Below, in pieces: positions 1 through 64,000 of a stretch of DNA of 64,000 nt. The notes under the pieces are model-generated. The model saw only the letters and a list, made by a program, of their open reading frames with translations, had not been told where the DNA came from and made no database searches. Position 1 is the first letter of the stretch; each line of letters starts with the position of its first letter. This DNA is from Subtercola boreus. Its GTDB lineage: Bacteria; Actinomycetota; Actinomycetes; Actinomycetales; Microbacteriaceae. A program made the position numbers and the translations under genes. The DNA lies in assembly GCF_006716115.1 (NCBI RefSeq), contig NZ_VFOO01000001.1, positions 1,426,001 through 1,490,000 of the forward strand, in the 5' to 3' direction.

Positions 1-597
1 GTGTTCAAGCGCCCCACCCCCGCCGCCCCGACCGAGACCGCCGAGCAGGTCGCGGCCCACGCCGCCGCGCAGCAGCGCCAGGCCGGTTCGGGCAAGGGCG
101 CGCCGACACCCACCCGCCGGGAGCAGGAGGCTGCGCGGAAGCGCCCGCTCGTGCCGAGCGACCGCAAAGAGGCGGCCCGGCAGGCGAAGAGCCAGACGTC
201 GGCCGAGCGTGAGCGTGCCCGCATCGGTATGGCCGCCGGCGAGGAGAAGTACCTGCTCGCCCGCGACCGGGGCGTGCAGAAGCGATTCGTGCGCGACTAC
301 GTGGACTCGCGGTTCAGCATCGGCGAGATCGTGATCCCCGCCGTGTTCGGCATCATCCTGCTGCAGCTCGTTCCGAACCCGCAGATCCAGACCTACCTGA
401 CGCTCGTGCTCTACGCCTTCGTGATCATCGTCGCGCTCGACATCGTGCTGATGGGCAACCGCATCAACAAGCTGCTGCGTGCGAAGTACGGCACTCTCGA
501 CCGGGGCCTGCGCTGGTACGGCGCGATGCGCGCCCTGCAGCTGCGCCCGATGCGGCTGCCGAAGCCGCAGGTCAAGCGCGGCCAGCGCCCCAGCTGA
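1..597 (+). CDS. DUF3043 family membrane protein
   Basis: Function unknown. The 198-residue product has a charged, Arg/Lys-rich N-terminal half (about residues 1-100, with a PTPTRREQEAARKRP stretch typical of actinobacterial DUF3043 proteins). Two hydrophobic segments follow at about 104-123 and 130-150 (IGEIVIPAVFGIILLQLV and LTLVLYAFVIIVALDIVL), then a basic tail. It is probably an integral membrane protein with a cytoplasmic N-terminus. The GTG at base 1 matches where the family usually begins, but it sits on the window edge, so an upstream start cannot be excluded. It converges on pyrD, with a hairpin between them. Confidence 0.8.
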   Translation: MFKRPTPAAPTETAEQVAAHAAAQQRQAGSGKGAPTPTRREQEAARKRPLVPSDRKEAARQAKSQTSAERERARIGMAAGEEKYLLARDRGVQKRFVRDYVDSRFSIGEIVIPAVFGIILLQLVPNPQIQTYLTLVLYAFVIIVALDIVLMGNRINKLLRAKYGTLDRGLRWYGAMRALQLRPMRLPKPQVKRGQRPS

Positions 598-628
598 GCC
601 GCGTCGCTGCTTCCGTCGCATCCGCGCA

Positions 629-676
629 CGTTTGTCGCATCCGCTGGTGCGCGCGCAGGCGCGGAAGCGACAAACG
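629..676. terminator. Inverted repeat between convergent genes
   Basis: Arms 629-644 and 661-676 pair over 15 of 16 positions around a 16-base GC-rich loop that itself contains TGCGCGCGCA. It lies between the convergent DUF3043 gene and pyrD and lacks a T-run on either side, so it is either a bidirectional hairpin terminator or a REP-like palindrome. A related GTCGCATCCGC copy at 617-627 sits just upstream. Confidence 0.45.
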
Positions 677-735
677 GTAGCGCAAGTCGTGCCGGGCCCG
701 GGAGCAGCGTAGAGCGCGCTGTGCGCGGCGGAGCT

Positions 736-1770
736 TCAGTGGGCGGCGCGGAGCGCGGCGAGGCCGCGGTTGACCTGGCGGGCCCAGAGCGGGCCTCGGT
801 AGAGGAACCCGGTGTAGCCCTGCACGAGGGTGGCACCGGCGGCGAGGCGTTCGGCTGCGTCATCCGCCGTCTCGATGCCGCCGACCGAGATCACACAGAG
901 GTCCGCGGGAACGACGGAACGCACCAGCTTCAGCACCTCGAGGGACCGGGTCGCGACGGGCGGGCCGGAGAGTCCCCCCGCGCCGGCCGCAGCGACGATC
1001 TGCGGATCTGTGGCGAGTCCTTCCCGCGAGATGGTGGTGTTCGTGGCGATGATGCCGTCGAGCCCGAGTGAGACGGCGAGTTCCGCGATGCGGCGCACCT
1101 CGTCGTCGCTGAGGTCGGGGGCGATCTTCACGAGCAGCGGAACGGCGCCCGCCTCCTCGCGAACGGCGGTGAGGAGCGGGGCCAGCTTGTCGAGCTCCTG
1201 GAGTCCGCGGAGCCCGGGAGTGTTCGGCGAGCTGACGTTCACCACCAGATAGTCGGCGACGGGGGCGAGCGCGCGAGCGCTCGAGCGGTAGTCGTCGATC
1301 GCGTCGTCCACGTCGACGACGCGGCTCTTGCCGATGTTGATGCCGACGATGGGCCGGTAGGCGGCGCCAGACGTGCGCGCGACCCGCAGGGCAGCGGGGC
1401 CCGCTCCCCCGTTGTTGAAGCCCATCCGGTTGATCACGGCGCGGTCCGGCACCAGGCGGAACAGTCGCGGGCGCTCGTTGCCGGACTGCGCCTTGGCCGT
1501 GAGGGTACCGATCTCGACGTGGCTGAAGCCGAGCATCCCGAGCCCGACGATGGCGCGCCCGTCTTTGTCGAACCCGGCCGCGACGCCGAACGGCGAGTCG
1601 AAGTCGAGCCCGAGGGTGTGCACGGCCAGAGACGGGTCGGGCGCGGTGAAGCGTCGCACGAGGGACCCGAGGCGCGTGCGCGGCAGGGCACGGATGACGT
1701 CGAACGCGAGGTGATGCGCCTGCTCGGGGTCGAGCCGCGACAGCACGAACCGGAAGAGGAGGGGGTACAC
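736..1770 (-). CDS. pyrD: Dihydroorotate dehydrogenase (quinone), class 2
   Basis: Oxidises dihydroorotate to orotate in pyrimidine synthesis, passing electrons from FMN to membrane quinone. The 344 residues match the class 2 length, including the N-terminal helical extension (about 1-40) used for membrane and quinone contact. Visible motifs are PFGVAAGFDKDG (about 60-71), NRMGFNNGG (114-122) and VNVSSPNTPGLRGLQ (177-191), which holds the class 2 catalytic serine. A glycine-rich phosphate-binding end follows (SVGGIETADDA, then GATLVQGYTGFLYRGP). It starts with GTG only 8 bases after the nrdR stop, so the two are probably co-transcribed. Confidence 0.95.
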   Translation of the reverse strand: MYPLLFRFVLSRLDPEQAHHLAFDVIRALPRTRLGSLVRRFTAPDPSLAVHTLGLDFDSPFGVAAGFDKDGRAIVGLGMLGFSHVEIGTLTAKAQSGNERPRLFRLVPDRAVINRMGFNNGGAGPAALRVARTSGAAYRPIVGINIGKSRVVDVDDAIDDYRSSARALAPVADYLVVNVSSPNTPGLRGLQELDKLAPLLTAVREEAGAVPLLVKIAPDLSDDEVRRIAELAVSLGLDGIIATNTTISREGLATDPQIVAAAGAGGLSGPPVATRSLEVLKLVRSVVPADLCVISVGGIETADDAAERLAAGATLVQGYTGFLYRGPLWARQVNRGLAALRAAH

Positions 1771-1778
1771 CGGTGCCG

Positions 1779-2396
1779 CTACTCGGGCCGGGCGGCCGAG
1801 GCCGCGCTGGCGGGCTTGGCCGCGGTTCCGGATGTCGCGGCGGAGCCGGCGCCGACGCCGGCCGGCGAGCTCGCCGAACCGGAGCTCCCCGAACCGGAGC
1901 TCGCGGCTCCGGATGCCGCGGGGCCGCCCTGCCGGTCATCCGGAGCCTCGGCGTGCTCGACGCGCAGCAGGGTGATCGCCGCCTCGAAGTCGTCGAGCGA
2001 GTCGAAGGCCTGGTAGACGCTCGCGAAGCGGAGGTAGGCGACCTCGTCGAGCTCGCGGAGCGGCTGCAGGATGGCGAGCCCGATGTCGTTCGCCTCGACC
2101 TGGGCGGCGCCGGTCGATCGCACGGTCTCCTCGACCCGCTGGGCGAGCACAGCGAGGTCGGAGTCGGTGACCGGCCGGCCCTGGCAGGCCTTCCGCACGC
2201 CGTTCATGATCTTCTCGCGGCTGAACGGGACGACGACACCGCTCCGTTTGATGACGCTGAGGCTGGCCGTCTCGGTGGTGCTGAAGCGGCGACCGCAGTC
2301 CGGGCACTGGCGGCGGCGACGGATGGCGACACCGTCGTCGGAGGTGCGTGAGTCGACGACGCGGGAATCGGGGTACCGGCAGTACGGGCAATACAT
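1779..2396 (-). CDS. nrdR: Transcriptional repressor NrdR
   Basis: Zinc-ribbon/ATP-cone repressor of ribonucleotide reductase genes. The zinc ribbon uses C3, C6, C31 and C34 (MYCPYC at the start, QCPDCGRRF later). The ATP-cone follows ([20 protein letters not shown], about 49-68) and extends to about residue 150. The protein is 205 residues, longer than the usual 150-160. The extra about 48 residues are a Ser/Gly/Ala-rich tail with no recognisable domain. No nrd genes are in the window, so control of ribonucleotide reductase would be in trans. The ATG is unambiguous because the zinc ribbon begins at residue 3. Confidence 0.95.
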
Positions 2397-2453
2397 GGTG
2401 CCTCGAGTTTACCGCTCCGGCGCGAGGGCTCGCGCGCCGCGGGCCGAGTAGGC

Positions 2454-3764
2454 CTAGTCGCGGGGGAAACGGGCCGCAACGGCCTCGGCGTGCGCGGGGA
2501 GGTTCTCGCTCGTGGCGAGGGCGTGGATGCGCTCCGCCACCGCGCCGAGCGCCTCGCGGTCGTAGCGGATGATCTGCTGGGGCCGCAGGAACGTGTACGC
2601 CCCGAGGCCCGACGAGAACCGCGACTGTCCGCCGGTCGGCAGCACGTGGTTCGACCCGGCGAGATAGTCCCCGAGGCTCACCGGCGAGTACGACCCCACG
2701 AAGATGGCGCCGGCGCTGTGGATGCTCGCCACCACCTCGTCGTCTGATGCCGTCTGGATCTCCAGGTGCTCGGGCCCGTACGCGTCGCTGAAGCGGGCGG
2801 CCGCGGCGAGGTCGTCGACCAGCACGACGGCGGACTGCTGCCCGTTCAGCGCAACGAGTACGCGCGCCGAGTGCGGCGTCGCCGCGGCCAGACCTTCAAG
2901 TTCAACTCGAACCTCATCCGCGAATGCGGGGGAGGTGGTGACCAGCACGGCGGCTGCGAGTTCGTCGTGCTCGGCCTGGCTCACCAGGTCTGCGGCCACA
3001 AAACCGGGGTCGGCCGTCTGGTCGGCGATGATCAGGATCTCGGTGGGCCCGGCCTCCGAGTCGATACCGGTGCGGCCCCGCACAAGGCGCTTCGCCGCCG
3101 CCACGTAGACGTTGCCCGGGCCGGTGATGATCTGCACGGGCTCGAGCCCGAGGTCGGCGACGCCGTACGCCAGGGCGCCGATCGCCCCCGCTCCACCCAT
3201 CGCGTAGACCTCGGTGATGCCGAGCAGGCCGGCGGCCCCGAGGATGGTCGGGTGCACGCGCCCGCCGAACTCCTTCTGCGGGGGTGACACCAGCGCGATC
3301 GACGGCACTCCGGCGGCCTGCGCCGGCACCACGTTCATCACGACGCTCGACGGGTAGACCGCTTTGCCGCCGGGCACGTAGAGCCCGACCCTGTCGACCG
3401 GCTGCCAGCGCTGCTCCACGATCGCCCCGTCGCCGAGCGACGTCGACGCGGCGGGCGGGATCTGCGCAGCCGTGGCCTGCCGCACACGCCCGATGGCCCC
3501 TTCGAGAGCGGAGCGTACATCCGGAGCCAGCGCGGCGACCGCATCGTCGATCTCGCTCTGCGGAACCCGGATGCTCGGAGCCTCGCCCCCGTCGAACCGG
3601 GCCGCCTGCGCGCGGAGTGCCGCGCTGCCCTCAGCCCGCACGGCCTCGATCAGCGCCGAAGCCGCCTCGGTCGCGACCCCGACGTCGGTCACCGCCCGGG
3701 GTACGAGGTCGAGCAATTCGGCACGCGACGGGTTCGTTCCCCGCAAGTCAATGGTCTGCATCAT
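2454..3764 (-). CDS. hisD: Histidinol dehydrogenase
   Basis: Zinc enzyme carrying out the last two steps of histidine synthesis, L-histidinol to L-histidine with two NAD+. At 436 residues it is full length. Visible are the NAD-binding stretch with GPGNVYVAAAKRLV, the SEAGPTEI loop, the SQAEHDELA catalytic/zinc region and AYGPEHLEI with the catalytic Glu-His pair. Two adjacent ATG codons (3764 and 3761) are possible starts. Other his genes are not in the window but may lie elsewhere. A 56 bp palindrome separates it from dnaE upstream. Confidence 0.95.
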   Translation of the reverse strand: MMQTIDLRGTNPSRAELLDLVPRAVTDVGVATEAASALIEAVRAEGSAALRAQAARFDGGEAPSIRVPQSEIDDAVAALAPDVRSALEGAIGRVRQATAAQIPPAASTSLGDGAIVEQRWQPVDRVGLYVPGGKAVYPSSVVMNVVPAQAAGVPSIALVSPPQKEFGGRVHPTILGAAGLLGITEVYAMGGAGAIGALAYGVADLGLEPVQIITGPGNVYVAAAKRLVRGRTGIDSEAGPTEILIIADQTADPGFVAADLVSQAEHDELAAAVLVTTSPAFADEVRVELEGLAAATPHSARVLVALNGQQSAVVLVDDLAAAARFSDAYGPEHLEIQTASDDEVVASIHSAGAIFVGSYSPVSLGDYLAGSNHVLPTGGQSRFSSGLGAYTFLRPQQIIRYDREALGAVAERIHALATSENLPAHAEAVAARFPRD

Positions 3765-3820
3765 GGCCCCCCGATTCTACCGGCCCGCCTGCGGAGCCCA
3801 CCGCGCGCCTCCACCACAAT

Positions 3821-3876
3821 CGAGTGGGCGATTTGGGCCCCATAAATCCCATTTTGGGGCCCAAATCGCCCGCTCG
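3821..3876. repeat. Palindromic element family 1, intergenic copy
   Basis: Arms 3821-3841 and 3856-3876 (21 bases each) pair with one mismatch around a 14-base loop. The core of each arm is GGGCGATTTGGGCCCC or its complement. It lies between the dnaE stop and hisD, where it could also act as a terminator for dnaE. Two closely related copies lie inside ftsQ at 13603-13664 and 13718-13777, which marks it as a dispersed palindromic repeat and not only a terminator. Confidence 0.8.
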
Positions 3877-3889
3877 AGGGAAAACGGGG

Positions 3890-6800
3890 TCAGAGCAGGC
3901 AGGCGGGGCCGAGGAGGGACTTCAGTTCGCCATAGAGATCGGCCGTGACGCGAACCCGGTACGGGATCTCGAAGACGCGCGCCGTGCCGCCCTTGAGGAG
4001 CTTCAGCCGCACCTCGTTGTCCCCGGAGTGCCTGATCAGCACGTCGTTCAGCGCCTGAACCGTCTCCGTCGTCGCGCGGGCGTCGGCCATCGAGATCTCG
4101 ATCGGCCCTCCCCCGTCGGCGTTCCCGAGATCTGGCGTGAACAGGCTGAACGCGTGCAGGTTCATCCCGTCGTCCCGGATCGACACCCGCCCGCGCAGCA
4201 CCACGATCGAATCGTTCGTGAGGGCCGGCGAGAACTCCTGGTACGCCTTGCCCATGAACATGGCCGTGACCTCGCCGCCGAAGTCCTCGACCACGATCGA
4301 GCCGTACTGGTTGCCCGAGTTCCGGGCCACCCGGTGCTGCACGTTCGTGATCAGCCCGGCGACCACCACCGTGTCGCCGTCGGCGGTGTGCTCACTGGTC
4401 AGCATGTCCGTGATGGTCGTCGACGCGTGTTTCGCCAGCGCCACTTCGAGCCCGGCGAGCGGATGATCGGACACATAGAGCCCGAGCATGTCGCGCTCGA
4501 ACGCCAGCTTGTCGCGCTTCGACCACTCCGGCCGGTCGGGTACCTGCCGGTTGTCCTGCGGGGCATCCCAGAGCGAGTCGAAGTCGAAGCCGACCTGGCC
4601 GTTCGCCTCTGCCCTCTTCTCGCTCACAGCCGCTTCCACAGCGGATTCGTGGATCTCGACGAGCGCCCGCCGCGTGTCGCCGAGCGAGTCGAATGCCCCC
4701 GCCTTGATCAACGACTCGACCGTGCGCTTGTTGGCAGCGGCCAGCGGGATCTTCTGCAGGAAGTCGTGGAACGACGTGAAGGCTCCCTTCGTCTTCCGCG
4801 CCTCGATGATGTGGTCGACGACCGAGAAGCCCACGTTCCGCACCGCGCCCATACCGAACCGGATGTCCTCGCCGACGGCCGCGAAGAAGCCGATCGACTC
4901 GTTCACATCCGGCGGCAGCACCGTGATGTTCATGCGCCGGCACTCGTTCAGGTAGATCGCCGACTTGTCCTTCGAGTCCCCCACCGACGTGAGCAGCGCC
5001 GCCATGTACTCGGCTGGGTAGTGCGCCTTGAGGTACGCGGTCCAGTACGAGATGACGCCGTACGCCGCGGAGTGCGCCTTGTTGAACGCGTAGTCCGAGA
5101 AGGGCAGCAGGATGTCCCACAGCGTCTTGACGGCCGCGTTCGAGTAGCCGTTGTCGTTCATCCCCTTCGAGAAGCCCTCGTACTGCTTGTCGAGCTCCGA
5201 CTTCTTCTTCTTGCCCATCGCGCGGCGCAGCAGGTCGGCCTGGGCGAGCGTGAACCCGCCGAGCTTCTGCGCGATCGACATGACCTGCTCCTGGTAGACG
5301 ATCAGGCCGTAGGTCTGCCCGAGCACCTCCCGCAGCGGCTCCTCGAGTTCCGGGTGGATCGGCGTGACCTGTTGCAGCCCGTTCTTCCGGAGCGCGTAGT
5401 TGGTGTGCGAGTCGGCGCCCATCGGGCCCGGCCGGTAGAGCGCCAGGATGGCCGAGATGTCTTCGAAGTTGTCGGGCTTCATCAGCCGCAGCAGCCCACG
5501 CATGGGCCCGCCATCGAGCTGGAACACCCCGAGGGTGTCCCCCCTGGCCAACAGTTCGTAGGCCGGGACGTCATCCAGCTCCAGCTCTTCGAGCACCGGC
5601 CGGAACCCGCGGTTCGACTCGATGTTGTCGAGCGCGTCGTCGATGATCGTGAGGTTGCGGAGCCCCAGGAAGTCCATCTTGATCAGTCCGAGCGACTCGC
5701 AGGCCGGGTAGTCGAACTGCGTGACGATCTGGCCGTCCTGCTCGCGCTTCATGATCGGGATGATGTCGATCAGCGGGTCGCTCGACATGATCACACCGGC
5801 CGCGTGCACGCCCCACTGGCGCTTCAGGTTCTCGATGCCGACGGCCGTCTCGAACACCGTGCGGGCCTCGGGGTCGGCTTCGATGACGGCGCGCACATCC
5901 GACGCCTCCTTGAACCGTGGATGCGCGGTGTCGAAGATCCCGGAGAGCGGGATGTCCTTGCCCATGATGGGCGGCGGCATGGCTTTGGTGAGCTTCTCCC
6001 CCATACCGAAGGGGAAGCCGAGCACACGCGATGAGTCCTTCAGCGCCTGCTTGGCCTTGATGGTGCCGTAGGTGACGATCTGGGCGACGCGCTCGTCGCC
6101 GTACTTCTCCGTCACGTACTTGATGACCTCACCACGGCGCCGGTCGTCGAAGTCGACGTCGAAGTCGGGCATCGAGACGCGATCCGGGTTCAGGAACCGC
6201 TCGAAGATCAGGCCGTGGCGGATCGGGTCGAGGTCGGTGATGCGCATCGCGTACGCGACCATCGAGCCGGCACCGGAGCCACGGCCCGGGCCCACCCGGA
6301 TCCCGTTGTTCTTCGACCAGTTGATGAAGTCGGCGACCACCAGGAAGTAGCCGGGGAACCCCATCTGCACGATGACGCCGACCTCGTAGTCGGCGCGGGC
6401 GCGCACGTCGGAGGGGATGCCGAGCGGATAGCGGTCGACGAGCCCCTTCTCGACCTCCTGAATGAACCAGGTGTCCTCGGTCTCGCCGGCCGGCACCGGG
6501 TAGCGCGGCATGTAGCTCGCCGAGGTGTCGAACTTGACCTCGCAGCGCTCGGCGATGAGCAGCGTGTTGTCGCAGGCCTCCGGATGATCGCGGAAGATCT
6601 GCCGCATCTCCGCCGCGGTCTTCAGGTAGAACTCGTCGGCGTCGAACTTGAACCGGTTCGGGTCGCTGAGCGTCGACCCCGACTGCACGCAGAGCAGCGC
6701 GGCGTGGGATGTCGCGTCATGGGCGTGGGTGTAGTGCAGGTCGTTCGTGGCGACGAGAGGCAGGTCGAGCTGCTTCGCGAGCCGCAGCAGGTCACCCATG

Positions 6801-7411
6801 ATCTGGCGTTCGATGCCGAGCCCGTGGTCCATGATCTCGGCGAAGTAGTTCTCCCTGCCGAAGATGTCGCGGTAGTCGGATGCCGCCTTCACCGCCTCGT
6901 CGTACTGCCCGAGGCGGAGGCGCGTCTGAACCTCACCCGACGGGCATCCGGTGGTCGCGATGAGGCCGTTGGAGTACTGCGCGAGCAACTCGCGATCCAT
7001 TCTCGGCTTGAAGTAGTAGCCCTCGAGCGACGCCCGCGAGGAGAGCCGGAACAGGTTGTGCATGCCGGCCGTGTTCTCGCTGAGGAGCGTCATGTGCGTG
7101 TACGCACCCGACCCCGACACGTCGTCGCGCCCGGAGTTCGGGCCGCCCCACTTGACGCGGGTCTTGTCGCCACGGTGCGTACCCGGCGTGATGTAGGCCT
7201 CGGTGCCGATGATCGGCTTGATCCCGGCGTCTGTCGCCGTCTTCCAGAAGTCGAAGGCACCGAAGACGTTACCGTGGTCGGTGACGGCAACCGCGGGCAT
7301 CCCCTGCTCGACTGCGGCTTCGATCAGGGGTTTCACACGTGCAGCACCGTCGAGCATCGAGTACTCGGAATGCACGTGGAGATGAACGAACGAATCGGCC
7401 GCGGGTGACAA
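3890..7411 (-). CDS. dnaE: DNA polymerase III alpha subunit
   Basis: Main replicative polymerase. The 1173 residues match actinobacterial DnaE1. The N-terminal PHP domain begins at once (FVHLHVHSEYSMLDGA, about 8-23). The polymerase core carries PDFDVDFDD with the catalytic aspartates and GPGRGSGAGS. The fingers hold FNKAHSAAYG, and the HhH and OB-fold regions follow (VVVAGLITNVQHRV near the C-terminus). The start is TTG at 7411, chosen because GGAGAAG lies 5 bases upstream and the PHP motif starts at residue 8. It is preceded by the RluA-type gene and followed by a palindrome. Confidence 0.96.
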   Translation of the reverse strand: MSPAADSFVHLHVHSEYSMLDGAARVKPLIEAAVEQGMPAVAVTDHGNVFGAFDFWKTATDAGIKPIIGTEAYITPGTHRGDKTRVKWGGPNSGRDDVSGSGAYTHMTLLSENTAGMHNLFRLSSRASLEGYYFKPRMDRELLAQYSNGLIATTGCPSGEVQTRLRLGQYDEAVKAASDYRDIFGRENYFAEIMDHGLGIERQIMGDLLRLAKQLDLPLVATNDLHYTHAHDATSHAALLCVQSGSTLSDPNRFKFDADEFYLKTAAEMRQIFRDHPEACDNTLLIAERCEVKFDTSASYMPRYPVPAGETEDTWFIQEVEKGLVDRYPLGIPSDVRARADYEVGVIVQMGFPGYFLVVADFINWSKNNGIRVGPGRGSGAGSMVAYAMRITDLDPIRHGLIFERFLNPDRVSMPDFDVDFDDRRRGEVIKYVTEKYGDERVAQIVTYGTIKAKQALKDSSRVLGFPFGMGEKLTKAMPPPIMGKDIPLSGIFDTAHPRFKEASDVRAVIEADPEARTVFETAVGIENLKRQWGVHAAGVIMSSDPLIDIIPIMKREQDGQIVTQFDYPACESLGLIKMDFLGLRNLTIIDDALDNIESNRGFRPVLEELELDDVPAYELLARGDTLGVFQLDGGPMRGLLRLMKPDNFEDISAILALYRPGPMGADSHTNYALRKNGLQQVTPIHPELEEPLREVLGQTYGLIVYQEQVMSIAQKLGGFTLAQADLLRRAMGKKKKSELDKQYEGFSKGMNDNGYSNAAVKTLWDILLPFSDYAFNKAHSAAYGVISYWTAYLKAHYPAEYMAALLTSVGDSKDKSAIYLNECRRMNITVLPPDVNESIGFFAAVGEDIRFGMGAVRNVGFSVVDHIIEARKTKGAFTSFHDFLQKIPLAAANKRTVESLIKAGAFDSLGDTRRALVEIHESAVEAAVSEKRAEANGQVGFDFDSLWDAPQDNRQVPDRPEWSKRDKLAFERDMLGLYVSDHPLAGLEVALAKHASTTITDMLTSEHTADGDTVVVAGLITNVQHRVARNSGNQYGSIVVEDFGGEVTAMFMGKAYQEFSPALTNDSIVVLRGRVSIRDDGMNLHAFSLFTPDLGNADGGGPIEISMADARATTETVQALNDVLIRHSGDNEVRLKLLKGGTARVFEIPYRVRVTADLYGELKSLLGPACLL

Positions 7412-7468
7412 ATCTTCTCCGACTAGCTAGGGGTTGAGGTCACCAGTTTAGCCGGAGCCCGCCGACAT

Positions 7469-8389
7469 TCAGTCGGCCCGCAGCGTGTCGAGGGCGTGCT
7501 GCAGGTCGGCCGGATAGGTCGACGCGAACTGCACGTACTCCCGCGACGCCGGATGCACGAACCCGAGCTTCAGGGCGTGAAGCCACTGCCGGCCGAGCCC
7601 CAGCCGGGCCGAGATCGTCGGATCGGCGCCGTACATCGCGTCCCCCACGCAGGGGTGCCGCTGTGCGGCCATGTGTACGCGGATCTGGTGGGTGCGGCCC
7701 GTCTCGAGGTGGATCTCGAGCAGTGACGCGCTCGGGAAGGCCTCGATGGTCTCGTAGTGGGTCACACTCGGCTTGCCAGAGGCGACAACGGCGAACTTCC
7801 AGTCCGAGCGCGGGTGGCGACCGATCGGCGCGTCGATGGTGCCGGCGAGCGGATCCGGGTGTCCCTGCACGACGGCATGGTAGATCTTGTCGACCTCGCG
7901 GTCGTGGAAGAGCCGCTTCAGCCAGGTGTAGGCGTCCTCGCTCTTCGCGACGACCATCAGCCCGCTGGTTCCGGCGTCGAGGCGGTGCACGATCCCCGCG
8001 CGCTCCGCCGCGCCAGACGTGGAGATGCGGAAGCCCGCGGCGGCGAGGGCGCCGAGCACTGTGGGGCCCGTCCAGCCGACCGACGGGTGCGCGGCGACGC
8101 CGACCGGCTTGTCCACCACGACGATGTCGTCGTCGTCGTGGATGATCGTGAGATTCTCGACCGGGGTCGGTTCGACGCGCAGCTCCTGTTTGGGGGCCCA
8201 GCTCACCTCGAGCCAGGTGTCACGGCGCAACCGGTCGGACTTGCCGGCGACGCGTCCGTCGACGCTCACTCCACCGGCCTCGACCACGTCGGCGGCGAAG
8301 CTGCGGGAGAAACCCATCAGCTTCGCCAGCGCCGCATCGACCCGTTGGCCGTCGAGACCGTCGGGCACGGGCAGCTGTCGGGACTCCAT
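7469..8389 (-). CDS. RluA family RNA pseudouridine synthase
   Basis: Converts uridine to pseudouridine in rRNA, probably 23S (RluD-like; inferred from the neighbourhood, since it follows lspA in many bacteria). The 306-residue protein has an N-terminal S4 RNA-binding domain ([22 protein letters not shown]). The catalytic domain carries [15 protein letters not shown] with the catalytic aspartate, and a [12 protein letters not shown] motif near the C-terminus. A longer frame opens at 8413, but the ATG at 8389 lies one base after the lspA stop and matches the family start. It probably sits in one transcript with lspA. Confidence 0.92.
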
Positions 8390-8390
8390 G

Positions 8391-8993
8391 TCAGTCGGTC
8401 TTCTCTGCGGCATCCACTCGCGCGGCGCGCCGACCGTCGAGCCCGACGCCGCGGATCGTCAGGATGAGGAACACGACCATGGCCGCGCAGATGGCCGTGT
8501 CGGCGAGGTTGAAGATGGCGGGCAGAATCGGGATCTTGATGAAGTCGACGACGTGGCCGACGCCGAACCCCGGCTCACGGAACAGCCGGTCGACGAGGTT
8601 GCCGAGGACTCCCCCGAGCAGCAGCCCGAAGACCATGGCCCAGCCGATCGACCGGATGCGCCGGGCGAACCAGACGATGAAGACCACGACGGCGGCGGCG
8701 AGGATCGAGAAGATCCAGGTGTAGGCGTTGCCGATCGAGAAGGCAGCACCCGAATTGGTCACGTAGAAGAACTGCAGCAGATCGCCGAGCACGGGAACGT
8801 ACTCGTTCAGGGGCAGATTGGCGACCACGAGGGCTTTCGCCCCCTGGTCGACCCCGAGGACGACAACCGCTACAAGCACGAGAACGACCAGTGCGCGAGC
8901 ACTGATCGTTCTCGGTCGGCCCTCGGCCGGTGTCACCTGTGAGGTGTCGCCGATGTCAGGGGCGTGGGCTGTCGCCTCGTGCTCAGGCTCCAA
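8391..8993 (-). CDS. lspA: Lipoprotein signal peptidase (signal peptidase II)
   Basis: Integral membrane aspartyl peptidase that removes signal peptides from prolipoproteins, such as the one predicted at 55805. Four hydrophobic segments are visible. The conserved boxes are [12 protein letters not shown], the NSGAAFSIG box, [11 protein letters not shown] and [21 protein letters not shown], which include the catalytic aspartates. The frame opens with TTG at 8993, overlapping the divIVA stop by 11 bases and giving 200 residues. GTG at 8936 is an alternative start that would remove a poorly conserved N-terminus. Confidence 0.93.
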
Positions 8994-9642
8994 AGCCCTG
9001 GAGGCTGGACGCCGGAGCGCTCTCGCCGGAGGAATCGAGGTCGCGCAGCTGGCCCTCGATGTAGCCGCGCAGCTTCTGGCGGTACTCCTTCTCGAAGGTG
9101 CGGAGCTCGTCGATGCGGTGCTCGATGCCCGCCTTTTCCTGGTTCAGCTTCGCCAGTTCGGTGCGCTGCTTCGCCTCAGCCTCAGCGACGAGGCGGTTGG
9201 CCGTGGCCTGGCCTTCCTCGATGAGCGCGGCGCGCTTGTCCGCGCCCTCCTTGACGTGCTCGTCGTGCAGGCGACGGGCGAGCTGCAGCAGGCTGGTCGT
9301 GCTCGCGGCGTCTTCGGGGTCTGCCACCGTGCTCGATGCGGCAGCGGCGGGCGCCGCGGCGACGGGCTCGGGAGCGGGCGTCTCGTCGATCGTCTCGACG
9401 ACGGCCGTCTCCTCGCTGACCTCTGCGGCGGGCTCTGCCGGTGCAGCCTCTTCGCTGGCGGCAGCAGCGGGCGCAGCGCTCGGCACGATGCCCTTGCGCA
9501 GCTCTTCGTTCTCGGCAATCAGGCGACGAAGCTCAACCACGACCTCGTCGAGGAAGTCGTCGACCTCGTCCTGGTCGTATCCGGCCCGAAACTGGGTCTG
9601 CGAAAACCGCTTGTTAACAACTTCTTCCGGAGTTAACGGCAT
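8983..9642 (-). CDS. divIVA: DivIVA/Wag31 polar growth and division scaffold
   Basis: Coiled-coil protein that binds curved membrane at poles and septa and directs polar wall growth in actinobacteria. The N-terminal membrane-binding domain is clear (MPLTPEEVVNKRF, then YDQDEVDDFLDEVV). A variable Ala/Glu/Pro-rich linker (about 55-110) leads to a second coiled coil (about 115-205). The 219 residues are in the family range. It has its own 98-base upstream gap and an AAAGGTGG ribosome-binding site. It is the last morphogenesis gene of the dcw run before lspA. Confidence 0.93.
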   Translation of the reverse strand: MPLTPEEVVNKRFSQTQFRAGYDQDEVDDFLDEVVVELRRLIAENEELRKGIVPSAAPAAAASEEAAPAEPAAEVSEETAVVETIDETPAPEPVAAAPAAAASSTVADPEDAASTTSLLQLARRLHDEHVKEGADKRAALIEEGQATANRLVAEAEAKQRTELAKLNQEKAGIEHRIDELRTFEKEYRQKLRGYIEGQLRDLDSSGESAPASSLQGFGA

Positions 9643-9740
9643 GTTCTTCCACCTTTATTACTTGTGACTGTCTGAGCGAGCCAGACACGGTCTAGGGAAC
9701 GTTTTGGCGTTTCAGCACCTACGATACATGCGACACCCGA

Positions 9741-10052
9741 TCATCCGGCAATCACCCGCACGTAACTGGCGACGGAGAGCAGGATGATCACCAGCAGCAT
9801 CACGATGGTCCAGCCGAAATCGAAGGCGACGGGCCCGATGCGGAGCGGCGGGATGAGCCGCCGGAAGAACCTGATCGGCGGGTCGGTCACCGTGTAGGCC
9901 ACCTCGGCCAGCACGAGAACAGGCCCCTGGGGGCGCCACTGCCGCTGGAAACTCCGGACGAGGTCGAGGATGAACCTGCCCCACATGACGAAGAAGAACA
10001 GCAGCAACGCCAGATAGACGACGGTCGCGATGATTGCTACGAGTGAACCCAC
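9741..10052 (-). CDS. YggT family membrane protein
   Basis: A 103-residue protein with two hydrophobic segments (about 3-25 and 75-100) flanking a polar loop with VTDPPIRFFRRLIPPLRIGP, the YggT signature. Its exact role is unknown. In Gram-positive bacteria it commonly lies between sepF and divIVA, as here, which suggests a part in septum or membrane organisation. It starts with GTG 7 bases after the sepF stop, so it is probably translated from the same transcript. Confidence 0.9.
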   Translation of the reverse strand: MGSLVAIIATVVYLALLLFFFVMWGRFILDLVRSFQRQWRPQGPVLVLAEVAYTVTDPPIRFFRRLIPPLRIGPVAFDFGWTIVMLLVIILLSVASYVRVIAG

Positions 10053-10059
10053 CCGTCAA

Positions 10060-10614
10060 TTATGACTGGACGAAGAAGGAAGATTCTGTACGAGTGTCGG
10101 TCTGGGCCTCACCCGACACCGAAACGTGCGCCGGGGAGAGCAGGAACACCTTGCTGGTGACCCGTTCGATCTTGCCGTAGAGGCCCTGCGAGAGGCCACC
10201 TGCGAAATCGATGAGCCTCCGCGCGTCGGCATCCGTCATCTGCGACAGGTTGATGATGACGGGGATGCCCTCACGGAAGCTCTCGGCGATGATCTGCGCA
10301 TCTTTGTACTGCTTCGGGTGGACGGTGAGGATTTCATTCATTTCGAGCGGAGCCGCCTCTGTGTGAGTCGTGGTTCGACGGAGTGGGGTGACAGGCGCGC
10401 GACCGGCGTTCGACTCCGAGCGGTTCGACTCGTGGCGATTCGAATCCGCGCGGGAGCTGTGCTCGCGGGCGGGGGCGACGGCGCGTTCCACCGGGGCCTG
10501 GGCCGCCTGCGGGTGGGCGACGTGTGCGACAGGGGCCGCCTGCGCCTGGTCGTAGTCGAGTTCTTCGTCGGCAAGCCCGAGGTAGACCATCGTCTTGCGT
10601 AGTGGATTGGCCAT
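10060..10614 (-). CDS. sepF: Cell division protein SepF
   Basis: Membrane anchor and bundler of FtsZ; in actinobacteria, which lack FtsA, SepF is the main tether. The 184-residue protein begins [18 protein letters not shown], the family membrane-binding helix. A disordered linker rich in Arg/Ser/Asn follows (about 25-90), then the globular FtsZ-binding domain ([19 protein letters not shown], then [19 protein letters not shown]). An open frame extends 106 codons further upstream, but that part has shadow composition and the ATG at 10614 gives the conserved N-terminus. Confidence 0.94.
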
Positions 10615-10654
10615 GTCTTCCTCCGGGTTGGATGTACGGGTGCCTACGTAGAGA

Positions 10655-11401
10655 TTAACCGCGCGCGGGCCTGATTCCGGTGATTGCGGAACCGATCCGT
10701 AGGTGTGTCGCGCCCTCGGCGATGGCTTCGGCGAAGTCGTTCGACATACCCGCGGAGAGGGCGGATGCCCGGGGAAAACTCCGCCGCACGTCGTCCGACA
10801 CGGCCCGAAGCTCCGCGAAGGCCCGGCGCGGATCGCCGTCGTTCGGTGCCACTCCCATGACCCCCCGGAGGTCGAGCCCGGGGAGCGTTCCGATGTGCTC
10901 GGCGAGGGCCACGGCATCCTGCGGCAGAACACCGCCCCGGTCGGGATCGGCCGTGAGGTTGACCTGCACGAAACATCCGATCGCCCGCCCCTCAGCCGCC
11001 CGTTCCCCAGAAGCGAGGAGGTCGGCGAGCGAGGCCCGGTCGAACGAGTGGATGACCGATGCGTATTCGGCGACCTGCCGGGCCTTCTTGCTCTGCAGCT
11101 GCCCGATGAAGTGCCAGGTGATGCCGAGGCCGTCGAGCTCTGCCGCCTTCTCCCGCGCCTCCTGGTGCCGGCTCTCGCCGAAGTCGGTCACGCCGAGGGC
11201 AGCCAGTTCGCGGAGGAGGGGTATGCCGTGGAACTTCGTGACGACGATCAGCGTCAGTTCGTCGACGCTCCGGCCCGAGGCGCGTGCCGCCTCGGCGATG
11301 GATGCACGGACGAGGGCGAGCCGACCCGGAAGGTCTGGCCCGCCCTCGTTCGGCGCTGGTGTCTCGGCGATGGGTGTTGCCTCGTGCTGCTGGCGCGACA
11401 G
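10655..11401 (-). CDS. YggS family pyridoxal-phosphate protein (start codon unclear)
   Basis: PLP-binding homeostasis protein of the YggS/PLPHP family. The conserved PLP-lysine motif VVTKFHG lies at about 11231-11245. It is followed by [21 protein letters not shown], and the C-terminal [12 protein letters not shown] and [11 protein letters not shown]. The puzzle is the start. Between the ftsZ stop (11402) and GTG 11191 this frame has no ATG, GTG or TTG, and GTG 11191 would cut off the PLP lysine. Non-standard candidates are CTG at 11401, directly after the ftsZ stop and in its frame, and ATC at 11371, which has GAGG 8 bases upstream. The interval given is the longest reading. Confidence 0.75.
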
Positions 11402-12628
11402 TTACTTGAGGAAGTCGGGGACGTCGAGGTCGGAGTCGTCGTCGTCGGACGCCGGGTCGAGCTGGGCCGTTCCCGTGAGGCTGTGCTCCGGGTTCTGCGC
11501 CCAGGACGCTGCCGAGGACTGCGGTTCCTCGGGGCGATCGCGGCGGGTCTGCGGCGCAGCGGCTGAGGCGCTGCCGCCCGAAGCCGATCCCGAACCCGAA
11601 CCCGAACCGGCTCCGGCGAAGAGGTCGCTGGCGTCGTTCGGCACGGTGAAGCCGCGCTTGGCTGCCGCGTCGGCAATCGTCTCGGCCGTGTCGAAGCCCG
11701 CGGCGATGACGGTGACCCGCACCTCGTCGCCCAGGGTGTCGTCGATGACGGCACCGAAGATGATGTTCGCCTCGGGGTGCACCGCGTCCTGGACGAGCTT
11801 CGCGGCGTCGTTGATCTCGAAGATGCCAAGGTTCGAACCGCCCTGGATGGACAGCAGAACGCCGTGGGCGCCCTCGATGCTCGCCTCGAGGAGGGGTGAG
11901 GCGACGGCCAGCTCGGCGGCCTTGATGGCGCGGTCGGCTCCCCGTGCCGACCCGATACCCATGAGGGCCGATCCTGCACCCTGCATGACGCTCTTGACAT
12001 CGGCGAAGTCGAGGTTGATGAGGCCGGGGGTGGTGATCAGGTCGGTGATGCCCTGAACACCGGCGAGCAGCACCTGGTCGGCCGTCGAGAACGCCTCGAG
12101 CATGCTGATGCCGCGGTCGCTGATCTCGAGCAGGCGGTCGTTCGGAACGACGATGAGGGTGTCGACCTCGTTCTTCAGGGTCGCGACACCGTCTTCGGCC
12201 TGGGCCATGCGGCGCTTGCCCTCGAAGCCGAACGGCTTCGTGACGACACCGATGGTGAGCGCGCCGATCGACTTGGCGATGCGGGCGACGACGGGCGCGC
12301 CACCTGTTCCGGTGCCACCACCCTCACCGGCGGTGACGAAGACCATGTCGGCTCCGGCAAGGGCCTCCTCGATCTCTTCGGCGTGGTCTTCGGCGGCGCG
12401 CCGGCCGACCTCGGGGTCGGCTCCTGCGCCGAGCCCGCGGGTGAGCTCACGGCCCACGTCGAGCTTCACATCGGCGTCACTCATCAGCAGCGCCTGGGCG
12501 TCTGTGTTGATGGCGATGAATTCGACTCCGCGAAGGCCGAGTTCGATCATCCGGTTGACGGCATTCACGCCGCCGCCACCGATGCCGACCACTTTGATCA
12601 CGGCGAGGTAGTTCTGGTTCGATGTCAC
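11402..12628 (-). CDS. ftsZ: Cell division GTPase FtsZ
   Basis: Tubulin-like GTPase that forms the Z-ring. The 408 residues carry [15 protein letters not shown] near the start, INTDAQAL, the tubulin signature [13 protein letters not shown], and FADVKSVM of the T7 loop region. A low-complexity Ser/Gly linker ends in the conserved tail DVPDFLK, which binds SepF and FtsW. The GTG start at 12628 has GGAGG 6 bases upstream. The 163-base gap to ftsQ is AT-richer than its surroundings near 12660-12700 and probably holds a dedicated ftsZ promoter. Confidence 0.97.
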
Positions 12629-12791
12629 GTCCGGCCTCCGGGTCTCAAGCTCAAGTTGAGAGTTAATGTTATGCTGAGTATGTATTTCTTGTGATCAACT
12701 TAGGCGGGATGCGGCGGGGTGGCCGTAACGCGCTTGGCGTGTCGGATGTTGCATCCGAAAACTGGCGCGCGCGATCAGGCGCAGAGTCGGA
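12629..12791 (-). promoter_or_regulatory. ftsQ-ftsZ spacer, probable ftsZ promoter region
   Basis: This is one of the larger gaps in the dcw run. The part nearest ftsZ (about 12650-12705) is clearly AT-richer than the flanks. On the minus strand it contains TTGATCACAAG followed by TACATACTCAGCATAAC, which can supply -35-like and -10-like elements. An imperfect palindrome with arms CTCAA and TTGAG lies at 12644-12660. Assignment of exact hexamers is a guess; the composition and position are the support. Confidence 0.35.
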
Positions 12792-14009
12792 TCAGCCGGA
12801 GACGACGGGGCTCTCGGGACTCGACACGTCGTAGGTGATCGACTTCTCGGCGTTCTGGGTGCCGATCAGCTTGTCGAGCACCAGCGCCTTCAGGGAGGAG
12901 TTGGCTTCGCTCCCCCAGACCACTTTCTGCCCGCCACCACCGAGCGTGAACATCACCGAATCGGGCGTCGCGGCGCTGATGGTGTCGACCTTCGCCAGCA
13001 GGTCGGCCGGCATCGAACGGAGCACCGCCGCAGCACCCAGGAAGCCGGGGCTGCCGACAGCGGATGCCGTCACGTCGATCACGGGAAATCCGTCGGGCCG
13101 GGCATCGCTGTGCGACATCACCACGCCCGCGGGGTCGACGAGGTCGAACCCGCCGGCGGGCACAGCGACCGAGCCGACGGGCTGGCGTTCGACGATGCGC
13201 ACGATCAGGGTGTTCGGGAGGGACGACTCCGTCGAGTAGCTCTGGATGAGAGGGAAGGCGGCGAGCTCGGACTCCATCCGCCCGAAGTCGACGAGGGCGA
13301 GCGGGCGCCCGACCTGGTCGGCGAGGGCCGCCTGCAGCTGTGCGGCGTCGAGGCGGGAGGTGCCCTGCACGGTGATGGAGCGCACGGCGAAGACGGGCGA
13401 GTAAGCCGTGAAGAGCACGACGAGAACCAGAGCCGCGACGGCGCCGAGCGAGACCAGCCAGGTGACGCGCCGTCGGCGGCTCCGCTCCGTGAAACGCCGG
13501 GCCTCGAGGCGCTCCACCCGGCGGCGGCGGCGTTCGGCCGTGCGCAGCACGCTCCGCGCGCTCCGCCCGCCCGCGCCCGCCCCCGCGTCTGCCTCTCTCC
13601 CCAATCGAGTGGGTAGTTTGGGCCCTTCCCGGCCAATTTTGGGGCCCAAACTGCCCACCCGATTGTCAGTGGGTGGGGTGGATGCTGCGAGCGGGGTGGG
13701 TGGGGTTGGTGAGGTGGATCGGGTGGGCAGTTTGGGCCCTTCAGGGCCGGTTTTAGGGCCCGAACTGCCCACTCGATTGAGGGTGGGTGGGGGGGATGCT
13801 GCTGGTGGGATGGATGGGGCGGGCTGGGGTGGCTTCACTCGCGTCATGAGAATGGGCGGAGTTGCGGGCGCGGGTGGCGCATCGGACGTCGCTGGCGCGC
13901 CTGGTCGGCGTTTCGGCGCAGCCGAGGGCGCGGGCGGGGCGGGCGGGCGCGGGGGCACGACCGGAGTCGGCGGCGTGGGCGGCGGGGTTACTCCGTTGGG
14001 CCTCTTCAT
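12792..14009 (-). CDS. ftsQ: Cell division protein FtsQ with palindrome-derived N-terminal insertions
   Basis: Bitopic divisome protein. The core is ordinary: a membrane segment at about 185-206 (TWLVSLGAVAALVLVVLF), then the POTRA domain (VRSITVQGTSRLDAAQLQAAL) and beta domain (RIVERQPVGSVAVP). What is odd is the roughly 180-residue cytoplasmic N-terminus, rich in Pro/Ala/Thr. It contains two copies of a 20-residue segment (about 78-97 and 116-135), each beginning NRVGS and ending GPKLPTR. Each is encoded by a copy of palindromic element family 1. The start ATG at 14009 lies 12 bases after the murC stop. Confidence 0.92.
   Translation of the reverse strand: MKRPNGVTPPPTPPTPVVPPRPPAPPAPSAAPKRRPGAPATSDAPPAPATPPILMTRVKPPQPAPSIPPAASPPPTLNRVGSSGPKTGPEGPKLPTRSTSPTPPTPLAASTPPTDNRVGSLGPKIGREGPKLPTRLGREADAGAGAGGRSARSVLRTAERRRRRVERLEARRFTERSRRRRVTWLVSLGAVAALVLVVLFTAYSPVFAVRSITVQGTSRLDAAQLQAALADQVGRPLALVDFGRMESELAAFPLIQSYSTESSLPNTLIVRIVERQPVGSVAVPAGGFDLVDPAGVVMSHSDARPDGFPVIDVTASAVGSPGFLGAAAVLRSMPADLLAKVDTISAATPDSVMFTLGGGGQKVVWGSEANSSLKALVLDKLIGTQNAEKSITYDVSSPESPVVSG
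13603..13664. repeat. Palindromic element family 1, ftsQ copy A
   Basis: Arms 13603-13625 and 13642-13664 (23 bases each) pair with two mismatches around a 16-base centre. It is read in frame in ftsQ and encodes residues about 116-135. Sequence and arm structure match the intergenic copy at 3821-3876 and copy B at 13718-13777. Confidence 0.85.
13718..13777. repeat. Palindromic element family 1, ftsQ copy B
   Basis: Arms 13718-13739 and 13756-13777 (22 bases each) pair with two mismatches. It encodes residues about 78-97 of FtsQ in the same reading frame as copy A. The two copies are separated by about 53 bases of Pro/Thr/Ser-coding sequence. Confidence 0.85.
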
Positions 14010-14021
14010 CGGCGGCCCACG

Positions 14022-15518
14022 CTATGCGTCGCGCCCGAGCTCGGCGGCGGGCGCGGTCGCGCCGGGTACAGCGGCGGCAGGGTTCGCGGCGGGAGCAGCG
14101 GCAGCAGGGGCGGCGGCGGGGGTCACGGCGAGCGACGCGAGCAGCTGCGGCACGATCAGGTTCACGTCACCGCAGCCGAGCGTCACCACGAAGTCGCCGG
14201 GGCGGGCGATCGACGCGGTGAAGTCGGCCGCCTCCTGCCAGTCCGCGATGTAGGCCACGTGTGAGGAATCTGCGAAGCGCGACGAGACCGTCTCGCCCGT
14301 CACCCCGGGAACCGGGTCCTCCCGCGCACCGCACACGTCGAGCACCACGGTGAAGTCGGCCGTGCGCTCCAGGGTCTCCGCGAATTCGCCCGCGAGCAGC
14401 TGGGTGCGGCTGTAGAGGTGCGGCTGGTGCACCGCGATGATCCGGCCCTCGCCGACGACCGTGCGCGCAGCGGTCAGTGCGGCATCCACCTCCGTCGGGT
14501 GGTGCGCGTAGTCGTCGTAGACGCTGACGCCCCGCACCGTGTCGTGCAGTTCGAAGCGGCGGCCGGTTCCGTCGAAGGGAGCCAGGGCATCCAGAGCCGC
14601 TGCCGGCTCGAAACCCAGCCCGACGAGCACCGCGAAGGCTCCCGCCGCATTCAGGGCGTTGTGGATGCCCGGCACCTGCAGGCTGCCCGAATACGTCTCT
14701 CCGAGGTAGTCGACCGCGAACGCCACGTTGCCGGTGGCGACGACCGAGTGCAGGCGCACATCCGCAGAGGAGGCGAACCCGAACGACAGCACCCGCGACG
14801 CGGTGAGCCGCGATCCGACCCGCAGGGCCCCGGCGTCATCGGAGGAGATCACCACGAGCTCGGAGGCCTCATCGGCGAACGACACGAAGGCGTCTTCGAC
14901 GGCCTCGACCGAGCCGTAGTGGTCGAGGTGGTCGGGGTCGACGTTGGTGATGAGCGCGACGGCCGTGTCGTAGAGCAGGAAGGAGCCGTCGGATTCGTCG
15001 GCCTCCAGCACGAACAGCTCGCCGTCGCCCCACGCCGAACTCGTGCCGAGGGCGGAGATCACCCCGCCGTTCACGAAGCTGGGTTCGGCGCCGAGGCCGA
15101 GCAGGGCGGTGACGATCATCCCGGTCGACGTGGTCTTGCCGTGTGCGCCGGCAACGGAGATGAGCCGGCGGCGGTTCACCAGCCAGGCGAGCGCCTGCGA
15201 CCGGTGCAGCACCGGCAGGCCGCGCTGCTGGGCGAGCACGAGTTCGGGGTTGTCGGGCCACAGCGCGCTGGTGACGACGAGCGTGTCGGCGTCGCCGAGG
15301 TTTGCGGCATCATGGCCGACGTGCACGGTCGCACCGAGCGCGCGGAGCTTCTCGGCGGTCTTCGAGTCGGTGCGGTCGGAGCCCGTCACGGTGACCCCGG
15401 CCGCCAGGAACAGGCGAGCGATGCCGCTCATTCCGGCGCCGCCGATGCCGACGAAGTGTACGGCTCCGAGTTCTGCCGGGATCTCGAGGGACATATCGGG
15501 TTTGATCACGCTGGGCAT
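14022..15518 (-). CDS. murC: UDP-N-acetylmuramate--L-alanine ligase
   Basis: Adds the first amino acid to UDP-MurNAc in the cytoplasm. The 498 residues show the N-terminal nucleotide fold ([17 protein letters not shown]), the Mur-ligase ATP loop [11 protein letters not shown] and [12 protein letters not shown]. The C-terminal domain carries [10 protein letters not shown] and [12 protein letters not shown], typical of MurC. The last about 35 residues are an Ala/Pro-rich tail ([17 protein letters not shown]) not needed for the fold. It lies between murG and ftsQ in the standard dcw order. Confidence 0.96.
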
Positions 15519-15543
15519 CCTGTCGTTCTGCGAATAGACAACG

Positions 15544-16695
15544 TTACGCGCCCTTCAGCGCTTGCTCGATCAGGTCCACGGTGCGGGCCGAACCGTCGGT
15601 GACACCCGCGCCGAGCGCCGCCGCCGCCATGGTGCTGATCCGGCTGCGGTCACTGAGCAGCGGCAGAAGGGATGACCGGATCCAGTCCGGCGTGAAGTCG
15701 GCGTCCCGCACCAGCACGGCCCCGCCCGCGTCGACCAGGTCGACAGCGTTGAAGCGCTGTTCGCCGTTGCCGACCGCGTACGGCACCAGCACCGACGGAA
15801 CACCGAGCGCCGCCAGTTCGGAGACCGTCGCCGCGCCCGCGCGGGAGACCGCGAGGTCGGCCACCGCGAGGGCGAGCTCCATACGGTCGCAGTAGCGGAG
15901 CATCCGGTAGCCCGGGATGCCCGGATCGACGAGCTCCGACCGGTCACCGGTGATGTGCAGCACCTGCCAGCCGGCAGCCACGAGGTCGGCTGCGGCGGCG
16001 AACACGCTGCCGTTGAGCTGCGCCGCGCCGAGCGAACCGCCGGTGACGAGCAGCACAGGGGCGTCGCCCCGGAGGTCGAAGAGGGCGAGGCCTTCGGCGC
16101 GCGCCGCGGCGAGGGGCAGCGCGGCGGAATCGGGCGCGAGCGCACCGCCGGGCGTGGCATCGCCGGGCATGGCCGCGGCCGGCCGACCGGCCAGCGCCTG
16201 GATCTCGCGCCGGAGCGGCATCCCCACGAACCGCCCGTGCGGCAGCACTCCGGCGCGGAAGGCGAGGCCGACGTACGGCGTGAAGCGCGCACCCAGCCTG
16301 TTCGCCAGGCCCGGGCGGGCGTTCGCCTCATGGATGACCAGCGGCACCCGCGCGCGCCGCGCCGCCAGGTACGCGGGAGCTGCCGCGTAGCCGCCGAATC
16401 CGACGACCACGTCGACGTGACGCTCGCGGATCAGCCGGGCGAGGTCGGCGATGACGCGGCGGAGACCGGCCGGGAACGCGGCCGCCGCGCGGTTCGGGCG
16501 CCGGGGGAACGGGAGTTTCGGGATCGTGACGAGCTCGTAGCCGCGTTCCGGCACGAGGCGCGCCTCGAGCCCGGTCGCGGTACCGATGACGACGATCGTC
16601 GCTTCGGGGTCGCGACGGCGCAGTTCGTCGGCCGTGGCGAGCAGCGGGTTCACATGACCCGCCGTGCCGCCGCCGGCCAGGAGGTAGGTCGTCAC
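15544..16695 (-). CDS. murG: MurG, lipid II-forming GlcNAc transferase
   Basis: Membrane-associated glycosyltransferase that transfers GlcNAc to lipid I. The N-terminal [13 protein letters not shown] loop and the C-terminal [34 protein letters not shown] and GEQRFNA motifs are clear. The frame is open for another 145 codons upstream, but GTG at 16695 gives the family N-terminus ([12 protein letters not shown]) and overlaps the ftsW stop by GTGA. The product is 383 residues, close to the family length. Confidence 0.95.
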
Positions 16696-18053
16696 TTCGT
16701 GCGCACCGGTCGGCGGCGGGGTACGAAGGGTGTGGCGTTCGACGGAACGGGGGCCCGGAGGGCGCCCGCATCCGGATCGCCCGCGGTCTCCTTCGTCTGC
16801 CCCCGCGCGATCGACAGCACGACGCCGATGGCGATGAGGGTGGTGATCAGCGCCGAACCGCCCGAGGAGATTAGCGGGAGAGGAACGCCGAGAACCGGGA
16901 TCACCCCCAGCACGACGGCGATGTTCACGAACGCCTGGCTGATGATCCAGACCATGACCGAACCCGAGACGACCTTCGAGAACATGTCCTTCGACGACCG
17001 GACGATGCGGAGGAAGGCGATCGCCAGCGCCACGAACAGCCCGATCACGACGAGGGCGCCGATCATTCCGAGCTCCTCGCCGATGATCGCGAAGATGAAG
17101 TCGTTGTCGGCGGCCGGCAACCACGACCATTTGGCCTTCGAGTTGCCGAGGCCGACGCCGAAGAATCCGCCGTTCGCGAGGGCGAAGAGACCGTGCTGGG
17201 TCTGCCAGCAGCTGCCGGCGTAGTCGGTGCAGCCCTCGCCGAGGAAGCTCCCGATGCGCGAGACCCGGCTCGAGCTCGACGCGGCGATCACGGCGATCGC
17301 GGCAACCCCGAGGATGACGGGGATGATGAACATCCGCAGCCGGATGCCGGCGAAGAACAGCGCTCCGAAGAGAAGGCCCGCCATGATCATGACCGTACCG
17401 AGGTCACCGCCGAGCATCACGAGGAGCACCGCGCCGCCCGCGACCGGAACCACCGGGATGGCGACGTGCTTCCAGAGGTGCAGGTACCGCTGCTTCTTGG
17501 CGAGGATGACGCCCATCCAGATGACGAGGCCGAGCTTGATCAGCTCGGACGGCTGCAGGCTCACGCCGGCGACGTTCAGCCAGTTCAGGTTGCCACCCAC
17601 GGTGACGCCGAGCGGCGTGAAGAGCACCAGCAGCTGCAGAACGACTCCACCCGCCAGGGCGAGCCAGCCCCAGCGCTTCCAGAAGGGCAGCGGGAGCCGT
17701 GAGATGACGAGCATGAGGGGCACGCCGATCAGGGCGAAGACTCCCTGCTTCCAGAACGTGCCGAAGAATCCCTGCCGGGCGGTGTACGAGTCGATGGACG
17801 ACGACGACAGCACCATGACGAGGCCGAGAACCACGAGGAACAGCGTCGTGCCGAGCAGGAAGTAGTAGTTGCTCGACTCGGCCTGGAACACCCGGTTCAC
17901 CCGGATGCGGGCGGTGCGCGCGCGGGTGCGGTCGACGAAGCCGGGCTGCGGAGCACCGGCTGCAGCAGCACCGCTTCTCGGGGCACCGGATGTCGCGGCC
18001 TTGGCCGAGGGTGCGCCGGGTCGACCCGGGCGGGTGCCCGACGGGCGGCGCAT
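16692..18053 (-). CDS. ftsW: FtsW, SEDS-family peptidoglycan glycosyltransferase
   Basis: Polytopic septal glycan polymerase that works with FtsI. A basic, Ala/Gly-rich cytoplasmic N-terminus (about 1-60) precedes about ten hydrophobic segments. SEDS signatures seen are LGVTVGGNLNWLNVAGVSLQPSELIKLGL, which holds the QPSE motif, GLGNSKAKWSWLPAADNDFIFAIIGEELG, and PVLGVPLPLISSGGSALI near the end. The protein has 453 residues. It starts with ATG 8 bases after the murD stop and ends overlapping the murG start. Confidence 0.95.
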   Translation of the reverse strand: MRRPSGTRPGRPGAPSAKAATSGAPRSGAAAAGAPQPGFVDRTRARTARIRVNRVFQAESSNYYFLLGTTLFLVVLGLVMVLSSSSIDSYTARQGFFGTFWKQGVFALIGVPLMLVISRLPLPFWKRWGWLALAGGVVLQLLVLFTPLGVTVGGNLNWLNVAGVSLQPSELIKLGLVIWMGVILAKKQRYLHLWKHVAIPVVPVAGGAVLLVMLGGDLGTVMIMAGLLFGALFFAGIRLRMFIIPVILGVAAIAVIAASSSSRVSRIGSFLGEGCTDYAGSCWQTQHGLFALANGGFFGVGLGNSKAKWSWLPAADNDFIFAIIGEELGMIGALVVIGLFVALAIAFLRIVRSSKDMFSKVVSGSVMVWIISQAFVNIAVVLGVIPVLGVPLPLISSGGSALITTLIAIGVVLSIARGQTKETAGDPDAGALRAPVPSNATPFVPRRRPVRTK

Positions 18054-18061
18054 CGTGTTCG

Positions 18062-19552
18062 TCAGCTGCCCCCACCTCCAAGATGTTCACGTACGGCACG
18101 GGCAAAGTGATCGCCCCGGTCGGAGTAGTCGACGAACTGGTCCATCGATGCTGCAGCCGGAGCCAGCAGCACCACGTCCCCGGGTTCTGCTGCGGCGGAC
18201 GCCAGCCGCACAGCGGTCGACATCACCCCTTCAGTCTCTGTGCCGTCGACCTCGAACAGGGGCACCCCGGGGGCGTGTCGTTCGAATGCGTTCCTGAGAG
18301 CTTCCCGATCCACACCGATCAGCACGACGGCCCGGAGCTTCGATGCCCGGGACTTCACCAGCGGCTCGATGTCGACGCCCTTCAGCAGCCCGCCGGCGAT
18401 CCAGACCACCGATTCGAAGGCTCCGAGCGAAGCGTCGGCGGCATGCGCGTTCGTGGCCTTGGAGTCGTTGACCCACGTGATGCCGCCGGCCGTCGCCACC
18501 TGTTCGATGCGGTGCCGGTCGAGTTCGAAGGTCGCCAGCGCGGCCCGCACGGCCTCGATGGGGACGCCCATCGACCGCGCGAGCGCGCTGGCGGCGAGGA
18601 TGTTCGCCACGGTGTGGGGCGCCGCGAGCCCCCGCTCGGCCAAGGCGGTCACGGTCGTGATCTCGAGCGCCGTCGTGCGGCGGTCGTCGGTGAACGCCCG
18701 GTCGCAGAGGATGCCGTCGACCACGCCGAAGTCACTGAGCCCCGGCACCCCGAGTCCGAAGCCGATGGCGCGCGCGCCCTCGACGACCTCGGCCTCCTCG
18801 ACCATGGCGATGGTGCGTGCATCCGACCGGTTGTAGACGCAGGCAACCCGGGTGTTCGTGTAGACGCGGGCCTTCGCCGCGGCGTAGGCCTCGGCCGAAC
18901 CGTGCCAGTCGAGGTGGTCGTCGGCGACGTTCAGGCAGACGGCGGCGTACGGCGACATGCTCGAGGTGGAGTGCAGTTGGTAGCTGGAGAGTTCGACGAC
19001 CAGCACATCGAAACCCTGCGGGTCACGGATGGCGTCGAGGATCGGGATCCCGATGTTGCCGCAGGGAGCCGCCCGCAACCCGCCCGCGACGAGCATCGTC
19101 GCGGTCAGCTGGGTCGTGGTGGTCTTGCCGTTGGTGCCGGTGATGGCGATCCACTCGGCAGGCGTGCCCACCTTGTCGCGGAGCCGCCAGGCGAGCTCCA
19201 CGTCACCCCAGACAGGGATGCCCGAGGCCTCAGCCCAGACGAGTACCGGATGATCGGGGTGGAAGCCGGGCGAGACGACCAGCACCTCAGGGGCCAGGTC
19301 GACGAGTGCGGCGGGAGGAGCATCCAGAACCGCGTCGAGCACGAGCCCGGCACCGATCACCTCGACGAGCCGCACCTGGGAGTCGTCGGCGCGCTGGGCA
19401 ACGACGAGCACGGAGGCGCCGAGCTCCACGAGCGTGTCGGCGACCGAGAAACCAGTCTTGCCAAGGCCCAGCACGCCGACCCGGAGGCCGGTCCAGTCGG
19501 AGTGCCAGCTGGTCAGTGAGTCGAGTCTGTCAGTCAATCCTGCAGGATCCAT
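18062..19552 (-). CDS. murD: UDP-N-acetylmuramoylalanine--D-glutamate ligase
   Basis: Adds D-glutamate to UDP-MurNAc-L-Ala. Motifs are [17 protein letters not shown] at the N-terminus, the ATP loop [39 protein letters not shown] and a C-terminal [22 protein letters not shown]. The frame is open to 19873, but that upstream part overlaps mraY and has shadow composition. ATG at 19552 gives 496 residues and overlaps the mraY end by 19 bases. A TTG 6 codons further in, close to the mraY stop, is an alternative. Confidence 0.93.
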
Positions 19553-20631
19553 TCGAGGTAGAAGGCGCCCACGCCCGCTGCCACGCAGAGGCCGGCGATG
19601 ATCCAGAAGCGCACGACGATCGTGACTTCGGCCCAGCCCTTCACCTCGAAGTGGTGGTGCAGCGGGCTGGCACGCCAGATGCGTTTGCCGCCGGTGAGCC
19701 GGAAGTAGGTGAGCTGCACCACGACCTGGCCGGCGACGATCACGAAGATGCCGCCGATCAGGATGAGCAGCAGCTCGGTGCGGCTCTCGATGGCCAGGGC
19801 GGCCAGGGCCCCGCCGATCGCCAGCGAGCCCGTGTCGCCGAGGAAGATCTTCGCGGGATTGGTGTTCCACCACAGAAAGCCGACGAGAGCGCCCGCGATC
19901 GCCGCCGCGATGACGGCCAGGTCGAGCGGCTGGTTAACGTTGTAGCACTTGAACGCCACATCGGGGTCGAGCGTCAGGCTCGCGCACGACTGGTTGGCCT
20001 GCCAGAAACCGATGATGACGAACGAGCCGATGGCGAGGATCGCGGATCCGGGGGCGAGGCCGTCGAGCCCGTCGGTGAGGTTCACCGCGTTCGACGTCGC
20101 GAGCACGATGAGCACGATCCAGAGCACGAAGGCGATGGTGCCCGCGATCACGCCCCACTGCAGGAAATCGAAGTCGAGGTCACGGATCGCCGAGATGTGC
20201 GTGGAGGCGACGGTGAACCCGTTCGGCCCCGTCAGGTTCATCGCCAGCAGCGCGAAACTGCCACCGACGAGCAGCTGGCCGATCAGTTTCGCGGTCGGGC
20301 CGAGGCCGAGGCTCCGGCGGTTGCGCACCTTCAGGAAGTCATCGACGAACCCGACGATGCCGAGGCCGACCATCATGAACAGCACCAGCAGCACAGAGAT
20401 CGAGGGCGGGTTGCCGGTGACCAGCAGCGCCCCGAAATACCCGAACAGAGTCGCGAGGATGATCACGATGCCGCCCATCGTGGGCGTTCCGCGCTTGACC
20501 TGGTGGGAGGCCGGGCCGTCGATGTTGATGTACTGGCCCCAGGCCAGCTTCTTGAACAGCCGGATGAAGACCGGCGTCATGAACAGCGAGAAGACCATCG
20601 ACAGGCCGCCCGCACCGATGAGTGTGATCAT
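19534..20631 (-). CDS. mraY: Phospho-N-acetylmuramoyl-pentapeptide transferase
   Basis: Integral membrane enzyme making lipid I from UDP-MurNAc-pentapeptide and undecaprenyl phosphate. The 365 residues form about ten hydrophobic segments. Family signatures include [13 protein letters not shown], the Asp pair in [29 protein letters not shown] and [19 protein letters not shown], and the histidine motif [12 protein letters not shown] near the C-terminus. ATG 20631 overlaps the murF stop by ATGA. Confidence 0.96.
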
Positions 20632-22055
20632 GCGAAGTGCTCCCCCAGCCTGTCGCCGAGGAACCGCAGTCCCGCCGAGTTGGACGACTTGACCAGCACG
20701 ACATCGCCCGAACGCAGCTCCCCTTCGAGCAGAGCGTACGCCTCGTCTGCCGTGTCGAAGAACGCCGACTCGCCGTCCCACGAACCCTCGTGGGTCGCGG
20801 CGAGGTGGAGCGCACGGGCGCCCTCGCCCACCACGAAGACACGCTCGATGCCGAGCCGCACGATGGTGCGCCCGATCCGGTCGTGCTCTTCGAGGGAGAA
20901 CTCGCCGAGCTCGCTCATCTCGCCGAGAATGGCGACGCGCCGGATGCCCGGGCCGGAGATCTGGGCGAGGGTCTTCAGTCCCGCGAGCATGGAGTCGGGG
21001 CTGGCGTTGTAGGCGTCGTTGATGATGGTGACGCCCTGCGTTCCGGGCAGCACCTCCATGCGCCAGCGCTCGGCGCGCGTGACGGACTCCAGCCCGGCCA
21101 CGATGGCGTGAAGCGGCACGCCGACGGTGTGCGCGACGGCTGCCGCGGCCAGGGCGTTGGTGACGTGGTGCTCACCGAGCACGCTGAAGTGCACGCGCTG
21201 TGATTCGCCGGTCGGCAGGGTGAGGGTGAAGTCGGTTCCCGCGGTGGTCTGCACGAGGTCGGCTGCCCGCACCCCCGCATTCGTGTCGAGGCCGAACCAC
21301 AGCACCTCGGCCCGGGTCTTGTCTGCCATGCTCTCGACCCGGTAGTCGTCGAGGTTCAGCACCGCGACATCCGTCGGCAGCAGGTCGGTGACCATCTCGG
21401 TCTTCGTGGCGAGCGTCTTCTCGATGCCGCCGAACTCACCGGCGTGGGCGAGGCCCACGGTGAGCACGACGCCGATGTCGGGGCGCGCCATCCGCACCAG
21501 CCGGGTGATCTCGCCGGGCGCGCTCGCGCCCATCTCGGCGACCAGGAAGCGGGTCTCCGGCTCGACCTTCAGCATCGTCAGCGGCGCGCCGACCTCGTTG
21601 TTGAACGAGTCGCGCGGGGCGATGGTCGGCCCCTGTCGCTCGAGGATGGTGCGGAGGAGGTTCTTCGTGGTGGTCTTGCCGTTCGAGCCGGTGATGCCGA
21701 TGACGGTCAGCACGCCGAGCTCGCGGATGCGGCGGATGACCTCGGTGGCCAGCATCCCGAGCGCCTCGACCGAGTTCGCGACCACGATCTGCGGAACGGT
21801 GAGATCGTCGATGACGTGCTCGACGATGACGAGGTCGGCGCCGTTCGCCACGGCCGCCGGAACGTAGAGGTGCCCGTCGCTGAACTCGCCGGGCTTCGCC
21901 ACGAAGATGCCGCCGGGCACGATCTCCCGCGAATCGGTGTCGACCGCACCGTTCACGACGGAGACCTCGGAGGTGCCCTCCTGCACGGCGTGGTCGCCGA
22001 GCACAAGGGTGCCGCCGATCGTGCGGGCGATGTCGTCGAGTGTCAGGTCGAGCAT
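20628..22055 (-). CDS. murF: UDP-N-acetylmuramoyl-tripeptide--D-alanyl-D-alanine ligase
   Basis: Adds D-Ala-D-Ala to the UDP-MurNAc tripeptide. The 475-residue product shows an N-terminal MurF-type domain ([19 protein letters not shown]), the ATP loop [15 protein letters not shown] and a third-domain [16 protein letters not shown] motif characteristic of MurF. ATG 22055 was preferred over the frame opening at 22181, because that extension reads as shadow sequence over murE. It begins 4 bases after the murE stop. Confidence 0.95.
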
Positions 22056-22059
22056 GGTT

Positions 22060-23601
22060 CTACAGCCATCCGGATTCGTGGAGCGCGAGACGGGCGTCGT
22101 CTCTCGCCGAGTAGGGAATGTGAACGCCGGCGACCTCGTGGTAGTCCTCGTGGCCGGGGCCCGCGTAGAGGATCGCGTCACCGGGGCCGGCGATCGAGAG
22201 GGCCTTGCGGAAGGCGTCGCGCGGGTCGGCGACCTCGTACAGCTCGCCCTCGGGCACGGCGGCGCGCGCCGCGTCGACGAGCACCTTGCGGATCGCTGCA
22301 GGGTCTTCGCTCCGCGGGTGGAAGTCGGTCACGACGACCGCGTCGGAGAGGCGGGCGGCGATCTGACCCATCTCGACCCGCTTCGACGGGTCACGGTCAC
22401 CGTCTGCCCCGAAGAGCATGATGATGCGGCCGTCCGTCACCCGGCGGAGCGAGTCGAGGGTGCTGGTGAACGCGTCGGGGCTGTGGCCGTAGTCGATGAA
22501 GACGGCGGGGCCGGAGTTGGCGATGCGCTCTGCCCGGCCCGGGATGTAGACGTCGATGCCACCGCCCTGGCCGAGGGCTGCGGCGATGTCGGCCAGCGGG
22601 TAGCCCGCATCGACCAGCATCACGAGCGCCAGCGCGGCGTTCTCGGCCATGTGCCGACCGAGCACCGGGATCGACGTCGTGATCGACAGGTTGTCGGGTC
22701 CGTTCAGGATGAAGCGGGTCTCGTCGATCGACTCGCGGAGGATCGCGGCGTACCAGTCGGCCGCCTTGCCCGGGTAGGTCGAGAGCTGGGTGACCGGGAT
22801 GGTCGCGGCCCGGGCGAGCCGCGTGCCCCACTCGCTGTCGTTGATCACCACGCCGCGCTTCGCTCGCTCGGCGGTGAACAGCGGCACCTTCGCCTCGAAG
22901 TACTTCTGCATGGTGCCGTAGTCGTCGAGGTGGTCGTGGGTCAGGTTCGTGAACCCCACGACGTCGAAGACGATGCCGTCGACGCGGTGGCGGGTGAGCG
23001 CCTGCGCCGAGGTCTCGATGATGACGGCTTCGGCGTCGGCCTCCCGCATGCGGGCGAGGAGGCCGTGCACCTCCGTCGCCTCGGGGGTGGTGAGCGCGCT
23101 CGTCACAGCCCAGTCGCCGATCCGCCGCTCGGCGGTGGTGCTGAGGCCGGAGAGCACACCGAGCTGCCGCAGGATGGCCTCGAGGATGTAGGCGACGCTG
23201 GTCTTGCCGTTGGTGCCGGTGACACCGAAGAGCACGGGAGCGTAGTCCGCCGTCTGGTAGACCCACGCCGAGAGCGCGCCGAGGGCGGCCCGGGGTTCGG
23301 CGGTGACGAGCACGGGCAACCCTGACTGCGCGGCGAGGGCGAGGCCCTGGGCATCCGTCACGATCGCGACCGCACCCTTCTCGCGGGCGTCGTCGACGAA
23401 CTGGGCTCCGTGCGCGTGCACCCCGGCGAGCCCGACGTACAGGTCGCCCTGCTGCACTGTCTTCGACGACAGAGTGATGCCTGTGACCCGGAGGCCCTCG
23501 ATGTCGCCGTGCACGTCGAGACCGAACTGGCCGGCCAGTTCGGAGACGAGGCGAGCATCGGGACGTTCGGGTCGCAGCCCTGACTTGTCCCCTGTCGTCA
23601 C
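22060..23601 (-). CDS. murE: UDP-N-acetylmuramyl-tripeptide synthetase MurE
   Basis: Adds the third stem residue to UDP-MurNAc-L-Ala-D-Glu. Motifs are SSKTVQQGDLYVGLAG, the ATP loop GVTGTNGKTSVAYILEA and NLTHDHLDDYGTM. The substrate-selecting position, DNPR in diaminopimelate-adding enzymes, reads TDFHPRSEDP (about 425-434) here. The third residue is therefore probably not meso-DAP; Lys, Orn or diaminobutyrate are possible (inference). GTG 23601 gives 513 residues and lies 16 bases after the ftsI stop. Confidence 0.94.
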   Translation of the reverse strand: MTTGDKSGLRPERPDARLVSELAGQFGLDVHGDIEGLRVTGITLSSKTVQQGDLYVGLAGVHAHGAQFVDDAREKGAVAIVTDAQGLALAAQSGLPVLVTAEPRAALGALSAWVYQTADYAPVLFGVTGTNGKTSVAYILEAILRQLGVLSGLSTTAERRIGDWAVTSALTTPEATEVHGLLARMREADAEAVIIETSAQALTRHRVDGIVFDVVGFTNLTHDHLDDYGTMQKYFEAKVPLFTAERAKRGVVINDSEWGTRLARAATIPVTQLSTYPGKAADWYAAILRESIDETRFILNGPDNLSITTSIPVLGRHMAENAALALVMLVDAGYPLADIAAALGQGGGIDVYIPGRAERIANSGPAVFIDYGHSPDAFTSTLDSLRRVTDGRIIMLFGADGDRDPSKRVEMGQIAARLSDAVVVTDFHPRSEDPAAIRKVLVDAARAAVPEGELYEVADPRDAFRKALSIAGPGDAILYAGPGHEDYHEVAGVHIPYSARDDARLALHESGWL

Positions 23602-23617
23602 CTGGCTCCTCGCGAGA

Positions 23618-25399
23618 TCAATAGCTGGTCGGGTATTCGACCGCGGGAACCGTAGAAGGCGCCACACGGTACTTCTGGAGCACCTGCGACATGATCTTCT
23701 GGAAGACCGGAGCGGCAGCTGAACCGTTAGTAATCGTAACCGGCTTCATCAGGTTGACCGAAACGACGTACTGCGGGTTCTCCGCCGGAGCGAGGCCCGC
23801 GACACTCGTCAGGTACCCTCCGCCGTAGGCGCCCTCGCCGTTGCTGACCTCTGCCGTACCCGTCTTCGCAGCGATGTTGTAGCCCGGAATCTTCAGCAGG
23901 TCGGCGGCATAACCACCCGACACGACGCTCTGCATCATGTTGACCGTCTCCTGCGCGGCGGTCTGCGAGACGACCTGCTCGCCCTGGGTGCTCGGCGTCT
24001 CGGTCATCGTGCCGTCAGCGGCCCTGCAGCCCGCGACGAGGGAGACGGGCATCCGCACGCCGCCGTTGCCGAGGGTCTGGTAGATGCTGGCGACCTGCAC
24101 GGCCGTGGTGGTGAGACCCTGGCCGAAGGCGGTGTTCCAGAGGGTCTGTTCGTCCCACTCGGCGGGGGTGCGGATGGTGCCCTCCGACTCGCCCGGGAAG
24201 TTCACTTCGCTCGTCTCACCGAGGTGGAACTTCTTCATGTAGTCGAAGCGCTGCTGGTCGGTGAGCATCGAACTCAGCAGAGAGATACCGACGTTGGACG
24301 AGGTCTGGATGATTCCGGTGAGGGTCATCGGATCGGCACCGTGCGACTCGTCGTCGGTGATGACCGCCCCGCCCGGGGTCTTGTAGCGCTGAGGCACGAT
24401 CGTGCCCGTGGTCGGCGTACTCTTGCCCGCGTCGATGATGGTCGCCGCGGACTCCGACTTGAACGTCGAACCCGGCTCGAACGGGCTCGAGAACGCGATG
24501 GCGCCCCAGAAACCGGGGTCGGTCGCGTCGAGGTTGTTGGGGTCGGGTGTCGGGTACTGGGCGACCGTGAGGAGTTTGCCGGTCTTCACCTCGGTGACGA
24601 CCACGCTCCCCCACTGGGCGCCGGTCGACGTCACCTGCTGCGCGAGCACCTGCTGGGCGTAGTACTGCAGGTCGCTGTCGATCGTGGTCACGACGGTCGA
24701 GCCGTCGACCGGCTCCTTGTCGAGCACCGTGGTGTTCGGGATCGCGACGCCATCGGCGCCCTTCTCATAGGTCTGCAGGCCGTCGGAACCGGCGAGGCAC
24801 TGGTTCTCCTTCTCCTCCAGCCCCCCGGTGCCGGTGAGGGCGCCGGTGTCGTCGTTGCCCATGTAGCCCACGATGTTGCCGGCGACGCTGCCGTTCGGGT
24901 ACACCCGTTGCGGCGACGTCTCGTAGTAGAGCCACGGGATGCCGAGGGCCACGACGGCGCGGTACTTGTCGAGGTCGAGGTCCTTGACGATCATGGCGTA
25001 CGACGAGGTGCGGTCGGCCGTCAGCAGCGCGTACACCTGGTCGGCGGTCTGCCCGGTGATGGCAGCGATCTTCGCCGAGGCGTCGGTCGGGGTGACATCG
25101 GGAAGGTCGGCACCGGTCGTGGGGTCGGTGGGGGTGTAGTCCGCGACATCCTTCGGCGACGCCGTCACGTTGTACCGGATGACCGTGGTGGCCAGGATCA
25201 CACCGTTCGAGTCGACGATGTCGCCGCGCGGGCCGTAGATCGACTGGCCGACCGAGAGCTTGTCGTACGACTGAGCGTTCAGGTCGCTCGCCTGCACCAC
25301 CTGGATGTCGACGAGTTTCACCACCAGCACAGCGACCAGGGCGGCGATCACGACGATGGAGAGGGCCACGCGGTTGCGTGTGGTGCGTGAACTGCTCAC
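23618..25399 (-). CDS. ftsI: Septal penicillin-binding protein (class B transpeptidase)
   Basis: Peptidoglycan transpeptidase of the septum, partner of FtsW. The 593 residues have an N-terminal membrane anchor (about 10-30, VALSIVVIAALVAVLVVKLV), a pedestal domain and the transpeptidase domain. The latter carries the SxxK motif in GSTFKSES (about 308-315), SSN in QTSSNVGIS (about 365-373) and KTGTAEVSN (about 515-523). The start is GTG 25399. Four 15-base repeats separate it from ftsL. Confidence 0.96.
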   Translation of the reverse strand: MSSSRTTRNRVALSIVVIAALVAVLVVKLVDIQVVQASDLNAQSYDKLSVGQSIYGPRGDIVDSNGVILATTVIRYNVTASPKDVADYTPTDPTTGADLPDVTPTDASAKIAAITGQTADQVYALLTADRTSSYAMIVKDLDLDKYRAVVALGIPWLYYETSPQRVYPNGSVAGNIVGYMGNDDTGALTGTGGLEEKENQCLAGSDGLQTYEKGADGVAIPNTTVLDKEPVDGSTVVTTIDSDLQYYAQQVLAQQVTSTGAQWGSVVVTEVKTGKLLTVAQYPTPDPNNLDATDPGFWGAIAFSSPFEPGSTFKSESAATIIDAGKSTPTTGTIVPQRYKTPGGAVITDDESHGADPMTLTGIIQTSSNVGISLLSSMLTDQQRFDYMKKFHLGETSEVNFPGESEGTIRTPAEWDEQTLWNTAFGQGLTTTAVQVASIYQTLGNGGVRMPVSLVAGCRAADGTMTETPSTQGEQVVSQTAAQETVNMMQSVVSGGYAADLLKIPGYNIAAKTGTAEVSNGEGAYGGGYLTSVAGLAPAENPQYVVSVNLMKPVTITNGSAAAPVFQKIMSQVLQKYRVAPSTVPAVEYPTSY

Positions 25400-25420
25400 G
25401 GGTGCGGTGTCCTAACGGGT

Positions 25421-25480
25421 GAGGTTCAGTGGGTCGAGGTTCAGTGCGTCGAGGTTCAGTGGGTCGAGGTTCAGTGCGTC
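25421..25480. repeat. Four 15-base tandem repeats spanning the ftsL stop codon
   Basis: Exact units at 25421-25435, 25436-25450, 25451-25465 and 25466-25480 read GAGGTTCAGTGGGTC or GAGGTTCAGTGCGTC alternately. The ftsL stop (25471-25473) lies in the unit nearest ftsL. Because the unit is a multiple of three, every copy carries a TGA in the ftsL frame. The array fills the ftsL-ftsI spacer. Confidence 0.95.
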
Positions 25481-26172
25481 GTCGGGGCCGGAAGCTGGCC
25501 CTGCCACGGTACTGCGGCAGCTGCTGCAGCTGCGGGAGGCGCGCTCGGAGCGCCGACGGGCGTGCCTGCGGTGGTCGCGGGGGTGCCTGCCGTGGTCGCC
25601 GGGGCAGCGGCGGCAGCAGCGGTGGCAGCAGCCGACGCGGCAGTTGCGGCCGCAGCCGTCAGCGCGTTCGGCACCAGCGAAGGCTGCCCGTTCGTGAGCG
25701 AGCCCGAAGCCGCCGTGGCCGTCGTGGGCGTGCCGAGTACGGCTCCGTCGGAGAGCCGCAGGTAGGCGGGATGCACGTTGGCCACCATGCCGAGCGACTC
25801 CGCGCTGGCGGCGAGGCTCTGCGGTGCACTCAGGCCGTCGAGCTGCTCGGTGAGGGCGCTGTTGGAGCGGTCGACCTCCTTCTGCTGGGTCTGCAGCGAC
25901 GAGATCTCGTACGCGCCGTTCGAGAGACCGATGCTCAGCATCAGCTGCGCCACGACGATAGAGAACACTCCGACCACGACGACGGCCGCATAGGCGAGCT
26001 TGGGCTTCCGGCGCCGGAGCACCCCGCGGGCGGCGATGCTGAACGGTGAAGCGGGCTTCACGGGCGGCGAGTAGTCCCCGAGGAACGCATCGTCGAACGG
26101 GTCGACATACGGGTCGGCGACAGCTGTGGCGGCTGTGGAGATCCGGGGACGGGACGGGGCGACACTGGTCAT
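25471..26172 (-). CDS. ftsL: FtsL-like septum protein
   Basis: Assigned from position between rsmH and ftsI and from architecture, not from strong sequence similarity. The 233 residues have a cytoplasmic N-terminus (about 1-58), one membrane segment ([21 protein letters not shown], about 59-80) and a leucine-zipper-like coiled coil ([20 protein letters not shown], about 88-107). The [16 protein letters not shown] region is typical of actinobacterial FtsL. The last about 85 residues are an Ala/Thr/Pro-rich tail. ATG 26172 overlaps the rsmH stop by ATGA. Confidence 0.85.
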
Positions 26173-27122
26173 GATGCGACTCTCACTCGCTCAGCCGCGC
26201 GGAGACGCACGGGGGTGGATCGGGGGTTGGCGGCCTTCTCGTCCTCGGTGGCGAGTTCGGCCCCTCTGACGAGGAGGCGCAGCTGCGCCTGGTGCTCGGG
26301 GAGCTCCACCGGCAGGCCCGGCGGAGTGGAGGAAGTGGTGGCGGCCGCGAGAGCACGCTTCACGATGCGGTCTTCGAGCGACTGGTACGACAGCACGACC
26401 ATCCGGCCGCCGAGCGCCAGCGACTCGATCGCCCGGGGAACGACCTCCTCGAGCGATGCCAGTTCCTGGTTGACCTCGATGCGGAGCGCCTGGAAGACGC
26501 GTTTGGCCGGGTGGCCCTGGCGGGCGAGCGCCGCCGGGGTCGCCTTCGAGAGCAGGTCGACGAGCTGGGCCGAGCGCACGAGACGGGTCTCGCCCCGGCG
26601 CTCGACGATGCGACGCGCGAACCGGGAGGCGAGGCGTTCTTCGCCGTACTCCCAGAAGATGCGCCGCAGATCGTGCTCCGAGTACTCGGCGAGGATCTCT
26701 TCCGCGGTCAGTTCCGCGGTGCCGTCCATGCGCATGTCGAGCGGGGCATCCTTCGAGTAGGCGAAGCCCCGCTCGGCCCGATCCAGTTGCATCGACGACA
26801 CGCCCAGGTCGAGCAGGATGCCCTGCACGGTGTCGTAGCCGAGGCCCTGCAGGGCATCCCGGATCTCGTCGTACCGGCAGTGCACGAGCTTCGCCCGCTC
26901 GCCGAACGGCGCGAGCCGCTCCCCCGCCAGCGCGAGCGCCTCGGGGTCGCGGTCCAGACCCACGAGGGTGAGGTTCGGGAAGCGGGTGAGGAACGCCTCG
27001 GCGTGGCCGCCGAGCCCGAGGGTGCCGTCGACGAGCACGGCCCCGTCGACCTCGATGGCCGGGCGGAGCAACTCGATCGACCGTTCGAGCATGACGGGGG
27101 TGTGGATGCGGGAGATCTCCAT
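26169..27122 (-). CDS. rsmH: 16S rRNA (cytosine-1402-N4)-methyltransferase
   Basis: SAM-dependent methyltransferase of 16S rRNA C1402 (MraW). The 317-residue product begins HTPVML, the family N-terminus, followed by the SAM loop [15 protein letters not shown]. It also shows [23 protein letters not shown] and the [12 protein letters not shown] and [12 protein letters not shown] motifs. ATG 27122 was chosen over a frame opening at 27305, which is mostly the mraZ-rsmH spacer. Second gene of the dcw run. Confidence 0.96.
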
Positions 27123-27229
27123 GAATGACGGGTTCCGGCGGGCCGTGTCCCCTGATCCCCATCCGAGTCGACCTGGCACCGGGGAAGTGTGCCAGGGCGA
27201 ACGGCTGGGAGTCACGGGACGCGGATGCG

Positions 27230-27661
27230 TCAGAAGAGTCCCGGGATCACCTCCTCGTCGGTCTCGGAGAAGGCGGCTTCCTGTTCGGCGAGGTAGGTCT
27301 CCCATGCCTCGGCGTCCCAGATCTCGGCCCGCGACCCCGCCCCGATCACGACGAGGTCGCGGTCGAGGCCGGCGTAGCTGCGAAGTGGTGCCGGCACAGT
27401 GACCCGGTGCTGGCTGTCGGGGTTCTCCGCACTCGCGCCGGACAGGAACACGCGGAGGTAGTCACGCGCCTTCTTGTCGGTCACGGGAGCCTGGCGGATC
27501 TTTTCGTGCACGGCCTCGAATTCCCGCGTGGAGAACACGTAGATGCAGTGCTCCTGCCCACGGGTCATGACGACGCCGCTCGAGAGTTCTTCGCGGAACT
27601 TGGCCGGGAGGATGATGCGCCCTTTGTCGTCGAGCTTGGGGGTGTAGGTACCAAGGAACAT
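27230..27661 (-). CDS. mraZ: Transcriptional regulator MraZ
   Basis: DNA-binding autoregulator at the head of the dcw cluster. The 143 residues form two MraZ/AbrB-like half-domains. The first has [19 protein letters not shown] with the DxKGR signature. In the second the equivalent reads [13 protein letters not shown], where His replaces the usual Gly. A set of direct repeats just upstream fits its known binding behaviour. It is the first gene after an intrinsic terminator. Confidence 0.95.
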
Positions 27662-27703
27662 GCTCCTTCACTCCCCTCATTTCCGGCCAGACTGCGGGTG
27701 TGA

Positions 27704-27770
27704 CTCCACGCTACTCCACTTCCCTCCACTTTGCTGGTGTTTTCCTCCACTGACGCGCCGATCCCTCCAT
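27704..27770 (-). promoter_or_regulatory. Direct-repeat operator upstream of mraZ
   Basis: On the minus strand GTGGAG occurs at 27704-27709, 27714-27719, 27724-27729 and 27745-27750, with ATGGAG at 27765-27770. Spacings are 10, 10, 21 and 20 bases, so all boxes fall on one face of the helix. MraZ is known to bind helically phased GTGG/TGGG-type repeats in its own promoter, so these are probable MraZ boxes controlling the whole dcw run. Confidence 0.7.
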
Positions 27771-27778
27771 TTGGGCAC

Positions 27779-27811
27779 AAAAAAAGACCGGCCCGTGGGG
27801 GGGCCGGTCTT
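27779..27811 (-). terminator. Intrinsic terminator upstream of the mraZ promoter
   Basis: Perfect 11-base arms 27784-27794 and 27801-27811 with a 6-base loop are followed, on the minus strand, by a run of seven T. This stops transcription coming from the DUF3040 gene and insulates the dcw cluster. It is the only classic hairpin plus T-run noticed in the window. Confidence 0.92.
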
Positions 27812-27840
27812 CTCTGAAGCTCTTCTGGTGGGTTCTGCTG

Positions 27841-28254
27841 TTACTCGTTCTTGTCGTTGCGGTCGTCCCAGCGGTCGTTCAGGCGATCCATGAAGCCTGC
27901 CCGGTTCGCCGTGCCACGCCGTGAGCCGGTGGCGCCGGAAGCACCGGGGCCGTTTGCGCCGGATGCCGACCCGCCGCCGCGGAGCCTGCCGAGGGACTTG
28001 GTCGGCCGAAGGGCGACGAGCACGCCGGTGAACATCACGGCGAAGCCCAGGATGCCGACCAGCGGGATGTGGATGACCACACCGACGATCACGACGGCGA
28101 GCCCGACGATGGCCAACAGCACACCGAGTACCAGCGAGCTGTAACTCAGGCGCCCTCGCCCGGCACCGACAGCCGACACGAAATCGGCGTCATTGTGATA
28201 GAGACTGCGCTCCATCTCATCGAGGAGCTTCTGCTCTTGCTCCGAAAGCGGCAT
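27841..28254 (-). CDS. DUF3040 family membrane protein
   Basis: Function unknown. The 137-residue protein begins MPLSEQEQKLLDEMERSLY, the DUF3040 signature, then has two hydrophobic segments (about 43-61 and 65-84) and a Gly/Ser/Ala-rich, finally charged tail. The family is confined to actinobacteria and commonly neighbours mraZ. ATG 28254 has GAGGTG upstream; an earlier GTG-type frame opening to 28332 lacks family residues. It is divergent from the polyprenyl synthase. Confidence 0.88.
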   Translation of the reverse strand: MPLSEQEQKLLDEMERSLYHNDADFVSAVGAGRGRLSYSSLVLGVLLAIVGLAVVIVGVVIHIPLVGILGFAVMFTGVLVALRPTKSLGRLRGGGSASGANGPGASGATGSRRGTANRAGFMDRLNDRWDDRNDKNE

Positions 28255-28366
28255 TTCATTCACCTCTAGGTTCGGTTCGACCGTAGTCCGCAGCTCATCG
28301 TGGGCGTGATCCGAATGGTACCGCGCCGTCAAATGATACTGCTGCGATCGTAGCTAGGCTAGGCGC

Positions 28367-29497
28367 GTGACTGAAAGTACACGCCTGACGAAGTTCGTCG
28401 ACACCAACATCGTCGACTTCCTCACTGACCGTGATCCCATTCTCGTCTCTATCGCGAACGAATTGGCTCCTTTCGGCCAATTTTCGCGGAATCTTCTCAG
28501 CGGAGGCAAGCGCTTCCGCGCCCAGTTCTGCTATTGGGGCTGGCGCTCGGTGCTGGAGCCCGACATCCGGAGCGCGGAGCACGCCACCGGCTACGGTTCC
28601 GGGCCGGGCGAGACGGAGTTCCGGGCCCTGGTGGGGCTCTGCACGGCACTCGAGTTCTTCCACGCAGCGGCCCTTGTGCACGACGACATCATCGACAACT
28701 CCGACACCCGGCGGGGCATGCCGGCGGCGCATCGCCGGTTCGAAGAACTGCACACGTCTGCGGGATTCTCCGGCAACGCCGCCTCCTACGGCCGGGCCAG
28801 CGCCATCCTGATGGGCGACCTGCTGCTCGCCTGGAGTGACGAGCTCGTCGGCGACGCGCTCGATGCCCTCGAGCCGGCCGCGCGCACGGCCACGCGCCGG
28901 GAGTTCAACAGCATGCGGGTCGAGGTGACCCTCGGCCAGTACCTCGACGTACTGGAGGAGAGCGCCTGGCCCGTCGTGCCCGAAGCGGAACTGCTCCCCC
29001 GCGCCGAACGGGTCATCGTCTACAAGTCGGCGAAGTACAGCGTCGAGGCACCCCTTGTGCTCGGCGCACGCCTGCACGGAGCATCCGAAGCCCAGGTCAC
29101 GGCCCTCCGCGCGTTCGGCCTGCCGCTCGGAATCGCCTTCCAGCTGCGGGATGACCTGCTCGGCGTCTTCGGAGACAGCGCCCGCACGGGCAAGCCGTCG
29201 GGCGACGACCTCCGGGAGGGCAAGCGCACAGTGCTCGTCGCCCTCGCCCGGCAGACCCTCTCCTCGGGCAGCCGCCGCATCTTCGACGAGATGCTCGGCG
29301 ACCCCGACCTCACGGCTGAGCAGATCGCGACGCTCCAGGCGACCATCACCGACAGCGGCGCAGCCGACCGGGTGGAATCGCTGATCGCCCGCCACGTCGA
29401 CGACGCCCTCACCGCGCTGGCCGCGGCGCCGCTCGCCGAGCCCGCCAGGATCGAACTCGCCGGGCTCGCGCGGAAGATCACCGAGCGCGACGCGTAG
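28367..29497 (+). CDS. Polyprenyl diphosphate synthase
   Basis: Trans-isoprenyl diphosphate synthase of the IspA/IdsA type, building polyprenyl chains from isopentenyl diphosphate. The 376 residues carry the first aspartate-rich motif in LVHDDIIDNSDTRRG, the GKRFRAQ substrate motif, and the second aspartate motif in FQLRDDLLGVFGD. Product length cannot be read from the sequence; menaquinone side-chain or carotenoid precursor synthesis is likely. The GTG start has no good ribosome-binding site and a TAGGCT-like element just upstream, so a leaderless mRNA is possible. Confidence 0.9.
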   Translation: MTESTRLTKFVDTNIVDFLTDRDPILVSIANELAPFGQFSRNLLSGGKRFRAQFCYWGWRSVLEPDIRSAEHATGYGSGPGETEFRALVGLCTALEFFHAAALVHDDIIDNSDTRRGMPAAHRRFEELHTSAGFSGNAASYGRASAILMGDLLLAWSDELVGDALDALEPAARTATRREFNSMRVEVTLGQYLDVLEESAWPVVPEAELLPRAERVIVYKSAKYSVEAPLVLGARLHGASEAQVTALRAFGLPLGIAFQLRDDLLGVFGDSARTGKPSGDDLREGKRTVLVALARQTLSSGSRRIFDEMLGDPDLTAEQIATLQATITDSGAADRVESLIARHVDDALTALAAAPLAEPARIELAGLARKITERDA

Positions 29498-29508
29498 AAG
29501 GAGAAGGT

Positions 29509-29850
29509 CTAGCCGAGGGCCTGGGCGATGCGCCTGACCTCGGCCTTCCGACCCGCCAGCAGGGCGTCGATGGGGGCGACTCCGAGCGAATCCTCGGGTT
29601 CGAGCATCCACTCCATCATCTCGTCGTTCGAGAAGCCGCTGTCGTTCAGCACGATGATCGTGCCCTTCAGCTCACTCATCGGGGCATCGTCGACGATGAA
29701 GACCTCCGGCACGGAGAGGATGCCGTCCCGCCGGACGGCGAGCAGGGAACGCTCCTCGATGAGCTTCCGTACTCTGCTGATGGTGGTGCCGAACCGGTCG
29801 GCGAGGTCGGGAACAGTCAGCCAGGTCCGGCCTTCAGAAGTGTCACTCAC
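29509..29850 (-). CDS. Rv2175c-like winged-helix DNA-binding protein
   Basis: A 113-residue protein with an N-terminal helix-turn-helix (LTVPDLADRFGTTISRVRKLIEE, about 11-33). A C-terminal part (VPEVFIVDDAPMSELKG, then LNDSGFSNDEMMEWML) is characteristic of the Rv2175c family. In M. tuberculosis Rv2175c is a DNA-binding substrate of the kinase PknL, encoded next to it; here the kinase gene is also divergent and adjacent. The gene converges on the polyprenyl synthase with an 11-base gap. Confidence 0.88.
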   Translation of the reverse strand: MSDTSEGRTWLTVPDLADRFGTTISRVRKLIEERSLLAVRRDGILSVPEVFIVDDAPMSELKGTIIVLNDSGFSNDEMMEWMLEPEDSLGVAPIDALLAGRKAEVRRIAQALG

Positions 29851-29961
29851 CCGACAAGAATGGCACGGCGACGGGCCGGGGCGACAATCCCTTGAAATCT
29901 CGATTCGGTAGCGGTATCGGCTCCGGCTATGTCTTTACAGGGATCGGCGCTCTCTTCGATT

Positions 29962-29967
29962 TACAAT
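29962..29967 (+). promoter_or_regulatory. -10 element of the kinase gene, leaderless start
   Basis: TACAAT lies 6 bases before GTG 29974, so transcription would begin at or next to the start codon. No ribosome-binding site precedes that GTG. This decides the kinase start against the ATG at 29929. No convincing -35 element was found at standard spacing. Confidence 0.6.
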
Positions 29968-29973
29968 CGGGGC

Positions 29974-32472
<2,499 letters not shown>

Positions 32473-32487
32473 CCCGGGCGCCCCGCC

Positions 32488-32520
32488 CGACGCCGCGCGC
32501 GACCGCGCGAATCGGCGTCG
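32488..32520. terminator. Hairpin after the kinase gene
   Basis: Perfect 8-base arms 32488-32495 and 32513-32520 (CGACGCCG and its complement) enclose a GC-rich loop with further GCGCG/CGCGC pairing. It lies between the convergent kinase and DAHP synthase genes, without a T-run. The rest of the 133-base gap shows nothing else convincing. Confidence 0.45.
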
Positions 32521-32605
32521 ATCGGCCAGCACGCGGCCGTATGGCGGCCCGTCCCCGCTGATCCTCGCCCGTTCGAAGCGCCTGATACACAGGCAGCGAA
32601 GCGCG

Positions 32606-33988
32606 CTACAGCGGGAGCTTCGCCCCGCGGAGCTCCTCCGCGACCAGGAACGCCAGCTCGAGCGACTGCATGTGGTTCAGGCGCGGGTCGCAGAGCGACT
32701 CGTAGCGGGTCGAGAGCGTGGCCTCGTCGATGTGCTCCGATCCGCCGAGGCACTCGGTGACGTCGTCGCCGGTGAGTTCGACGTGGATGCCGCCCGGGTG
32801 CGTTCCCGCAGCGCGGTGCGCCTCGAAGAAGCCCTTGACCTCGTCGACCACGTCGTCGAAGCGGCGGGTCTTGTAGCCGTTGGGCGTGGTGAGCCCGTTG
32901 CCGTGCATCGGATCGGTGACCCAGAGTGGTGTGGCGTCCGAGGCCTTGATGGCTTCGAGCAGCGGAGGCAGGGCATCCCGGATCTTGCCGGCACCCATGC
33001 GGGTGATGAACGTGAGGCGCCCGGGCTCCCGGAGAGGATCGAGCTTGTCGATGAGCCTCATCATGTCGTCGGCCGAGGTCGACGGGCCGAGCTTCACGCC
33101 GATCGGGTTCCGCACCCGCGAGAGGAAGTCGATGTGCGCCCCGTCGAGGTCGCGCGTGCGCTCCCCGATCCACTGGAAGTGACTCGACGTGTTGTACGGC
33201 AGCCCCGTGCGGGAGTCGATGCGCGTCATCGGCCGCTCGTAGTCGAACAGCAGCGCCTCGTGGGCCGTGTAGAACTCGGTGCGCTTCAGCGCCTCGAAGT
33301 CTGCGCCGCAGGCGATCATGAACCGGATGGCGCGGTCGATCTCGCGCGCCAGGTCTTCGTAGCGGGCGTTCGCCGGGTTCGACGTGAAGCCCTTGTTCCA
33401 GTGGTGCACCTCGCGGAGGTCGGCGAAACCGCCCTGCGTGAAGGCCCGGATCAGGTTCAGCGTCGACGCGGAGGTGTGGTACCCCTCGACGAGTCGCTGG
33501 GGGTCGGGCGTTCGCGATTCGGGCGTGAAGTCGTACCCGTTGACGATGTCGCCGCGGTACGCGGGCAGGGTCACGCCGCCGCGCGTCTCGGTGTCGCTCG
33601 ACCGGGGCTTCGCGAACTGCCCGGCCATGCGCCCCATCTTGATGACGGGCATGGAGGCGCCGTAGGTCAGCACGACGGCCATCTGCAGCACCGTCTTGAT
33701 GCGGTTGCGGATCTGGTCGGCCGTGGCACCGGCATAGGTCTCGGCGCAGTCGCCGCCCTGCAGCAGGAAGGCCTGGCCCGACGCAGCGGTCGCGAGCCGG
33801 TCGCGCAGCGTGTCGACCTCGCCCGCGAAGACGAGCGGGGGGAACTTCGAGATCTGCGCCGAGGCGGCTTCGACCGCGCCGCGATCCGGCCACTCCGGCT
33901 GCTGCTTCGCAACGAGTCCGCGCCAGTTGTCGAGCCCGTCGATCACCGAGCTCTCGGCTTCGACGACACGTTCAGACAGATCTATCAC
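32606..33988 (-). CDS. aroG: DAHP synthase, class II
   Basis: First enzyme of the shikimate pathway, condensing phosphoenolpyruvate and erythrose 4-phosphate. The 460 residues match the class II (plant/mycobacterial) type. Motifs are QGGDCAETYAG, GRMAGQFAKPRSSDTE, MTRIDSRTGLPYNTSSHFQWIGERTRDLDGAH, KLGPSTSADDMMRL and WVTDPMHGNG. The start is GTG 33988. The order with the acyltransferase and glucokinase upstream is common in actinobacteria. Confidence 0.95.
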   Translation of the reverse strand: MIDLSERVVEAESSVIDGLDNWRGLVAKQQPEWPDRGAVEAASAQISKFPPLVFAGEVDTLRDRLATAASGQAFLLQGGDCAETYAGATADQIRNRIKTVLQMAVVLTYGASMPVIKMGRMAGQFAKPRSSDTETRGGVTLPAYRGDIVNGYDFTPESRTPDPQRLVEGYHTSASTLNLIRAFTQGGFADLREVHHWNKGFTSNPANARYEDLAREIDRAIRFMIACGADFEALKRTEFYTAHEALLFDYERPMTRIDSRTGLPYNTSSHFQWIGERTRDLDGAHIDFLSRVRNPIGVKLGPSTSADDMMRLIDKLDPLREPGRLTFITRMGAGKIRDALPPLLEAIKASDATPLWVTDPMHGNGLTTPNGYKTRRFDDVVDEVKGFFEAHRAAGTHPGGIHVELTGDDVTECLGGSEHIDEATLSTRYESLCDPRLNHMQSLELAFLVAEELRGAKLPL

Positions 33989-34015
33989 TACAGCACTCTT
34001 CTCGAAGGGGATGGC

Positions 34016-34702
34016 TCACCGGGACACCCGCGTGCGCTTCTCCTTCACAGAAGTCGCGTACACATCGGAGTATTCCTGACCGCTGATGCGGTGCAGTTCG
34101 TACATGATCTCGTCGGTGATGGAACGGAGCACGAACCGGTCGGATTCCATGCCTTCGAACCTAGAGAAATCTAGCGGCTCACCGAAAACGATGCCAATCC
34201 GGCGGATGTGGATGCCCGAACCCACCGTCATCACCTTCTCGGTGTCGATCATGGCGACCGGGATGATCGGCACCCCCGCCTCGAGCACCATCCGTGCCAC
34301 GCCGGTGCGGCCGCGGTACATCTTGGCGTCAGGGCTCCGGGTGCCCTCGGGGTAGATGCCGAGCAGGTCGCCCTTGCCGAGCACCTCGAGCCCGGTGTTG
34401 AGCGACGCCTCCGAGGCCTTGCCGCCGGAGCGGTCGATCGGCAGCTGCCCGGTGGCGGTGAAGAAGAGTTTGACGAGCCAGCCCTTCAGGCCCTTGCCCG
34501 TGAAGTACTCGCTCTTCGCGAGGAAGCTGACCCTCCGGTCCATCATCAGCGGAAGGAACACGCTGTCGGCGAAGGAGAGGTGGTTGCTCGCGAGGATGGC
34601 GCCGCCGGTCTTCGGCACGTTCTCCATGCCCCTGACCCAGGGACGGAACACGGCCTTCACGATCGGGCCGGCCACTATGTACTTCATGAACCAGTAAAAC
34701 AT
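34016..34702 (-). CDS. 1-acylglycerol-3-phosphate acyltransferase (PlsC-like)
   Basis: Acyltransferase of phospholipid synthesis, adding the second acyl chain to lysophosphatidate (family-level inference). The 228-residue protein has a hydrophobic N-terminus and the HX4D motif in ASNHLSFADSVFL, a GWLVK region and the glycerophosphate-binding YPEGTRSPD motif. VPIIPVAMID follows. A Lys/Arg-rich C-terminus would sit at the membrane surface. The start ATG 34702 is clear. Confidence 0.9.
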   Translation of the reverse strand: MFYWFMKYIVAGPIVKAVFRPWVRGMENVPKTGGAILASNHLSFADSVFLPLMMDRRVSFLAKSEYFTGKGLKGWLVKLFFTATGQLPIDRSGGKASEASLNTGLEVLGKGDLLGIYPEGTRSPDAKMYRGRTGVARMVLEAGVPIIPVAMIDTEKVMTVGSGIHIRRIGIVFGEPLDFSRFEGMESDRFVLRSITDEIMYELHRISGQEYSDVYATSVKEKRTRVSR

Positions 34703-34746
34703 CGTCGTCCTTGCGTCTGCCCTCGATTCTAGAGGAACGGTTCCGG

Positions 34747-35694
34747 TCAGATCGACTCGGCGTAGAGGCGTGCGAGGTCGGCTGCGCCCACGACGCCCGC
34801 GTCGTTGACCAACTCGGCGATGCGGAACTCGGGCTCGGGGTGGAAGCCCCGGGCGGGCAGCACGTCGAGGTACGCCGAACGGATCGGGTCGAGCAGCAGG
34901 TCCCCCGCCTGCGCGACCCCCCCACCGATGACGAAGAGCTGCGGGTCGAGAACGGCACCGAGGCTGGCCGACGCCTGACCCAGCCAGTGCCCGAGGGTGC
35001 GGAGGGCCAGGAGCGCACCGGGGTCCCCGGCCTGGATGAGCTCGCTCACGTCGAGACCGGTCAGTTCGCCGACGCGCCGCCGGGCATCCGCGAGGCCGAT
35101 GCCGATGCCGCCCGCGTCAGCGAGCTCGTTCGCGGTGCGGAGGAGGGCGCGGCCCGATCCGTACTGCTCGATGCAGCCGCGCGCGCCGCAGCCGCAGGGC
35201 AGGCCGTCGGGGACGACCCGGAGGTGCCCGAGTTCGGCTGCAGCGCCGAACCCGCCGCGGAACAGCTTGTCGCCGGAGACGATCGCCCCACCCACGCCGG
35301 TGCCGATGGTGAGGATGACCATGTCGCTGACGAGCCGGCCCGCGCCGAACCGGAACTCCGCCCAGCCCGCGGCGTTCGCATCGTTCTCGACGATGATGTG
35401 CTTGTGCAGGCGCCGCTCGAGTTTCTCGCGGAAGGGTTCGTTCCGCCAGGCGATGTTGGGAGCGTAGTAGACGGTCGACTGTGCGGCGTCGATGAACCCC
35501 GCTGCGGCGACGCCGACGGCCTCGACCTCGGCGCCCTCGGAGAGTCGCTCGACCATCTCGACGACGGCGTCTTCTATGAGTTGCGGATTGTGAGCCGTGG
35601 TCGGTTGCCTGTCGTAGCGCAGGATGGTCCCCAGCTCGTCGACGAGCGCGCCCGCGATCTTCGTTCCGCCAATGTCGATTCCTATGGCTTGCAC
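34747..35694 (-). CDS. ROK family glucokinase
   Basis: Sugar kinase phosphorylating glucose (ROK family, substrate inferred). The 315 residues show the ATP motif GIDIGGTKIAGALVD at the N-terminus, the ENDANAAGWAEFRFGA catalytic region and TIGTGVGGAIVSG. The ROK zinc motif is CGCGARGCIEQYGSG. An ELGHLRVVPDG segment supports glucokinase over NagK-type enzymes. The gap to the divergent acyl-CoA ligase is 128 bases. Confidence 0.9.
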   Translation of the reverse strand: MQAIGIDIGGTKIAGALVDELGTILRYDRQPTTAHNPQLIEDAVVEMVERLSEGAEVEAVGVAAAGFIDAAQSTVYYAPNIAWRNEPFREKLERRLHKHIIVENDANAAGWAEFRFGAGRLVSDMVILTIGTGVGGAIVSGDKLFRGGFGAAAELGHLRVVPDGLPCGCGARGCIEQYGSGRALLRTANELADAGGIGIGLADARRRVGELTGLDVSELIQAGDPGALLALRTLGHWLGQASASLGAVLDPQLFVIGGGVAQAGDLLLDPIRSAYLDVLPARGFHPEPEFRIAELVNDAGVVGAADLARLYAESI

Positions 35695-35822
35695 AGAGCC
35701 ATCTTCCCTGTCTCCGGGTACCTCTGTCGAATCATCCGTTCGTTCCCGCCTGATGATCCGCCCACCGTCGCCTGGGATCGGCCACCGGTAGACTCGACCG
35801 GTAAGGAACCGAAGGAGTTACC

Positions 35823-37649
35823 GTGGACCAGTTCGTCGCCCCCGCCGTCGTTGCAGCCGATCCCGAAGCCAACGCGACCGACCTGCTGGTCAAGCGGGTC
35901 GCCCTGACGCCCGATGCGCCGCTGTTCGCCGTGCCGTCGGCAACCGGTGGCTGGACGGATGTCTCGGGGGCCGAGTTCCTCGCCCAGGTGCGCGCTCTCG
36001 CCAAGGGCCTCATCGCCGCCGGCATCGAGCCCGGTGACAAGATCGGGCTGATGTGCCGCACCCGCTACGAGTGGACGCTGATCGACTTCGCGACCTGGTT
36101 CGCGGGCGCCGTCCTGGTGCCGGTGTACGAGACGTCCTCTCCCTCACAGGTGCAATGGAGCCTCAGCGACTCCGGCGCCGTCGCGGTGCTGGTCGAGACG
36201 CCCGACCACTTCGCCCGCTTCGACGAGGTGCGCGCCGACCTGCCGGGCGTCGCGAAGGTCTGGCAGATCGGGCTCGGCGACCTCGACAAGATCGTCGCCG
36301 GCGGCACGGGCGTCGACGACGCCGAGGTCGAACGCCGCCGGTCGCTTGCGAAGGGCAGCGACCTCGCGACCCTCATCTACACCTCGGGCACGATGGGGCG
36401 CCCGAAGGGCTGCATCCTCACCCACTCCAACTTCGTGGAACTCTCCCGGAACGCTGCCGTCAAGCTCTCCGACGTCGTCAACGACGGCGCATCCACCCTG
36501 CTGTTCATCACGACGGCGCACGTCTTCGCCCGGTTCATCGCGATCATCTGCGTGCACGCCGGCGTGAAGGTCGGCCACCAGGCCGACACGAAGCAGCTCC
36601 TGCCCGCGCTCGGGTCGTTCAAGCCGACCTTCCTGCTCGCGGTTCCGCGGGTGTTCGAGAAGGTCTACAACTCGTCCGAGCAGAAGGCGGAGGGTGGCGG
36701 CCGCGGCAAGATCTTCCGCCAGGCTGCCGCCGTGGCGGTGGCTCACTCCGAAGCGCTCGACACGGGTTCGGTACCGCTGGGGCTGAAGATCAGGTTCGCC
36801 CTCTACGACCGCCTCGTCTACTCGAAGCTCCGCGCCGCGCTCGGCGGCCGCACCAAGTACGCCGTCTCCGGCTCCGCTCCCCTCGGGCACCGCCTCGGGC
36901 ACTTCTACCGGAGCCTCGGCATCACGATCCTCGAGGGTTACGGCCTCACTGAGACCACGGCGCCCGCCACCGTGAACCTGACCGACCAGTTCAAGCTCGA
37001 CACCGTCGGTCCGCCGCTGCCCGGGGTGGGCATCCGGATCGCCGAAGACGGCGAGGTGCAGGTCTCCGGCATCAACGTCTTCGCCGGGTACTGGAACAAC
37101 GAGAAGGCGACCGCCGAGGCGATGGATGGCGAGTGGTTCCGCACCGGCGACATCGGTGCGCTCGACAGCGACGGCTTCCTCACCATCACCGGCCGCAAGA
37201 AGGAGATCATCGTCACCGCCGGCGGCAAGAACGTCGCACCGGCCGTGCTCGAGGATCCGATCCGCGCGAACCCGCTGGTCGGCCAGGTCGTCGTGGTCGG
37301 CGACCAGAAGCCGTTCATCTCGGCGCTCGTGACCCTCGACACCGAGATGCTGCCCGTCTGGCTCGGCAACCACGGCGAGAACAAGGACATGACGCTCTCC
37401 GCCGCCTCGCAGAACCCCGCGGTGCTCGCCGAGATCCAGCGGGCCGTGGATGCTGCGAACGCCACGGTCTCGAGGGCGGAGTCGATCCGCAAATTCGTCG
37501 TGCTGCCCTCAGACCTCACGGAGGAGAGCGGTCACCTCACGCCGAAGCTCACCATCAAGCGGAGCGTGATCGTTGCGGACTTCACCGACGTGATCGAGCG
37601 CATGTACTCCAGCGCCCCGGCCACCGAGGGCATCTCCGTCGTGCACTGA
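35823..37649 (+). CDS. Long-chain fatty acid--CoA ligase (FadD15-like)
   Basis: ANL-superfamily ligase activating fatty acids via acyl-AMP. The 608 residues carry the AMP motif LIYTSGTMGRPKGCILTHSN, the EGYGLTETTAPATVN motif, WFRTGDIGALDSDGFLTITGRKKEIIVTAGGKNVAP and a C-terminal KLTIKRSVI where the catalytic lysine region is expected. The GTG start has AAGGAG 5 bases upstream. It stands alone on the plus strand and converges on def. Confidence 0.93.
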   Translation: MDQFVAPAVVAADPEANATDLLVKRVALTPDAPLFAVPSATGGWTDVSGAEFLAQVRALAKGLIAAGIEPGDKIGLMCRTRYEWTLIDFATWFAGAVLVPVYETSSPSQVQWSLSDSGAVAVLVETPDHFARFDEVRADLPGVAKVWQIGLGDLDKIVAGGTGVDDAEVERRRSLAKGSDLATLIYTSGTMGRPKGCILTHSNFVELSRNAAVKLSDVVNDGASTLLFITTAHVFARFIAIICVHAGVKVGHQADTKQLLPALGSFKPTFLLAVPRVFEKVYNSSEQKAEGGGRGKIFRQAAAVAVAHSEALDTGSVPLGLKIRFALYDRLVYSKLRAALGGRTKYAVSGSAPLGHRLGHFYRSLGITILEGYGLTETTAPATVNLTDQFKLDTVGPPLPGVGIRIAEDGEVQVSGINVFAGYWNNEKATAEAMDGEWFRTGDIGALDSDGFLTITGRKKEIIVTAGGKNVAPAVLEDPIRANPLVGQVVVVGDQKPFISALVTLDTEMLPVWLGNHGENKDMTLSAASQNPAVLAEIQRAVDAANATVSRAESIRKFVVLPSDLTEESGHLTPKLTIKRSVIVADFTDVIERMYSSAPATEGISVVH

Positions 37650-37651
37650 CT

Positions 37652-37669
37652 CCCGCCGCGCGAGGCGGG
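37652..37669. terminator. Short hairpin between convergent genes
   Basis: CCCGCC at 37652-37657 pairs with GGCGGG at 37664-37669 across a 6-base loop, directly between the acyl-CoA ligase stop and the peptide deformylase stop. It has no T-run. Confidence 0.4.
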
Positions 37670-37679
37670 GACGCGCGGG

Positions 37680-38171
37680 TCAGAACCAGTCGGACTCGCG
37701 CACCTCGCGCATCGCCTGGCGACGGGTCGGCTTGTCGAGGCGGTCGAGGTAGAGCATCCCGTCGAGGTGATCGGTCTCGTGCTGCAGCGCCTGAGCGAGC
37801 ACACCGGTGCCCGACACCTCGACCTCTTCGCCGTCGAGGTTCAGCCCGACAGCCCGCGCGAACGGGTGGCGGAGCGTCTTGAACCAGAGGTTCGGCACCG
37901 AGAGGCAGCCCTCGTCCATCAGCACGGGCTCGCCCGACACCTCCACGAGGCGCGGGTTCAGCAGGTAGCCGAGCTCGCCGTCGACGTTGTAGCTGAACGC
38001 GCGGAGGTTCACCCCGATCTGCGCGGCGGCCACGCCCGCACGGCCCGGGAGTCGCACTGAGTCGAGCAGGTCATCCACCAGAGCTCGCACCCGGTCGTCG
38101 ATGACGCCGATCTCGTCGGAAACGGTCTTGAGAACGGGATCTCCGAAGATGCGGATCTCGCGGGCAGTCAC
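37680..38171 (-). CDS. def: Peptide deformylase
   Basis: Metalloenzyme removing the formyl group from new N-terminal methionines. The 163 residues have all three motifs. Motif 1 appears as [12 protein letters not shown] (variant of GxGxAAxQ), motif 2 as [10 protein letters not shown] (variant of EGCLS), and motif 3 as [14 protein letters not shown] with the HExDH zinc site. GTG 38171 was chosen because AAGGAG sits 8 bases upstream and the family start ([12 protein letters not shown]) follows at once. A longer frame opens at 38228. Confidence 0.93.
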
Positions 38172-38238
38172 AGGCGGCACTCCTTGCAGATGGGTCACCT
38201 TCGATTTTACGGGATACCCCTGCGTCACACTTTGCGGC

Positions 38239-38290
38239 GTGCCGCGCTGGAAGCGGGCGCCTGTTCAGGGCGCCCGCCGCGCTAACTCAG
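38239..38290. repeat. 52-base hairpin element, copy 1 (end of pyc)
   Basis: Contains the perfect stem GCGGGCGCC / GGCGCCCGC (38253-38261 and 38269-38277) with the GCGCGGC motif (or complement) on both sides. The element ends at the pyc stop codon (38287-38289). Copy 2 at 42709-42760 matches it over most positions, with paired substitutions in the stem. Confidence 0.85.
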
Positions 38291-41200
38291 TTCTCGACGA
38301 CGACGAGGAGGTCGCCCGCCTCGACCTGCTGCGTTGTGGGGATCGCGAGCCGGCGTACCGTGCCGCCGACCGGTGACGTGATCGCCGCCTCCATCTTCAT
38401 CGCCTCGATGGTGGCGATGGCGTCGCCGGCCGCGATGACCGAGCCCTCTTCGACTTTCAGCGTGACCACGCCCGAGAAGGGTGCCGCGACGTGGCCGGGG
38501 CGCGAGGCATCCGCCTTCTCCGCCTGGGTGACCGTGACCTTCACGTTCTGATCCCGCACCTGCACCGGCCGCAGCTGGCCGTTCAGGATCGTCATCACCG
38601 CACGCATGCCCTTCTCGTCGACCTCGCCGATCGCCTCGAGGCCGATGAACAGCTGCACGCCCGGCGAGAGTTCGACGACATGCTCGTCGCCCTGCTGCAG
38701 CCCGAACAGATAGTCGGCCGTCTCGATGACCGAAAGGTCGCCGTAGGTCTCGCGCTGCTGCTCGAACGTGGCTGTCGGACCGGGGAAGAGCAGCCGGTTG
38801 AGCGTCGAGCGACGGTCGGTGGATGTCGCGTCGGGACCGATGAGGGCCTTGTCGTCGTCGCTGACCTCCTTCACCCCGATCTTGACGGTCTTGCCCTCGA
38901 GGACTTTCGAGCGGAAGGGTTCCGGCCAGCCGCCCGGCAGATCGCCGAGCTCCCCCGCCATGAATCCGATCACCGAATCGGGGATGTCGTAGTTGCCCGG
39001 GTTGGCCTCGAAATCGGCCGGGTCGGCGCCGACGGCCGCGAGGTGCAGGGCGAGGTCGCCGACGACCTTCGACGACGGGGTGACCTTCGGGATGCGGCCG
39101 AGGATGCTGTTGGCCGCGGCGTACAGGTCCTCGATCTTCTCGAAATGGTCGGCCAGGCCGAGCGCGATGGCCTGCTGGCGCAGGTTCGAGAGCTGGCCGC
39201 CCGGGATCTCGTGCTTGTAGACGCGGCCGGTGGGACCCGGGAGTCCGGACTCGAACGGACGGTACAGCTCCCGCACGGCCTCCCAGTACGGCTCCAGGTC
39301 GCTGACGGCCTGCAGGGACAGGCCGGTGTCGCGCTCGGTGTGGGCGAGCGCGGCGACGAGAGCGGAGGCGCTGGGCTGTGACGTGGTGCCCGACATCGGT
39401 GCACTCGCGACATCCACAGCGTCGGCGCCCGCACGGCTCGCGGCCAGCAGCGTCGCGAGCTGGCCGCCGGCGGTGTCGTGGGTGTGCACGTGCACGGGGA
39501 CGTCGAAGTTCTCGCGGAACGCCGCCACCAGCTTCTCGGCCGCGAACGGGCGGAGGAGCCCGGCCATGTCCTTGATCGCGAGGATGTGCGCACCGGCACC
39601 GACGATCTCCTCGGCGAGCCTCAGGTAGTAGTCGAGCGTGTACAGGTCTTCGGCCGGGTCGAGCAGGTCGCCGGTGTAGCAGACCGCCACCTCGGCGAGC
39701 GTGCTGCCCGTGGCGAGCACCGACTCGATCGCGGGGCGCATCTGGTTCACGTCGTTCAGCGCGTCGAAGATGCGGAAGATGTCGACCCCGGTGGATGCCG
39801 CCTCCTTCACGAAGGCGTCGGTGACCTCAGTCGGGTACGGCGTGTAGCCGACGGTGTTGCGGCCCCTGAGCAGCATCTGGATGTTGATGTTCGGCAGGGC
39901 CTCCCGGAGCGCGGCGAGCCGCTCCCACGGGTCCTCACCGAGGAAGCGCAGGGCGACGTCGTACGTCGCTCCACCCCAGGCCTCGACACTCAGCAGCTCG
40001 GGGGTCATGCGAGCGACATAGGGGGCAACCGCCAGGAGGTCTTTTGTGCGGACCCGCGTGGCGAGCAGGCTCTGGTGGGCATCCCGGAACGTCGTCTCGG
40101 TGACGCCGAGGGCCGTCTGCGCGCGGAGGTCGGCGGCGAAACCGACCGGCCCGAGGGCGAGCAGGCGCTGGCGCGAGCCGTCGGGGGCGGGGGCCTGCAG
40201 GTCGATCTCCGGCAGTTTCGCGGCGGGGTTCACCGACCCGACACGCTTGCCGTTCGGCTGGTTCACCGTGACGTCGGCCAACCAGTTGACGATCTTCGAC
40301 CCGCGGTCTTTCGACACGTGGGTGGCGAACAGCTGCGGGCGCTCCTCGATGAACGCCGTGCTGAGGTCGCCGGCCTCGAACGACGGGTCTTCGAGCACCG
40401 CCTGGAGGAACGGGATGTTCGTGGAGACGCCGCGGATGCGGAACTCGGCCAGCGCCCGCTTCGACCGCCTGACGGCCGCCTTGAAGTCCCGTCCGCGGCA
40501 GGTGAGCTTCACCAGCATCGAGTCGAAGTGCGGGCTGATCTGGGCGCCCGCGGCGACGGTACCGCCGTCGAGCCGGATGCCCGAACCGCCCGGTGAGCGG
40601 TACGTCGTGATCTTGCCCGTGTCGGGCCGGAACCCGGCGTTCGGGTCTTCGGTGGTGATGCGGCACTGCAGCGCGGCGCCGCGGAGCACGATACGGTCCT
40701 GGGTGAGACCGAGTTCCTCGAGGCTCGCGCCCGAGGCGATGAGCATCTGCGACTGCACCAGGTCGACATCCGTGACCTCCTCGGTCACCGTGTGCTCCAC
40801 CTGGATGCGCGGGTTCATCTCGATGAAGACGTGCTCGCCCGCGCGGTCACCGACCGTGTCGACCAGGAACTCGACCGTTCCCGCGTTCACGTAGTTGATC
40901 GACTTCGCGAACTTGATCGCGTCGCTGTGCAGCGCCTCGCGGAGTTCGTCGCTGATGTTCGGGGCCGGCGCGATCTCGACGACCTTCTGGTTGCGGCGCT
41001 GCACCGAGCAGTCCCGCTCGAAGAGGTGGATCGTGTTGCCCTGCGTGTCGGCCAGGATCTGCACCTCGATGTGCCGCGGCCGGAGCACGGCCTGCTCGAG
41101 GAACATCGTCGGATCGCCGAAAGCACTGTCGGCCTCGCGCATCGCGGCCTCGAGCGCGCCCCGCAGCTCGTCTTTCGACTCGACCCGGCGCATCCCGCGC

Positions 41201-41694
41201 CCGCCGCCGCCGGCGACCGCCTTGGCGAAGATCGGGAAACCGATGTCGTCAGCCCCGGCGAGCAGTTCCTCGATGTCGCGGGTGGCGGGAGTGGAACGGA
41301 GCACGGGCACGCCGGCCGCGATCGCATGCTCCTTCGCGGTGACCTTGTTGCCCGCCATCTCGAGCACGTCGTTCGCCGGGCCGATGAACGTGATCCCGGC
41401 CGCGGCCGCGGCGGAGGCGAGCTCGGGGTTCTCACTGAGGAACCCGTAGCCCGGGTAGATCGCGTCGGCACCCGACTCCTTCGCAACGCGGATGATCTCG
41501 CTCACGTTGAGGTAGGCGCGAACGGGATGCCCGATCTCGCCGATCTGGTAGGCCTCGTCTGCCTTCAGGCGGTGCATGGAGTTGCGGTCTTCGTAGGGGA
41601 AGACGGCGACGGTCTTGGCCCCGAGCTCATACGCGGCGCGGAAAGCGCGGATCGCGATCTCTCCTCGATTGGCAACCAGGATCTTGGCGAACAT
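38287..41694 (-). CDS. pyc: Pyruvate carboxylase
   Basis: Biotin enzyme making oxaloacetate from pyruvate and bicarbonate (anaplerosis). The 1135 residues hold the complete single-chain form. Biotin carboxylase is at about 1-460 (FAKILVANRGEIAIRAFRAA, then the glycine loop AVAGGGGRGMRRV). The carboxyltransferase domain is at about 540-820 (ESVLATGSTLAEVAVCYTGD, HVHTHDTAGGQ). The C-terminal biotinyl domain has EAMKMEAAITSPV with the biotin lysine. ATG 41694 has GGAAGGA 4 bases upstream and fits the family N-terminus; a frame opening at 41724 adds ten unrelated residues. Confidence 0.96.
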   Translation of the reverse strand: MFAKILVANRGEIAIRAFRAAYELGAKTVAVFPYEDRNSMHRLKADEAYQIGEIGHPVRAYLNVSEIIRVAKESGADAIYPGYGFLSENPELASAAAAAGITFIGPANDVLEMAGNKVTAKEHAIAAGVPVLRSTPATRDIEELLAGADDIGFPIFAKAVAGGGGRGMRRVESKDELRGALEAAMREADSAFGDPTMFLEQAVLRPRHIEVQILADTQGNTIHLFERDCSVQRRNQKVVEIAPAPNISDELREALHSDAIKFAKSINYVNAGTVEFLVDTVGDRAGEHVFIEMNPRIQVEHTVTEEVTDVDLVQSQMLIASGASLEELGLTQDRIVLRGAALQCRITTEDPNAGFRPDTGKITTYRSPGGSGIRLDGGTVAAGAQISPHFDSMLVKLTCRGRDFKAAVRRSKRALAEFRIRGVSTNIPFLQAVLEDPSFEAGDLSTAFIEERPQLFATHVSKDRGSKIVNWLADVTVNQPNGKRVGSVNPAAKLPEIDLQAPAPDGSRQRLLALGPVGFAADLRAQTALGVTETTFRDAHQSLLATRVRTKDLLAVAPYVARMTPELLSVEAWGGATYDVALRFLGEDPWERLAALREALPNINIQMLLRGRNTVGYTPYPTEVTDAFVKEAASTGVDIFRIFDALNDVNQMRPAIESVLATGSTLAEVAVCYTGDLLDPAEDLYTLDYYLRLAEEIVGAGAHILAIKDMAGLLRPFAAEKLVAAFRENFDVPVHVHTHDTAGGQLATLLAASRAGADAVDVASAPMSGTTSQPSASALVAALAHTERDTGLSLQAVSDLEPYWEAVRELYRPFESGLPGPTGRVYKHEIPGGQLSNLRQQAIALGLADHFEKIEDLYAAANSILGRIPKVTPSSKVVGDLALHLAAVGADPADFEANPGNYDIPDSVIGFMAGELGDLPGGWPEPFRSKVLEGKTVKIGVKEVSDDDKALIGPDATSTDRRSTLNRLLFPGPTATFEQQRETYGDLSVIETADYLFGLQQGDEHVVELSPGVQLFIGLEAIGEVDEKGMRAVMTILNGQLRPVQVRDQNVKVTVTQAEKADASRPGHVAAPFSGVVTLKVEEGSVIAAGDAIATIEAMKMEAAITSPVGGTVRRLAIPTTQQVEAGDLLVVVEN

Positions 41695-41767
41695 ACGGTC
41701 CTTCCGAAGCAGTGCGGCACCCATGCGGCATACAGGAGACAGTTAGGTTCTCCCAGCCTAGTGAAGG

Positions 41768-41773
41768 TAACGT
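41768..41773 (+). promoter_or_regulatory. Possible -10 element of the parA-like gene
   Basis: TAACGT ends 8 bases before GTG 41782, and no ribosome-binding site precedes that start, so the mRNA may be leaderless. The same TAACGT occurs at the same kind of distance before the DUF3097 gene (44867-44872). Confidence 0.45.
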
Positions 41774-41781
41774 AGTCGATT

Positions 41782-42621
41782 GTGCATGTACTCAGCGTCA
41801 GCTCACTCAAGGGCGGGGTCGGTAAGACAACCGTCACCCTCGGCCTCGCTTCCGCAGCCTTCGCGAAGGGTCTCCGCACACTGGTCGTCGACCTCGACCC
41901 GCAGTCCGATGTGTCGACCGGCATGGACATCAATGTCTCCGGCCACCTGAACGTCGCTGACGTGCTCGCCTCCCCCAAAGAGAAGATCGTTCGTGCGGCC
42001 ATCGCCCCCTCCGGCTGGACCAAAGACCGGGGCGGCACAATCGATGTACTGATCGGATCGCCTTCGGCCCTGAACTTCGACGGTCCCCACCCCTCGATCC
42101 GCGACATCTGGAAGCTCGAAGAGGCCCTGGCCACTGTCGAGAGCGACTACGACCTCGTGTTGATCGATTGCGCCCCGTCACTGAATGCGCTGACCCGCAC
42201 GGCATGGGCCGCGAGCGACCGCGTGGCCGTCGTGACCGAGCCCGGGCTGTTCTCCGTGGCCGCCGCCGACCGGGCGCTGCGGGCGATCGAGGAGATCCGC
42301 CGTGGCCTCTCCCCGCGTCTCCAGCCGCTCGGCATCATCGTGAACCGCGTGCGGTCGCAGTCGCTCGAGCACCAGTTCCGCATCAAGGAGCTCCGCGACA
42401 TGTTCGGCCCGCTTGTGCTCTCGCCGCAGCTGCCCGAGCGTACGTCGCTCCAGCAGGCCCAGGGCGCGGCGAAGCCCCTGCACGTCTGGCCCGGCGAGGG
42501 CGCCCAGGAGATGGCGCGCAACTTCGACCTGCTGCTCGAGCGCGTGATGCGCACGGGCCGCATCGGCGACTACGCCGACACCGCCGCGGCCGCCTCCGGC
42601 CGCTCCCCCGCCGACCACTAG
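41782..42621 (+). CDS. Orphan ParA-family ATPase (PldP-like)
   Basis: Deviant Walker ATPase of the ParA/MinD superfamily. The 279 residues begin HVLSVSSLKGGVGKTTVTLG with the KGGVGKTT loop at about 10-17. They continue with LVVDLDPQSDVSTG and DLVLIDCAPSLNALTRTAW. No ParB gene or parS-like site is adjacent, so it is an orphan and not the oriC-linked segregation ParA. In Corynebacterium the orphan ParA PldP affects division, and the MerR/FtsR/GarA genes next door fit a growth or division role (inference). The GTG start is probably leaderless. Confidence 0.85.
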   Translation: MHVLSVSSLKGGVGKTTVTLGLASAAFAKGLRTLVVDLDPQSDVSTGMDINVSGHLNVADVLASPKEKIVRAAIAPSGWTKDRGGTIDVLIGSPSALNFDGPHPSIRDIWKLEEALATVESDYDLVLIDCAPSLNALTRTAWAASDRVAVVTEPGLFSVAAADRALRAIEEIRRGLSPRLQPLGIIVNRVRSQSLEHQFRIKELRDMFGPLVLSPQLPERTSLQQAQGAAKPLHVWPGEGAQEMARNFDLLLERVMRTGRIGDYADTAAAASGRSPADH

Positions 42622-42708
42622 GCGAAAGCAGGTTTGAAAGCCGCGGTAGCTCCGGTCAAGTGACGTCCAGATCGCCAAATCACGGTCTCGAATGCCTGCT
42701 TCTCCCTC

Positions 42709-42760
42709 GTGCCGCGCTTGGAGCGAACGCCCGTTCAAGGCGTTCGCCGCGCTCACTCAG
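42709..42760. repeat. 52-base hairpin element, copy 2 (end of the MerR gene)
   Basis: Stem GCGAACGCC / GGCGTTCGC (42723-42731 and 42739-42747) has the same flanking GCGCGGC motifs as copy 1 at 38239-38290. The MerR stop codon (42757-42759) occupies the same place in the element as the pyc stop does in copy 1. The two G-to-A changes in one stem arm are matched by C-to-T changes in the other. The remainder of the 135-base gap to parA shows nothing definite. Confidence 0.85.
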
Positions 42761-43302
42761 GCGGAACGGGCGGCGCGACGCGCTGCGAGCTCGTCCATGG
42801 GGTCGGCCACGTCGGTGCCGAGCTCGACGAGGGAGGATTCCACCTCGCGCAGCACCTTGCCCACCGCGATGCCGAAGACACCCTGGCCGCGGCTGACGAG
42901 GTCGATGACCTCGTCGTTCGACGTGCAGAGGTAGACGCTCGCCCCGTCGCTCATCAGCGTGGTCTGGGCGAGGTCGGTGACGCCCGACTCCCGCAGCTGC
43001 TCGATGGCGGTACGGATCTGCTGCAGCGAGATGCCGGTGTCGAGGAGTCGCTTCACGAGCTTCAGCACGAGGATGTCGCGGAACCCGTAGAGGCGCTGCG
43101 AACCTGATCCGGCGGCCCCACGGACCGTGGGCTCCACGAGGGAGGTGCGTGCCCAGTAGTCGAGCTGCCGGTACGTGATGCCCGCAGCACGAGCCGCGAC
43201 AGCACCGCGATACCCGGCAGCGTCGTCGAGCTCCGGCAGACCGTCGGTGAAGAGCAGGCCCTGGTCGTAACGAGCTTCCTCGCCGTGGACGTGCTCACTC
43301 AT
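42757..43302 (-). CDS. MerR family transcriptional regulator (second of the pair)
   Basis: The 181-residue protein has an offset MerR helix-turn-helix (YRGAVAARAAGITYRQLDYWART, then LVEPTVRG and SQRLYGFRDILVLKLVKRLLDTGISLQQIRTAI). A C-terminal effector-like part is rich in Val/Leu (SVYLCTSNDEVIDLVSRGQGVF). It corresponds in position to the MerR gene next to ftsR and odhI/garA in corynebacteria and mycobacteria. Targets are unknown. ATG 43302 has AGAGG upstream; a frame opening at 43368 was not used. Confidence 0.9.
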   Translation of the reverse strand: MSEHVHGEEARYDQGLLFTDGLPELDDAAGYRGAVAARAAGITYRQLDYWARTSLVEPTVRGAAGSGSQRLYGFRDILVLKLVKRLLDTGISLQQIRTAIEQLRESGVTDLAQTTLMSDGASVYLCTSNDEVIDLVSRGQGVFGIAVGKVLREVESSLVELGTDVADPMDELAARRAARSA

Positions 43303-43413
43303 TGATCTGCCTCTCTCGTACTGCTCGGAGTCCACGCTATCGACGTGACGGGATGCGGGCAACGACATCCGCCCGAACGCCCCGGCGTGTCGCGCGAACC
43401 TCCACCCCCCACC

Positions 43414-44136
43414 CTACGGGGCGAGCTTGCCGAGCGCCGCCCTGATCAGGCTGGTGCGCACGATTTCGAGCTGGCCGGAGATCTCGCTGGCACGCTCGGC
43501 GATCTGCGCACGGCTCGACACAGTGTTGCGGCGCGCGATCGGCAGCAGGGCGCTCTCGATCAATCCGACCTCGCGGTCGGCCGCGGCCCGGAAGCCACGG
43601 AGGTGCCGGGGCTCGATGCCGACCTTCTGCAGCTCGACCATCGCCTTCAGCACACCGACCGCGTCATCGCCGTAGGTCTCGCTGGCGGTCACCAGGGATG
43701 CACTGATGGCGTCGTTCAGCAGCTGGGGTGTGGCGTGCGTCTCGTTCAGCAGGTCGTCCCGGCTGAACCGGCGGGCACCCCCGAGCATGGACGGGCCGCC
43801 GCGCGACGGCACCGTCGCACTGGTGCCGCCCGGCATCGGCGGATTGAGTCCTGCGTCGACGTCGTGCAGGTACTGCTTGATGACGTTCAGCGGCAGGTAG
43901 CAGTCGCGTTGCATCGCCAGCACGAGGCGAAGGCGTTCCACGTCGGCGTTCGAGAACTTGCGGTACCCCGACTGGGTGCGGGCCGGCGAGACGAGCCCGC
44001 GCTCCTCGAGGAACCGCAGCTTCGACGGACTGATGTCGCTGAACTCAGGGCTCAGCTGCGACAGCACCTGGCCGATGCTGAGGAGCCGTGCCGGCGATCC
44101 GTCCCCCGGAAGGGACCGCGCGGGCGAGGCGCCCAC
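43414..44136 (-). CDS. ftsR: MerR family regulator FtsR-like
   Basis: In Corynebacterium FtsR (Rv1828 homologue) activates ftsZ. The 240-residue protein has the winged helix at about 18-90 (LSIGQVLSQLSPEFSDISPSKLRFLEERGLV, then TQSGYRKFSNADVERLRLVL). A C-terminal domain follows (LLNDAISASLVTASETYG, GIEPRHLRGFRAAADREVGLIESAL). It starts with GTG 44136 overlapping the garA-like stop, so the two are translationally coupled. The assignment rests on gene order plus domain layout. Confidence 0.85.
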   Translation of the reverse strand: MGASPARSLPGDGSPARLLSIGQVLSQLSPEFSDISPSKLRFLEERGLVSPARTQSGYRKFSNADVERLRLVLAMQRDCYLPLNVIKQYLHDVDAGLNPPMPGGTSATVPSRGGPSMLGGARRFSRDDLLNETHATPQLLNDAISASLVTASETYGDDAVGVLKAMVELQKVGIEPRHLRGFRAAADREVGLIESALLPIARRNTVSSRAQIAERASEISGQLEIVRTSLIRAALGKLAP

Positions 44137-44693
44137 TACGCTTCTGCGTTCGCCGCCACGTCACGACGTGAGGGGTAGAAGGTGAGCCTGAACTTGCCGA
44201 CCTGGATCTCCGAGCCGTCGGCGAGCAGAGCGTCGTCGACCCGCACCCCGTCGAAGTACGTTCCGTTCAGGGAGTGCAGGTCACGGACGGTGAACGTCGT
44301 GCCCGAGCGGGAGAATTCGGCGTGCCGGCGGGAGACGGTGACGTCGTCGAGGAAGACATCGGCGTCGGGGTGACGGCCGGCGACCGTCGTCAGCTTGTCG
44401 AGAAGGAACCGGGCTCCGGCGCTCGGCCCGCGCCGAACGATCAGGAGGGCGGATCCGGAGGGCAGGGCGGCGATCGCGTCGAGCTCCTCGGGGGTGACCC
44501 CGCCTTCGAGGGCCGCCATCTGTGCGGCGAACTCCCCGGTGAGGTTCATCGTGTTGTCGTTGCCCACGGTTCCGATGGCACTGGTGCCCGGTTCGCCGGT
44601 GAAAGCGGGTGGCACGGAATCCCCGTCGGTCGTGCCGGGCGTACGCACAATGCGGTTCGATCGAGTGAGCTCTGAATCGCTGTCGTCTGGCAT
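44136..44693 (-). CDS. garA: FHA-domain protein, GarA/OdhI-like
   Basis: GarA/OdhI is a phosphoswitch that inhibits 2-oxoglutarate dehydrogenase unless phosphorylated by Ser/Thr kinases. The 185-residue protein has its FHA domain at about 95-175. TVAGRHPDADVFLDDVTVSRRHAEF and LHSLNGTYFDGVRVDD contain the conserved Arg, Ser, His and Asn that bind phosphothreonine. The usual ETTS switch motif before the FHA domain is not seen; the nearest threonines are in NDNTMNLTG (about 45-53). The PASTA kinase at 29974 is a possible upstream kinase (inference). Confidence 0.85.
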   Translation of the reverse strand: MPDDSDSELTRSNRIVRTPGTTDGDSVPPAFTGEPGTSAIGTVGNDNTMNLTGEFAAQMAALEGGVTPEELDAIAALPSGSALLIVRRGPSAGARFLLDKLTTVAGRHPDADVFLDDVTVSRRHAEFSRSGTTFTVRDLHSLNGTYFDGVRVDDALLADGSEIQVGKFRLTFYPSRRDVAANAEA

Positions 44694-44866
44694 GGTCGAT
44701 GGCCTCCTTACTCAGCCTCCAGCGTAGCCGATAGCCTCTCGTGAGAATGCTGGGTGTGCACAACTCGTGGTGGGGAATGCGGCGAATCCGCAGCCGCCGT
44801 CACGACCCTGCCCGGCACGGCCCGCGGCACACGGTGCGGCACCCCGCCACGCGCGTGCGGGTCGAC

Positions 44867-44872
44867 TAACGT
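44867..44872 (+). promoter_or_regulatory. Possible -10 element of the DUF3097 gene
   Basis: TAACGT lies 7 bases before GTG 44880, which has no ribosome-binding site, suggesting a leaderless transcript starting at that codon. It favours GTG 44880 over GTG 44874 and over the frame opening at 44754. Confidence 0.45.
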
Positions 44873-44879
44873 CGTGCGG

Positions 44880-45749
44880 GTGACCTTCGACCGCTACAGC
44901 TCAGACGTTCTCGCAGACTTCTCCCGCCGGCCCGTGCGGGAGAAGCCGCCCACGAAGGAGGCCGCCTTCGACCTCGTGGTCGAAGATGTGGCGAGCGACT
45001 TCTGCGGCTCCGTCGTGCGCACCGAGGGAAAGATGGTCGAACTCGAAGACCGCCGGGGGCGACGCCGCATGTTCCCGCTCGGCGGCGGCTTCCTGTTCGA
45101 GGGCGCCCCGGTCATCCTCGTCGCGCCGTCCGCCGCGCGCCCGGCGGGGGCCCTCCGCACCGCATCCGGTTCGGTGAAGGCTCCGGATGCCCGGGCCAGG
45201 GTCGCCCGCGCCAGCCGCATCTTCGTCGAGGGCCGGCACGACGCCGAACTCGTGGAGAAGGTCTGGGGCGACGACCTCCGCGGCGAGGGCGTCGTCGTCG
45301 AATACCTGGAGGGCGTGGACCACCTCGACGCGGTGCTGAAGCAGTTCCGGCCCACCTCCGCCAGGCGGGTCGGCGTGCTCGTCGACCACCTCGTGACGGG
45401 CTCGAAGGAGACCCGGATCGCCGACGCGGTGATGCGCGCGCAGGGTGAGAACGCGGTGCTCATCGTCGGGCATCCGTACATCGACATCTGGCAGGCCGTG
45501 AAACCGGGGCGCCTCGGCATCGAGGCCTGGCCGAGCATCCCGCGGAGCATCGAGTGGAAGCACGGCATCTGCGCCTCGCTCGGCTGGCCGCATGACGACC
45601 AGGCCGACATCGCGGCGGCGTGGCAGCGCATCCTCGGCCGGGTGCGCACGTACACCGACCTCGAACCCGAGCTGCTCGGCCGGGTGGAGCAGCTGATCGA
45701 CTTCGTGACGAGCGGCGACCACAGCGACAACGGCGAAGGAGCACGCTGA
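44880..45749 (+). CDS. DUF3097 family protein
   Basis: Function unknown; actinobacterial family. The 289 residues include FDLVVEDVASDFCGSVVRTE near the N-terminus. The central part, VARASRIFVEGRHDAELVEKVWGDDLR, resembles a TOPRIM-like nucleotide-handling fold (family-level impression), and LVDHLVTGSKETRIADAV and HPYIDIWQAVKPGRLGI follow. The start GTG 44880 was picked from the -10 spacing. Its stop overlaps the ATG of the next gene (TGATG), so it is coupled to the PabC-like enzyme. Confidence 0.85.
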   Translation: MTFDRYSSDVLADFSRRPVREKPPTKEAAFDLVVEDVASDFCGSVVRTEGKMVELEDRRGRRRMFPLGGGFLFEGAPVILVAPSAARPAGALRTASGSVKAPDARARVARASRIFVEGRHDAELVEKVWGDDLRGEGVVVEYLEGVDHLDAVLKQFRPTSARRVGVLVDHLVTGSKETRIADAVMRAQGENAVLIVGHPYIDIWQAVKPGRLGIEAWPSIPRSIEWKHGICASLGWPHDDQADIAAAWQRILGRVRTYTDLEPELLGRVEQLIDFVTSGDHSDNGEGAR

Positions 45750-46636
45750 TGACCGACCGCACGACTCCCGTTCTGCTGGTGCTCCGCTCGCCGGGCGGCG
45801 AAGGGCACGTTCCACCGGTCTACGACGTGGCCGACCCGCACGCGCCGGTCGCCGAGGCGCTCGACCTCGGTATCACCCGGGGCGACGGCGTCTTCGAGAC
45901 GATCACGGTGGTCAACGGCATCCCGCAGGCTCTGGATGCCCACCTCGACCGTCTCGCGCGATCCGCCGCCATGCTCGACCTCCCCGCCCCCGACCTCACC
46001 GCCTGGCGAACGAGCGTCTTCGCGGCCGTCGACCTGCACTCCGAGGTGCCGGAGGCGTTCGTGAAACTGCTGTACTCGCGGGGCGTCGAGGGTTCCGGGC
46101 AGCCGACCGGCTGGGTCTGGATGCAGCCGAGCGCCGACTTCACCCGCGAACGCACCGAGGGGATCGACGTGGTGCTGCTCGACCGCGGGTACCCGAGCAC
46201 GGTCGCCGAGACGTCGCCGTGGTTGCTGCAGGGCGCCAAGACGCTGTCGTACGCCGTCAACAGGGCGGCCCTCCGCGAGGCCCAGCGCCGGGGGGCCGAC
46301 GATGTGCTCTTCGTCTCGAGCGACGGGCTGCTGCTCGAGGGGCCGACCTCCACGGTCATCCTGAAGCTCGACGGCAGGCTGGTGACGCCGAACCCGAACT
46401 TCGGACTGCTGCCCGGTACGACGCAGGAGAGCGTGTTCGAGATCGCGGCGCACAACGGCTACAAGACGGCGTACGAGGCGCTGACGCCCGCGGACCTGCG
46501 GCGAGCCGACGCGGCGTGGCTGGTGTCGAGCGTGCGGAATGCCGCGCCGATCCGCTCGGTCGACGGCGCACCGCGGGCGGTGGATGCCGCATTGACCGAC
46601 TCGATCAACACCGGCCTCGCGTCGCGGACCACCTGA
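45749..46636 (+). CDS. pabC: Aminodeoxychorismate lyase-like, class IV aminotransferase family
   Basis: Fold type IV PLP enzyme. The 295-residue protein has the early GITRGDGVFETITVVNGIPQAL motif, the PLP lysine in LQGAKTLSYAVNRAALREA and GLLLEGPTSTVILKLDG. NFGLLPGTTQESV also fits the family. The sequence fits aminodeoxychorismate lyase (4-aminobenzoate, then folate), but branched-chain or D-amino-acid aminotransferases share the fold, so the substrate is inferred. ATG 45749 overlaps the DUF3097 stop. Confidence 0.8.
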   Translation: MTDRTTPVLLVLRSPGGEGHVPPVYDVADPHAPVAEALDLGITRGDGVFETITVVNGIPQALDAHLDRLARSAAMLDLPAPDLTAWRTSVFAAVDLHSEVPEAFVKLLYSRGVEGSGQPTGWVWMQPSADFTRERTEGIDVVLLDRGYPSTVAETSPWLLQGAKTLSYAVNRAALREAQRRGADDVLFVSSDGLLLEGPTSTVILKLDGRLVTPNPNFGLLPGTTQESVFEIAAHNGYKTAYEALTPADLRRADAAWLVSSVRNAAPIRSVDGAPRAVDAALTDSINTGLASRTT

Positions 46637-46638
46637 CG

Positions 46639-46770
46639 GTGTCGGCCGGCGGGGGCGCGGGCGCCGCGGACGGCCGCGGCGGCGGGGGCAGCGGCACGGG
46701 CGGCGTCGGCGCCGTGGGCACGCCAAGCGGAGGCGTGCCGGGCACGGGCGGCGGGGGCTCGACACCGTGA
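46639..46770 (+). CDS. Possible 43-residue glycine-rich small ORF
   Basis: The 130-base gap between pabC and the TRIC-like gene is fully open in one frame from GTG 46639. It encodes a Gly/Ala/Thr/Pro-rich peptide (starting SAGGGAGAADG, ending GGGGSTP). Its TGA overlaps the next start codon (GTGA), as in real translationally coupled pairs. High GC makes such open frames cheap, and there is no ribosome-binding site of note, so this may be only a leader or nothing. Confidence 0.25.
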   Translation: MSAGGGAGAADGRGGGGSGTGGVGAVGTPSGGVPGTGGGGSTP

Positions 46771-47387
46771 GACGCGCCGTCGCCCGGCTGTACTCGGTCG
46801 CGGACCACGCGGCCACCGCCCTCTTCGCCATCGAGGGCGCCCGCGCGGGTGTGCTCGCCGGACTCGATCTGCTGGGCATCCTGGTGGTCGGGTTCTGCAC
46901 CGCGCTCGTCGGCGGCATCCTCCGCGACCTGCTGATCGGCGACGTACCGCCGGCCGCGTTCCGCTCGCCCTCGCGCATCGTCGTGGCGCTGGCCGGCGGC
47001 GCCCTGGTGTTCGCCGGATCCCGCGTGTTCGACACCTTCCCGGCCGAGGCGTTCGTTCTCTTCGACGCCGCAGGGCTCGCCCTCTTCGCGGTGACCGGGG
47101 CCCAGAAGGCGATCGAGCACCGGTCGAATGGGGTGGTGGTGGTCATCCTCGGCACCCTGACCGGTGTGGGTGGCGGGGTCGTGCGCGATGTGCTGCTGAA
47201 CCGTGTGCCGGCCGTGCTCGCCGGGGACATCTACGCGACGGCCGCGGCGCTCGGCGCTCTCGGGGTGCTGGTCGCGACACGGTTGCGCGTGCCGGGGGTG
47301 GTGGCGCTGGCGATCGGTTTCGCGCTCTGCTTCGGGCTCCGGATGATCGCGGTGACGTTCGGCTGGCAACTGCCGCACGTGGCATGA
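46767..47387 (+). CDS. TRIC cation channel family (UPF0126) membrane protein
   Basis: The 206 residues contain two repeats of a three-helix unit. The first has ALFAIEGARAGVLAGLDLLGILVVG and GGILRDLLIGDVPPAAF; the second has ALFAVTGAQKAIEHRSNG and GGGVVRDVLLNRVPAVL. The repeated GGxxRDxL signature identifies the family (YicG/YadS type). Bacterial members form trimeric potassium-permeable channels; glycine export has also been proposed. GTG 46767 is the only sensible start. Confidence 0.88.
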   Translation: MRRAVARLYSVADHAATALFAIEGARAGVLAGLDLLGILVVGFCTALVGGILRDLLIGDVPPAAFRSPSRIVVALAGGALVFAGSRVFDTFPAEAFVLFDAAGLALFAVTGAQKAIEHRSNGVVVVILGTLTGVGGGVVRDVLLNRVPAVLAGDIYATAAALGALGVLVATRLRVPGVVALAIGFALCFGLRMIAVTFGWQLPHVA

Positions 47388-47426
47388 CCCGCCCCCCGCC
47401 CCGCGCGGCGCCCCCACACGAACGAA

Positions 47427-47474
47427 AGGACGCCAACTGCTCGAAAATGGGGGCTTTCGAGCAGTTGGCGTCCT
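47427..47474. terminator. Perfect 20-base inverted repeat between convergent genes
   Basis: Arms 47427-47446 and 47455-47474 pair without mismatch around the loop ATGGGGGC. It lies between the convergent TRIC-like and HtrA-like genes and has no T-run. The length and perfection exceed a usual terminator, but no second copy was found in the window. Confidence 0.65.
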
Positions 47475-47511
47475 CTCGAATCGATTCGGCGCACCGCTGG
47501 GGGTGGGGGGG

Positions 47512-48894
47512 TCAGGCGGCGGGGCCCGCGATCAGGGTCGCGGTCGCCGTCTGGCTGGCGCCGGAGGCGTCAGTGTAGGTCAGGGTCACGGTGTCGCCGA
47601 CCTTGTAGGTCTTCAGCGTGCTGGTCAGCGCGCTTCCGCTCGCGACGCTGGTGCCGTCGACGGCGGTGATGACGTCACCCGCGGCGAGGCCGGCTGTGGC
47701 GGCCGGGGTGCCGTCGATGACGCCGGCGACCGTCGCACCCGCGACCGTGCTGGTGCCCGTGCCGGTTCCGCCTGCTGTACCCGATCCGGGGTAGGTGCTG
47801 CTGCCGGTCGAGGAGCTCGCGACCTCGATTCCGAGGAAGGCGGGCAGGCCGATGGTGATCGTCGAGGTGGCGGCACCGGAGTCGATCTGCTTGGCGATGG
47901 AGAGAGCATCCGTGATCGGGATCGCGAAGCCGGTCACGACGCTGCTGCCGCTCGACGCCGCAGTGTCGATGCCGACGACCTCGCCGTCGGCGTCGTAGAG
48001 GGGGCCGCCCGAGTCGCCGGACTGGATGTCCGCCTCGACCTGGATCATTCCGTCGAGCGTCTCGCCCGCAGCGGATCCCTCGGCCTGCGTGGTCACCGAC
48101 TGGTCGAGTCCGGTCACGGTGCCGGCCGCGGCCGACAGTGTGCCGGTTCCGCCCGCGTTGCCGACGCCCGTGATGGCGTCGCCGACCGCGAGGTCTTCGG
48201 ACGTGTCGAGCGAGGCCGGGGTGAGACCGGATGCCCCCTCGAGCTTCAGCACGGCGACATCGTGGGTGGCGTCGGTGCCGACGACGGTCGCGGTGTACGT
48301 CTTGCCCGTGGAGGCGATGGTGACCGAGATGCTGGTCGAGCCCTCCACGACGTGGTTGTTGGTCAGGATCTCGCCGTCGGAGGTGAGGATGATGCCGGTA
48401 CCGGCCGCCTCCGCGCCCTCGTACTTCAGCACGGTGTTGATCAGAACGACGCCGACGGCCTGGTCGGCGGTGGCGGTGGTGGCCGACTGCGTCGCGGTGC
48501 CCGTGCCGCTGCCGGACGTTCCCGATCCGGAGCTGCCCGATCCGGTGCTTCCCGACCCGCTGGAGCCGCTCGAGCCGCTCCCGCTGCCGAAGCTGCCGTA
48601 GCCGCCGTTCGGAAGAGTGGATGTTCCGCTGCCCGATCCCGAACCGCGGGTGTCGAGCAGGCTCGACGACGAGCTGGTGCCGGAGGCGGCTGCCGCCGCG
48701 TTCAGGGCGAGGGGTACGCCGACACCGAGGGTGAGGCCGACGCTGGTGCACGCGACCGCCAGGGCTGCGGCGGACGCGCCCAGAATCAGAAAGTTGCGGG
48801 GACGCCAGATGCGCCTCTCACGGGTTGCCGTTCCGGCGGCAGCAGGTACTGCCTCGTGGAACTCGGGCTGCGGCTGGCTCTCGGGCGTTTGCAT
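47512..48894 (-). CDS. HtrA/DegP-like secreted serine protease with PDZ domain
   Basis: Membrane-anchored extracytoplasmic protease or chaperone. The 460 residues have a cytoplasmic N-terminus and a membrane segment at about 37-62 (FLILGASAAALAVACTSVGLTLG). A long Ser/Gly linker leads to a trypsin-like domain with His in LTNNHVVEG, Asp in THDVAVLKLEG and Ser in QSGDSGGPLYD. A C-terminal PDZ domain follows (VAGVIDGTPAATAGLAAGDVITAVDG). ATG 48894 has GAGAGGAAG upstream; the frame opens earlier at 49083, but that part overlaps the divergent gene. Confidence 0.92.
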   Translation of the reverse strand: MQTPESQPQPEFHEAVPAAAGTATRERRIWRPRNFLILGASAAALAVACTSVGLTLGVGVPLALNAAAAASGTSSSSSLLDTRGSGSGSGTSTLPNGGYGSFGSGSGSSGSSGSGSTGSGSSGSGTSGSGTGTATQSATTATADQAVGVVLINTVLKYEGAEAAGTGIILTSDGEILTNNHVVEGSTSISVTIASTGKTYTATVVGTDATHDVAVLKLEGASGLTPASLDTSEDLAVGDAITGVGNAGGTGTLSAAAGTVTGLDQSVTTQAEGSAAGETLDGMIQVEADIQSGDSGGPLYDADGEVVGIDTAASSGSSVVTGFAIPITDALSIAKQIDSGAATSTITIGLPAFLGIEVASSSTGSSTYPGSGTAGGTGTGTSTVAGATVAGVIDGTPAATAGLAAGDVITAVDGTSVASGSALTSTLKTYKVGDTVTLTYTDASGASQTATATLIAGPAA

Positions 48895-49039
48895 GTCTTC
48901 CTCTCGGTGCCCCTCGTGGGCAAGAACCAGAAAACGCCCGGACGCTATGAGGAAGCTATGCGTGGCTCTCGGACAACCTGAGAACTCACTGTCCAGAGCC
49001 TGAGGGTGAGGGAGGTGAGATTTCTGTAGTCTGGAACGC

Positions 49040-50665
49040 ATGACTGACGAGACCCAGAACCCCGCCGACGAGGCACCTGCCACGGTGCCTGCGGCTGAGA
49101 CGGGTTACGTGCTTACGAGGCGTGACCGTACAGCCATCCACTTCATCGACTGGGCCGTGAAGTTCGGCACTCCGGAGTTCCAGGAGCGTTACCGGCCCGT
49201 CACCGACGAACTCTTCACGCACGTCTTCATCGACCCCACAGCGAAGCCGGCCTTCGTTCCTCCTGCCTTTGCCAGTGTCGAGCAGCTGAACGACGACAGT
49301 GACCCACTCGAGATCATCCGGTCGCATCTCGGGGTCGTCATCGACGACCGCAAGGAACGCGACAGGGCGCGGGTCGAACTGCAGGTGCACTACGAGGAAT
49401 CCGAGCGGCACCTCGCCGATGTGCGTGAGCGCGCGGCCGACCTGCAGGAGCGTCTCACCGAGACCACGGGCCGGCTCGAAGCAGCGGATGCCCGCATCGT
49501 CGAGCTCGGCGAGCAGCTCGAAGCCGAGGTCTCCGGGCTCCACTCGAGCCACGCCGCCGAACTGGCGACGACCCTCGCCGGTCACGAGGCCAGCATCTCC
49601 GCCCTCACCGACGACCGCGACCGTGCTCTCGCCGAGCTCGTCGCCGACCGGGACGCGGCCGTGGCCGCCCTGACCGCGGAGCGCGACGCGGAGGTCGCTC
49701 GTCTCGAAGCGCAGCTGGCCGGCGACACGGCCGCGCAGCGTGCGGAGCACGAACAGCAGATCGAGGCGCTTCGCGCCGAGCACACGCAGTCCGTCGAGGC
49801 TCTCGGAGTCGCCAACACGCAGGCCGGCGACGAGGTGCGCGCCGAGCACCATGTCGCCCTCACGGCACTCGAAGCAGCACACGCTGCGGCCCTCGCGGCT
49901 CTCAACGCCCAGCTCGCCTCCGCGGCCGCCAGCGCGGAGACGACGGCCCAGCAGCTGAAGGTGGCGCGGCTCGAGGCGGGCAGCCTCACGGCGCAGCGCG
50001 ACCGCGCGATCGCCGAGGGGTCCGAGTGGCGCAACCGTCTGTACCAGACTGTCGCGGCCCTCGCCAGCACCGCCGACGTCGGTGACTGGACGGACGACAA
50101 CGATCCGGATGTGCGGCTCATCGGCTTCATCGAGGAGACCCAGCTCGGCCTGGCGAGCGAACTCGAGATCGCCCGGGCGACCCTCGACGAGATCGAGGAG
50201 GTCGCCACGGCGCAGCTGGTCGACGAAGCCGAGACGGGCGACTACGCGATCGGCGCGAACGATGCGGCCGTGCTGGTGCTCAACTCGCTGTACGGCACAG
50301 ACGACGAGGAAGCTGACGGTTCGGGCCTCGCTGCGGCAGGAGGCGCGGCAACGGTCGCCGGGTCGACGGGCGACGACACGGATGACTCCTCCCTCGCCGA
50401 GGCGGAGGAGGCAGACGCAGAGTTCGAGGCGCAGCTGCGCGACGAGGTCGACATTCCCTTCGAGGAAGCCGCCGAACGCGAAGCCGGTCAGGAACCCCAC
50501 CCGCACGACGACGCGGCCATCGGGCACACGGCGGTCATCGAGCACACCATCGTTCGCGACGAGACGCCCGAGATCGACGACGTGGACAAGCTCGGCAGCC
50601 TGTTCTCCGACGACGACACCGAATTCGGGGCCCCGGGCGACCGGCAGCACCGACGGGCATCCTGA
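49040..50665 (+). CDS. Long coiled-coil protein of unknown function
   Basis: I do not recognise a family. The 541 residues have a short globular N-terminus (about 25-95, with RTAIHFIDWAVKFGTPEFQE and THVFIDPTAKPAF). A long Ala/Glu/Arg-rich coiled coil follows (about 105-330, with heptad-like ERDRARVELQVHYEESERHL and RLEAADARIVELGEQLEAEV). The C-terminal third is acidic. There is no signal peptide or membrane segment. A structural or scaffold role is plausible from shape only. It ends 9 bases before the S4-domain gene, so the two may be one transcript. Confidence 0.8.
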   Translation: MTDETQNPADEAPATVPAAETGYVLTRRDRTAIHFIDWAVKFGTPEFQERYRPVTDELFTHVFIDPTAKPAFVPPAFASVEQLNDDSDPLEIIRSHLGVVIDDRKERDRARVELQVHYEESERHLADVRERAADLQERLTETTGRLEAADARIVELGEQLEAEVSGLHSSHAAELATTLAGHEASISALTDDRDRALAELVADRDAAVAALTAERDAEVARLEAQLAGDTAAQRAEHEQQIEALRAEHTQSVEALGVANTQAGDEVRAEHHVALTALEAAHAAALAALNAQLASAAASAETTAQQLKVARLEAGSLTAQRDRAIAEGSEWRNRLYQTVAALASTADVGDWTDDNDPDVRLIGFIEETQLGLASELEIARATLDEIEEVATAQLVDEAETGDYAIGANDAAVLVLNSLYGTDDEEADGSGLAAAGGAATVAGSTGDDTDDSSLAEAEEADAEFEAQLRDEVDIPFEEAAEREAGQEPHPHDDAAIGHTAVIEHTIVRDETPEIDDVDKLGSLFSDDDTEFGAPGDRQHRRAS

Positions 50666-50674
50666 CGCCGGCCG

Positions 50675-51046
50675 ATGGCTGAGCTGGTCACCGCGCGGGT
50701 GGACAGCTGGGCGTGGGCCGTGCGGCTGTTCAAGACCCGCTCGGCAGCCACGACGGCCTGCCGGGCAGGGCACGTGCGCATCAACGGTGAGAAGGTGAAG
50801 GCCGCCCAGTCGCTGCGGGTCGGCGACGAGATCCGCATCCGGAGCGGCGGTTTCGACCGCATCGTGGTGGTGTCCCGCCTGGTGGTGAAACGCGTGGGCG
50901 CCGTGGTCGCGGCAGAGTGCTTCGTGGACCGGACTCCCCCACCGCCGCCCCGCGAGACCGTCGCGTTGGTCGCGACCCGCGACCGCGGTGCGGGTCGCCC
51001 CACGAAACGCGAGCGGCGCGAGGTCGACCGCCTCCGCGGGCGCTGA
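50675..51046 (+). CDS. S4-domain RNA-binding protein (Hsp15-like)
   Basis: The 123-residue protein starts with an S4 domain (ARVDSWAWAVRLFKTRSAATTACRAGHVRINGEKVKAAQSLRVGDEI, given here in part as RVDSWAWAVRLFKTRS and VRINGEKVK). A basic C-terminus follows (GRPTKRERREVDRLRGR). Hsp15-type proteins bind stalled 50S-tRNA complexes or rRNA; the specific target here is not known. ATG 50675 lies 9 bases after the coiled-coil gene. Confidence 0.88.
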   Translation: MAELVTARVDSWAWAVRLFKTRSAATTACRAGHVRINGEKVKAAQSLRVGDEIRIRSGGFDRIVVVSRLVVKRVGAVVAAECFVDRTPPPPPRETVALVATRDRGAGRPTKRERREVDRLRGR

Positions 51047-51050
51047 GACG

Positions 51051-52010
51051 TCAGATCCGGCGGGCCGTGTCGATGGCTTCCACGACAGCCAGGCGCAGTG
51101 CGTTTGAGCGCTCGGTGAAACGGCGCTGGGCGGCCGCGTACGTCTTCTTGCCCTCCGCGGACTCGATGCGCACAGGTTCGAGACCGTAGGCCGTCACATC
51201 GTACGGTGACGCCTGCATGTCGAGCTGCCGGATGTCGCGGGCCAGCTCGAAACAGTCGAGCAGCACCTCCCCGGGCACCAGCGGGCCGAGCTTGATCGCC
51301 CACTTGTAGACGTCCATGCCGGCGTGCAGGCAGCCGGGCTGCTCGTGCTCCGGCTGGGATTCGCGGGTGAGCTGCAGCTCGTTCGTCGGCCGCGCCTCCG
51401 GGGTGAAGAACCGGAACGCGTCGAAGTGCGAACACGTGATGCGATTCTGTTCGACCACGGCGTCAGTCTCGGCGGCCGTCAGCCGTAACGGAAGCGCCTC
51501 GTGCCGCACCTCGCCCTCCGCGACGCGGTAGACCATCGCCCACTCGTGCAGGCCGAAGCAGCTGAACCGTGCCGCACGCGAGGCGGTGCGTTCCAGCAGG
51601 TTCCGGATGAACGTGACCGTCGAGGTCTTCGCGTCGAGGAACCCCCGGGCATCCACCGCGCTCGCGCCAGCGTCGGCATCGGCGTCGGCATCGGCCCTCC
51701 GCGCACCGACGGCCGCGTCGACCGGCACGTACCACCGCCACTCGTGCCGATCGAGCCCGGCGGTGCCGTCGAGCACGACACCCGCGCCGGGATGCCAGCG
51801 ACGCAGCAGGCTCGGGCGGTAGGGGTAGTAGGTGAAGAGGAAGTCGTCGACGGGGTGCGCCTCGCCGGTCTGGCGGCGCGCTCGCCAGCCGGCGGTGAGG
51901 GCGTCGGCCCGCAGCTGGTGCGCCTGCTCGAGCGCCGACCACTCCGCGCGCTCGAGCGTCGTCGGGGCGAACTGCGCCGGAAGGCGCGGCTCGGCGAAGG
52001 TGGTCGACAT
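51051..52010 (-). CDS. Conserved actinobacterial protein, often labelled 3-methyladenine DNA glycosylase
   Basis: The 319-residue protein resembles a conserved actinobacterial family that is usually labelled 3-methyladenine DNA glycosylase. I see no helix-hairpin-helix or other known glycosylase motif, so the label should be treated as provisional. Conserved-looking stretches are DDFLFTYYPYRPSLLRRWHPG, FSCFGLHEWAMVYR, CSHFDAFRFFTPEA and QPGCLHAGMDVYKWAIKLGPL. An internal Asp-Ala repeat (about residues 105-115) comes from a 12-base DNA tandem repeat. It converges on the S4 gene with a 4-base gap. Confidence 0.7.
   Translation of the reverse strand: MSTTFAEPRLPAQFAPTTLERAEWSALEQAHQLRADALTAGWRARRQTGEAHPVDDFLFTYYPYRPSLLRRWHPGAGVVLDGTAGLDRHEWRWYVPVDAAVGARRADADADADAGASAVDARGFLDAKTSTVTFIRNLLERTASRAARFSCFGLHEWAMVYRVAEGEVRHEALPLRLTAAETDAVVEQNRITCSHFDAFRFFTPEARPTNELQLTRESQPEHEQPGCLHAGMDVYKWAIKLGPLVPGEVLLDCFELARDIRQLDMQASPYDVTAYGLEPVRIESAEGKKTYAAAQRRFTERSNALRLAVVEAIDTARRI
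51671..51706. repeat. 12-base tandem repeat inside a coding region
   Basis: Three near-perfect copies of a CGTCGGCATCGG-type 12-mer expand an Asp-Ala run in the 51051-52010 product. The unit length keeps the frame, so copy number can vary without disrupting the gene. Confidence 0.75.
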
Positions 52011-52151
52011 GTTCCGAGCCTATAAGACGGGATCGGGCCGGGGACCGGGTGGCGGCTGGCGGCGGCGCCGGTTGCCTCGCGGCGCGGGTGGCCGAACGGC
52101 CCGGCAGGGGTGCAGCGGGCGGGCTCAGTCGGGTTCGTCCCGACGGGGTGG

Positions 52152-53246
52152 TCAGGGCACGCGGAGCTCGCGCAGCGGATCCCGCGTCGACGCGAACAGC
52201 GCCGGCAGCACGGCGGCCACGAGTGCGGTCGTGGTGGCGAGGATCGCGACGGCTACCGTGAAGGCGGGCGTGGGCAGCGGCTGCCGCAGCAGGGCGAGCG
52301 CCGAGAGGGCGAGCACCGTTCCGAGCGCCGAGGCCAGGGCGGCGGTCAAACCGACCTGGCTGAGGAGCAGCAGCACGAGGAGCGAACGGGACGCCCCGAG
52401 CGCACGTCGGCGGCCGAAGTCCCGCCGGCGCATCATCACGAGGGCGAACAGGATCGCACCGACCAGCGCGGAGGAGCCGGCGAAGGTGGAGAGCACCAGG
52501 CCGCGCCCGAAGTCGCCGAGGTGGTTCTCGACCTGCTGGCGCACGGCGGCGAGCCGTTCACTGGTCTGCACGGTCACGGTCGTGGGGTCGTCGACTCCGA
52601 GAACGGAGGTGACGGCGGTGGCGACCGCGGCGACGAGCGGCGCGGACTGGGCACGCACCACCAGCACCGCGACCGGGCTGGCCTGCGGCGTCGGCGCGGG
52701 TACCAGCACGACCGGTTCGAGAAACCGGAGGTCGGGTGAGAGCTCGACGAACCCTGTGATGTCGACTTCCTCACCGGATGCTCTCGACACCACCTCGCCC
52801 ACCCCGTCGGAGAGGCCGAGCTGGTCGGCCGCACGCTCCGAAACGCGGGCCCCGGATGCGGCGTCGCCGCCGTAGAACGCACGGCGCGACACCGCTCGGC
52901 CGCCCTCGAGCGCGGCGTTCGTCACGTCGTCGGCCGCGCCGAAGGCACCCGCCCACTCGATGCCCCCGAGCATCCGCAGGCGGTCGAGCACACTCGTGTC
53001 GAGTCCCGAGCCGGGCTCAGCCCGCACGACGATCGACCGCGTTCCGGAGTCGTCGAGGCTCGACAGCACGTCGTTGGCGCTGCCCTCTGCACGCCCCGCC
53101 GTCGCCAGCACGGCGACACAGACGGCAGCGATGACAACGACCGTCAGCAGGGAGGCGAGTCGCTGGCTGAGCACACAGACCGCGGCCTCCCGCAGAAGCG
53201 CCGCCCCTCTGCGGAGCGTCTCGCGCGGCGCTTCGGATGTGGCCAT
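52152..53246 (-). CDS. FtsX/MacB-like ABC transporter permease
   Basis: The 364-residue permease has an N-terminal membrane segment (about 29-50, LLTVVVIAAVCVAVLATAG) and an extracytoplasmic MacB-type domain (about 51-240). Three membrane segments lie at the C-terminus (about 250-270, 290-320, 330-355), with the FtsX signature MMRRRDFGRRRALGASRSLL. MacB-type permeases drive extrusion of periplasmic or membrane substrates by mechanotransmission. ATG 53246 overlaps the ATPase stop (TGATG). Last gene of the peptide operon. Confidence 0.9.
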   Translation of the reverse strand: MATSEAPRETLRRGAALLREAAVCVLSQRLASLLTVVVIAAVCVAVLATAGRAEGSANDVLSSLDDSGTRSIVVRAEPGSGLDTSVLDRLRMLGGIEWAGAFGAADDVTNAALEGGRAVSRRAFYGGDAASGARVSERAADQLGLSDGVGEVVSRASGEEVDITGFVELSPDLRFLEPVVLVPAPTPQASPVAVLVVRAQSAPLVAAVATAVTSVLGVDDPTTVTVQTSERLAAVRQQVENHLGDFGRGLVLSTFAGSSALVGAILFALVMMRRRDFGRRRALGASRSLLVLLLLSQVGLTAALASALGTVLALSALALLRQPLPTPAFTVAVAILATTTALVAAVLPALFASTRDPLRELRVP

Positions 53247-53887
53247 CAGAGCTCCACGACCCTGTCGCAGTGGGCCACGAGCCACGGATCGTGCGTGGCG
53301 ACGAGCACCGCCGCGCCCGCTTCGGTCACCTCCCGGAACGCGTCCAGCACGACGGCGGCGGAGGCCGCGTCGAGGTTTCCCGTCGGTTCGTCGGCAAGCA
53401 GGATGCCCGGACGGTTCATCAGCGCACGGCAGAGGGCGATGCGCTGCGCCTGCCCGCCGGAGAGCTGGCCGGGCCGGGCATCGGCACGCCGTTCGACCCC
53501 GAAACGGGCCAGCAACTCGCGCGCGCGGCCGATGGATGCCCGGCGGGGCTCGGAGCGGTAGAGCGCGGTCTCGAGCACATTGTCGAGCACCGTGCGGCCG
53601 GGGTCGAGCAGGGCATCCTGGAACACGAACCCCAGGAGGTCTGCCCGAAGGCGCGCCCGCTCCGCGTCGGATGCCGAGCCGGTCGGCTGGCCGTCGACGA
53701 GCACGGCACCGCCCGCGGGCCGCACCATGAGGCCGAGGAGGTGCAGCAGGGTGGACTTGCCGCGCCCCGACGGCCCGGTGAGCGCGACGAGCTCCCCAGC
53801 GGCGATCGCGGTGTTCCAGCCGTCGAACAGCAGCTCGCCGGGCCGGAAGCCGAAACGGAGGTCGCGCGCTTCGAGGCGCGGGGGCAT
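53246..53887 (-). CDS. ABC transporter ATP-binding protein (MacB/LolD type)
   Basis: The 213-residue ATPase has Walker A GPSGRGKST, Q-loop VFQDALLDPGRTV, signature LSGGQAQR, Walker B GILLADEPTGNLD and the H-loop VATHDPWL. The size and DEPTGNLD motif fit the MacB/LolD subfamily, which pairs with FtsX-like permeases such as the next gene; bacteriocin export ATPases of the lactococcin 972 group belong to the same subfamily. ATG 53887 overlaps the adaptor stop (TGATG). Confidence 0.92.
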   Translation of the reverse strand: MPPRLEARDLRFGFRPGELLFDGWNTAIAAGELVALTGPSGRGKSTLLHLLGLMVRPAGGAVLVDGQPTGSASDAERARLRADLLGFVFQDALLDPGRTVLDNVLETALYRSEPRRASIGRARELLARFGVERRADARPGQLSGGQAQRIALCRALMNRPGILLADEPTGNLDAASAAVVLDAFREVTEAGAAVLVATHDPWLVAHCDRVVEL

Positions 53888-55059
53888 CACGGGCCGGCCT
53901 CGCCCACGCTGGTGGTAGTGGCGGGAACACGCACGACCAGCCCGGGATCGACTCCCTGCACGACGGAGAGTCCTCGCGCCGCTGCCAGCACGGTGACCGG
54001 GTGCCGCACTCCGGCACTGTCGACGAGCGCCAGGGACTGCTGGGCATCCGACTGCAGGGCGATCGAGGGCACGACGGCCCCGTGCACACGCTCGACGGTG
54101 ACGATGCGCGCGGCAAGCAGGGTCTGTCCGGTGAGCGGGATCTCGGCGCACACTGTTCCGCAGATCGGCCCCGCCCCGCCGCCGCCAGGGGCGGGTGGCA
54201 GCGGGGTGGCCGGTACGGCGCCGGCAGAGGGCAGCGCCGCGCCGGAGGGCGCCGCGGCGAGACTGAGGACCACCGTACTGCCGGTCGGAGCTGCGCTCCG
54301 GCCCGCAACCACGGCCTGCCAGCGCTGGCCTGACGGCGAGGTGAGTTCGACGCGGGCGCCCGTCGTGATGCCGGCGGCCTGGCCCGCTCCGACCGGCACC
54401 GTGAACACGGGCGAAACCCCGAGGCCGAGAACGACCTGTTCGCCGCCGGCGAGGCGTGCCCCACGGGTCACCGCGCCGTCGAGCGTGAGCCGGGCGGGCA
54501 GGGAGGGGACGAAGATCACCTCCCCGAACCCCACCTCGCCCGAACTGGTTTCGCCGAGGGACTGCTGCCAGCGCCCGAGGGCGGCACGGGCATCCGGCCC
54601 GAGCACGCCGTCGACCGGCCCGGCGAAGAAGCCGGTGTCGCTGAGCAGCTGCTGCAGCTGTAACACATCGTCGCCGGCGTCGCCCTCGGCGAGCGGGCGG
54701 TAGGCGGGAACATCTCCGCGCGCCACCACGACCGCGCGGCCGTTCACCGTGTAGAGGTGGCTCCCCTGCTGCTCCTCGCTGCCCGGTTCGAGGTCGACGC
54801 TCGTGACCACACCGCTGGCCTCGTTCCGGCCGACCGGCGCCGACTGCCACTCCGCGGCGGCGTTGAGGGAGAGTTCCGCACCGACCTCCCCCTCGACGAC
54901 CGTCGCCGTGCTGAACCCGCCGGGCTCGGCAGCCTGGCCGGGCGGCGACAGCAGCACCGTCGCCGCCCAGCCGGCCAGGGCCAGGCCGACCACGAGGGCC
55001 GCGGCTCCCGGCACCGCGAGGCCGGGCATCCGGAACCCGCGGCGGGCGTGCACCCTCAC
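53887..55059 (-). CDS. Membrane adaptor with peptidoglycan-binding domain
   Basis: The 390-residue protein is an HlyD/MacA-like adaptor. It has an N-terminal membrane segment (about 17-36, GAAALVVGLALAGWAATVLL) and a beta-rich stretch (GVVTSVDLEPGSEEQQGSHL). A peptidoglycan-binding_1 domain is at about 122-166 (AYRPLAEGDAGDDVLQLQQLL, GPVDGVLGPDARAALGRWQQ), and lipoyl/beta-barrel-like segments follow. It would link the FtsX permease to the cell wall. GTG 55059 overlaps the stop of the 78-residue gene (GTGA). Confidence 0.88.
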   Translation of the reverse strand: MRVHARRGFRMPGLAVPGAAALVVGLALAGWAATVLLSPPGQAAEPGGFSTATVVEGEVGAELSLNAAAEWQSAPVGRNEASGVVTSVDLEPGSEEQQGSHLYTVNGRAVVVARGDVPAYRPLAEGDAGDDVLQLQQLLSDTGFFAGPVDGVLGPDARAALGRWQQSLGETSSGEVGFGEVIFVPSLPARLTLDGAVTRGARLAGGEQVVLGLGVSPVFTVPVGAGQAAGITTGARVELTSPSGQRWQAVVAGRSAAPTGSTVVLSLAAAPSGAALPSAGAVPATPLPPAPGGGGAGPICGTVCAEIPLTGQTLLAARIVTVERVHGAVVPSIALQSDAQQSLALVDSAGVRHPVTVLAAARGLSVVQGVDPGLVVRVPATTTSVGEAGP

Positions 55060-55292
55060 GCGTGCGGCCCGCCCGCGCGCCGGATGATCGAGGCCAGCAC
55101 CCAGACGGAATCACCGTCGAGCACCGCCAGCTCGTCGAGCACCCGAGTGTCGAAGCGCCCGAGCGCGACCCCCGCCTCGGCGCACGCCAGCAGGAGGGTG
55201 TCGGTTCCCCGCACCCGCCCGAAGGCCCGCGCGGAACGCGCATCGGCCAGTGTCTCGAAGGGACCGGTGACCGAGCCCCCGCCATTCGTCAT
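55056..55292 (-). CDS. Small 78-residue protein of the peptide-export operon
   Basis: No family recognised. It is predicted soluble and largely helical, with a hydrophobic middle (TDTLLLACAEAGVALGRFDTRVL, about 30-52, given in part) and no signal peptide or membrane segment. ATG 55292 has GAGGAG 5 bases upstream, a strong site. It overlaps the adaptor gene by GTGA and sits 49 bases after the secreted-peptide gene, so it is translated with the transport genes. An immunity or accessory role is conceivable but unproven. Confidence 0.75.
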   Translation of the reverse strand: MTNGGGSVTGPFETLADARSARAFGRVRGTDTLLLACAEAGVALGRFDTRVLDELAVLDGDSVWVLASIIRRAGGPHA

Positions 55293-55341
55293 CTTCACTC
55301 CTCTCGTTTCAAGCTCGTCTCGGTGAAACGGTCTGGGCCGG

Positions 55342-55665
55342 TCAGAACGATCCGTTCGCACACGAGAACGCGCGACCGGTCTCTGTGCCGGAGGGGTAGG
55401 AGATCTGCATGCTGACGACGCCGTTGCCGCTCGAGAACCGGTGGAAGCCGGAACCGAACGTGCGACTGGTCCAGCTGACCGCGTTCGCCTGGTGCTGGTG
55501 CACACTCGTCGCGTTGATGTAGGCCGTGGAAGCGGCCGATGGACCGCCCCAGCCGCAGACCTGCGACCCGAAGTCGATGGTTGTGGCCGACGCGCCGGTG
55601 GCGTTGGCGAAGACGAGGCCTGCGGCCACAACGAGGGCGGCGGCGGTTGCGGGGAGTGATTTCAT
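55342..55665 (-). CDS. Small secreted two-cysteine peptide, bacteriocin-like
   Basis: The 107-residue precursor has a clear Sec signal peptide (MKSLPATAAALVVAAGLVFA, cleavage near ASA-TT at 27). The roughly 80-residue mature part is rich in Ser, Gly, Thr and Asn, with two cysteines (37 and 102) near its ends that could form a disulfide. AYINATSVHQHQANAVSW in the middle recalls lactococcin 972-type bacteriocins only weakly. A strong ribosome-binding site (GAAGGA) and a good promoter precede it. It is first in an operon with an adaptor, ABC ATPase and FtsX-like permease. Alternatives are a secreted signal or wall-binding peptide. Confidence 0.75.
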   Translation of the reverse strand: MKSLPATAAALVVAAGLVFANATGASATTIDFGSQVCGWGGPSAASTAYINATSVHQHQANAVSWTSRTFGSGFHRFSSGNGVVSMQISYPSGTETGRAFSCANGSF

Positions 55666-55741
55666 TTCTGGCTTCCTTCTCCCACCCCTCCTCGTTGACG
55701 CGAGGGGGTTTCGGTGGGATCGTTGTCGATGAGTGATCCTC

Positions 55742-55770
55742 ACTATAAGCCTCATGCTTTGGGGCCACAA
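55742..55770 (-). promoter_or_regulatory. Promoter of the secreted-peptide operon
   Basis: On the minus strand TTGTGG (55765-55770) and TATAGT (55742-55747) are 17 bases apart, close to a standard housekeeping promoter. The transcript would start near 55735 and carry about 70 bases before the peptide ATG. That leader includes arms CCCCTC and GAGGGG near 55685-55707. Confidence 0.65.
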
Positions 55771-55804
55771 ACGACTCGCCGAAAGCTCACGAAAGGTGCC
55801 CCGG

Positions 55805-56350
55805 ATGCCCGTGGTCCGACCCTCCACCCTGCTGGCCCTCCCCCTGCTGGCGATAATCGCCGTCGGGGCGCTCAGTGCGTGCAGCGGCGACCCCGGGCAT
55901 CCGGAGACCACGACCGAAGCCGCGCTCAGCCAGTCCCCCGTCGCGGATGCGCTCTACCGGTGCATCACCGCGCACGGCTGGGAGGTGACGCTCAGCGACG
56001 ACGGCGGGATCGACGCGTCGAGCGACACGATCCCGGCCGAGCAGTACGACCGCTACCTCGCCGACACCTGGGCCTGCAACTCCGAGGTCACCGCCCGGTT
56101 CCCCGTCGACGACCGCCAGAAGCGACTGCTCTACGACGCCGAACTGCGGGAGAACGACTGCCTCCAGTCGCAGGGTTACGCGGTCGCGGACGCTCCGAGC
56201 CTCCAGGTGTTCCTCGACGGCTGGGACGCCGCACCGTGGTCGGCGATGGCGTCCTCAGGCGTGGCCGAGCAGAGCCAGACGATGACGGAGGAGGAATGGC
56301 AGTCGATCAATCGGACCTGCCCGCAACCGGTGCCGGGCACGCTGCACTGA
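55805..56350 (+). CDS. Lipoprotein of unknown function, divergent from the peptide operon
   Basis: The 181-residue precursor has a signal peptide (about 1-21, PSTLLALPLLAIIAVGALSAC) with lipobox LSAC, so the mature protein starts at a lipidated Cys (about residue 24). The mature part has CITAHGWEVTLSDDGG, AEQYDRYLADTWACNSEV and an ENDCLQSQGY motif; four further cysteines could form two disulfides. ATG 55805 has AAAGG upstream. Being divergent from a MacB-like export operon, it may act in sensing, binding or immunity (inference). Confidence 0.82.
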   Translation: MPVVRPSTLLALPLLAIIAVGALSACSGDPGHPETTTEAALSQSPVADALYRCITAHGWEVTLSDDGGIDASSDTIPAEQYDRYLADTWACNSEVTARFPVDDRQKRLLYDAELRENDCLQSQGYAVADAPSLQVFLDGWDAAPWSAMASSGVAEQSQTMTEEEWQSINRTCPQPVPGTLH

Positions 56351-56374
56351 GTCCGGCGACTCCGATCGCGCGAG

Positions 56375-57718
56375 CTAGGACTTGAGCGCGACGCCCTGGG
56401 CGGCACCGAAGTCGACATGCATGTGCGTGCAGGTGTCGGGGAACGGCGCGAAGTTCGACACCGAGATGGAGGGGCGGCACTCCGACTGGCCGAGACCGCT
56501 GCCCTTCGGCACCAGCGGGTCGAGCAGGCCGATCAGCTTGAGGGAGTCCGAGTCGGCGCCCGTGAGGCCGTGGCCGTTCAGGATGTAGAAGTCGACCGCG
56601 TGCCCGCCGCCGTCCTTGTAGTGCGACGAGGCCGTTCCGGCGCCCTCGATCTGGCCGGTGCAGTGCCGGTTGATGTCGCTGACGCCGACCTTGTCGAAGT
56701 TGTCGACGGCGACCTTGATCGTCTGGAGCACCCGGTAGTCGACACCGCAGCCGGGCACCGCGACGCCGTTGGCCAGGTTACGGATCTCGACGATGTGGTC
56801 GGGCACCGAGCCGACGAGCTTACCGGAGGCGACATCCGCCATCAGCTCGGCTGCGAGGGCCTGCACGGTGGGCGAGACCGTGGTTCCCATCGTCGAATCC
56901 ATGGCGGCGATGTTGCCGGTGGTGCTGTAGTCGTCGCGCGCCGAGGACTGGCCGTCGACACCCGCCACCGTCAGGCTCTGGATGCCGAGCTGGCTGGAGG
57001 CCTGCAGGTTCGGGCTCATCAGGTTGTTGGTGTCGTAGGCGTACGCGGGAAGGGCGATGGTCGCAACGAGGCCGGCCGTCGCGACCATCACGACGGTGCT
57101 GGCGATGGTGCGCTTCCGCGCGTCGGGGCGGGATGAACCACCGGTCCGGCGGAGGCGCGGCACGATCCGGCGGCGAGGATCTTCGCCCGATGAGACGGAT
57201 GACCGGGCACCCCGCGGGGCGGAGACCCTGGCCGGTGCGCGCGTCTCGTCGTCGCGACTGAACGTCATCGTGTGCACCGAGGTGGCGTGGGCCTCGGGCA
57301 GGTCTTCGGTGTCGAAGTGGAGCGCGGCCTGAGCCGGCTCGTCTGCCGCGATCGGTTCGTCAGCTGCTACCGGCGCGACGGCAGCGGCCGGTTCGAGGGC
57401 AGCGGCCGGTGCGGGGGCAGCGGTCGCAGCGGGGACTTCGTCCGGCGCGCGGGCGGCGGATGGCACGGGAGCTGCGGGGGCGAGCAACAGATGCTCGAGG
57501 CCCCGGATGTCGCGACGAGCCCGGCGCGTGGGCGTGGCTGCGCCGACCGGGGAATCGGACCGGATATCCGCTGCCTGGGAGAGTTCACGTTCGCGAAGTT
57601 CGCGGAGCGCCCGGCGACCCAGGGGCGCAGGCACGGCCACTTCGACAACGGGTACTTCGAAGCTCGAACCGGGTGCCAGATCGTGGGAACCTTCTGGTCG
57701 TCCGTTCGAGTCAGTCAC
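56375..57718 (-). CDS. Exported M15/LAS-like protein with a long disordered N-terminus
   Basis: The 447 residues fall into three parts: a cytoplasmic, Ala/Pro/Glu-rich low-complexity region (1-200), a membrane segment (about 205-228, STVVMVATAGLVATIALPAYA), and an extracytoplasmic domain. The domain ends with SSHYKDGGGHAVDFY and CTHMHVDFG, whose H-x(3)-D and H-x-H spacing resembles the zinc site of M15/LAS peptidases that cut peptidoglycan stems. This is a tentative call. The GTG start has GGAGGA 9 bases upstream. Three GTnAC boxes further upstream suggest MtrA control. Confidence 0.7.
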   Translation of the reverse strand: MTDSNGRPEGSHDLAPGSSFEVPVVEVAVPAPLGRRALRELRERELSQAADIRSDSPVGAATPTRRARRDIRGLEHLLLAPAAPVPSAARAPDEVPAATAAPAPAAALEPAAAVAPVAADEPIAADEPAQAALHFDTEDLPEAHATSVHTMTFSRDDETRAPARVSAPRGARSSVSSGEDPRRRIVPRLRRTGGSSRPDARKRTIASTVVMVATAGLVATIALPAYAYDTNNLMSPNLQASSQLGIQSLTVAGVDGQSSARDDYSTTGNIAAMDSTMGTTVSPTVQALAAELMADVASGKLVGSVPDHIVEIRNLANGVAVPGCGVDYRVLQTIKVAVDNFDKVGVSDINRHCTGQIEGAGTASSHYKDGGGHAVDFYILNGHGLTGADSDSLKLIGLLDPLVPKGSGLGQSECRPSISVSNFAPFPDTCTHMHVDFGAAQGVALKS

Positions 57719-57734
57719 GTGTCGTAGTCCTCCG

Positions 57735-57778
57735 GCGCAGCGCGCTGCGCACGGGCCGTGCGGCTTTCACCGGCCCGT
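57735..57778 (-). promoter_or_regulatory. Two hairpins in the 5' leader of the M15-like gene
   Basis: A perfect 16-base palindrome (57735-57750) is followed by ACGGGCC (57751-57757) pairing with GGCCCGT (57772-57778). Both fall between the GTnAC boxes and the start codon, so they would be in the leader RNA. They may also serve as the terminator of the J-domain gene. No known riboswitch fold was recognised. Confidence 0.4.
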
Positions 57779-57847
57779 CAGGATCTGGGTGCTTGATGTC
57801 CAGATCGGCGCCGCGATCGTTTCGGGTGATCGCGACGACTTTTCGAG

Positions 57848-57874
57848 GTTACCCAACCGTTACCTCTTTGTCAC
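57848..57874 (-). promoter_or_regulatory. Three GTnAC direct repeats, possible MtrA site
   Basis: On the minus strand GTGAC, GTAAC and GTAAC lie at 57870-57874, 57859-57863 and 57848-57852, each exactly 11 bases apart. MtrA of corynebacteria and related actinobacteria binds direct repeats of this kind upstream of cell-wall hydrolase genes. The downstream gene is a putative exported peptidase, which fits. Confidence 0.5.
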
Positions 57875-57946
57875 ATCCCTGAGCAGATTTTCAGGTTCAT
57901 TGAAGCTACAAGCTATGCCCCGCGGCGCATGCGTCGACCAACGCAC

Positions 57947-58882
57947 TCAGACGAAGCGCACACCCTGCTGCAGCCGCGAGCGCAACTCGAACACCCGGTC
58001 GACGCTCGCGCGGTCTCCCCCGCCCACGCCGTTCCGGAGGAGCTGGGGCAGCAGCGACCGCCGCACCACGACCGATCCCGAGAGCCGGCCGCGCTCGATC
58101 TGCTCGATCGCCGATTCCAGGTCGTCGTCGGGCACGACGATCACCAGAGCAGTGAACTTCACGCCCACTTCGCGGGCCAGGGCGCGAGCGTTCTGTCCGA
58201 GCATCCGGAACGGCTCCTCGTCGTCGGCGATTCCCTCACCGACGAGCTCGCCGCGGGAGAGCCGCACCACGCTCCCCCAGTCCTCGGACTGGATGGCGAA
58301 GAGTCCGGCAGGGCCGAGCACGAGCTGGTCGATGTTTCCGCCGGTGCGGCCGACCAGAACGTTGTTCCAGATCGTGTAGCCGATGCCGAGCGTCGAGACG
58401 ATGCGAGCTGTCTCCTCCTCCGCCATCGCCTTCGCGAGCCAGCGCCGGATCTCCCGGGGCGCCGAACGCACCAGGGCCGGGTCGTAGGGGTCGGGCAGGT
58501 CGACGCCCCGCCCCACCCACTCCTTCATGAGGGTGAGGAAGTGCTCTCTTTCGTCGCCGCCCGGATGACCGTACGAGCGCGCCTTCAACGAGCTGCCCTC
58601 CGGGCGGTGGGGCATGGATGCTCCGCCCGGGCCGCCCGCAGCACGGGCATCCGGAGCCGAACGACGAGCGCCCGCCCCGGAGTCGTAGGCGGCGCGCTCC
58701 CCACTCGTGCCGACCAGCTCCCAGGCGAGTTGCACCGCGTGGAACTCGGCTGCGCTTCCGCCCGTGTCAGGGTGCGTCTCCCGGAGCAGCCGGCGGTAGG
58801 CCCGACGGAGTTCGTCGTCGGTCGCCTCCGGGCTCACACCCAGCACCTCATAGGGGGTGCGCGACAACGGGCTGTCGGGCAT
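57947..58882 (-). CDS. J-domain protein with NERD-like domain
   Basis: The 311 residues begin with a DnaJ domain (about 8-66: TPYEVLGVSPEATDDELRRAY, RETHPDTGG with the HPD triplet that stimulates DnaK). A linker leads to a region resembling the NERD (nuclease-related) domain (about 165-230: TLGIGYTIWNNVLVGRTGGNIDQLVLGPAGLFAIQSEDWG, in part). The two-domain combination suggests a chaperone-linked nucleic-acid or protease accessory role, but no function is established. The ATG start is clear. Confidence 0.8.
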   Translation of the reverse strand: MPDSPLSRTPYEVLGVSPEATDDELRRAYRRLLRETHPDTGGSAAEFHAVQLAWELVGTSGERAAYDSGAGARRSAPDARAAGGPGGASMPHRPEGSSLKARSYGHPGGDEREHFLTLMKEWVGRGVDLPDPYDPALVRSAPREIRRWLAKAMAEEETARIVSTLGIGYTIWNNVLVGRTGGNIDQLVLGPAGLFAIQSEDWGSVVRLSRGELVGEGIADDEEPFRMLGQNARALAREVGVKFTALVIVVPDDDLESAIEQIERGRLSGSVVVRRSLLPQLLRNGVGGGDRASVDRVFELRSRLQQGVRFV

Positions 58883-58973
58883 GGGGCACTGCTCGCTTTC
58901 TCGCCGGCCACGGGCGGCCTCGCGGGAGTACTTTTCGGCTGATCGCCCCAGAGTAGTTGCCTAAGCTTGAAGC

Positions 58974-59801
58974 ATGACGAACACGGTACCTGAATACACC
59001 CTGAACGATGGCCTCACGATCCCCCAGCTCGGCTTCGGAGTCTTCAAGGTCGACCCCGACAAGACCAGCCGCATCGTGCGCGACGCCCTCGAGGTCGGCT
59101 ACCGCCACCTCGACACAGCGGCCATCTACAAGAACGAGGAGGGCGTCGGTCACGCCATCCGTGAGTCCGGCATTGCCCGCGAAGACCTCTTCGTGACCAC
59201 CAAGCTCTGGAACAACGATCAGACGAACGGCGTCGAGGCCATGAAGAATAGCCTCGGCCGCCTGCAGCTCGACTACGTCGACCTCTACCTGATCCACTGG
59301 CCGACGCCCGAGAAGGGCACGTTCGTCGAGGCGTTCCGGGCGCTCGAGCAGCTGCAGGAGCAGGGTCTCGCCCGCTCGATCGGCGTCTCGAACTTCCTCG
59401 TGCCGCACCTCGAGCAGCTGCTCGCCGAGACGGGTGTCGTACCCGCCGTGAACCAGATCGAGCTGCACGTCGACCTGCAGCAGACGGAACTCCGCGCGTT
59501 CCACGCCGAGCACGGCATCGCGACGGAGGCCTGGGGGCCGCTCGGCCAGGGGCGCATCAACTCTTCGCCGGAGCTCGGTGCCATCGCGGCGGCGCACAGC
59601 AAGTCGGTGGCCCAGGTCATCTTGCGCTGGCACCTGCAGATCGGCAACATCGTGATCCCGAAGTCGAACAACCGCGATCGGATGGCCGAGAACTTCGACC
59701 TGTTCGACTTCGAGCTGACGGCCGACGAGCTCACCGTCATCGCCGGGCTCGACCGTGGCGAGGACGGCCGGAACGGAAGCCACCCACTCACGGTGAACTG
59801 A
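58974..59801 (+). CDS. Aldo/keto reductase
   Basis: NADPH-dependent carbonyl reductase of the AKR family (probably AKR5-like, 2,5-diketo-gluconate reductase type; substrate not readable). The 275 residues contain the catalytic tetrad: Asp and Tyr in HLDTAAIYKNEEGVG, Lys in VTTKLWNND, and His in LYLIHWPTPEKG. The SIGVSNFLVPHLEQLL and VIPKSNNRDRMAENFDLFDFEL cofactor motifs follow. ATG 58974 is 91 bases from the divergent J-domain gene. Confidence 0.93.
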   Translation: MTNTVPEYTLNDGLTIPQLGFGVFKVDPDKTSRIVRDALEVGYRHLDTAAIYKNEEGVGHAIRESGIAREDLFVTTKLWNNDQTNGVEAMKNSLGRLQLDYVDLYLIHWPTPEKGTFVEAFRALEQLQEQGLARSIGVSNFLVPHLEQLLAETGVVPAVNQIELHVDLQQTELRAFHAEHGIATEAWGPLGQGRINSSPELGAIAAAHSKSVAQVILRWHLQIGNIVIPKSNNRDRMAENFDLFDFELTADELTVIAGLDRGEDGRNGSHPLTVN

Positions 59802-59902
59802 GGTCTCACGCCAGGTTCCGGCCGCGGTGTCGGAGGCTCGTCGTAGGGTGTGAGAAAGGCTCACGCATCGAAGCGGGGCCGGCGACTGCAGAGGAGCACC
59901 CC

Positions 59903-60280
59903 ATGGACTGGAAGATCGAACTCGTCTTCGTTCCCGTCACCGACGTCGACCGCGCGAAAGCGTTCTACGTCGACCAGGTCGGCTTTCACGCCGACTTCGA
60001 CCGGCGGGTGAGCGACACCCTCCGTTTCGTGCAGCTGACGCCGCCGGGCTCGGCCTGCTCGATCGCATTCGGCGAGGGCATCAGCGAGATGGAGCCCGGG
60101 TCGCTGAAGGCGATCCAGGTGGTCGTCGCGAGTGCGTCGGATGCCCGGGCGGCCCTGCTCGCGGCCGGGGTCGAGGCTTCGGAGGTGGAAGAGCTCTCGT
60201 GGGGACGGTTCGTGACGTTCGCCGATCCCGACGGCAACTCGTGGACGTTGCAGGAGCTGCCGTCGCGGCCTGCGGGGTGA
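59903..60280 (+). CDS. VOC family (glyoxalase/bleomycin resistance-like) protein
   Basis: The 125-residue protein has the paired beta-alpha-beta-beta-beta layout of the vicinal-oxygen-chelate fold (VFVPVTDVDRAKAFYVDQVGF at about 7-27 and FADPDGNSWTLQELP at the C-terminus). It may be a small dioxygenase, isomerase or antibiotic-binding protein; the substrate is unknown. ATG 59903 has GAGGAG 6 bases upstream. The gap after it contains degenerate repeats. Confidence 0.88.
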   Translation: MDWKIELVFVPVTDVDRAKAFYVDQVGFHADFDRRVSDTLRFVQLTPPGSACSIAFGEGISEMEPGSLKAIQVVVASASDARAALLAAGVEASEVEELSWGRFVTFADPDGNSWTLQELPSRPAG

Positions 60281-60288
60281 GCGCGGGC

Positions 60289-60405
60289 TCCGCGCAGCGC
60301 CTCGCGGCCGCCGCCGCCTTAGCGGAGCGCCTTGCCGCCGCCGGGTCAGCGGAGCGCGTCGCTGCCGCCGCCGCCTCAGCGGAGCGCCTTGCCGCCGCCG
60401 CCGGG
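60289..60405. repeat. Tandem repeats re-copying the MocR stop codon
   Basis: Units at 60319-60345 (27 bases), 60346-60375 and 60376-60405 (30 bases each) all contain (T/C)AGCGGAGCGC followed by a CCGCCG-rich stretch. A worn unit lies at 60289-60318, and the true gene end starts the next unit at 60406. All lengths are multiples of three, so each copy repeats an in-frame stop for the minus strand. The array fills the 125-base gap between the VOC and MocR genes. Confidence 0.9.
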
Positions 60406-61818
60406 TCAGCGGAGCGCGTCGCGGGCCGCCTCGAGGATGCCCACCGCCTCCTCGAAGCGCTCCGGGTGCGCGCCCGAGTAGTTCAGGCGGAGGAACGAGC
60501 CGGGCGGTTCGGTCGGGAACCAGTCGTTCCCGGGGGCCACCGCGAGCCCCGCTGCGAGGCACCGAGAAGCGAGGGTGCGGGCATCCACCCGATCGTCGAA
60601 ACGCAGCCAGAGATTGAGCCCACCCCGCGGCAACGAGGTGAGCGTCTCGCCGCCCAGCCGGCCGGCGACCAGCCCCGCCAGGGTGTCCCGGCGGAGCCTC
60701 AGCTGCGACCTCAGGCGGGACAGGTGACTCCGCCAGGCCGGGTCGGTGACCACGTCGACGGCTGCGGCCTGCAGCATTCCGCTGACGTACAGATCGGTCA
60801 CCGTGCGGTCGACCTGGATGCGCGCGAGCGCCGGCCCGCGCGCGACCAGGGCGCCCACCCGGAGCGACGACGACACGCTCTTGGTGAGCGAGCGGAGGTA
60901 GACCACGTGACCGTCGGTGTCATCGGCGATGATCGGGCGGGCATCCGCATCGATGCCGAAGTCGTGCGCCCAGTCGTCGTCGATCACGAAGGCATTGCGG
61001 GCACGGGCCACGTCGAGGATCGCGCGGGTCTCCGCCGGGGTCCAGAGCGCGCCGGTCGGGTTGGCGAAGTGCGGTTGGGCGTAGAACAGGCGCGCGCCGC
61101 TGCTCGCAAAGGCGTCGTCGAGGGCTTCCGCGGAGGGCGCTGCGGCTCCCCGTGCGACGGGCACGATCACCAGCCCGGCCTGGTGGGCTGCCGCGATGGC
61201 GCCCCAGTAGGTCGGCGACTCCATCACGATCGCGTCGCCCGGCTGCGCGAGGGCACGGAAGATCGACGTCAGCGCGCTCTGGCTCCCGGGAACGATGATC
61301 ACGTCGTCCCCCGAGACTCCGGATGACCGGCCGCCCGGCCCCGACCTGACCTCGTTAGCGAACCAGGCGCGGAGCTCCCCGAGACCCGCGACCGGCGGCC
61401 GGTCGAAGGCAGCGCTGCCGCGGGCGGCGCGGGTGAGGGCCGCGCGCACCAGGCGGGTGGGAAGAAGCTCCTCGCCGGGATAGCCGCCGTGCATCGCGAT
61501 GGCGTCGGGGGCGTTCAGCGCCATCGACGTGCCGACGGTCGCCGCGCCGTTCCGGGCGGGGCCGAGCGAAGTGGTTTGCCAGGAGAAGTCCGCGCGCAGG
61601 GCGAGCCGCTGCCGGGCGACGAACGTGCCGGAGCCCGGCCGGGTCTCGAGGAGACCTTCCTGCGCGAGGCGCTGCACCACCCGCTGCAGGGTCAGCGGGC
61701 TCACCGCGAAATCCCCCACGAGCGTCCGGGTGGGTGGCAGTTTGGCGCCGGCGCCGCTGGAGTCGATGAGGTGCCGCAGGTGGCGGTCCAGGCGATGGTC
61801 AGTGCTATCCTGATTCAT
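60406..61818 (-). CDS. MocR/PdxR-like regulator (GntR helix-turn-helix plus aminotransferase domain)
   Basis: The 470-residue protein has an N-terminal winged helix (about 15-80: LPPTRTLVGDFAVSPLTLQRVVQRLAQEGLLETRPGSGTFV, in part). A fold type I aminotransferase domain follows, with NPTGALWTPAETRAIL, DDDWAHDFG and the PLP lysine near LRSLTKSVSSSLRVGALVA (about 310). MocR proteins bind PLP and usually activate or repress a divergent neighbour, here the EamA transporter. ATG 61818 shares bases with the divergent start codon. The longer open frame to 62442 is shadow. Confidence 0.92.
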   Translation of the reverse strand: MNQDSTDHRLDRHLRHLIDSSGAGAKLPPTRTLVGDFAVSPLTLQRVVQRLAQEGLLETRPGSGTFVARQRLALRADFSWQTTSLGPARNGAATVGTSMALNAPDAIAMHGGYPGEELLPTRLVRAALTRAARGSAAFDRPPVAGLGELRAWFANEVRSGPGGRSSGVSGDDVIIVPGSQSALTSIFRALAQPGDAIVMESPTYWGAIAAAHQAGLVIVPVARGAAAPSAEALDDAFASSGARLFYAQPHFANPTGALWTPAETRAILDVARARNAFVIDDDWAHDFGIDADARPIIADDTDGHVVYLRSLTKSVSSSLRVGALVARGPALARIQVDRTVTDLYVSGMLQAAAVDVVTDPAWRSHLSRLRSQLRLRRDTLAGLVAGRLGGETLTSLPRGGLNLWLRFDDRVDARTLASRCLAAGLAVAPGNDWFPTEPPGSFLRLNYSGAHPERFEEAVGILEAARDALR

Positions 61819-61840
61819 GACAGACAAGAGTAGCGCTACT
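61806..61840. promoter_or_regulatory. Shared divergent start and promoter region, MocR gene / EamA gene
   Basis: The palindrome CATG (61816-61819) supplies both start codons. TATCCT (61806-61811) could serve as -10 for the plus-strand gene. TACTCT on the minus strand (61827-61832) could serve as -10 for the minus-strand gene. Both would give leaderless mRNAs. A perfect 12-base palindrome AGTAGCGCTACT (61829-61840) overlaps the second and is a candidate operator. Confidence 0.5.
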
Positions 61841-62794
61841 CCCCTCCGCCCTGGTGCGTTATCGCCCGAAGCGATGACCGGCAGCCCGCCTGCCGCGGGC
61901 CGAGGACTCCCTGCCGGCCTCGTCTTCGGCTTCCTCGGCGTACTGTCGTTCTCGTTCACTCTGCCCTTCACGCGGGTCGCGGTCAGCACGCTCGATCCGC
62001 TGTTCGTGGGCGCGGGGCGCGCCGTCGTGGCGGCCGTTCTGGCCGGGATCGTGCTGGCGATCATCCGGCCCCGCCTGCCACGCGGGCGGCAGTGGCTGAG
62101 GCTGCTCGTCGTCGCGGCGGGGGTGGTGGCGGGGTTCCCCCTGCTGACCAGCTTCGCGATGCACTCCGCCCCGGCCGCGCACGGTGCGGTGGTCATCGGG
62201 GTACTGCCTGCGGCCACGGCCGTCGTCGCCGTGCTGCGGGGCGGGGAGCGGCCCAGCCGGCCGTTCTGGATCGCGAGTATCGCCGGACTCGTCGCCGTCG
62301 TCGCCTTCGTCGACGTGAGCGGTGGCGGCTTCAGCGGACTCCAACCCTCCGACCTGCTGCTGCTCGCAGCCGTCGCCCTCGCCGCTGTCGGATACGCGGA
62401 GGGCGCACTGCTCGCCCGCGAACTCGGATCCTGGCAGATCATCTGCTGGGCGCTCGTGCTGGCGCTGCCGGTGATGGTGCCGCTGACCCTGCTCGGCGCG
62501 TCGCACGGACCTCTCGTCGCCGGGGTCGACGGCTGGCTGGCATTCGCCTATGTCAGCGTGATCAGCCAGTTCCTCGGATTCTTCGTGTGGTACCGGGGCC
62601 TCGCGATCGGCCCCATCTCGAATGTGAGCCAGATCCAACTGCTTCAGCCGGTGCTGACCATTGTCTGGGCGGCGCTGTTCTTCGGGGAGCACCTCGAGCC
62701 GCTGGTCGTGGCCGCAGCCCTCGTGGTGGTGGCGTGCGCAGGGTTCGCGGTGCGAGCGCGAGGGGCGCGACCGGGGCGGCTCAGCGGACCCTGA
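61817..62794 (+). CDS. EamA/DMT-family transporter
   Basis: The 325 residues form about ten hydrophobic segments in two EamA repeats (first ending near GLVAVVAFVDV, second beginning near LLLLAAVALAAVGYAEGALL). The C-terminal repeat has ISQFLGFFVWYRGLAIGP and NVSQIQLLQPVLTIVWAALFFGE, typical of DMT exporters of metabolites or amino acids. Being divergent from a MocR gene, the substrate may be related to vitamin B6 or amino acids (inference). The ATG at 61817 gives an extended N-terminus; ATG 61874 is an alternative start. Confidence 0.88.
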   Translation: MTDKSSATPLRPGALSPEAMTGSPPAAGRGLPAGLVFGFLGVLSFSFTLPFTRVAVSTLDPLFVGAGRAVVAAVLAGIVLAIIRPRLPRGRQWLRLLVVAAGVVAGFPLLTSFAMHSAPAAHGAVVIGVLPAATAVVAVLRGGERPSRPFWIASIAGLVAVVAFVDVSGGGFSGLQPSDLLLLAAVALAAVGYAEGALLARELGSWQIICWALVLALPVMVPLTLLGASHGPLVAGVDGWLAFAYVSVISQFLGFFVWYRGLAIGPISNVSQIQLLQPVLTIVWAALFFGEHLEPLVVAAALVVVACAGFAVRARGARPGRLSGP

Positions 62795-63341
62795 GCCCCT
62801 CGAGCTGCAGGTCGAGCAGTCGCGCGGCGAGCGCTTGGTCCCGCTCGTGGGCGGCGATCAGCGTGATGCCGCCGAGACCGAGCATGATGTCGTCGGCCGG
62901 CACGTCAGCCCGGAGGGTGCCGTCGGCAACGGCCGCCGCACGCAGTCGCCCGATGGCGGCACGCAGAACGTCGCGGGAGTGCCCCCGCAGGCCGTCGTGC
63001 GCGCCGAGGATGGCCGGCAGAGCATCCGCCATGCCCTGTTTGGTGAACATGAACTGCACGAAGCCGTCCATCCAGAGCCGGAGCGCCACGAGGGGTGGAT
63101 TCTTCTGGAGCAGGCTGTCGGCAACCGCGCCGAGCCGCTCCGTCTCCGTGCGGTAGACGGCTTCGACGAGGTCGTCGCGGGTGGGGAAGCGACGATAGAC
63201 GGTGCCCACCCCGACACCGGCGGCTCGGGCCACGCCCTTGAGGCTCGTGTCGGCATCACGTTCAGCGAAGAGGCCGGTGGCGACGGTGAGGATGTGGTCG
63301 TGGTTGCCCTGGGCGTCTGAACGCAGTGCACGTGCCGCCAT
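62781..63341 (-). CDS. TetR family transcriptional regulator
   Basis: The 186-residue protein has the N-terminal TetR helix-turn-helix (about 15-60: HILTVATGLFAERDADTSLKGVARAAGVGVGTVYRRFPTRDDL, in part). A C-terminal ligand domain includes AVYRTETERLGAVADSLL. ATG 63341 has GGAGGA upstream. It is divergent from a short-chain dehydrogenase, with two palindromes in the gap, so it probably represses that gene and itself. Confidence 0.9.
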   Translation of the reverse strand: MAARALRSDAQGNHDHILTVATGLFAERDADTSLKGVARAAGVGVGTVYRRFPTRDDLVEAVYRTETERLGAVADSLLQKNPPLVALRLWMDGFVQFMFTKQGMADALPAILGAHDGLRGHSRDVLRAAIGRLRAAAVADGTLRADVPADDIMLGLGGITLIAAHERDQALAARLLDLQLEGLRVR

Positions 63342-63358
63342 ACCATCCTCCTTGCAAA

Positions 63359-63398
63359 CGGAATTAGTTCCGCTTACAGTTAACCGGAATGAGTTCCA
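63359..63398. promoter_or_regulatory. Twin GGAA-N4-TTCC palindromes, probable TetR operators
   Basis: CGGAATTAGTTCCG (63359-63372) and CGGAATGAGTTCCA (63385-63398) share the GGAA-N4-TTCC core and lie 26 bases apart. They are in the 78-base gap between the TetR gene and the divergent dehydrogenase. They flank TTACAGTTAAC, which may contain the dehydrogenase promoter. Confidence 0.65.
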
Positions 63399-63419
63399 GA
63401 TTAGCGCAGAGGAAGCCCC

Positions 63420-64000
63420 ATGACCAACAGCAGAGAACACGCGTTCGGAGCGACCACCACGGCCCGGGAGGTGCTCGCCGGCGTGGACCTCTCGGGGCGG
63501 CGCGCCATCGTGACCGGAGCGGCGTCGGGTATCGGCACCGAGACCGCTCGCGAGCTCTCACGGGCCGGCGCCGAGGTGACCCTCGCGGTGCGGAACGTGC
63601 AGGCCGGGCGCGACGTCGCTGCGGGGATCGCAACATCCACAGGCCGCCCGGCACCTGACGTTCGAGAACTGGACCTCGCCGAACCAGCCTCGGTCGAGAG
63701 GTTTCTCGCCGGGTGGAGCGACGACGTGCACATCCTGGTGAACAATGCCGGGGTGATGGCGACCCCCCTGACGCGCACCTCCGAGGGCTGGGAGCTGCAG
63801 TTCGCCACCAACCACGTCGGCCACTTCCAGCTGGCGCTCGGGCTGCATGACGCGCTCGCCCGCAGCGGGAACGCCCGCGTCGTCGCCGTGAGTTCGGTCG
63901 GGCACGTCAACGGAGGGATCCTGTTCGACGACCCGAACATGCTCCGCCTGCCGTACGACCCGTGGGTCGCCTACAGCCAATCGAAGACGGCGAACATCCT
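63420..64000 (+). CDS. Short-chain dehydrogenase/reductase (truncated by window end)
   Basis: NAD(P)-dependent oxidoreductase of the SDR family. The visible 193 residues contain the cofactor motif VTGAASGIGTETA (about 32-44), the DVRELDLAEP acidic-adenine region, LVNNAGVMATPL, a Ser in AVSSVGHVNGG and the catalytic YSQSK near the window end. This resembles retinol-dehydrogenase/WW-oxidoreductase-like SDRs; the substrate is unknown. ATG 63420 has AGAGGAAG upstream. The 3' end lies outside the window. Confidence 0.9.
   Translation, partial: MTNSREHAFGATTTAREVLAGVDLSGRRAIVTGAASGIGTETARELSRAGAEVTLAVRNVQAGRDVAAGIATSTGRPAPDVRELDLAEPASVERFLAGWSDDVHILVNNAGVMATPLTRTSEGWELQFATNHVGHFQLALGLHDALARSGNARVVAVSSVGHVNGGILFDDPNMLRLPYDPWVAYSQSKTANI

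Follow-up and report, generated by a model that had tools for sequence, protein, structure and literature searches.

The window, a 64-kb stretch of DNA, comes from a 4.2 Mb genome of Subtercola (Microbacteriaceae), hereafter G000. It contains ftsQ, which is flanked on the minus strand by genes that we take from their translations to be murC and ftsZ. Two palindromes of about 60 bases had been described within ftsQ in the initial annotation, read in the same frame as similar peptides of about 20 residues and placed ahead of an intact FtsQ core. Both inverted repeats are present, and their positions as first recorded were correct to within a base (Table 1). The arms of copy I3 are 24 nt long, 92% complementary, and separated by a 16-nt spacer; those of copy I6 are 23 nt long, 91% complementary, and separated by 14 nt. 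The two copies share one frame on the minus strand of ftsQ, which yields NRVGSSGPKTGPEGPKLPTR and NRVGSLGPKIGREGPKLPTR, and both lie within the Pro-rich N-terminus of the protein. Downstream of these segments, POTRA_1 (47.7 bits, cut-off 23) and FtsQ_DivIB_C (25 bits, cut-off 21) were recognised with Pfam. Four palindromes in the window scored at least 16, and none scored 14 or more in four dinucleotide shuffles. RNA folding of the two ftsQ stretches gave -42.6 and -38.5 kcal/mol (z -6.8 and -6.6, respectively). In an Rfam scan of the window, the palindromes had no match, and the mraW RNA motif alone was found (RF01746, 27133-27230, minus strand, 66 bits).

Table 1: Features of the window, with positions counted from its first nucleotide.
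Feature	Position	Context	Reads	Remarks
ftsQ coding sequence, 405 aa	12792..14009	minus strand, between murC and ftsZ		
F1 palindrome, copy 1 in ftsQ (I3)	13602..13665	ftsQ	NRVGSLGPKIGREGPKLPTRL	1+0 mismatches to family stem
F1 palindrome, copy 2 in ftsQ (I6)	13718..13777	ftsQ	NRVGSSGPKTGPEGPKLPTR	0+1 mismatches to family stem
First 102-nt unit (palindrome + flank) of proposed tandem duplication	13604..13705	ftsQ		spacing 114
Second 102-nt unit	13718..13819	ftsQ		82% identity to first unit
Third F1 copy in the window	3820..3877	tandem gap 3' of minus-strand gene (slot B)		
Palindrome of other sequence	47423..47478	between convergent genes	CGAAAGGACGCCAACTGCTCGAAA...	score 21

The palindromes are placed inside ftsQ because the upstream start is taken as the real start. 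This start was checked because the available text of PMC3733652 warns that many intragenic REPs at N-termini may be misannotated starts. As contrary evidence, our ad hoc gene caller placed the ftsQ start at 13550, downstream of both palindromes. The word MKRP[NG] opens the FtsQ reading in G000 and in three relatives (G010, G008, and G007), and [MVL]KRP, a word searched for deliberately rather than blindly, was present in all 10 genus members with an open reading frame reaching so far. MTRVK, upstream of the palindromes, is common to the same four genomes, with 14 synonymous versus 3 nonsynonymous codon differences; the first 11 ftsQ codons, with 13 synonymous and 12 nonsynonymous differences, were uninformative. 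On the basis of this conservation, we overruled the call at 13550 and regard the upstream start as the probable one. The open frame and the conserved upstream start would make the ftsQ case an in-frame insert in a conserved gene, a trait in common with Rickettsia palindromic elements.

The F1 Family and Its Position Relative to Genes

A lenient scan of 40 fetched G000 loci, covering loop lengths of 15-17 nt, returned 52 copies of the family to which both ftsQ palindromes belong (F1), 48 with a 16-nt centre and 4 with a 17-nt centre. Stem mismatches summed to 0-5 in 51 copies and to 7 in the other one, and about 50 copies were also obtained by BLAST and pattern searches. The ftsQ pair alone lies within a gene in these fetched parts of the genome, and the earlier proposal of a dispersed palindromic element, standing in frame in a probably disordered part of an essential gene, is supported. 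The element is about 60 bp long; its two half-sites, ATCGAGTGGGC(AG/GA/GG)TTTGGGCCC, are inverted relative to each other and enclose a variable centre of 16-17 nt, with the consensus ATCGA-GTGGGCNNTTTGGGCCC-16 nt-GGGCCCAAANNGCCCAC-TCGAT. Information in the half-sites is mostly 1.5-2 bits per position, the dinucleotide being weak, and the inner 8 nt of the centre carry 0.1-0.7 bit. Outside the ends ATCGA...TCGAT, the next 7 positions hold at most 0.4 bit on the left and at most 0.7 bit on the right (48 copies). The flanks of many copies (e.g., at loci L139, L146, and L147) are C-rich on the left and G-rich on the right, which would weakly extend the symmetry.

At up to 3 mismatches, F1 was found in 4 of 12 genus genomes (G000, 48; G010, 32; G008, 10; G011, 6; reversed-pattern controls, 0) and in 3 of 199 Microbacteriaceae genomes, all of them Subtercola, G010 not being among the 199. 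The exact degenerate pattern matched 17 stretches in a genome collection of 84,980 species, from which G000 itself is perhaps absent; all 17 were in G010, G008, and G011. No contig in the viral collection scanned matched the exact pattern, and a viral origin of F1 was rejected on this one collection. The four F1 genomes formed a clade with a support of 0.81 in a three-locus tree, which, like the slot comparison, was based on BLAST-placed loci. At 29 of the 52 G000 sites, F1 stood between both matching flanks in another of the three species. A literature search by titles and abstract openings, in which subscription literature was thinly covered, found no report of the family. Most relatives' genomes are drafts, and the copies at L216, L219, L221, and L187 (in G011 and G010) lie no more than about 80 bases from a contig end; L216 and L221 have long mirrored flanks, and the contig ends are probably assembly breaks at palindromes.

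Placement was determined solely with the ad hoc codon-model gene caller. Convergent gaps held 31 of the 52 copies and tandem gaps 18, 3 copies touched the 3' end of a predicted gene, and no copy was divergent. The ftsQ pair was counted as tandem, since the caller had put it upstream of its late ftsQ start; the other 50 copies comprised 47 in convergent or tandem gaps and the 3 at gene 3' ends. Counted as distinct slots, 27 were convergent, 16 tandem (ftsQ slot included), and 3 touching, 46 in all. The 35 window gaps of at least 40 nt were 5 convergent, 21 tandem, and 9 divergent, and compared with these the 43 F1 slots showed an excess of convergent positions (P ~4e-13; 2e-13 without the ftsQ slot) and a missing divergent class (P 3e-6; 4e-6 without the ftsQ slot). 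The nearest stop codon was at a median distance of 26 nt and at no more than 64 nt in 43 of 52 copies. Eight of the 52 were more than 100 nt from a stop codon, two of these being the ftsQ pair measured from murC, and our confidence in the explanation preferred below was slightly lowered for this reason. The relatives contributed 46 copies (29 from G010, a partial set; 10 from G008; 7 from G011), of which 29 were convergent, 11 tandem (one being that of G010 ftsQ), 1 touching, 5 at contig edges, and none divergent. Around position 104425 of G000 (L126), a predicted gene seems to end inside F1, a possible C-terminal extension by the element.

The commonest F1 stem is species-specific. TTTGG stood on both arms in 36 of 52 copies in G000, 2 of 29 in G010, 0 of 7 in G011, and 3 of 10 in G008, and TTCGG stood on both arms in 1 of 52, 16 of 29, 4 of 7, and 3 of 10, respectively, the remainder being mixed or other. 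Pairing between the arms of G000 copies, determined at 37 positions, was at the level of reshuffled arms, save nominally at -4 (40 of 1000 shuffles) and 13 (23 of 1000, one copy); the arms agreed in the variable dinucleotide in 26 of 52 copies versus 19 expected (P 0.0075). Such pairing does not demonstrate selection on RNA structure, and copy-by-copy covariation in G000 was rejected as proof of an RNA function. Compensatory changes in the spacer were not above shuffles in 48 G000 copies. The 39 copies of the relatives paired above shuffles at positions 10 (0 of 1000), -6 (6), 1 (11), and 18 (24), the last lying in the centre, which we put down at least partly to the mixing of species with different stems. 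The F1 hairpin arises because both arms are one unit in inverted orientation, each half-site being conserved as sequence.

Relationship between the Two ftsQ Copies

The initial annotation had taken the two palindromes as separate insertions. When the element was compared together with 42 nt of flank (102 nt in all), the ftsQ units ranked 2nd of 5304 pairs in identity. The first rank was held by another adjacent pair, 3077393/3077542 (92%), so duplication together with flank recurs in the F1 family. When the 50-nt flank was compared alone, the ftsQ pair ranked 12th of 5356. Since the likeness extends 42 nt beyond the palindrome at rank 2 of 5304, one insertion followed by a 114-bp tandem duplication is likelier, and two independent insertions are not supported.

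Comparison of FtsQ orthologues showed that the F1 segment is absent from most relatives seen. Among the other genus members seen, no FtsQ had the F1 peptide apart from a degraded form in G010, where a single F1 copy with 2+2 stem mismatches stands at the same place; G001 gave no FtsQ match, and the G011 ftsQ contig starts about at the spot. G008, which is joined to G010 in the tree, has no F1 in ftsQ, which calls for either a loss there or an independent gain. In the ftsQ region of G002, G003, G004, G005, G006, and G009, no palindrome exceeded shuffles. Weakly symmetric stretches at the F1 position in G008 and G007, which share CGTTCCACAG, were considered by eye as decayed ftsQ palindromes and are not claimed, the case being statistically unsound: the G007 stretch scored 12.0, within shuffles (maximum 14.5), that of G008 was not the best palindrome of its region, and the best outside match was weak (E 0.04). 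In G010 (L062) and G008 (L063), ftsQ carries another symmetric stretch further downstream, around codons 155-176 and 115-134, respectively, immediately ahead of the membrane segment. It exceeded shuffles in both (14.5 and 13.0 versus maxima of 12.0 and 10.5) and, rather than the degraded F1, was the best-scoring palindrome of the G010 ftsQ 5' region.

Comparison with Known Repeats and Interpretation

REPs, according to the available text of PMC3733652, lie mainly between unidirectional and convergent ORFs and near stop codons, and within genes too; the word Actinobacteria does not appear in that text. REPINs are inverted doublets whose spacers often carry compensatory changes, as described in the available part of PMC3116915. 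F1 is similarly built from two conserved half-sites in inverted orientation that flank a variable spacer and can form a hairpin, and it is mostly extragenic, convergent or tandem rather than divergent, and near stop codons, as judged by our own gene caller. Tandem arrays that include flank and occasional intragenic copies, also at N-termini, are further points in common with REP/REPIN as those partial texts present them. F1 differs from REPs in its stem of about 20-30 bp, compared with 5-13 bp in a table of PMC3733652. Compensatory spacer changes of the kind that PMC3116915 describes for REPINs were not seen in the G000 centre, and in the copies of the relatives one centre position (18) paired above shuffles.

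A further difference from REPINs is that F1 has no convincing single half-sites. Arm matches at up to 2 mismatches all had a partner 15-17 nt away except one at 638382, and this unpaired match is at the level of controls (2 and 3). A full-length transposon with F1 terminal repeats, as a MITE parent would be, was judged unlikely for want of a convincing unpaired arm. The genes near clustered F1 copies at three loci looked by eye unlike transposases. No GTAG/CGTC tag was found within 12 nt of the conserved F1 ends. REP and REPIN are tied to RAYT transposases, and the families reviewed in the available text come from other phyla. A search for the Y1/RAYT transposase domain PF01797 gave no match in G000 and control matches in 5 of 14 genomes; a recognisable RAYT in G000 was rejected as the F1 mobiliser on this result, and a divergent or lost one would escape such a search.

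The uptake sequences of Neisseria and Pasteurellaceae are short motifs that form inverted pairs at gene ends. F1 resembles their dialects in that related species carry variants of one repeat and differs from them in being a 60-bp palindrome with about 50 copies, not hundreds to thousands.

We put at roughly two in three the probability that F1 is a REPIN-like dispersed palindrome located at gene ends, one copy of which entered ftsQ and was then duplicated as a 114-bp unit. We read F1 as a new REPIN-like variant with a putative mobiliser and a putative function. Copies at gene ends, transcribed from one or both sides, would place a highly stable hairpin at the 3' ends of mRNAs, where F1 might protect transcripts, end them, or both. 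The N-terminal coding part of ftsQ, which is Pro-rich and of low complexity, would have received one copy, probably ahead of the divergence from G010, and this copy would later have been duplicated in the G000 lineage as a unit of 38 codons. The palindrome lacks a stop in that frame, which would be why the frame has remained open. The region of FtsQ concerned is probably disordered, and the segments, presumably translated, would not be expected to have a specific FtsQ function; most likely, FtsQ just tolerates the extra residues. F1 itself would spread, or be homogenised, through a putative factor recognising the half-site as sequence.

The strongest rival is a half-site-binding protein that acts on DNA. 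F1 copies would then be two-fold symmetric sites for a putative protein acting as a dimer or tetramer (a nucleoid, transcription, or recombination factor), maintained by selection, and the species shifts would follow changes in the protein. The conservation of the half-sites as sequence, the degenerate dinucleotide, and the low pairwise covariation in G000 are consistent with such sites, as are the shift between species to TTCGG on both arms and the 29 of 52 positions in common with another species. However, sites of this kind need not avoid divergent gaps or adjoin stop codons; we consider this explanation rather unlikely. It is improbable that the F1 copies are bidirectional transcription terminators that are alike through function alone. 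Terminators would fit the location between convergent genes and the very stable hairpins, but no T-run follows the palindromes, which are flanked by TCGAT and then by positions of low information, and a near-invariant stem in about 50 copies would presumably be unneeded. A terminator scan of 3500-15600 called none, which is a weak test here since the scan requires a loop of 3-8.

The initial annotation had likened the ftsQ pair to Rickettsia palindromic elements, which, according to the available text of PMC10969869, are about 150 bp long, with 44 in R. conorii genes. The likeness holds for the pair itself, a palindrome in frame within a conserved gene, but not for the habit of entering genes, as 2 of 52 F1 copies are genic, and F1 is about 60 bp long. 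REP/REPIN is the closer comparison. A gene-invading element of the Rickettsia type that inserted twice independently would account for two in-frame ftsQ copies with similar peptides of about 20 aa, but 50 of 52 copies lie outside genes or touch a gene 3' end, and the two ftsQ units have 42 nt of flank in common; we regard it as improbable. Ancestral FtsQ sequence with chance symmetry is refuted by the approximately 50 further genomic copies, by the failure of the window shuffles to reach a score of 14, and by the confinement of the F1 peptide, among the other FtsQ seen, to the degraded G010 form.

Other Palindromes at Orthologous Slots

More striking than the ftsQ pair is the occupation of orthologous slots in sister species by palindromes of other families, a feature in which F1 is unlike REPINs. 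Slots A, B, and D were chosen from F1 sites, and all three queried slots are reported; their scores were without a shuffle control of their own, and the window scan, with slightly shorter loops, gave none of at least 14 in four shuffles of 64 kb. At slot A (G000 3846505), a score of at least 14 was obtained in 10 of 12 genomes and a score of 11 in G009, with none in G003. At least five sequence types occupied this slot: F1 in four genomes, AGGTCGAAATCTCTCC (F6) in G007, GATCAC..CGCCCC in G001 and G004, GGAGTCGTTTTCCGCCC in G002, AAAGTCGCCCG in G005 and G009, and another type in G006. At slot B (window 3824), 7 of the 11 genomes with upstream sequence scored at least 11, with F1 in G000, G010, and G011, F6 in G004, others in G005 and G009, and a score of just 11 in G006; the 4 below include G008, which has 202 nt of sequence there. 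Slot D (892701) held a palindrome in 3 of 9 genomes, F1 in G000 and G010 and another in G008, and 6 genomes were without one.

F6 is itself a dispersed family, with 9 sites in G004, 4 in G007, and none in any other genome at up to 1 mismatch (controls, 0). All 4 F6 sites of G007 and 2 of the 9 in G004 fall within a gap that is occupied by F1 in G000, compared with about 2.7% expected per site (P ~5e-7, assuming ~1,700 equal gene-3'-end gaps, a number extrapolated from the window). Of the flanks of the remaining 7 G004 sites, 5 could be located in G000, and synteny extends to both sides in 3 cases; a further palindrome, of the GGGAGTT..GTCG type, stands in 2 of these G000 gaps (scores 12 and 16), and the third has no palindrome. 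One parallel is described in the available text of PMC3733652, namely different REPs at about one recB site in two Xanthomonas. Tentatively, and short of an even chance, Subtercola palindrome families of about 60 bp may compete for the same gene-end slots, the position being kept and the occupant swapped, or rewritten on both arms, by lineage through a half-site-recognising non-Y1 system; the ftsQ 5' region could be one such slot, with F1 in two species and perhaps decayed others in two more.

Two questions that are commonly entangled, the upkeep of a palindrome at a gene end and the spread of a given sequence, would be separable in a REPIN-like actinobacterial system in which no RAYT was detected and whose slots keep a palindrome while the family changes. 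Subtercola offers a ready comparative test, and the ftsQ case would illustrate how a REPIN-like element can become part of an essential protein.

No second copy of the high-scoring palindrome between convergent genes (Table 1) was seen in 802 kb of fetched loci. Further palindromes recur across these loci. Positions 615-685 of the window match a palindromic repeat, F2, which recurs in G000 (L127 and L143) and in G010 (L197 and L204).
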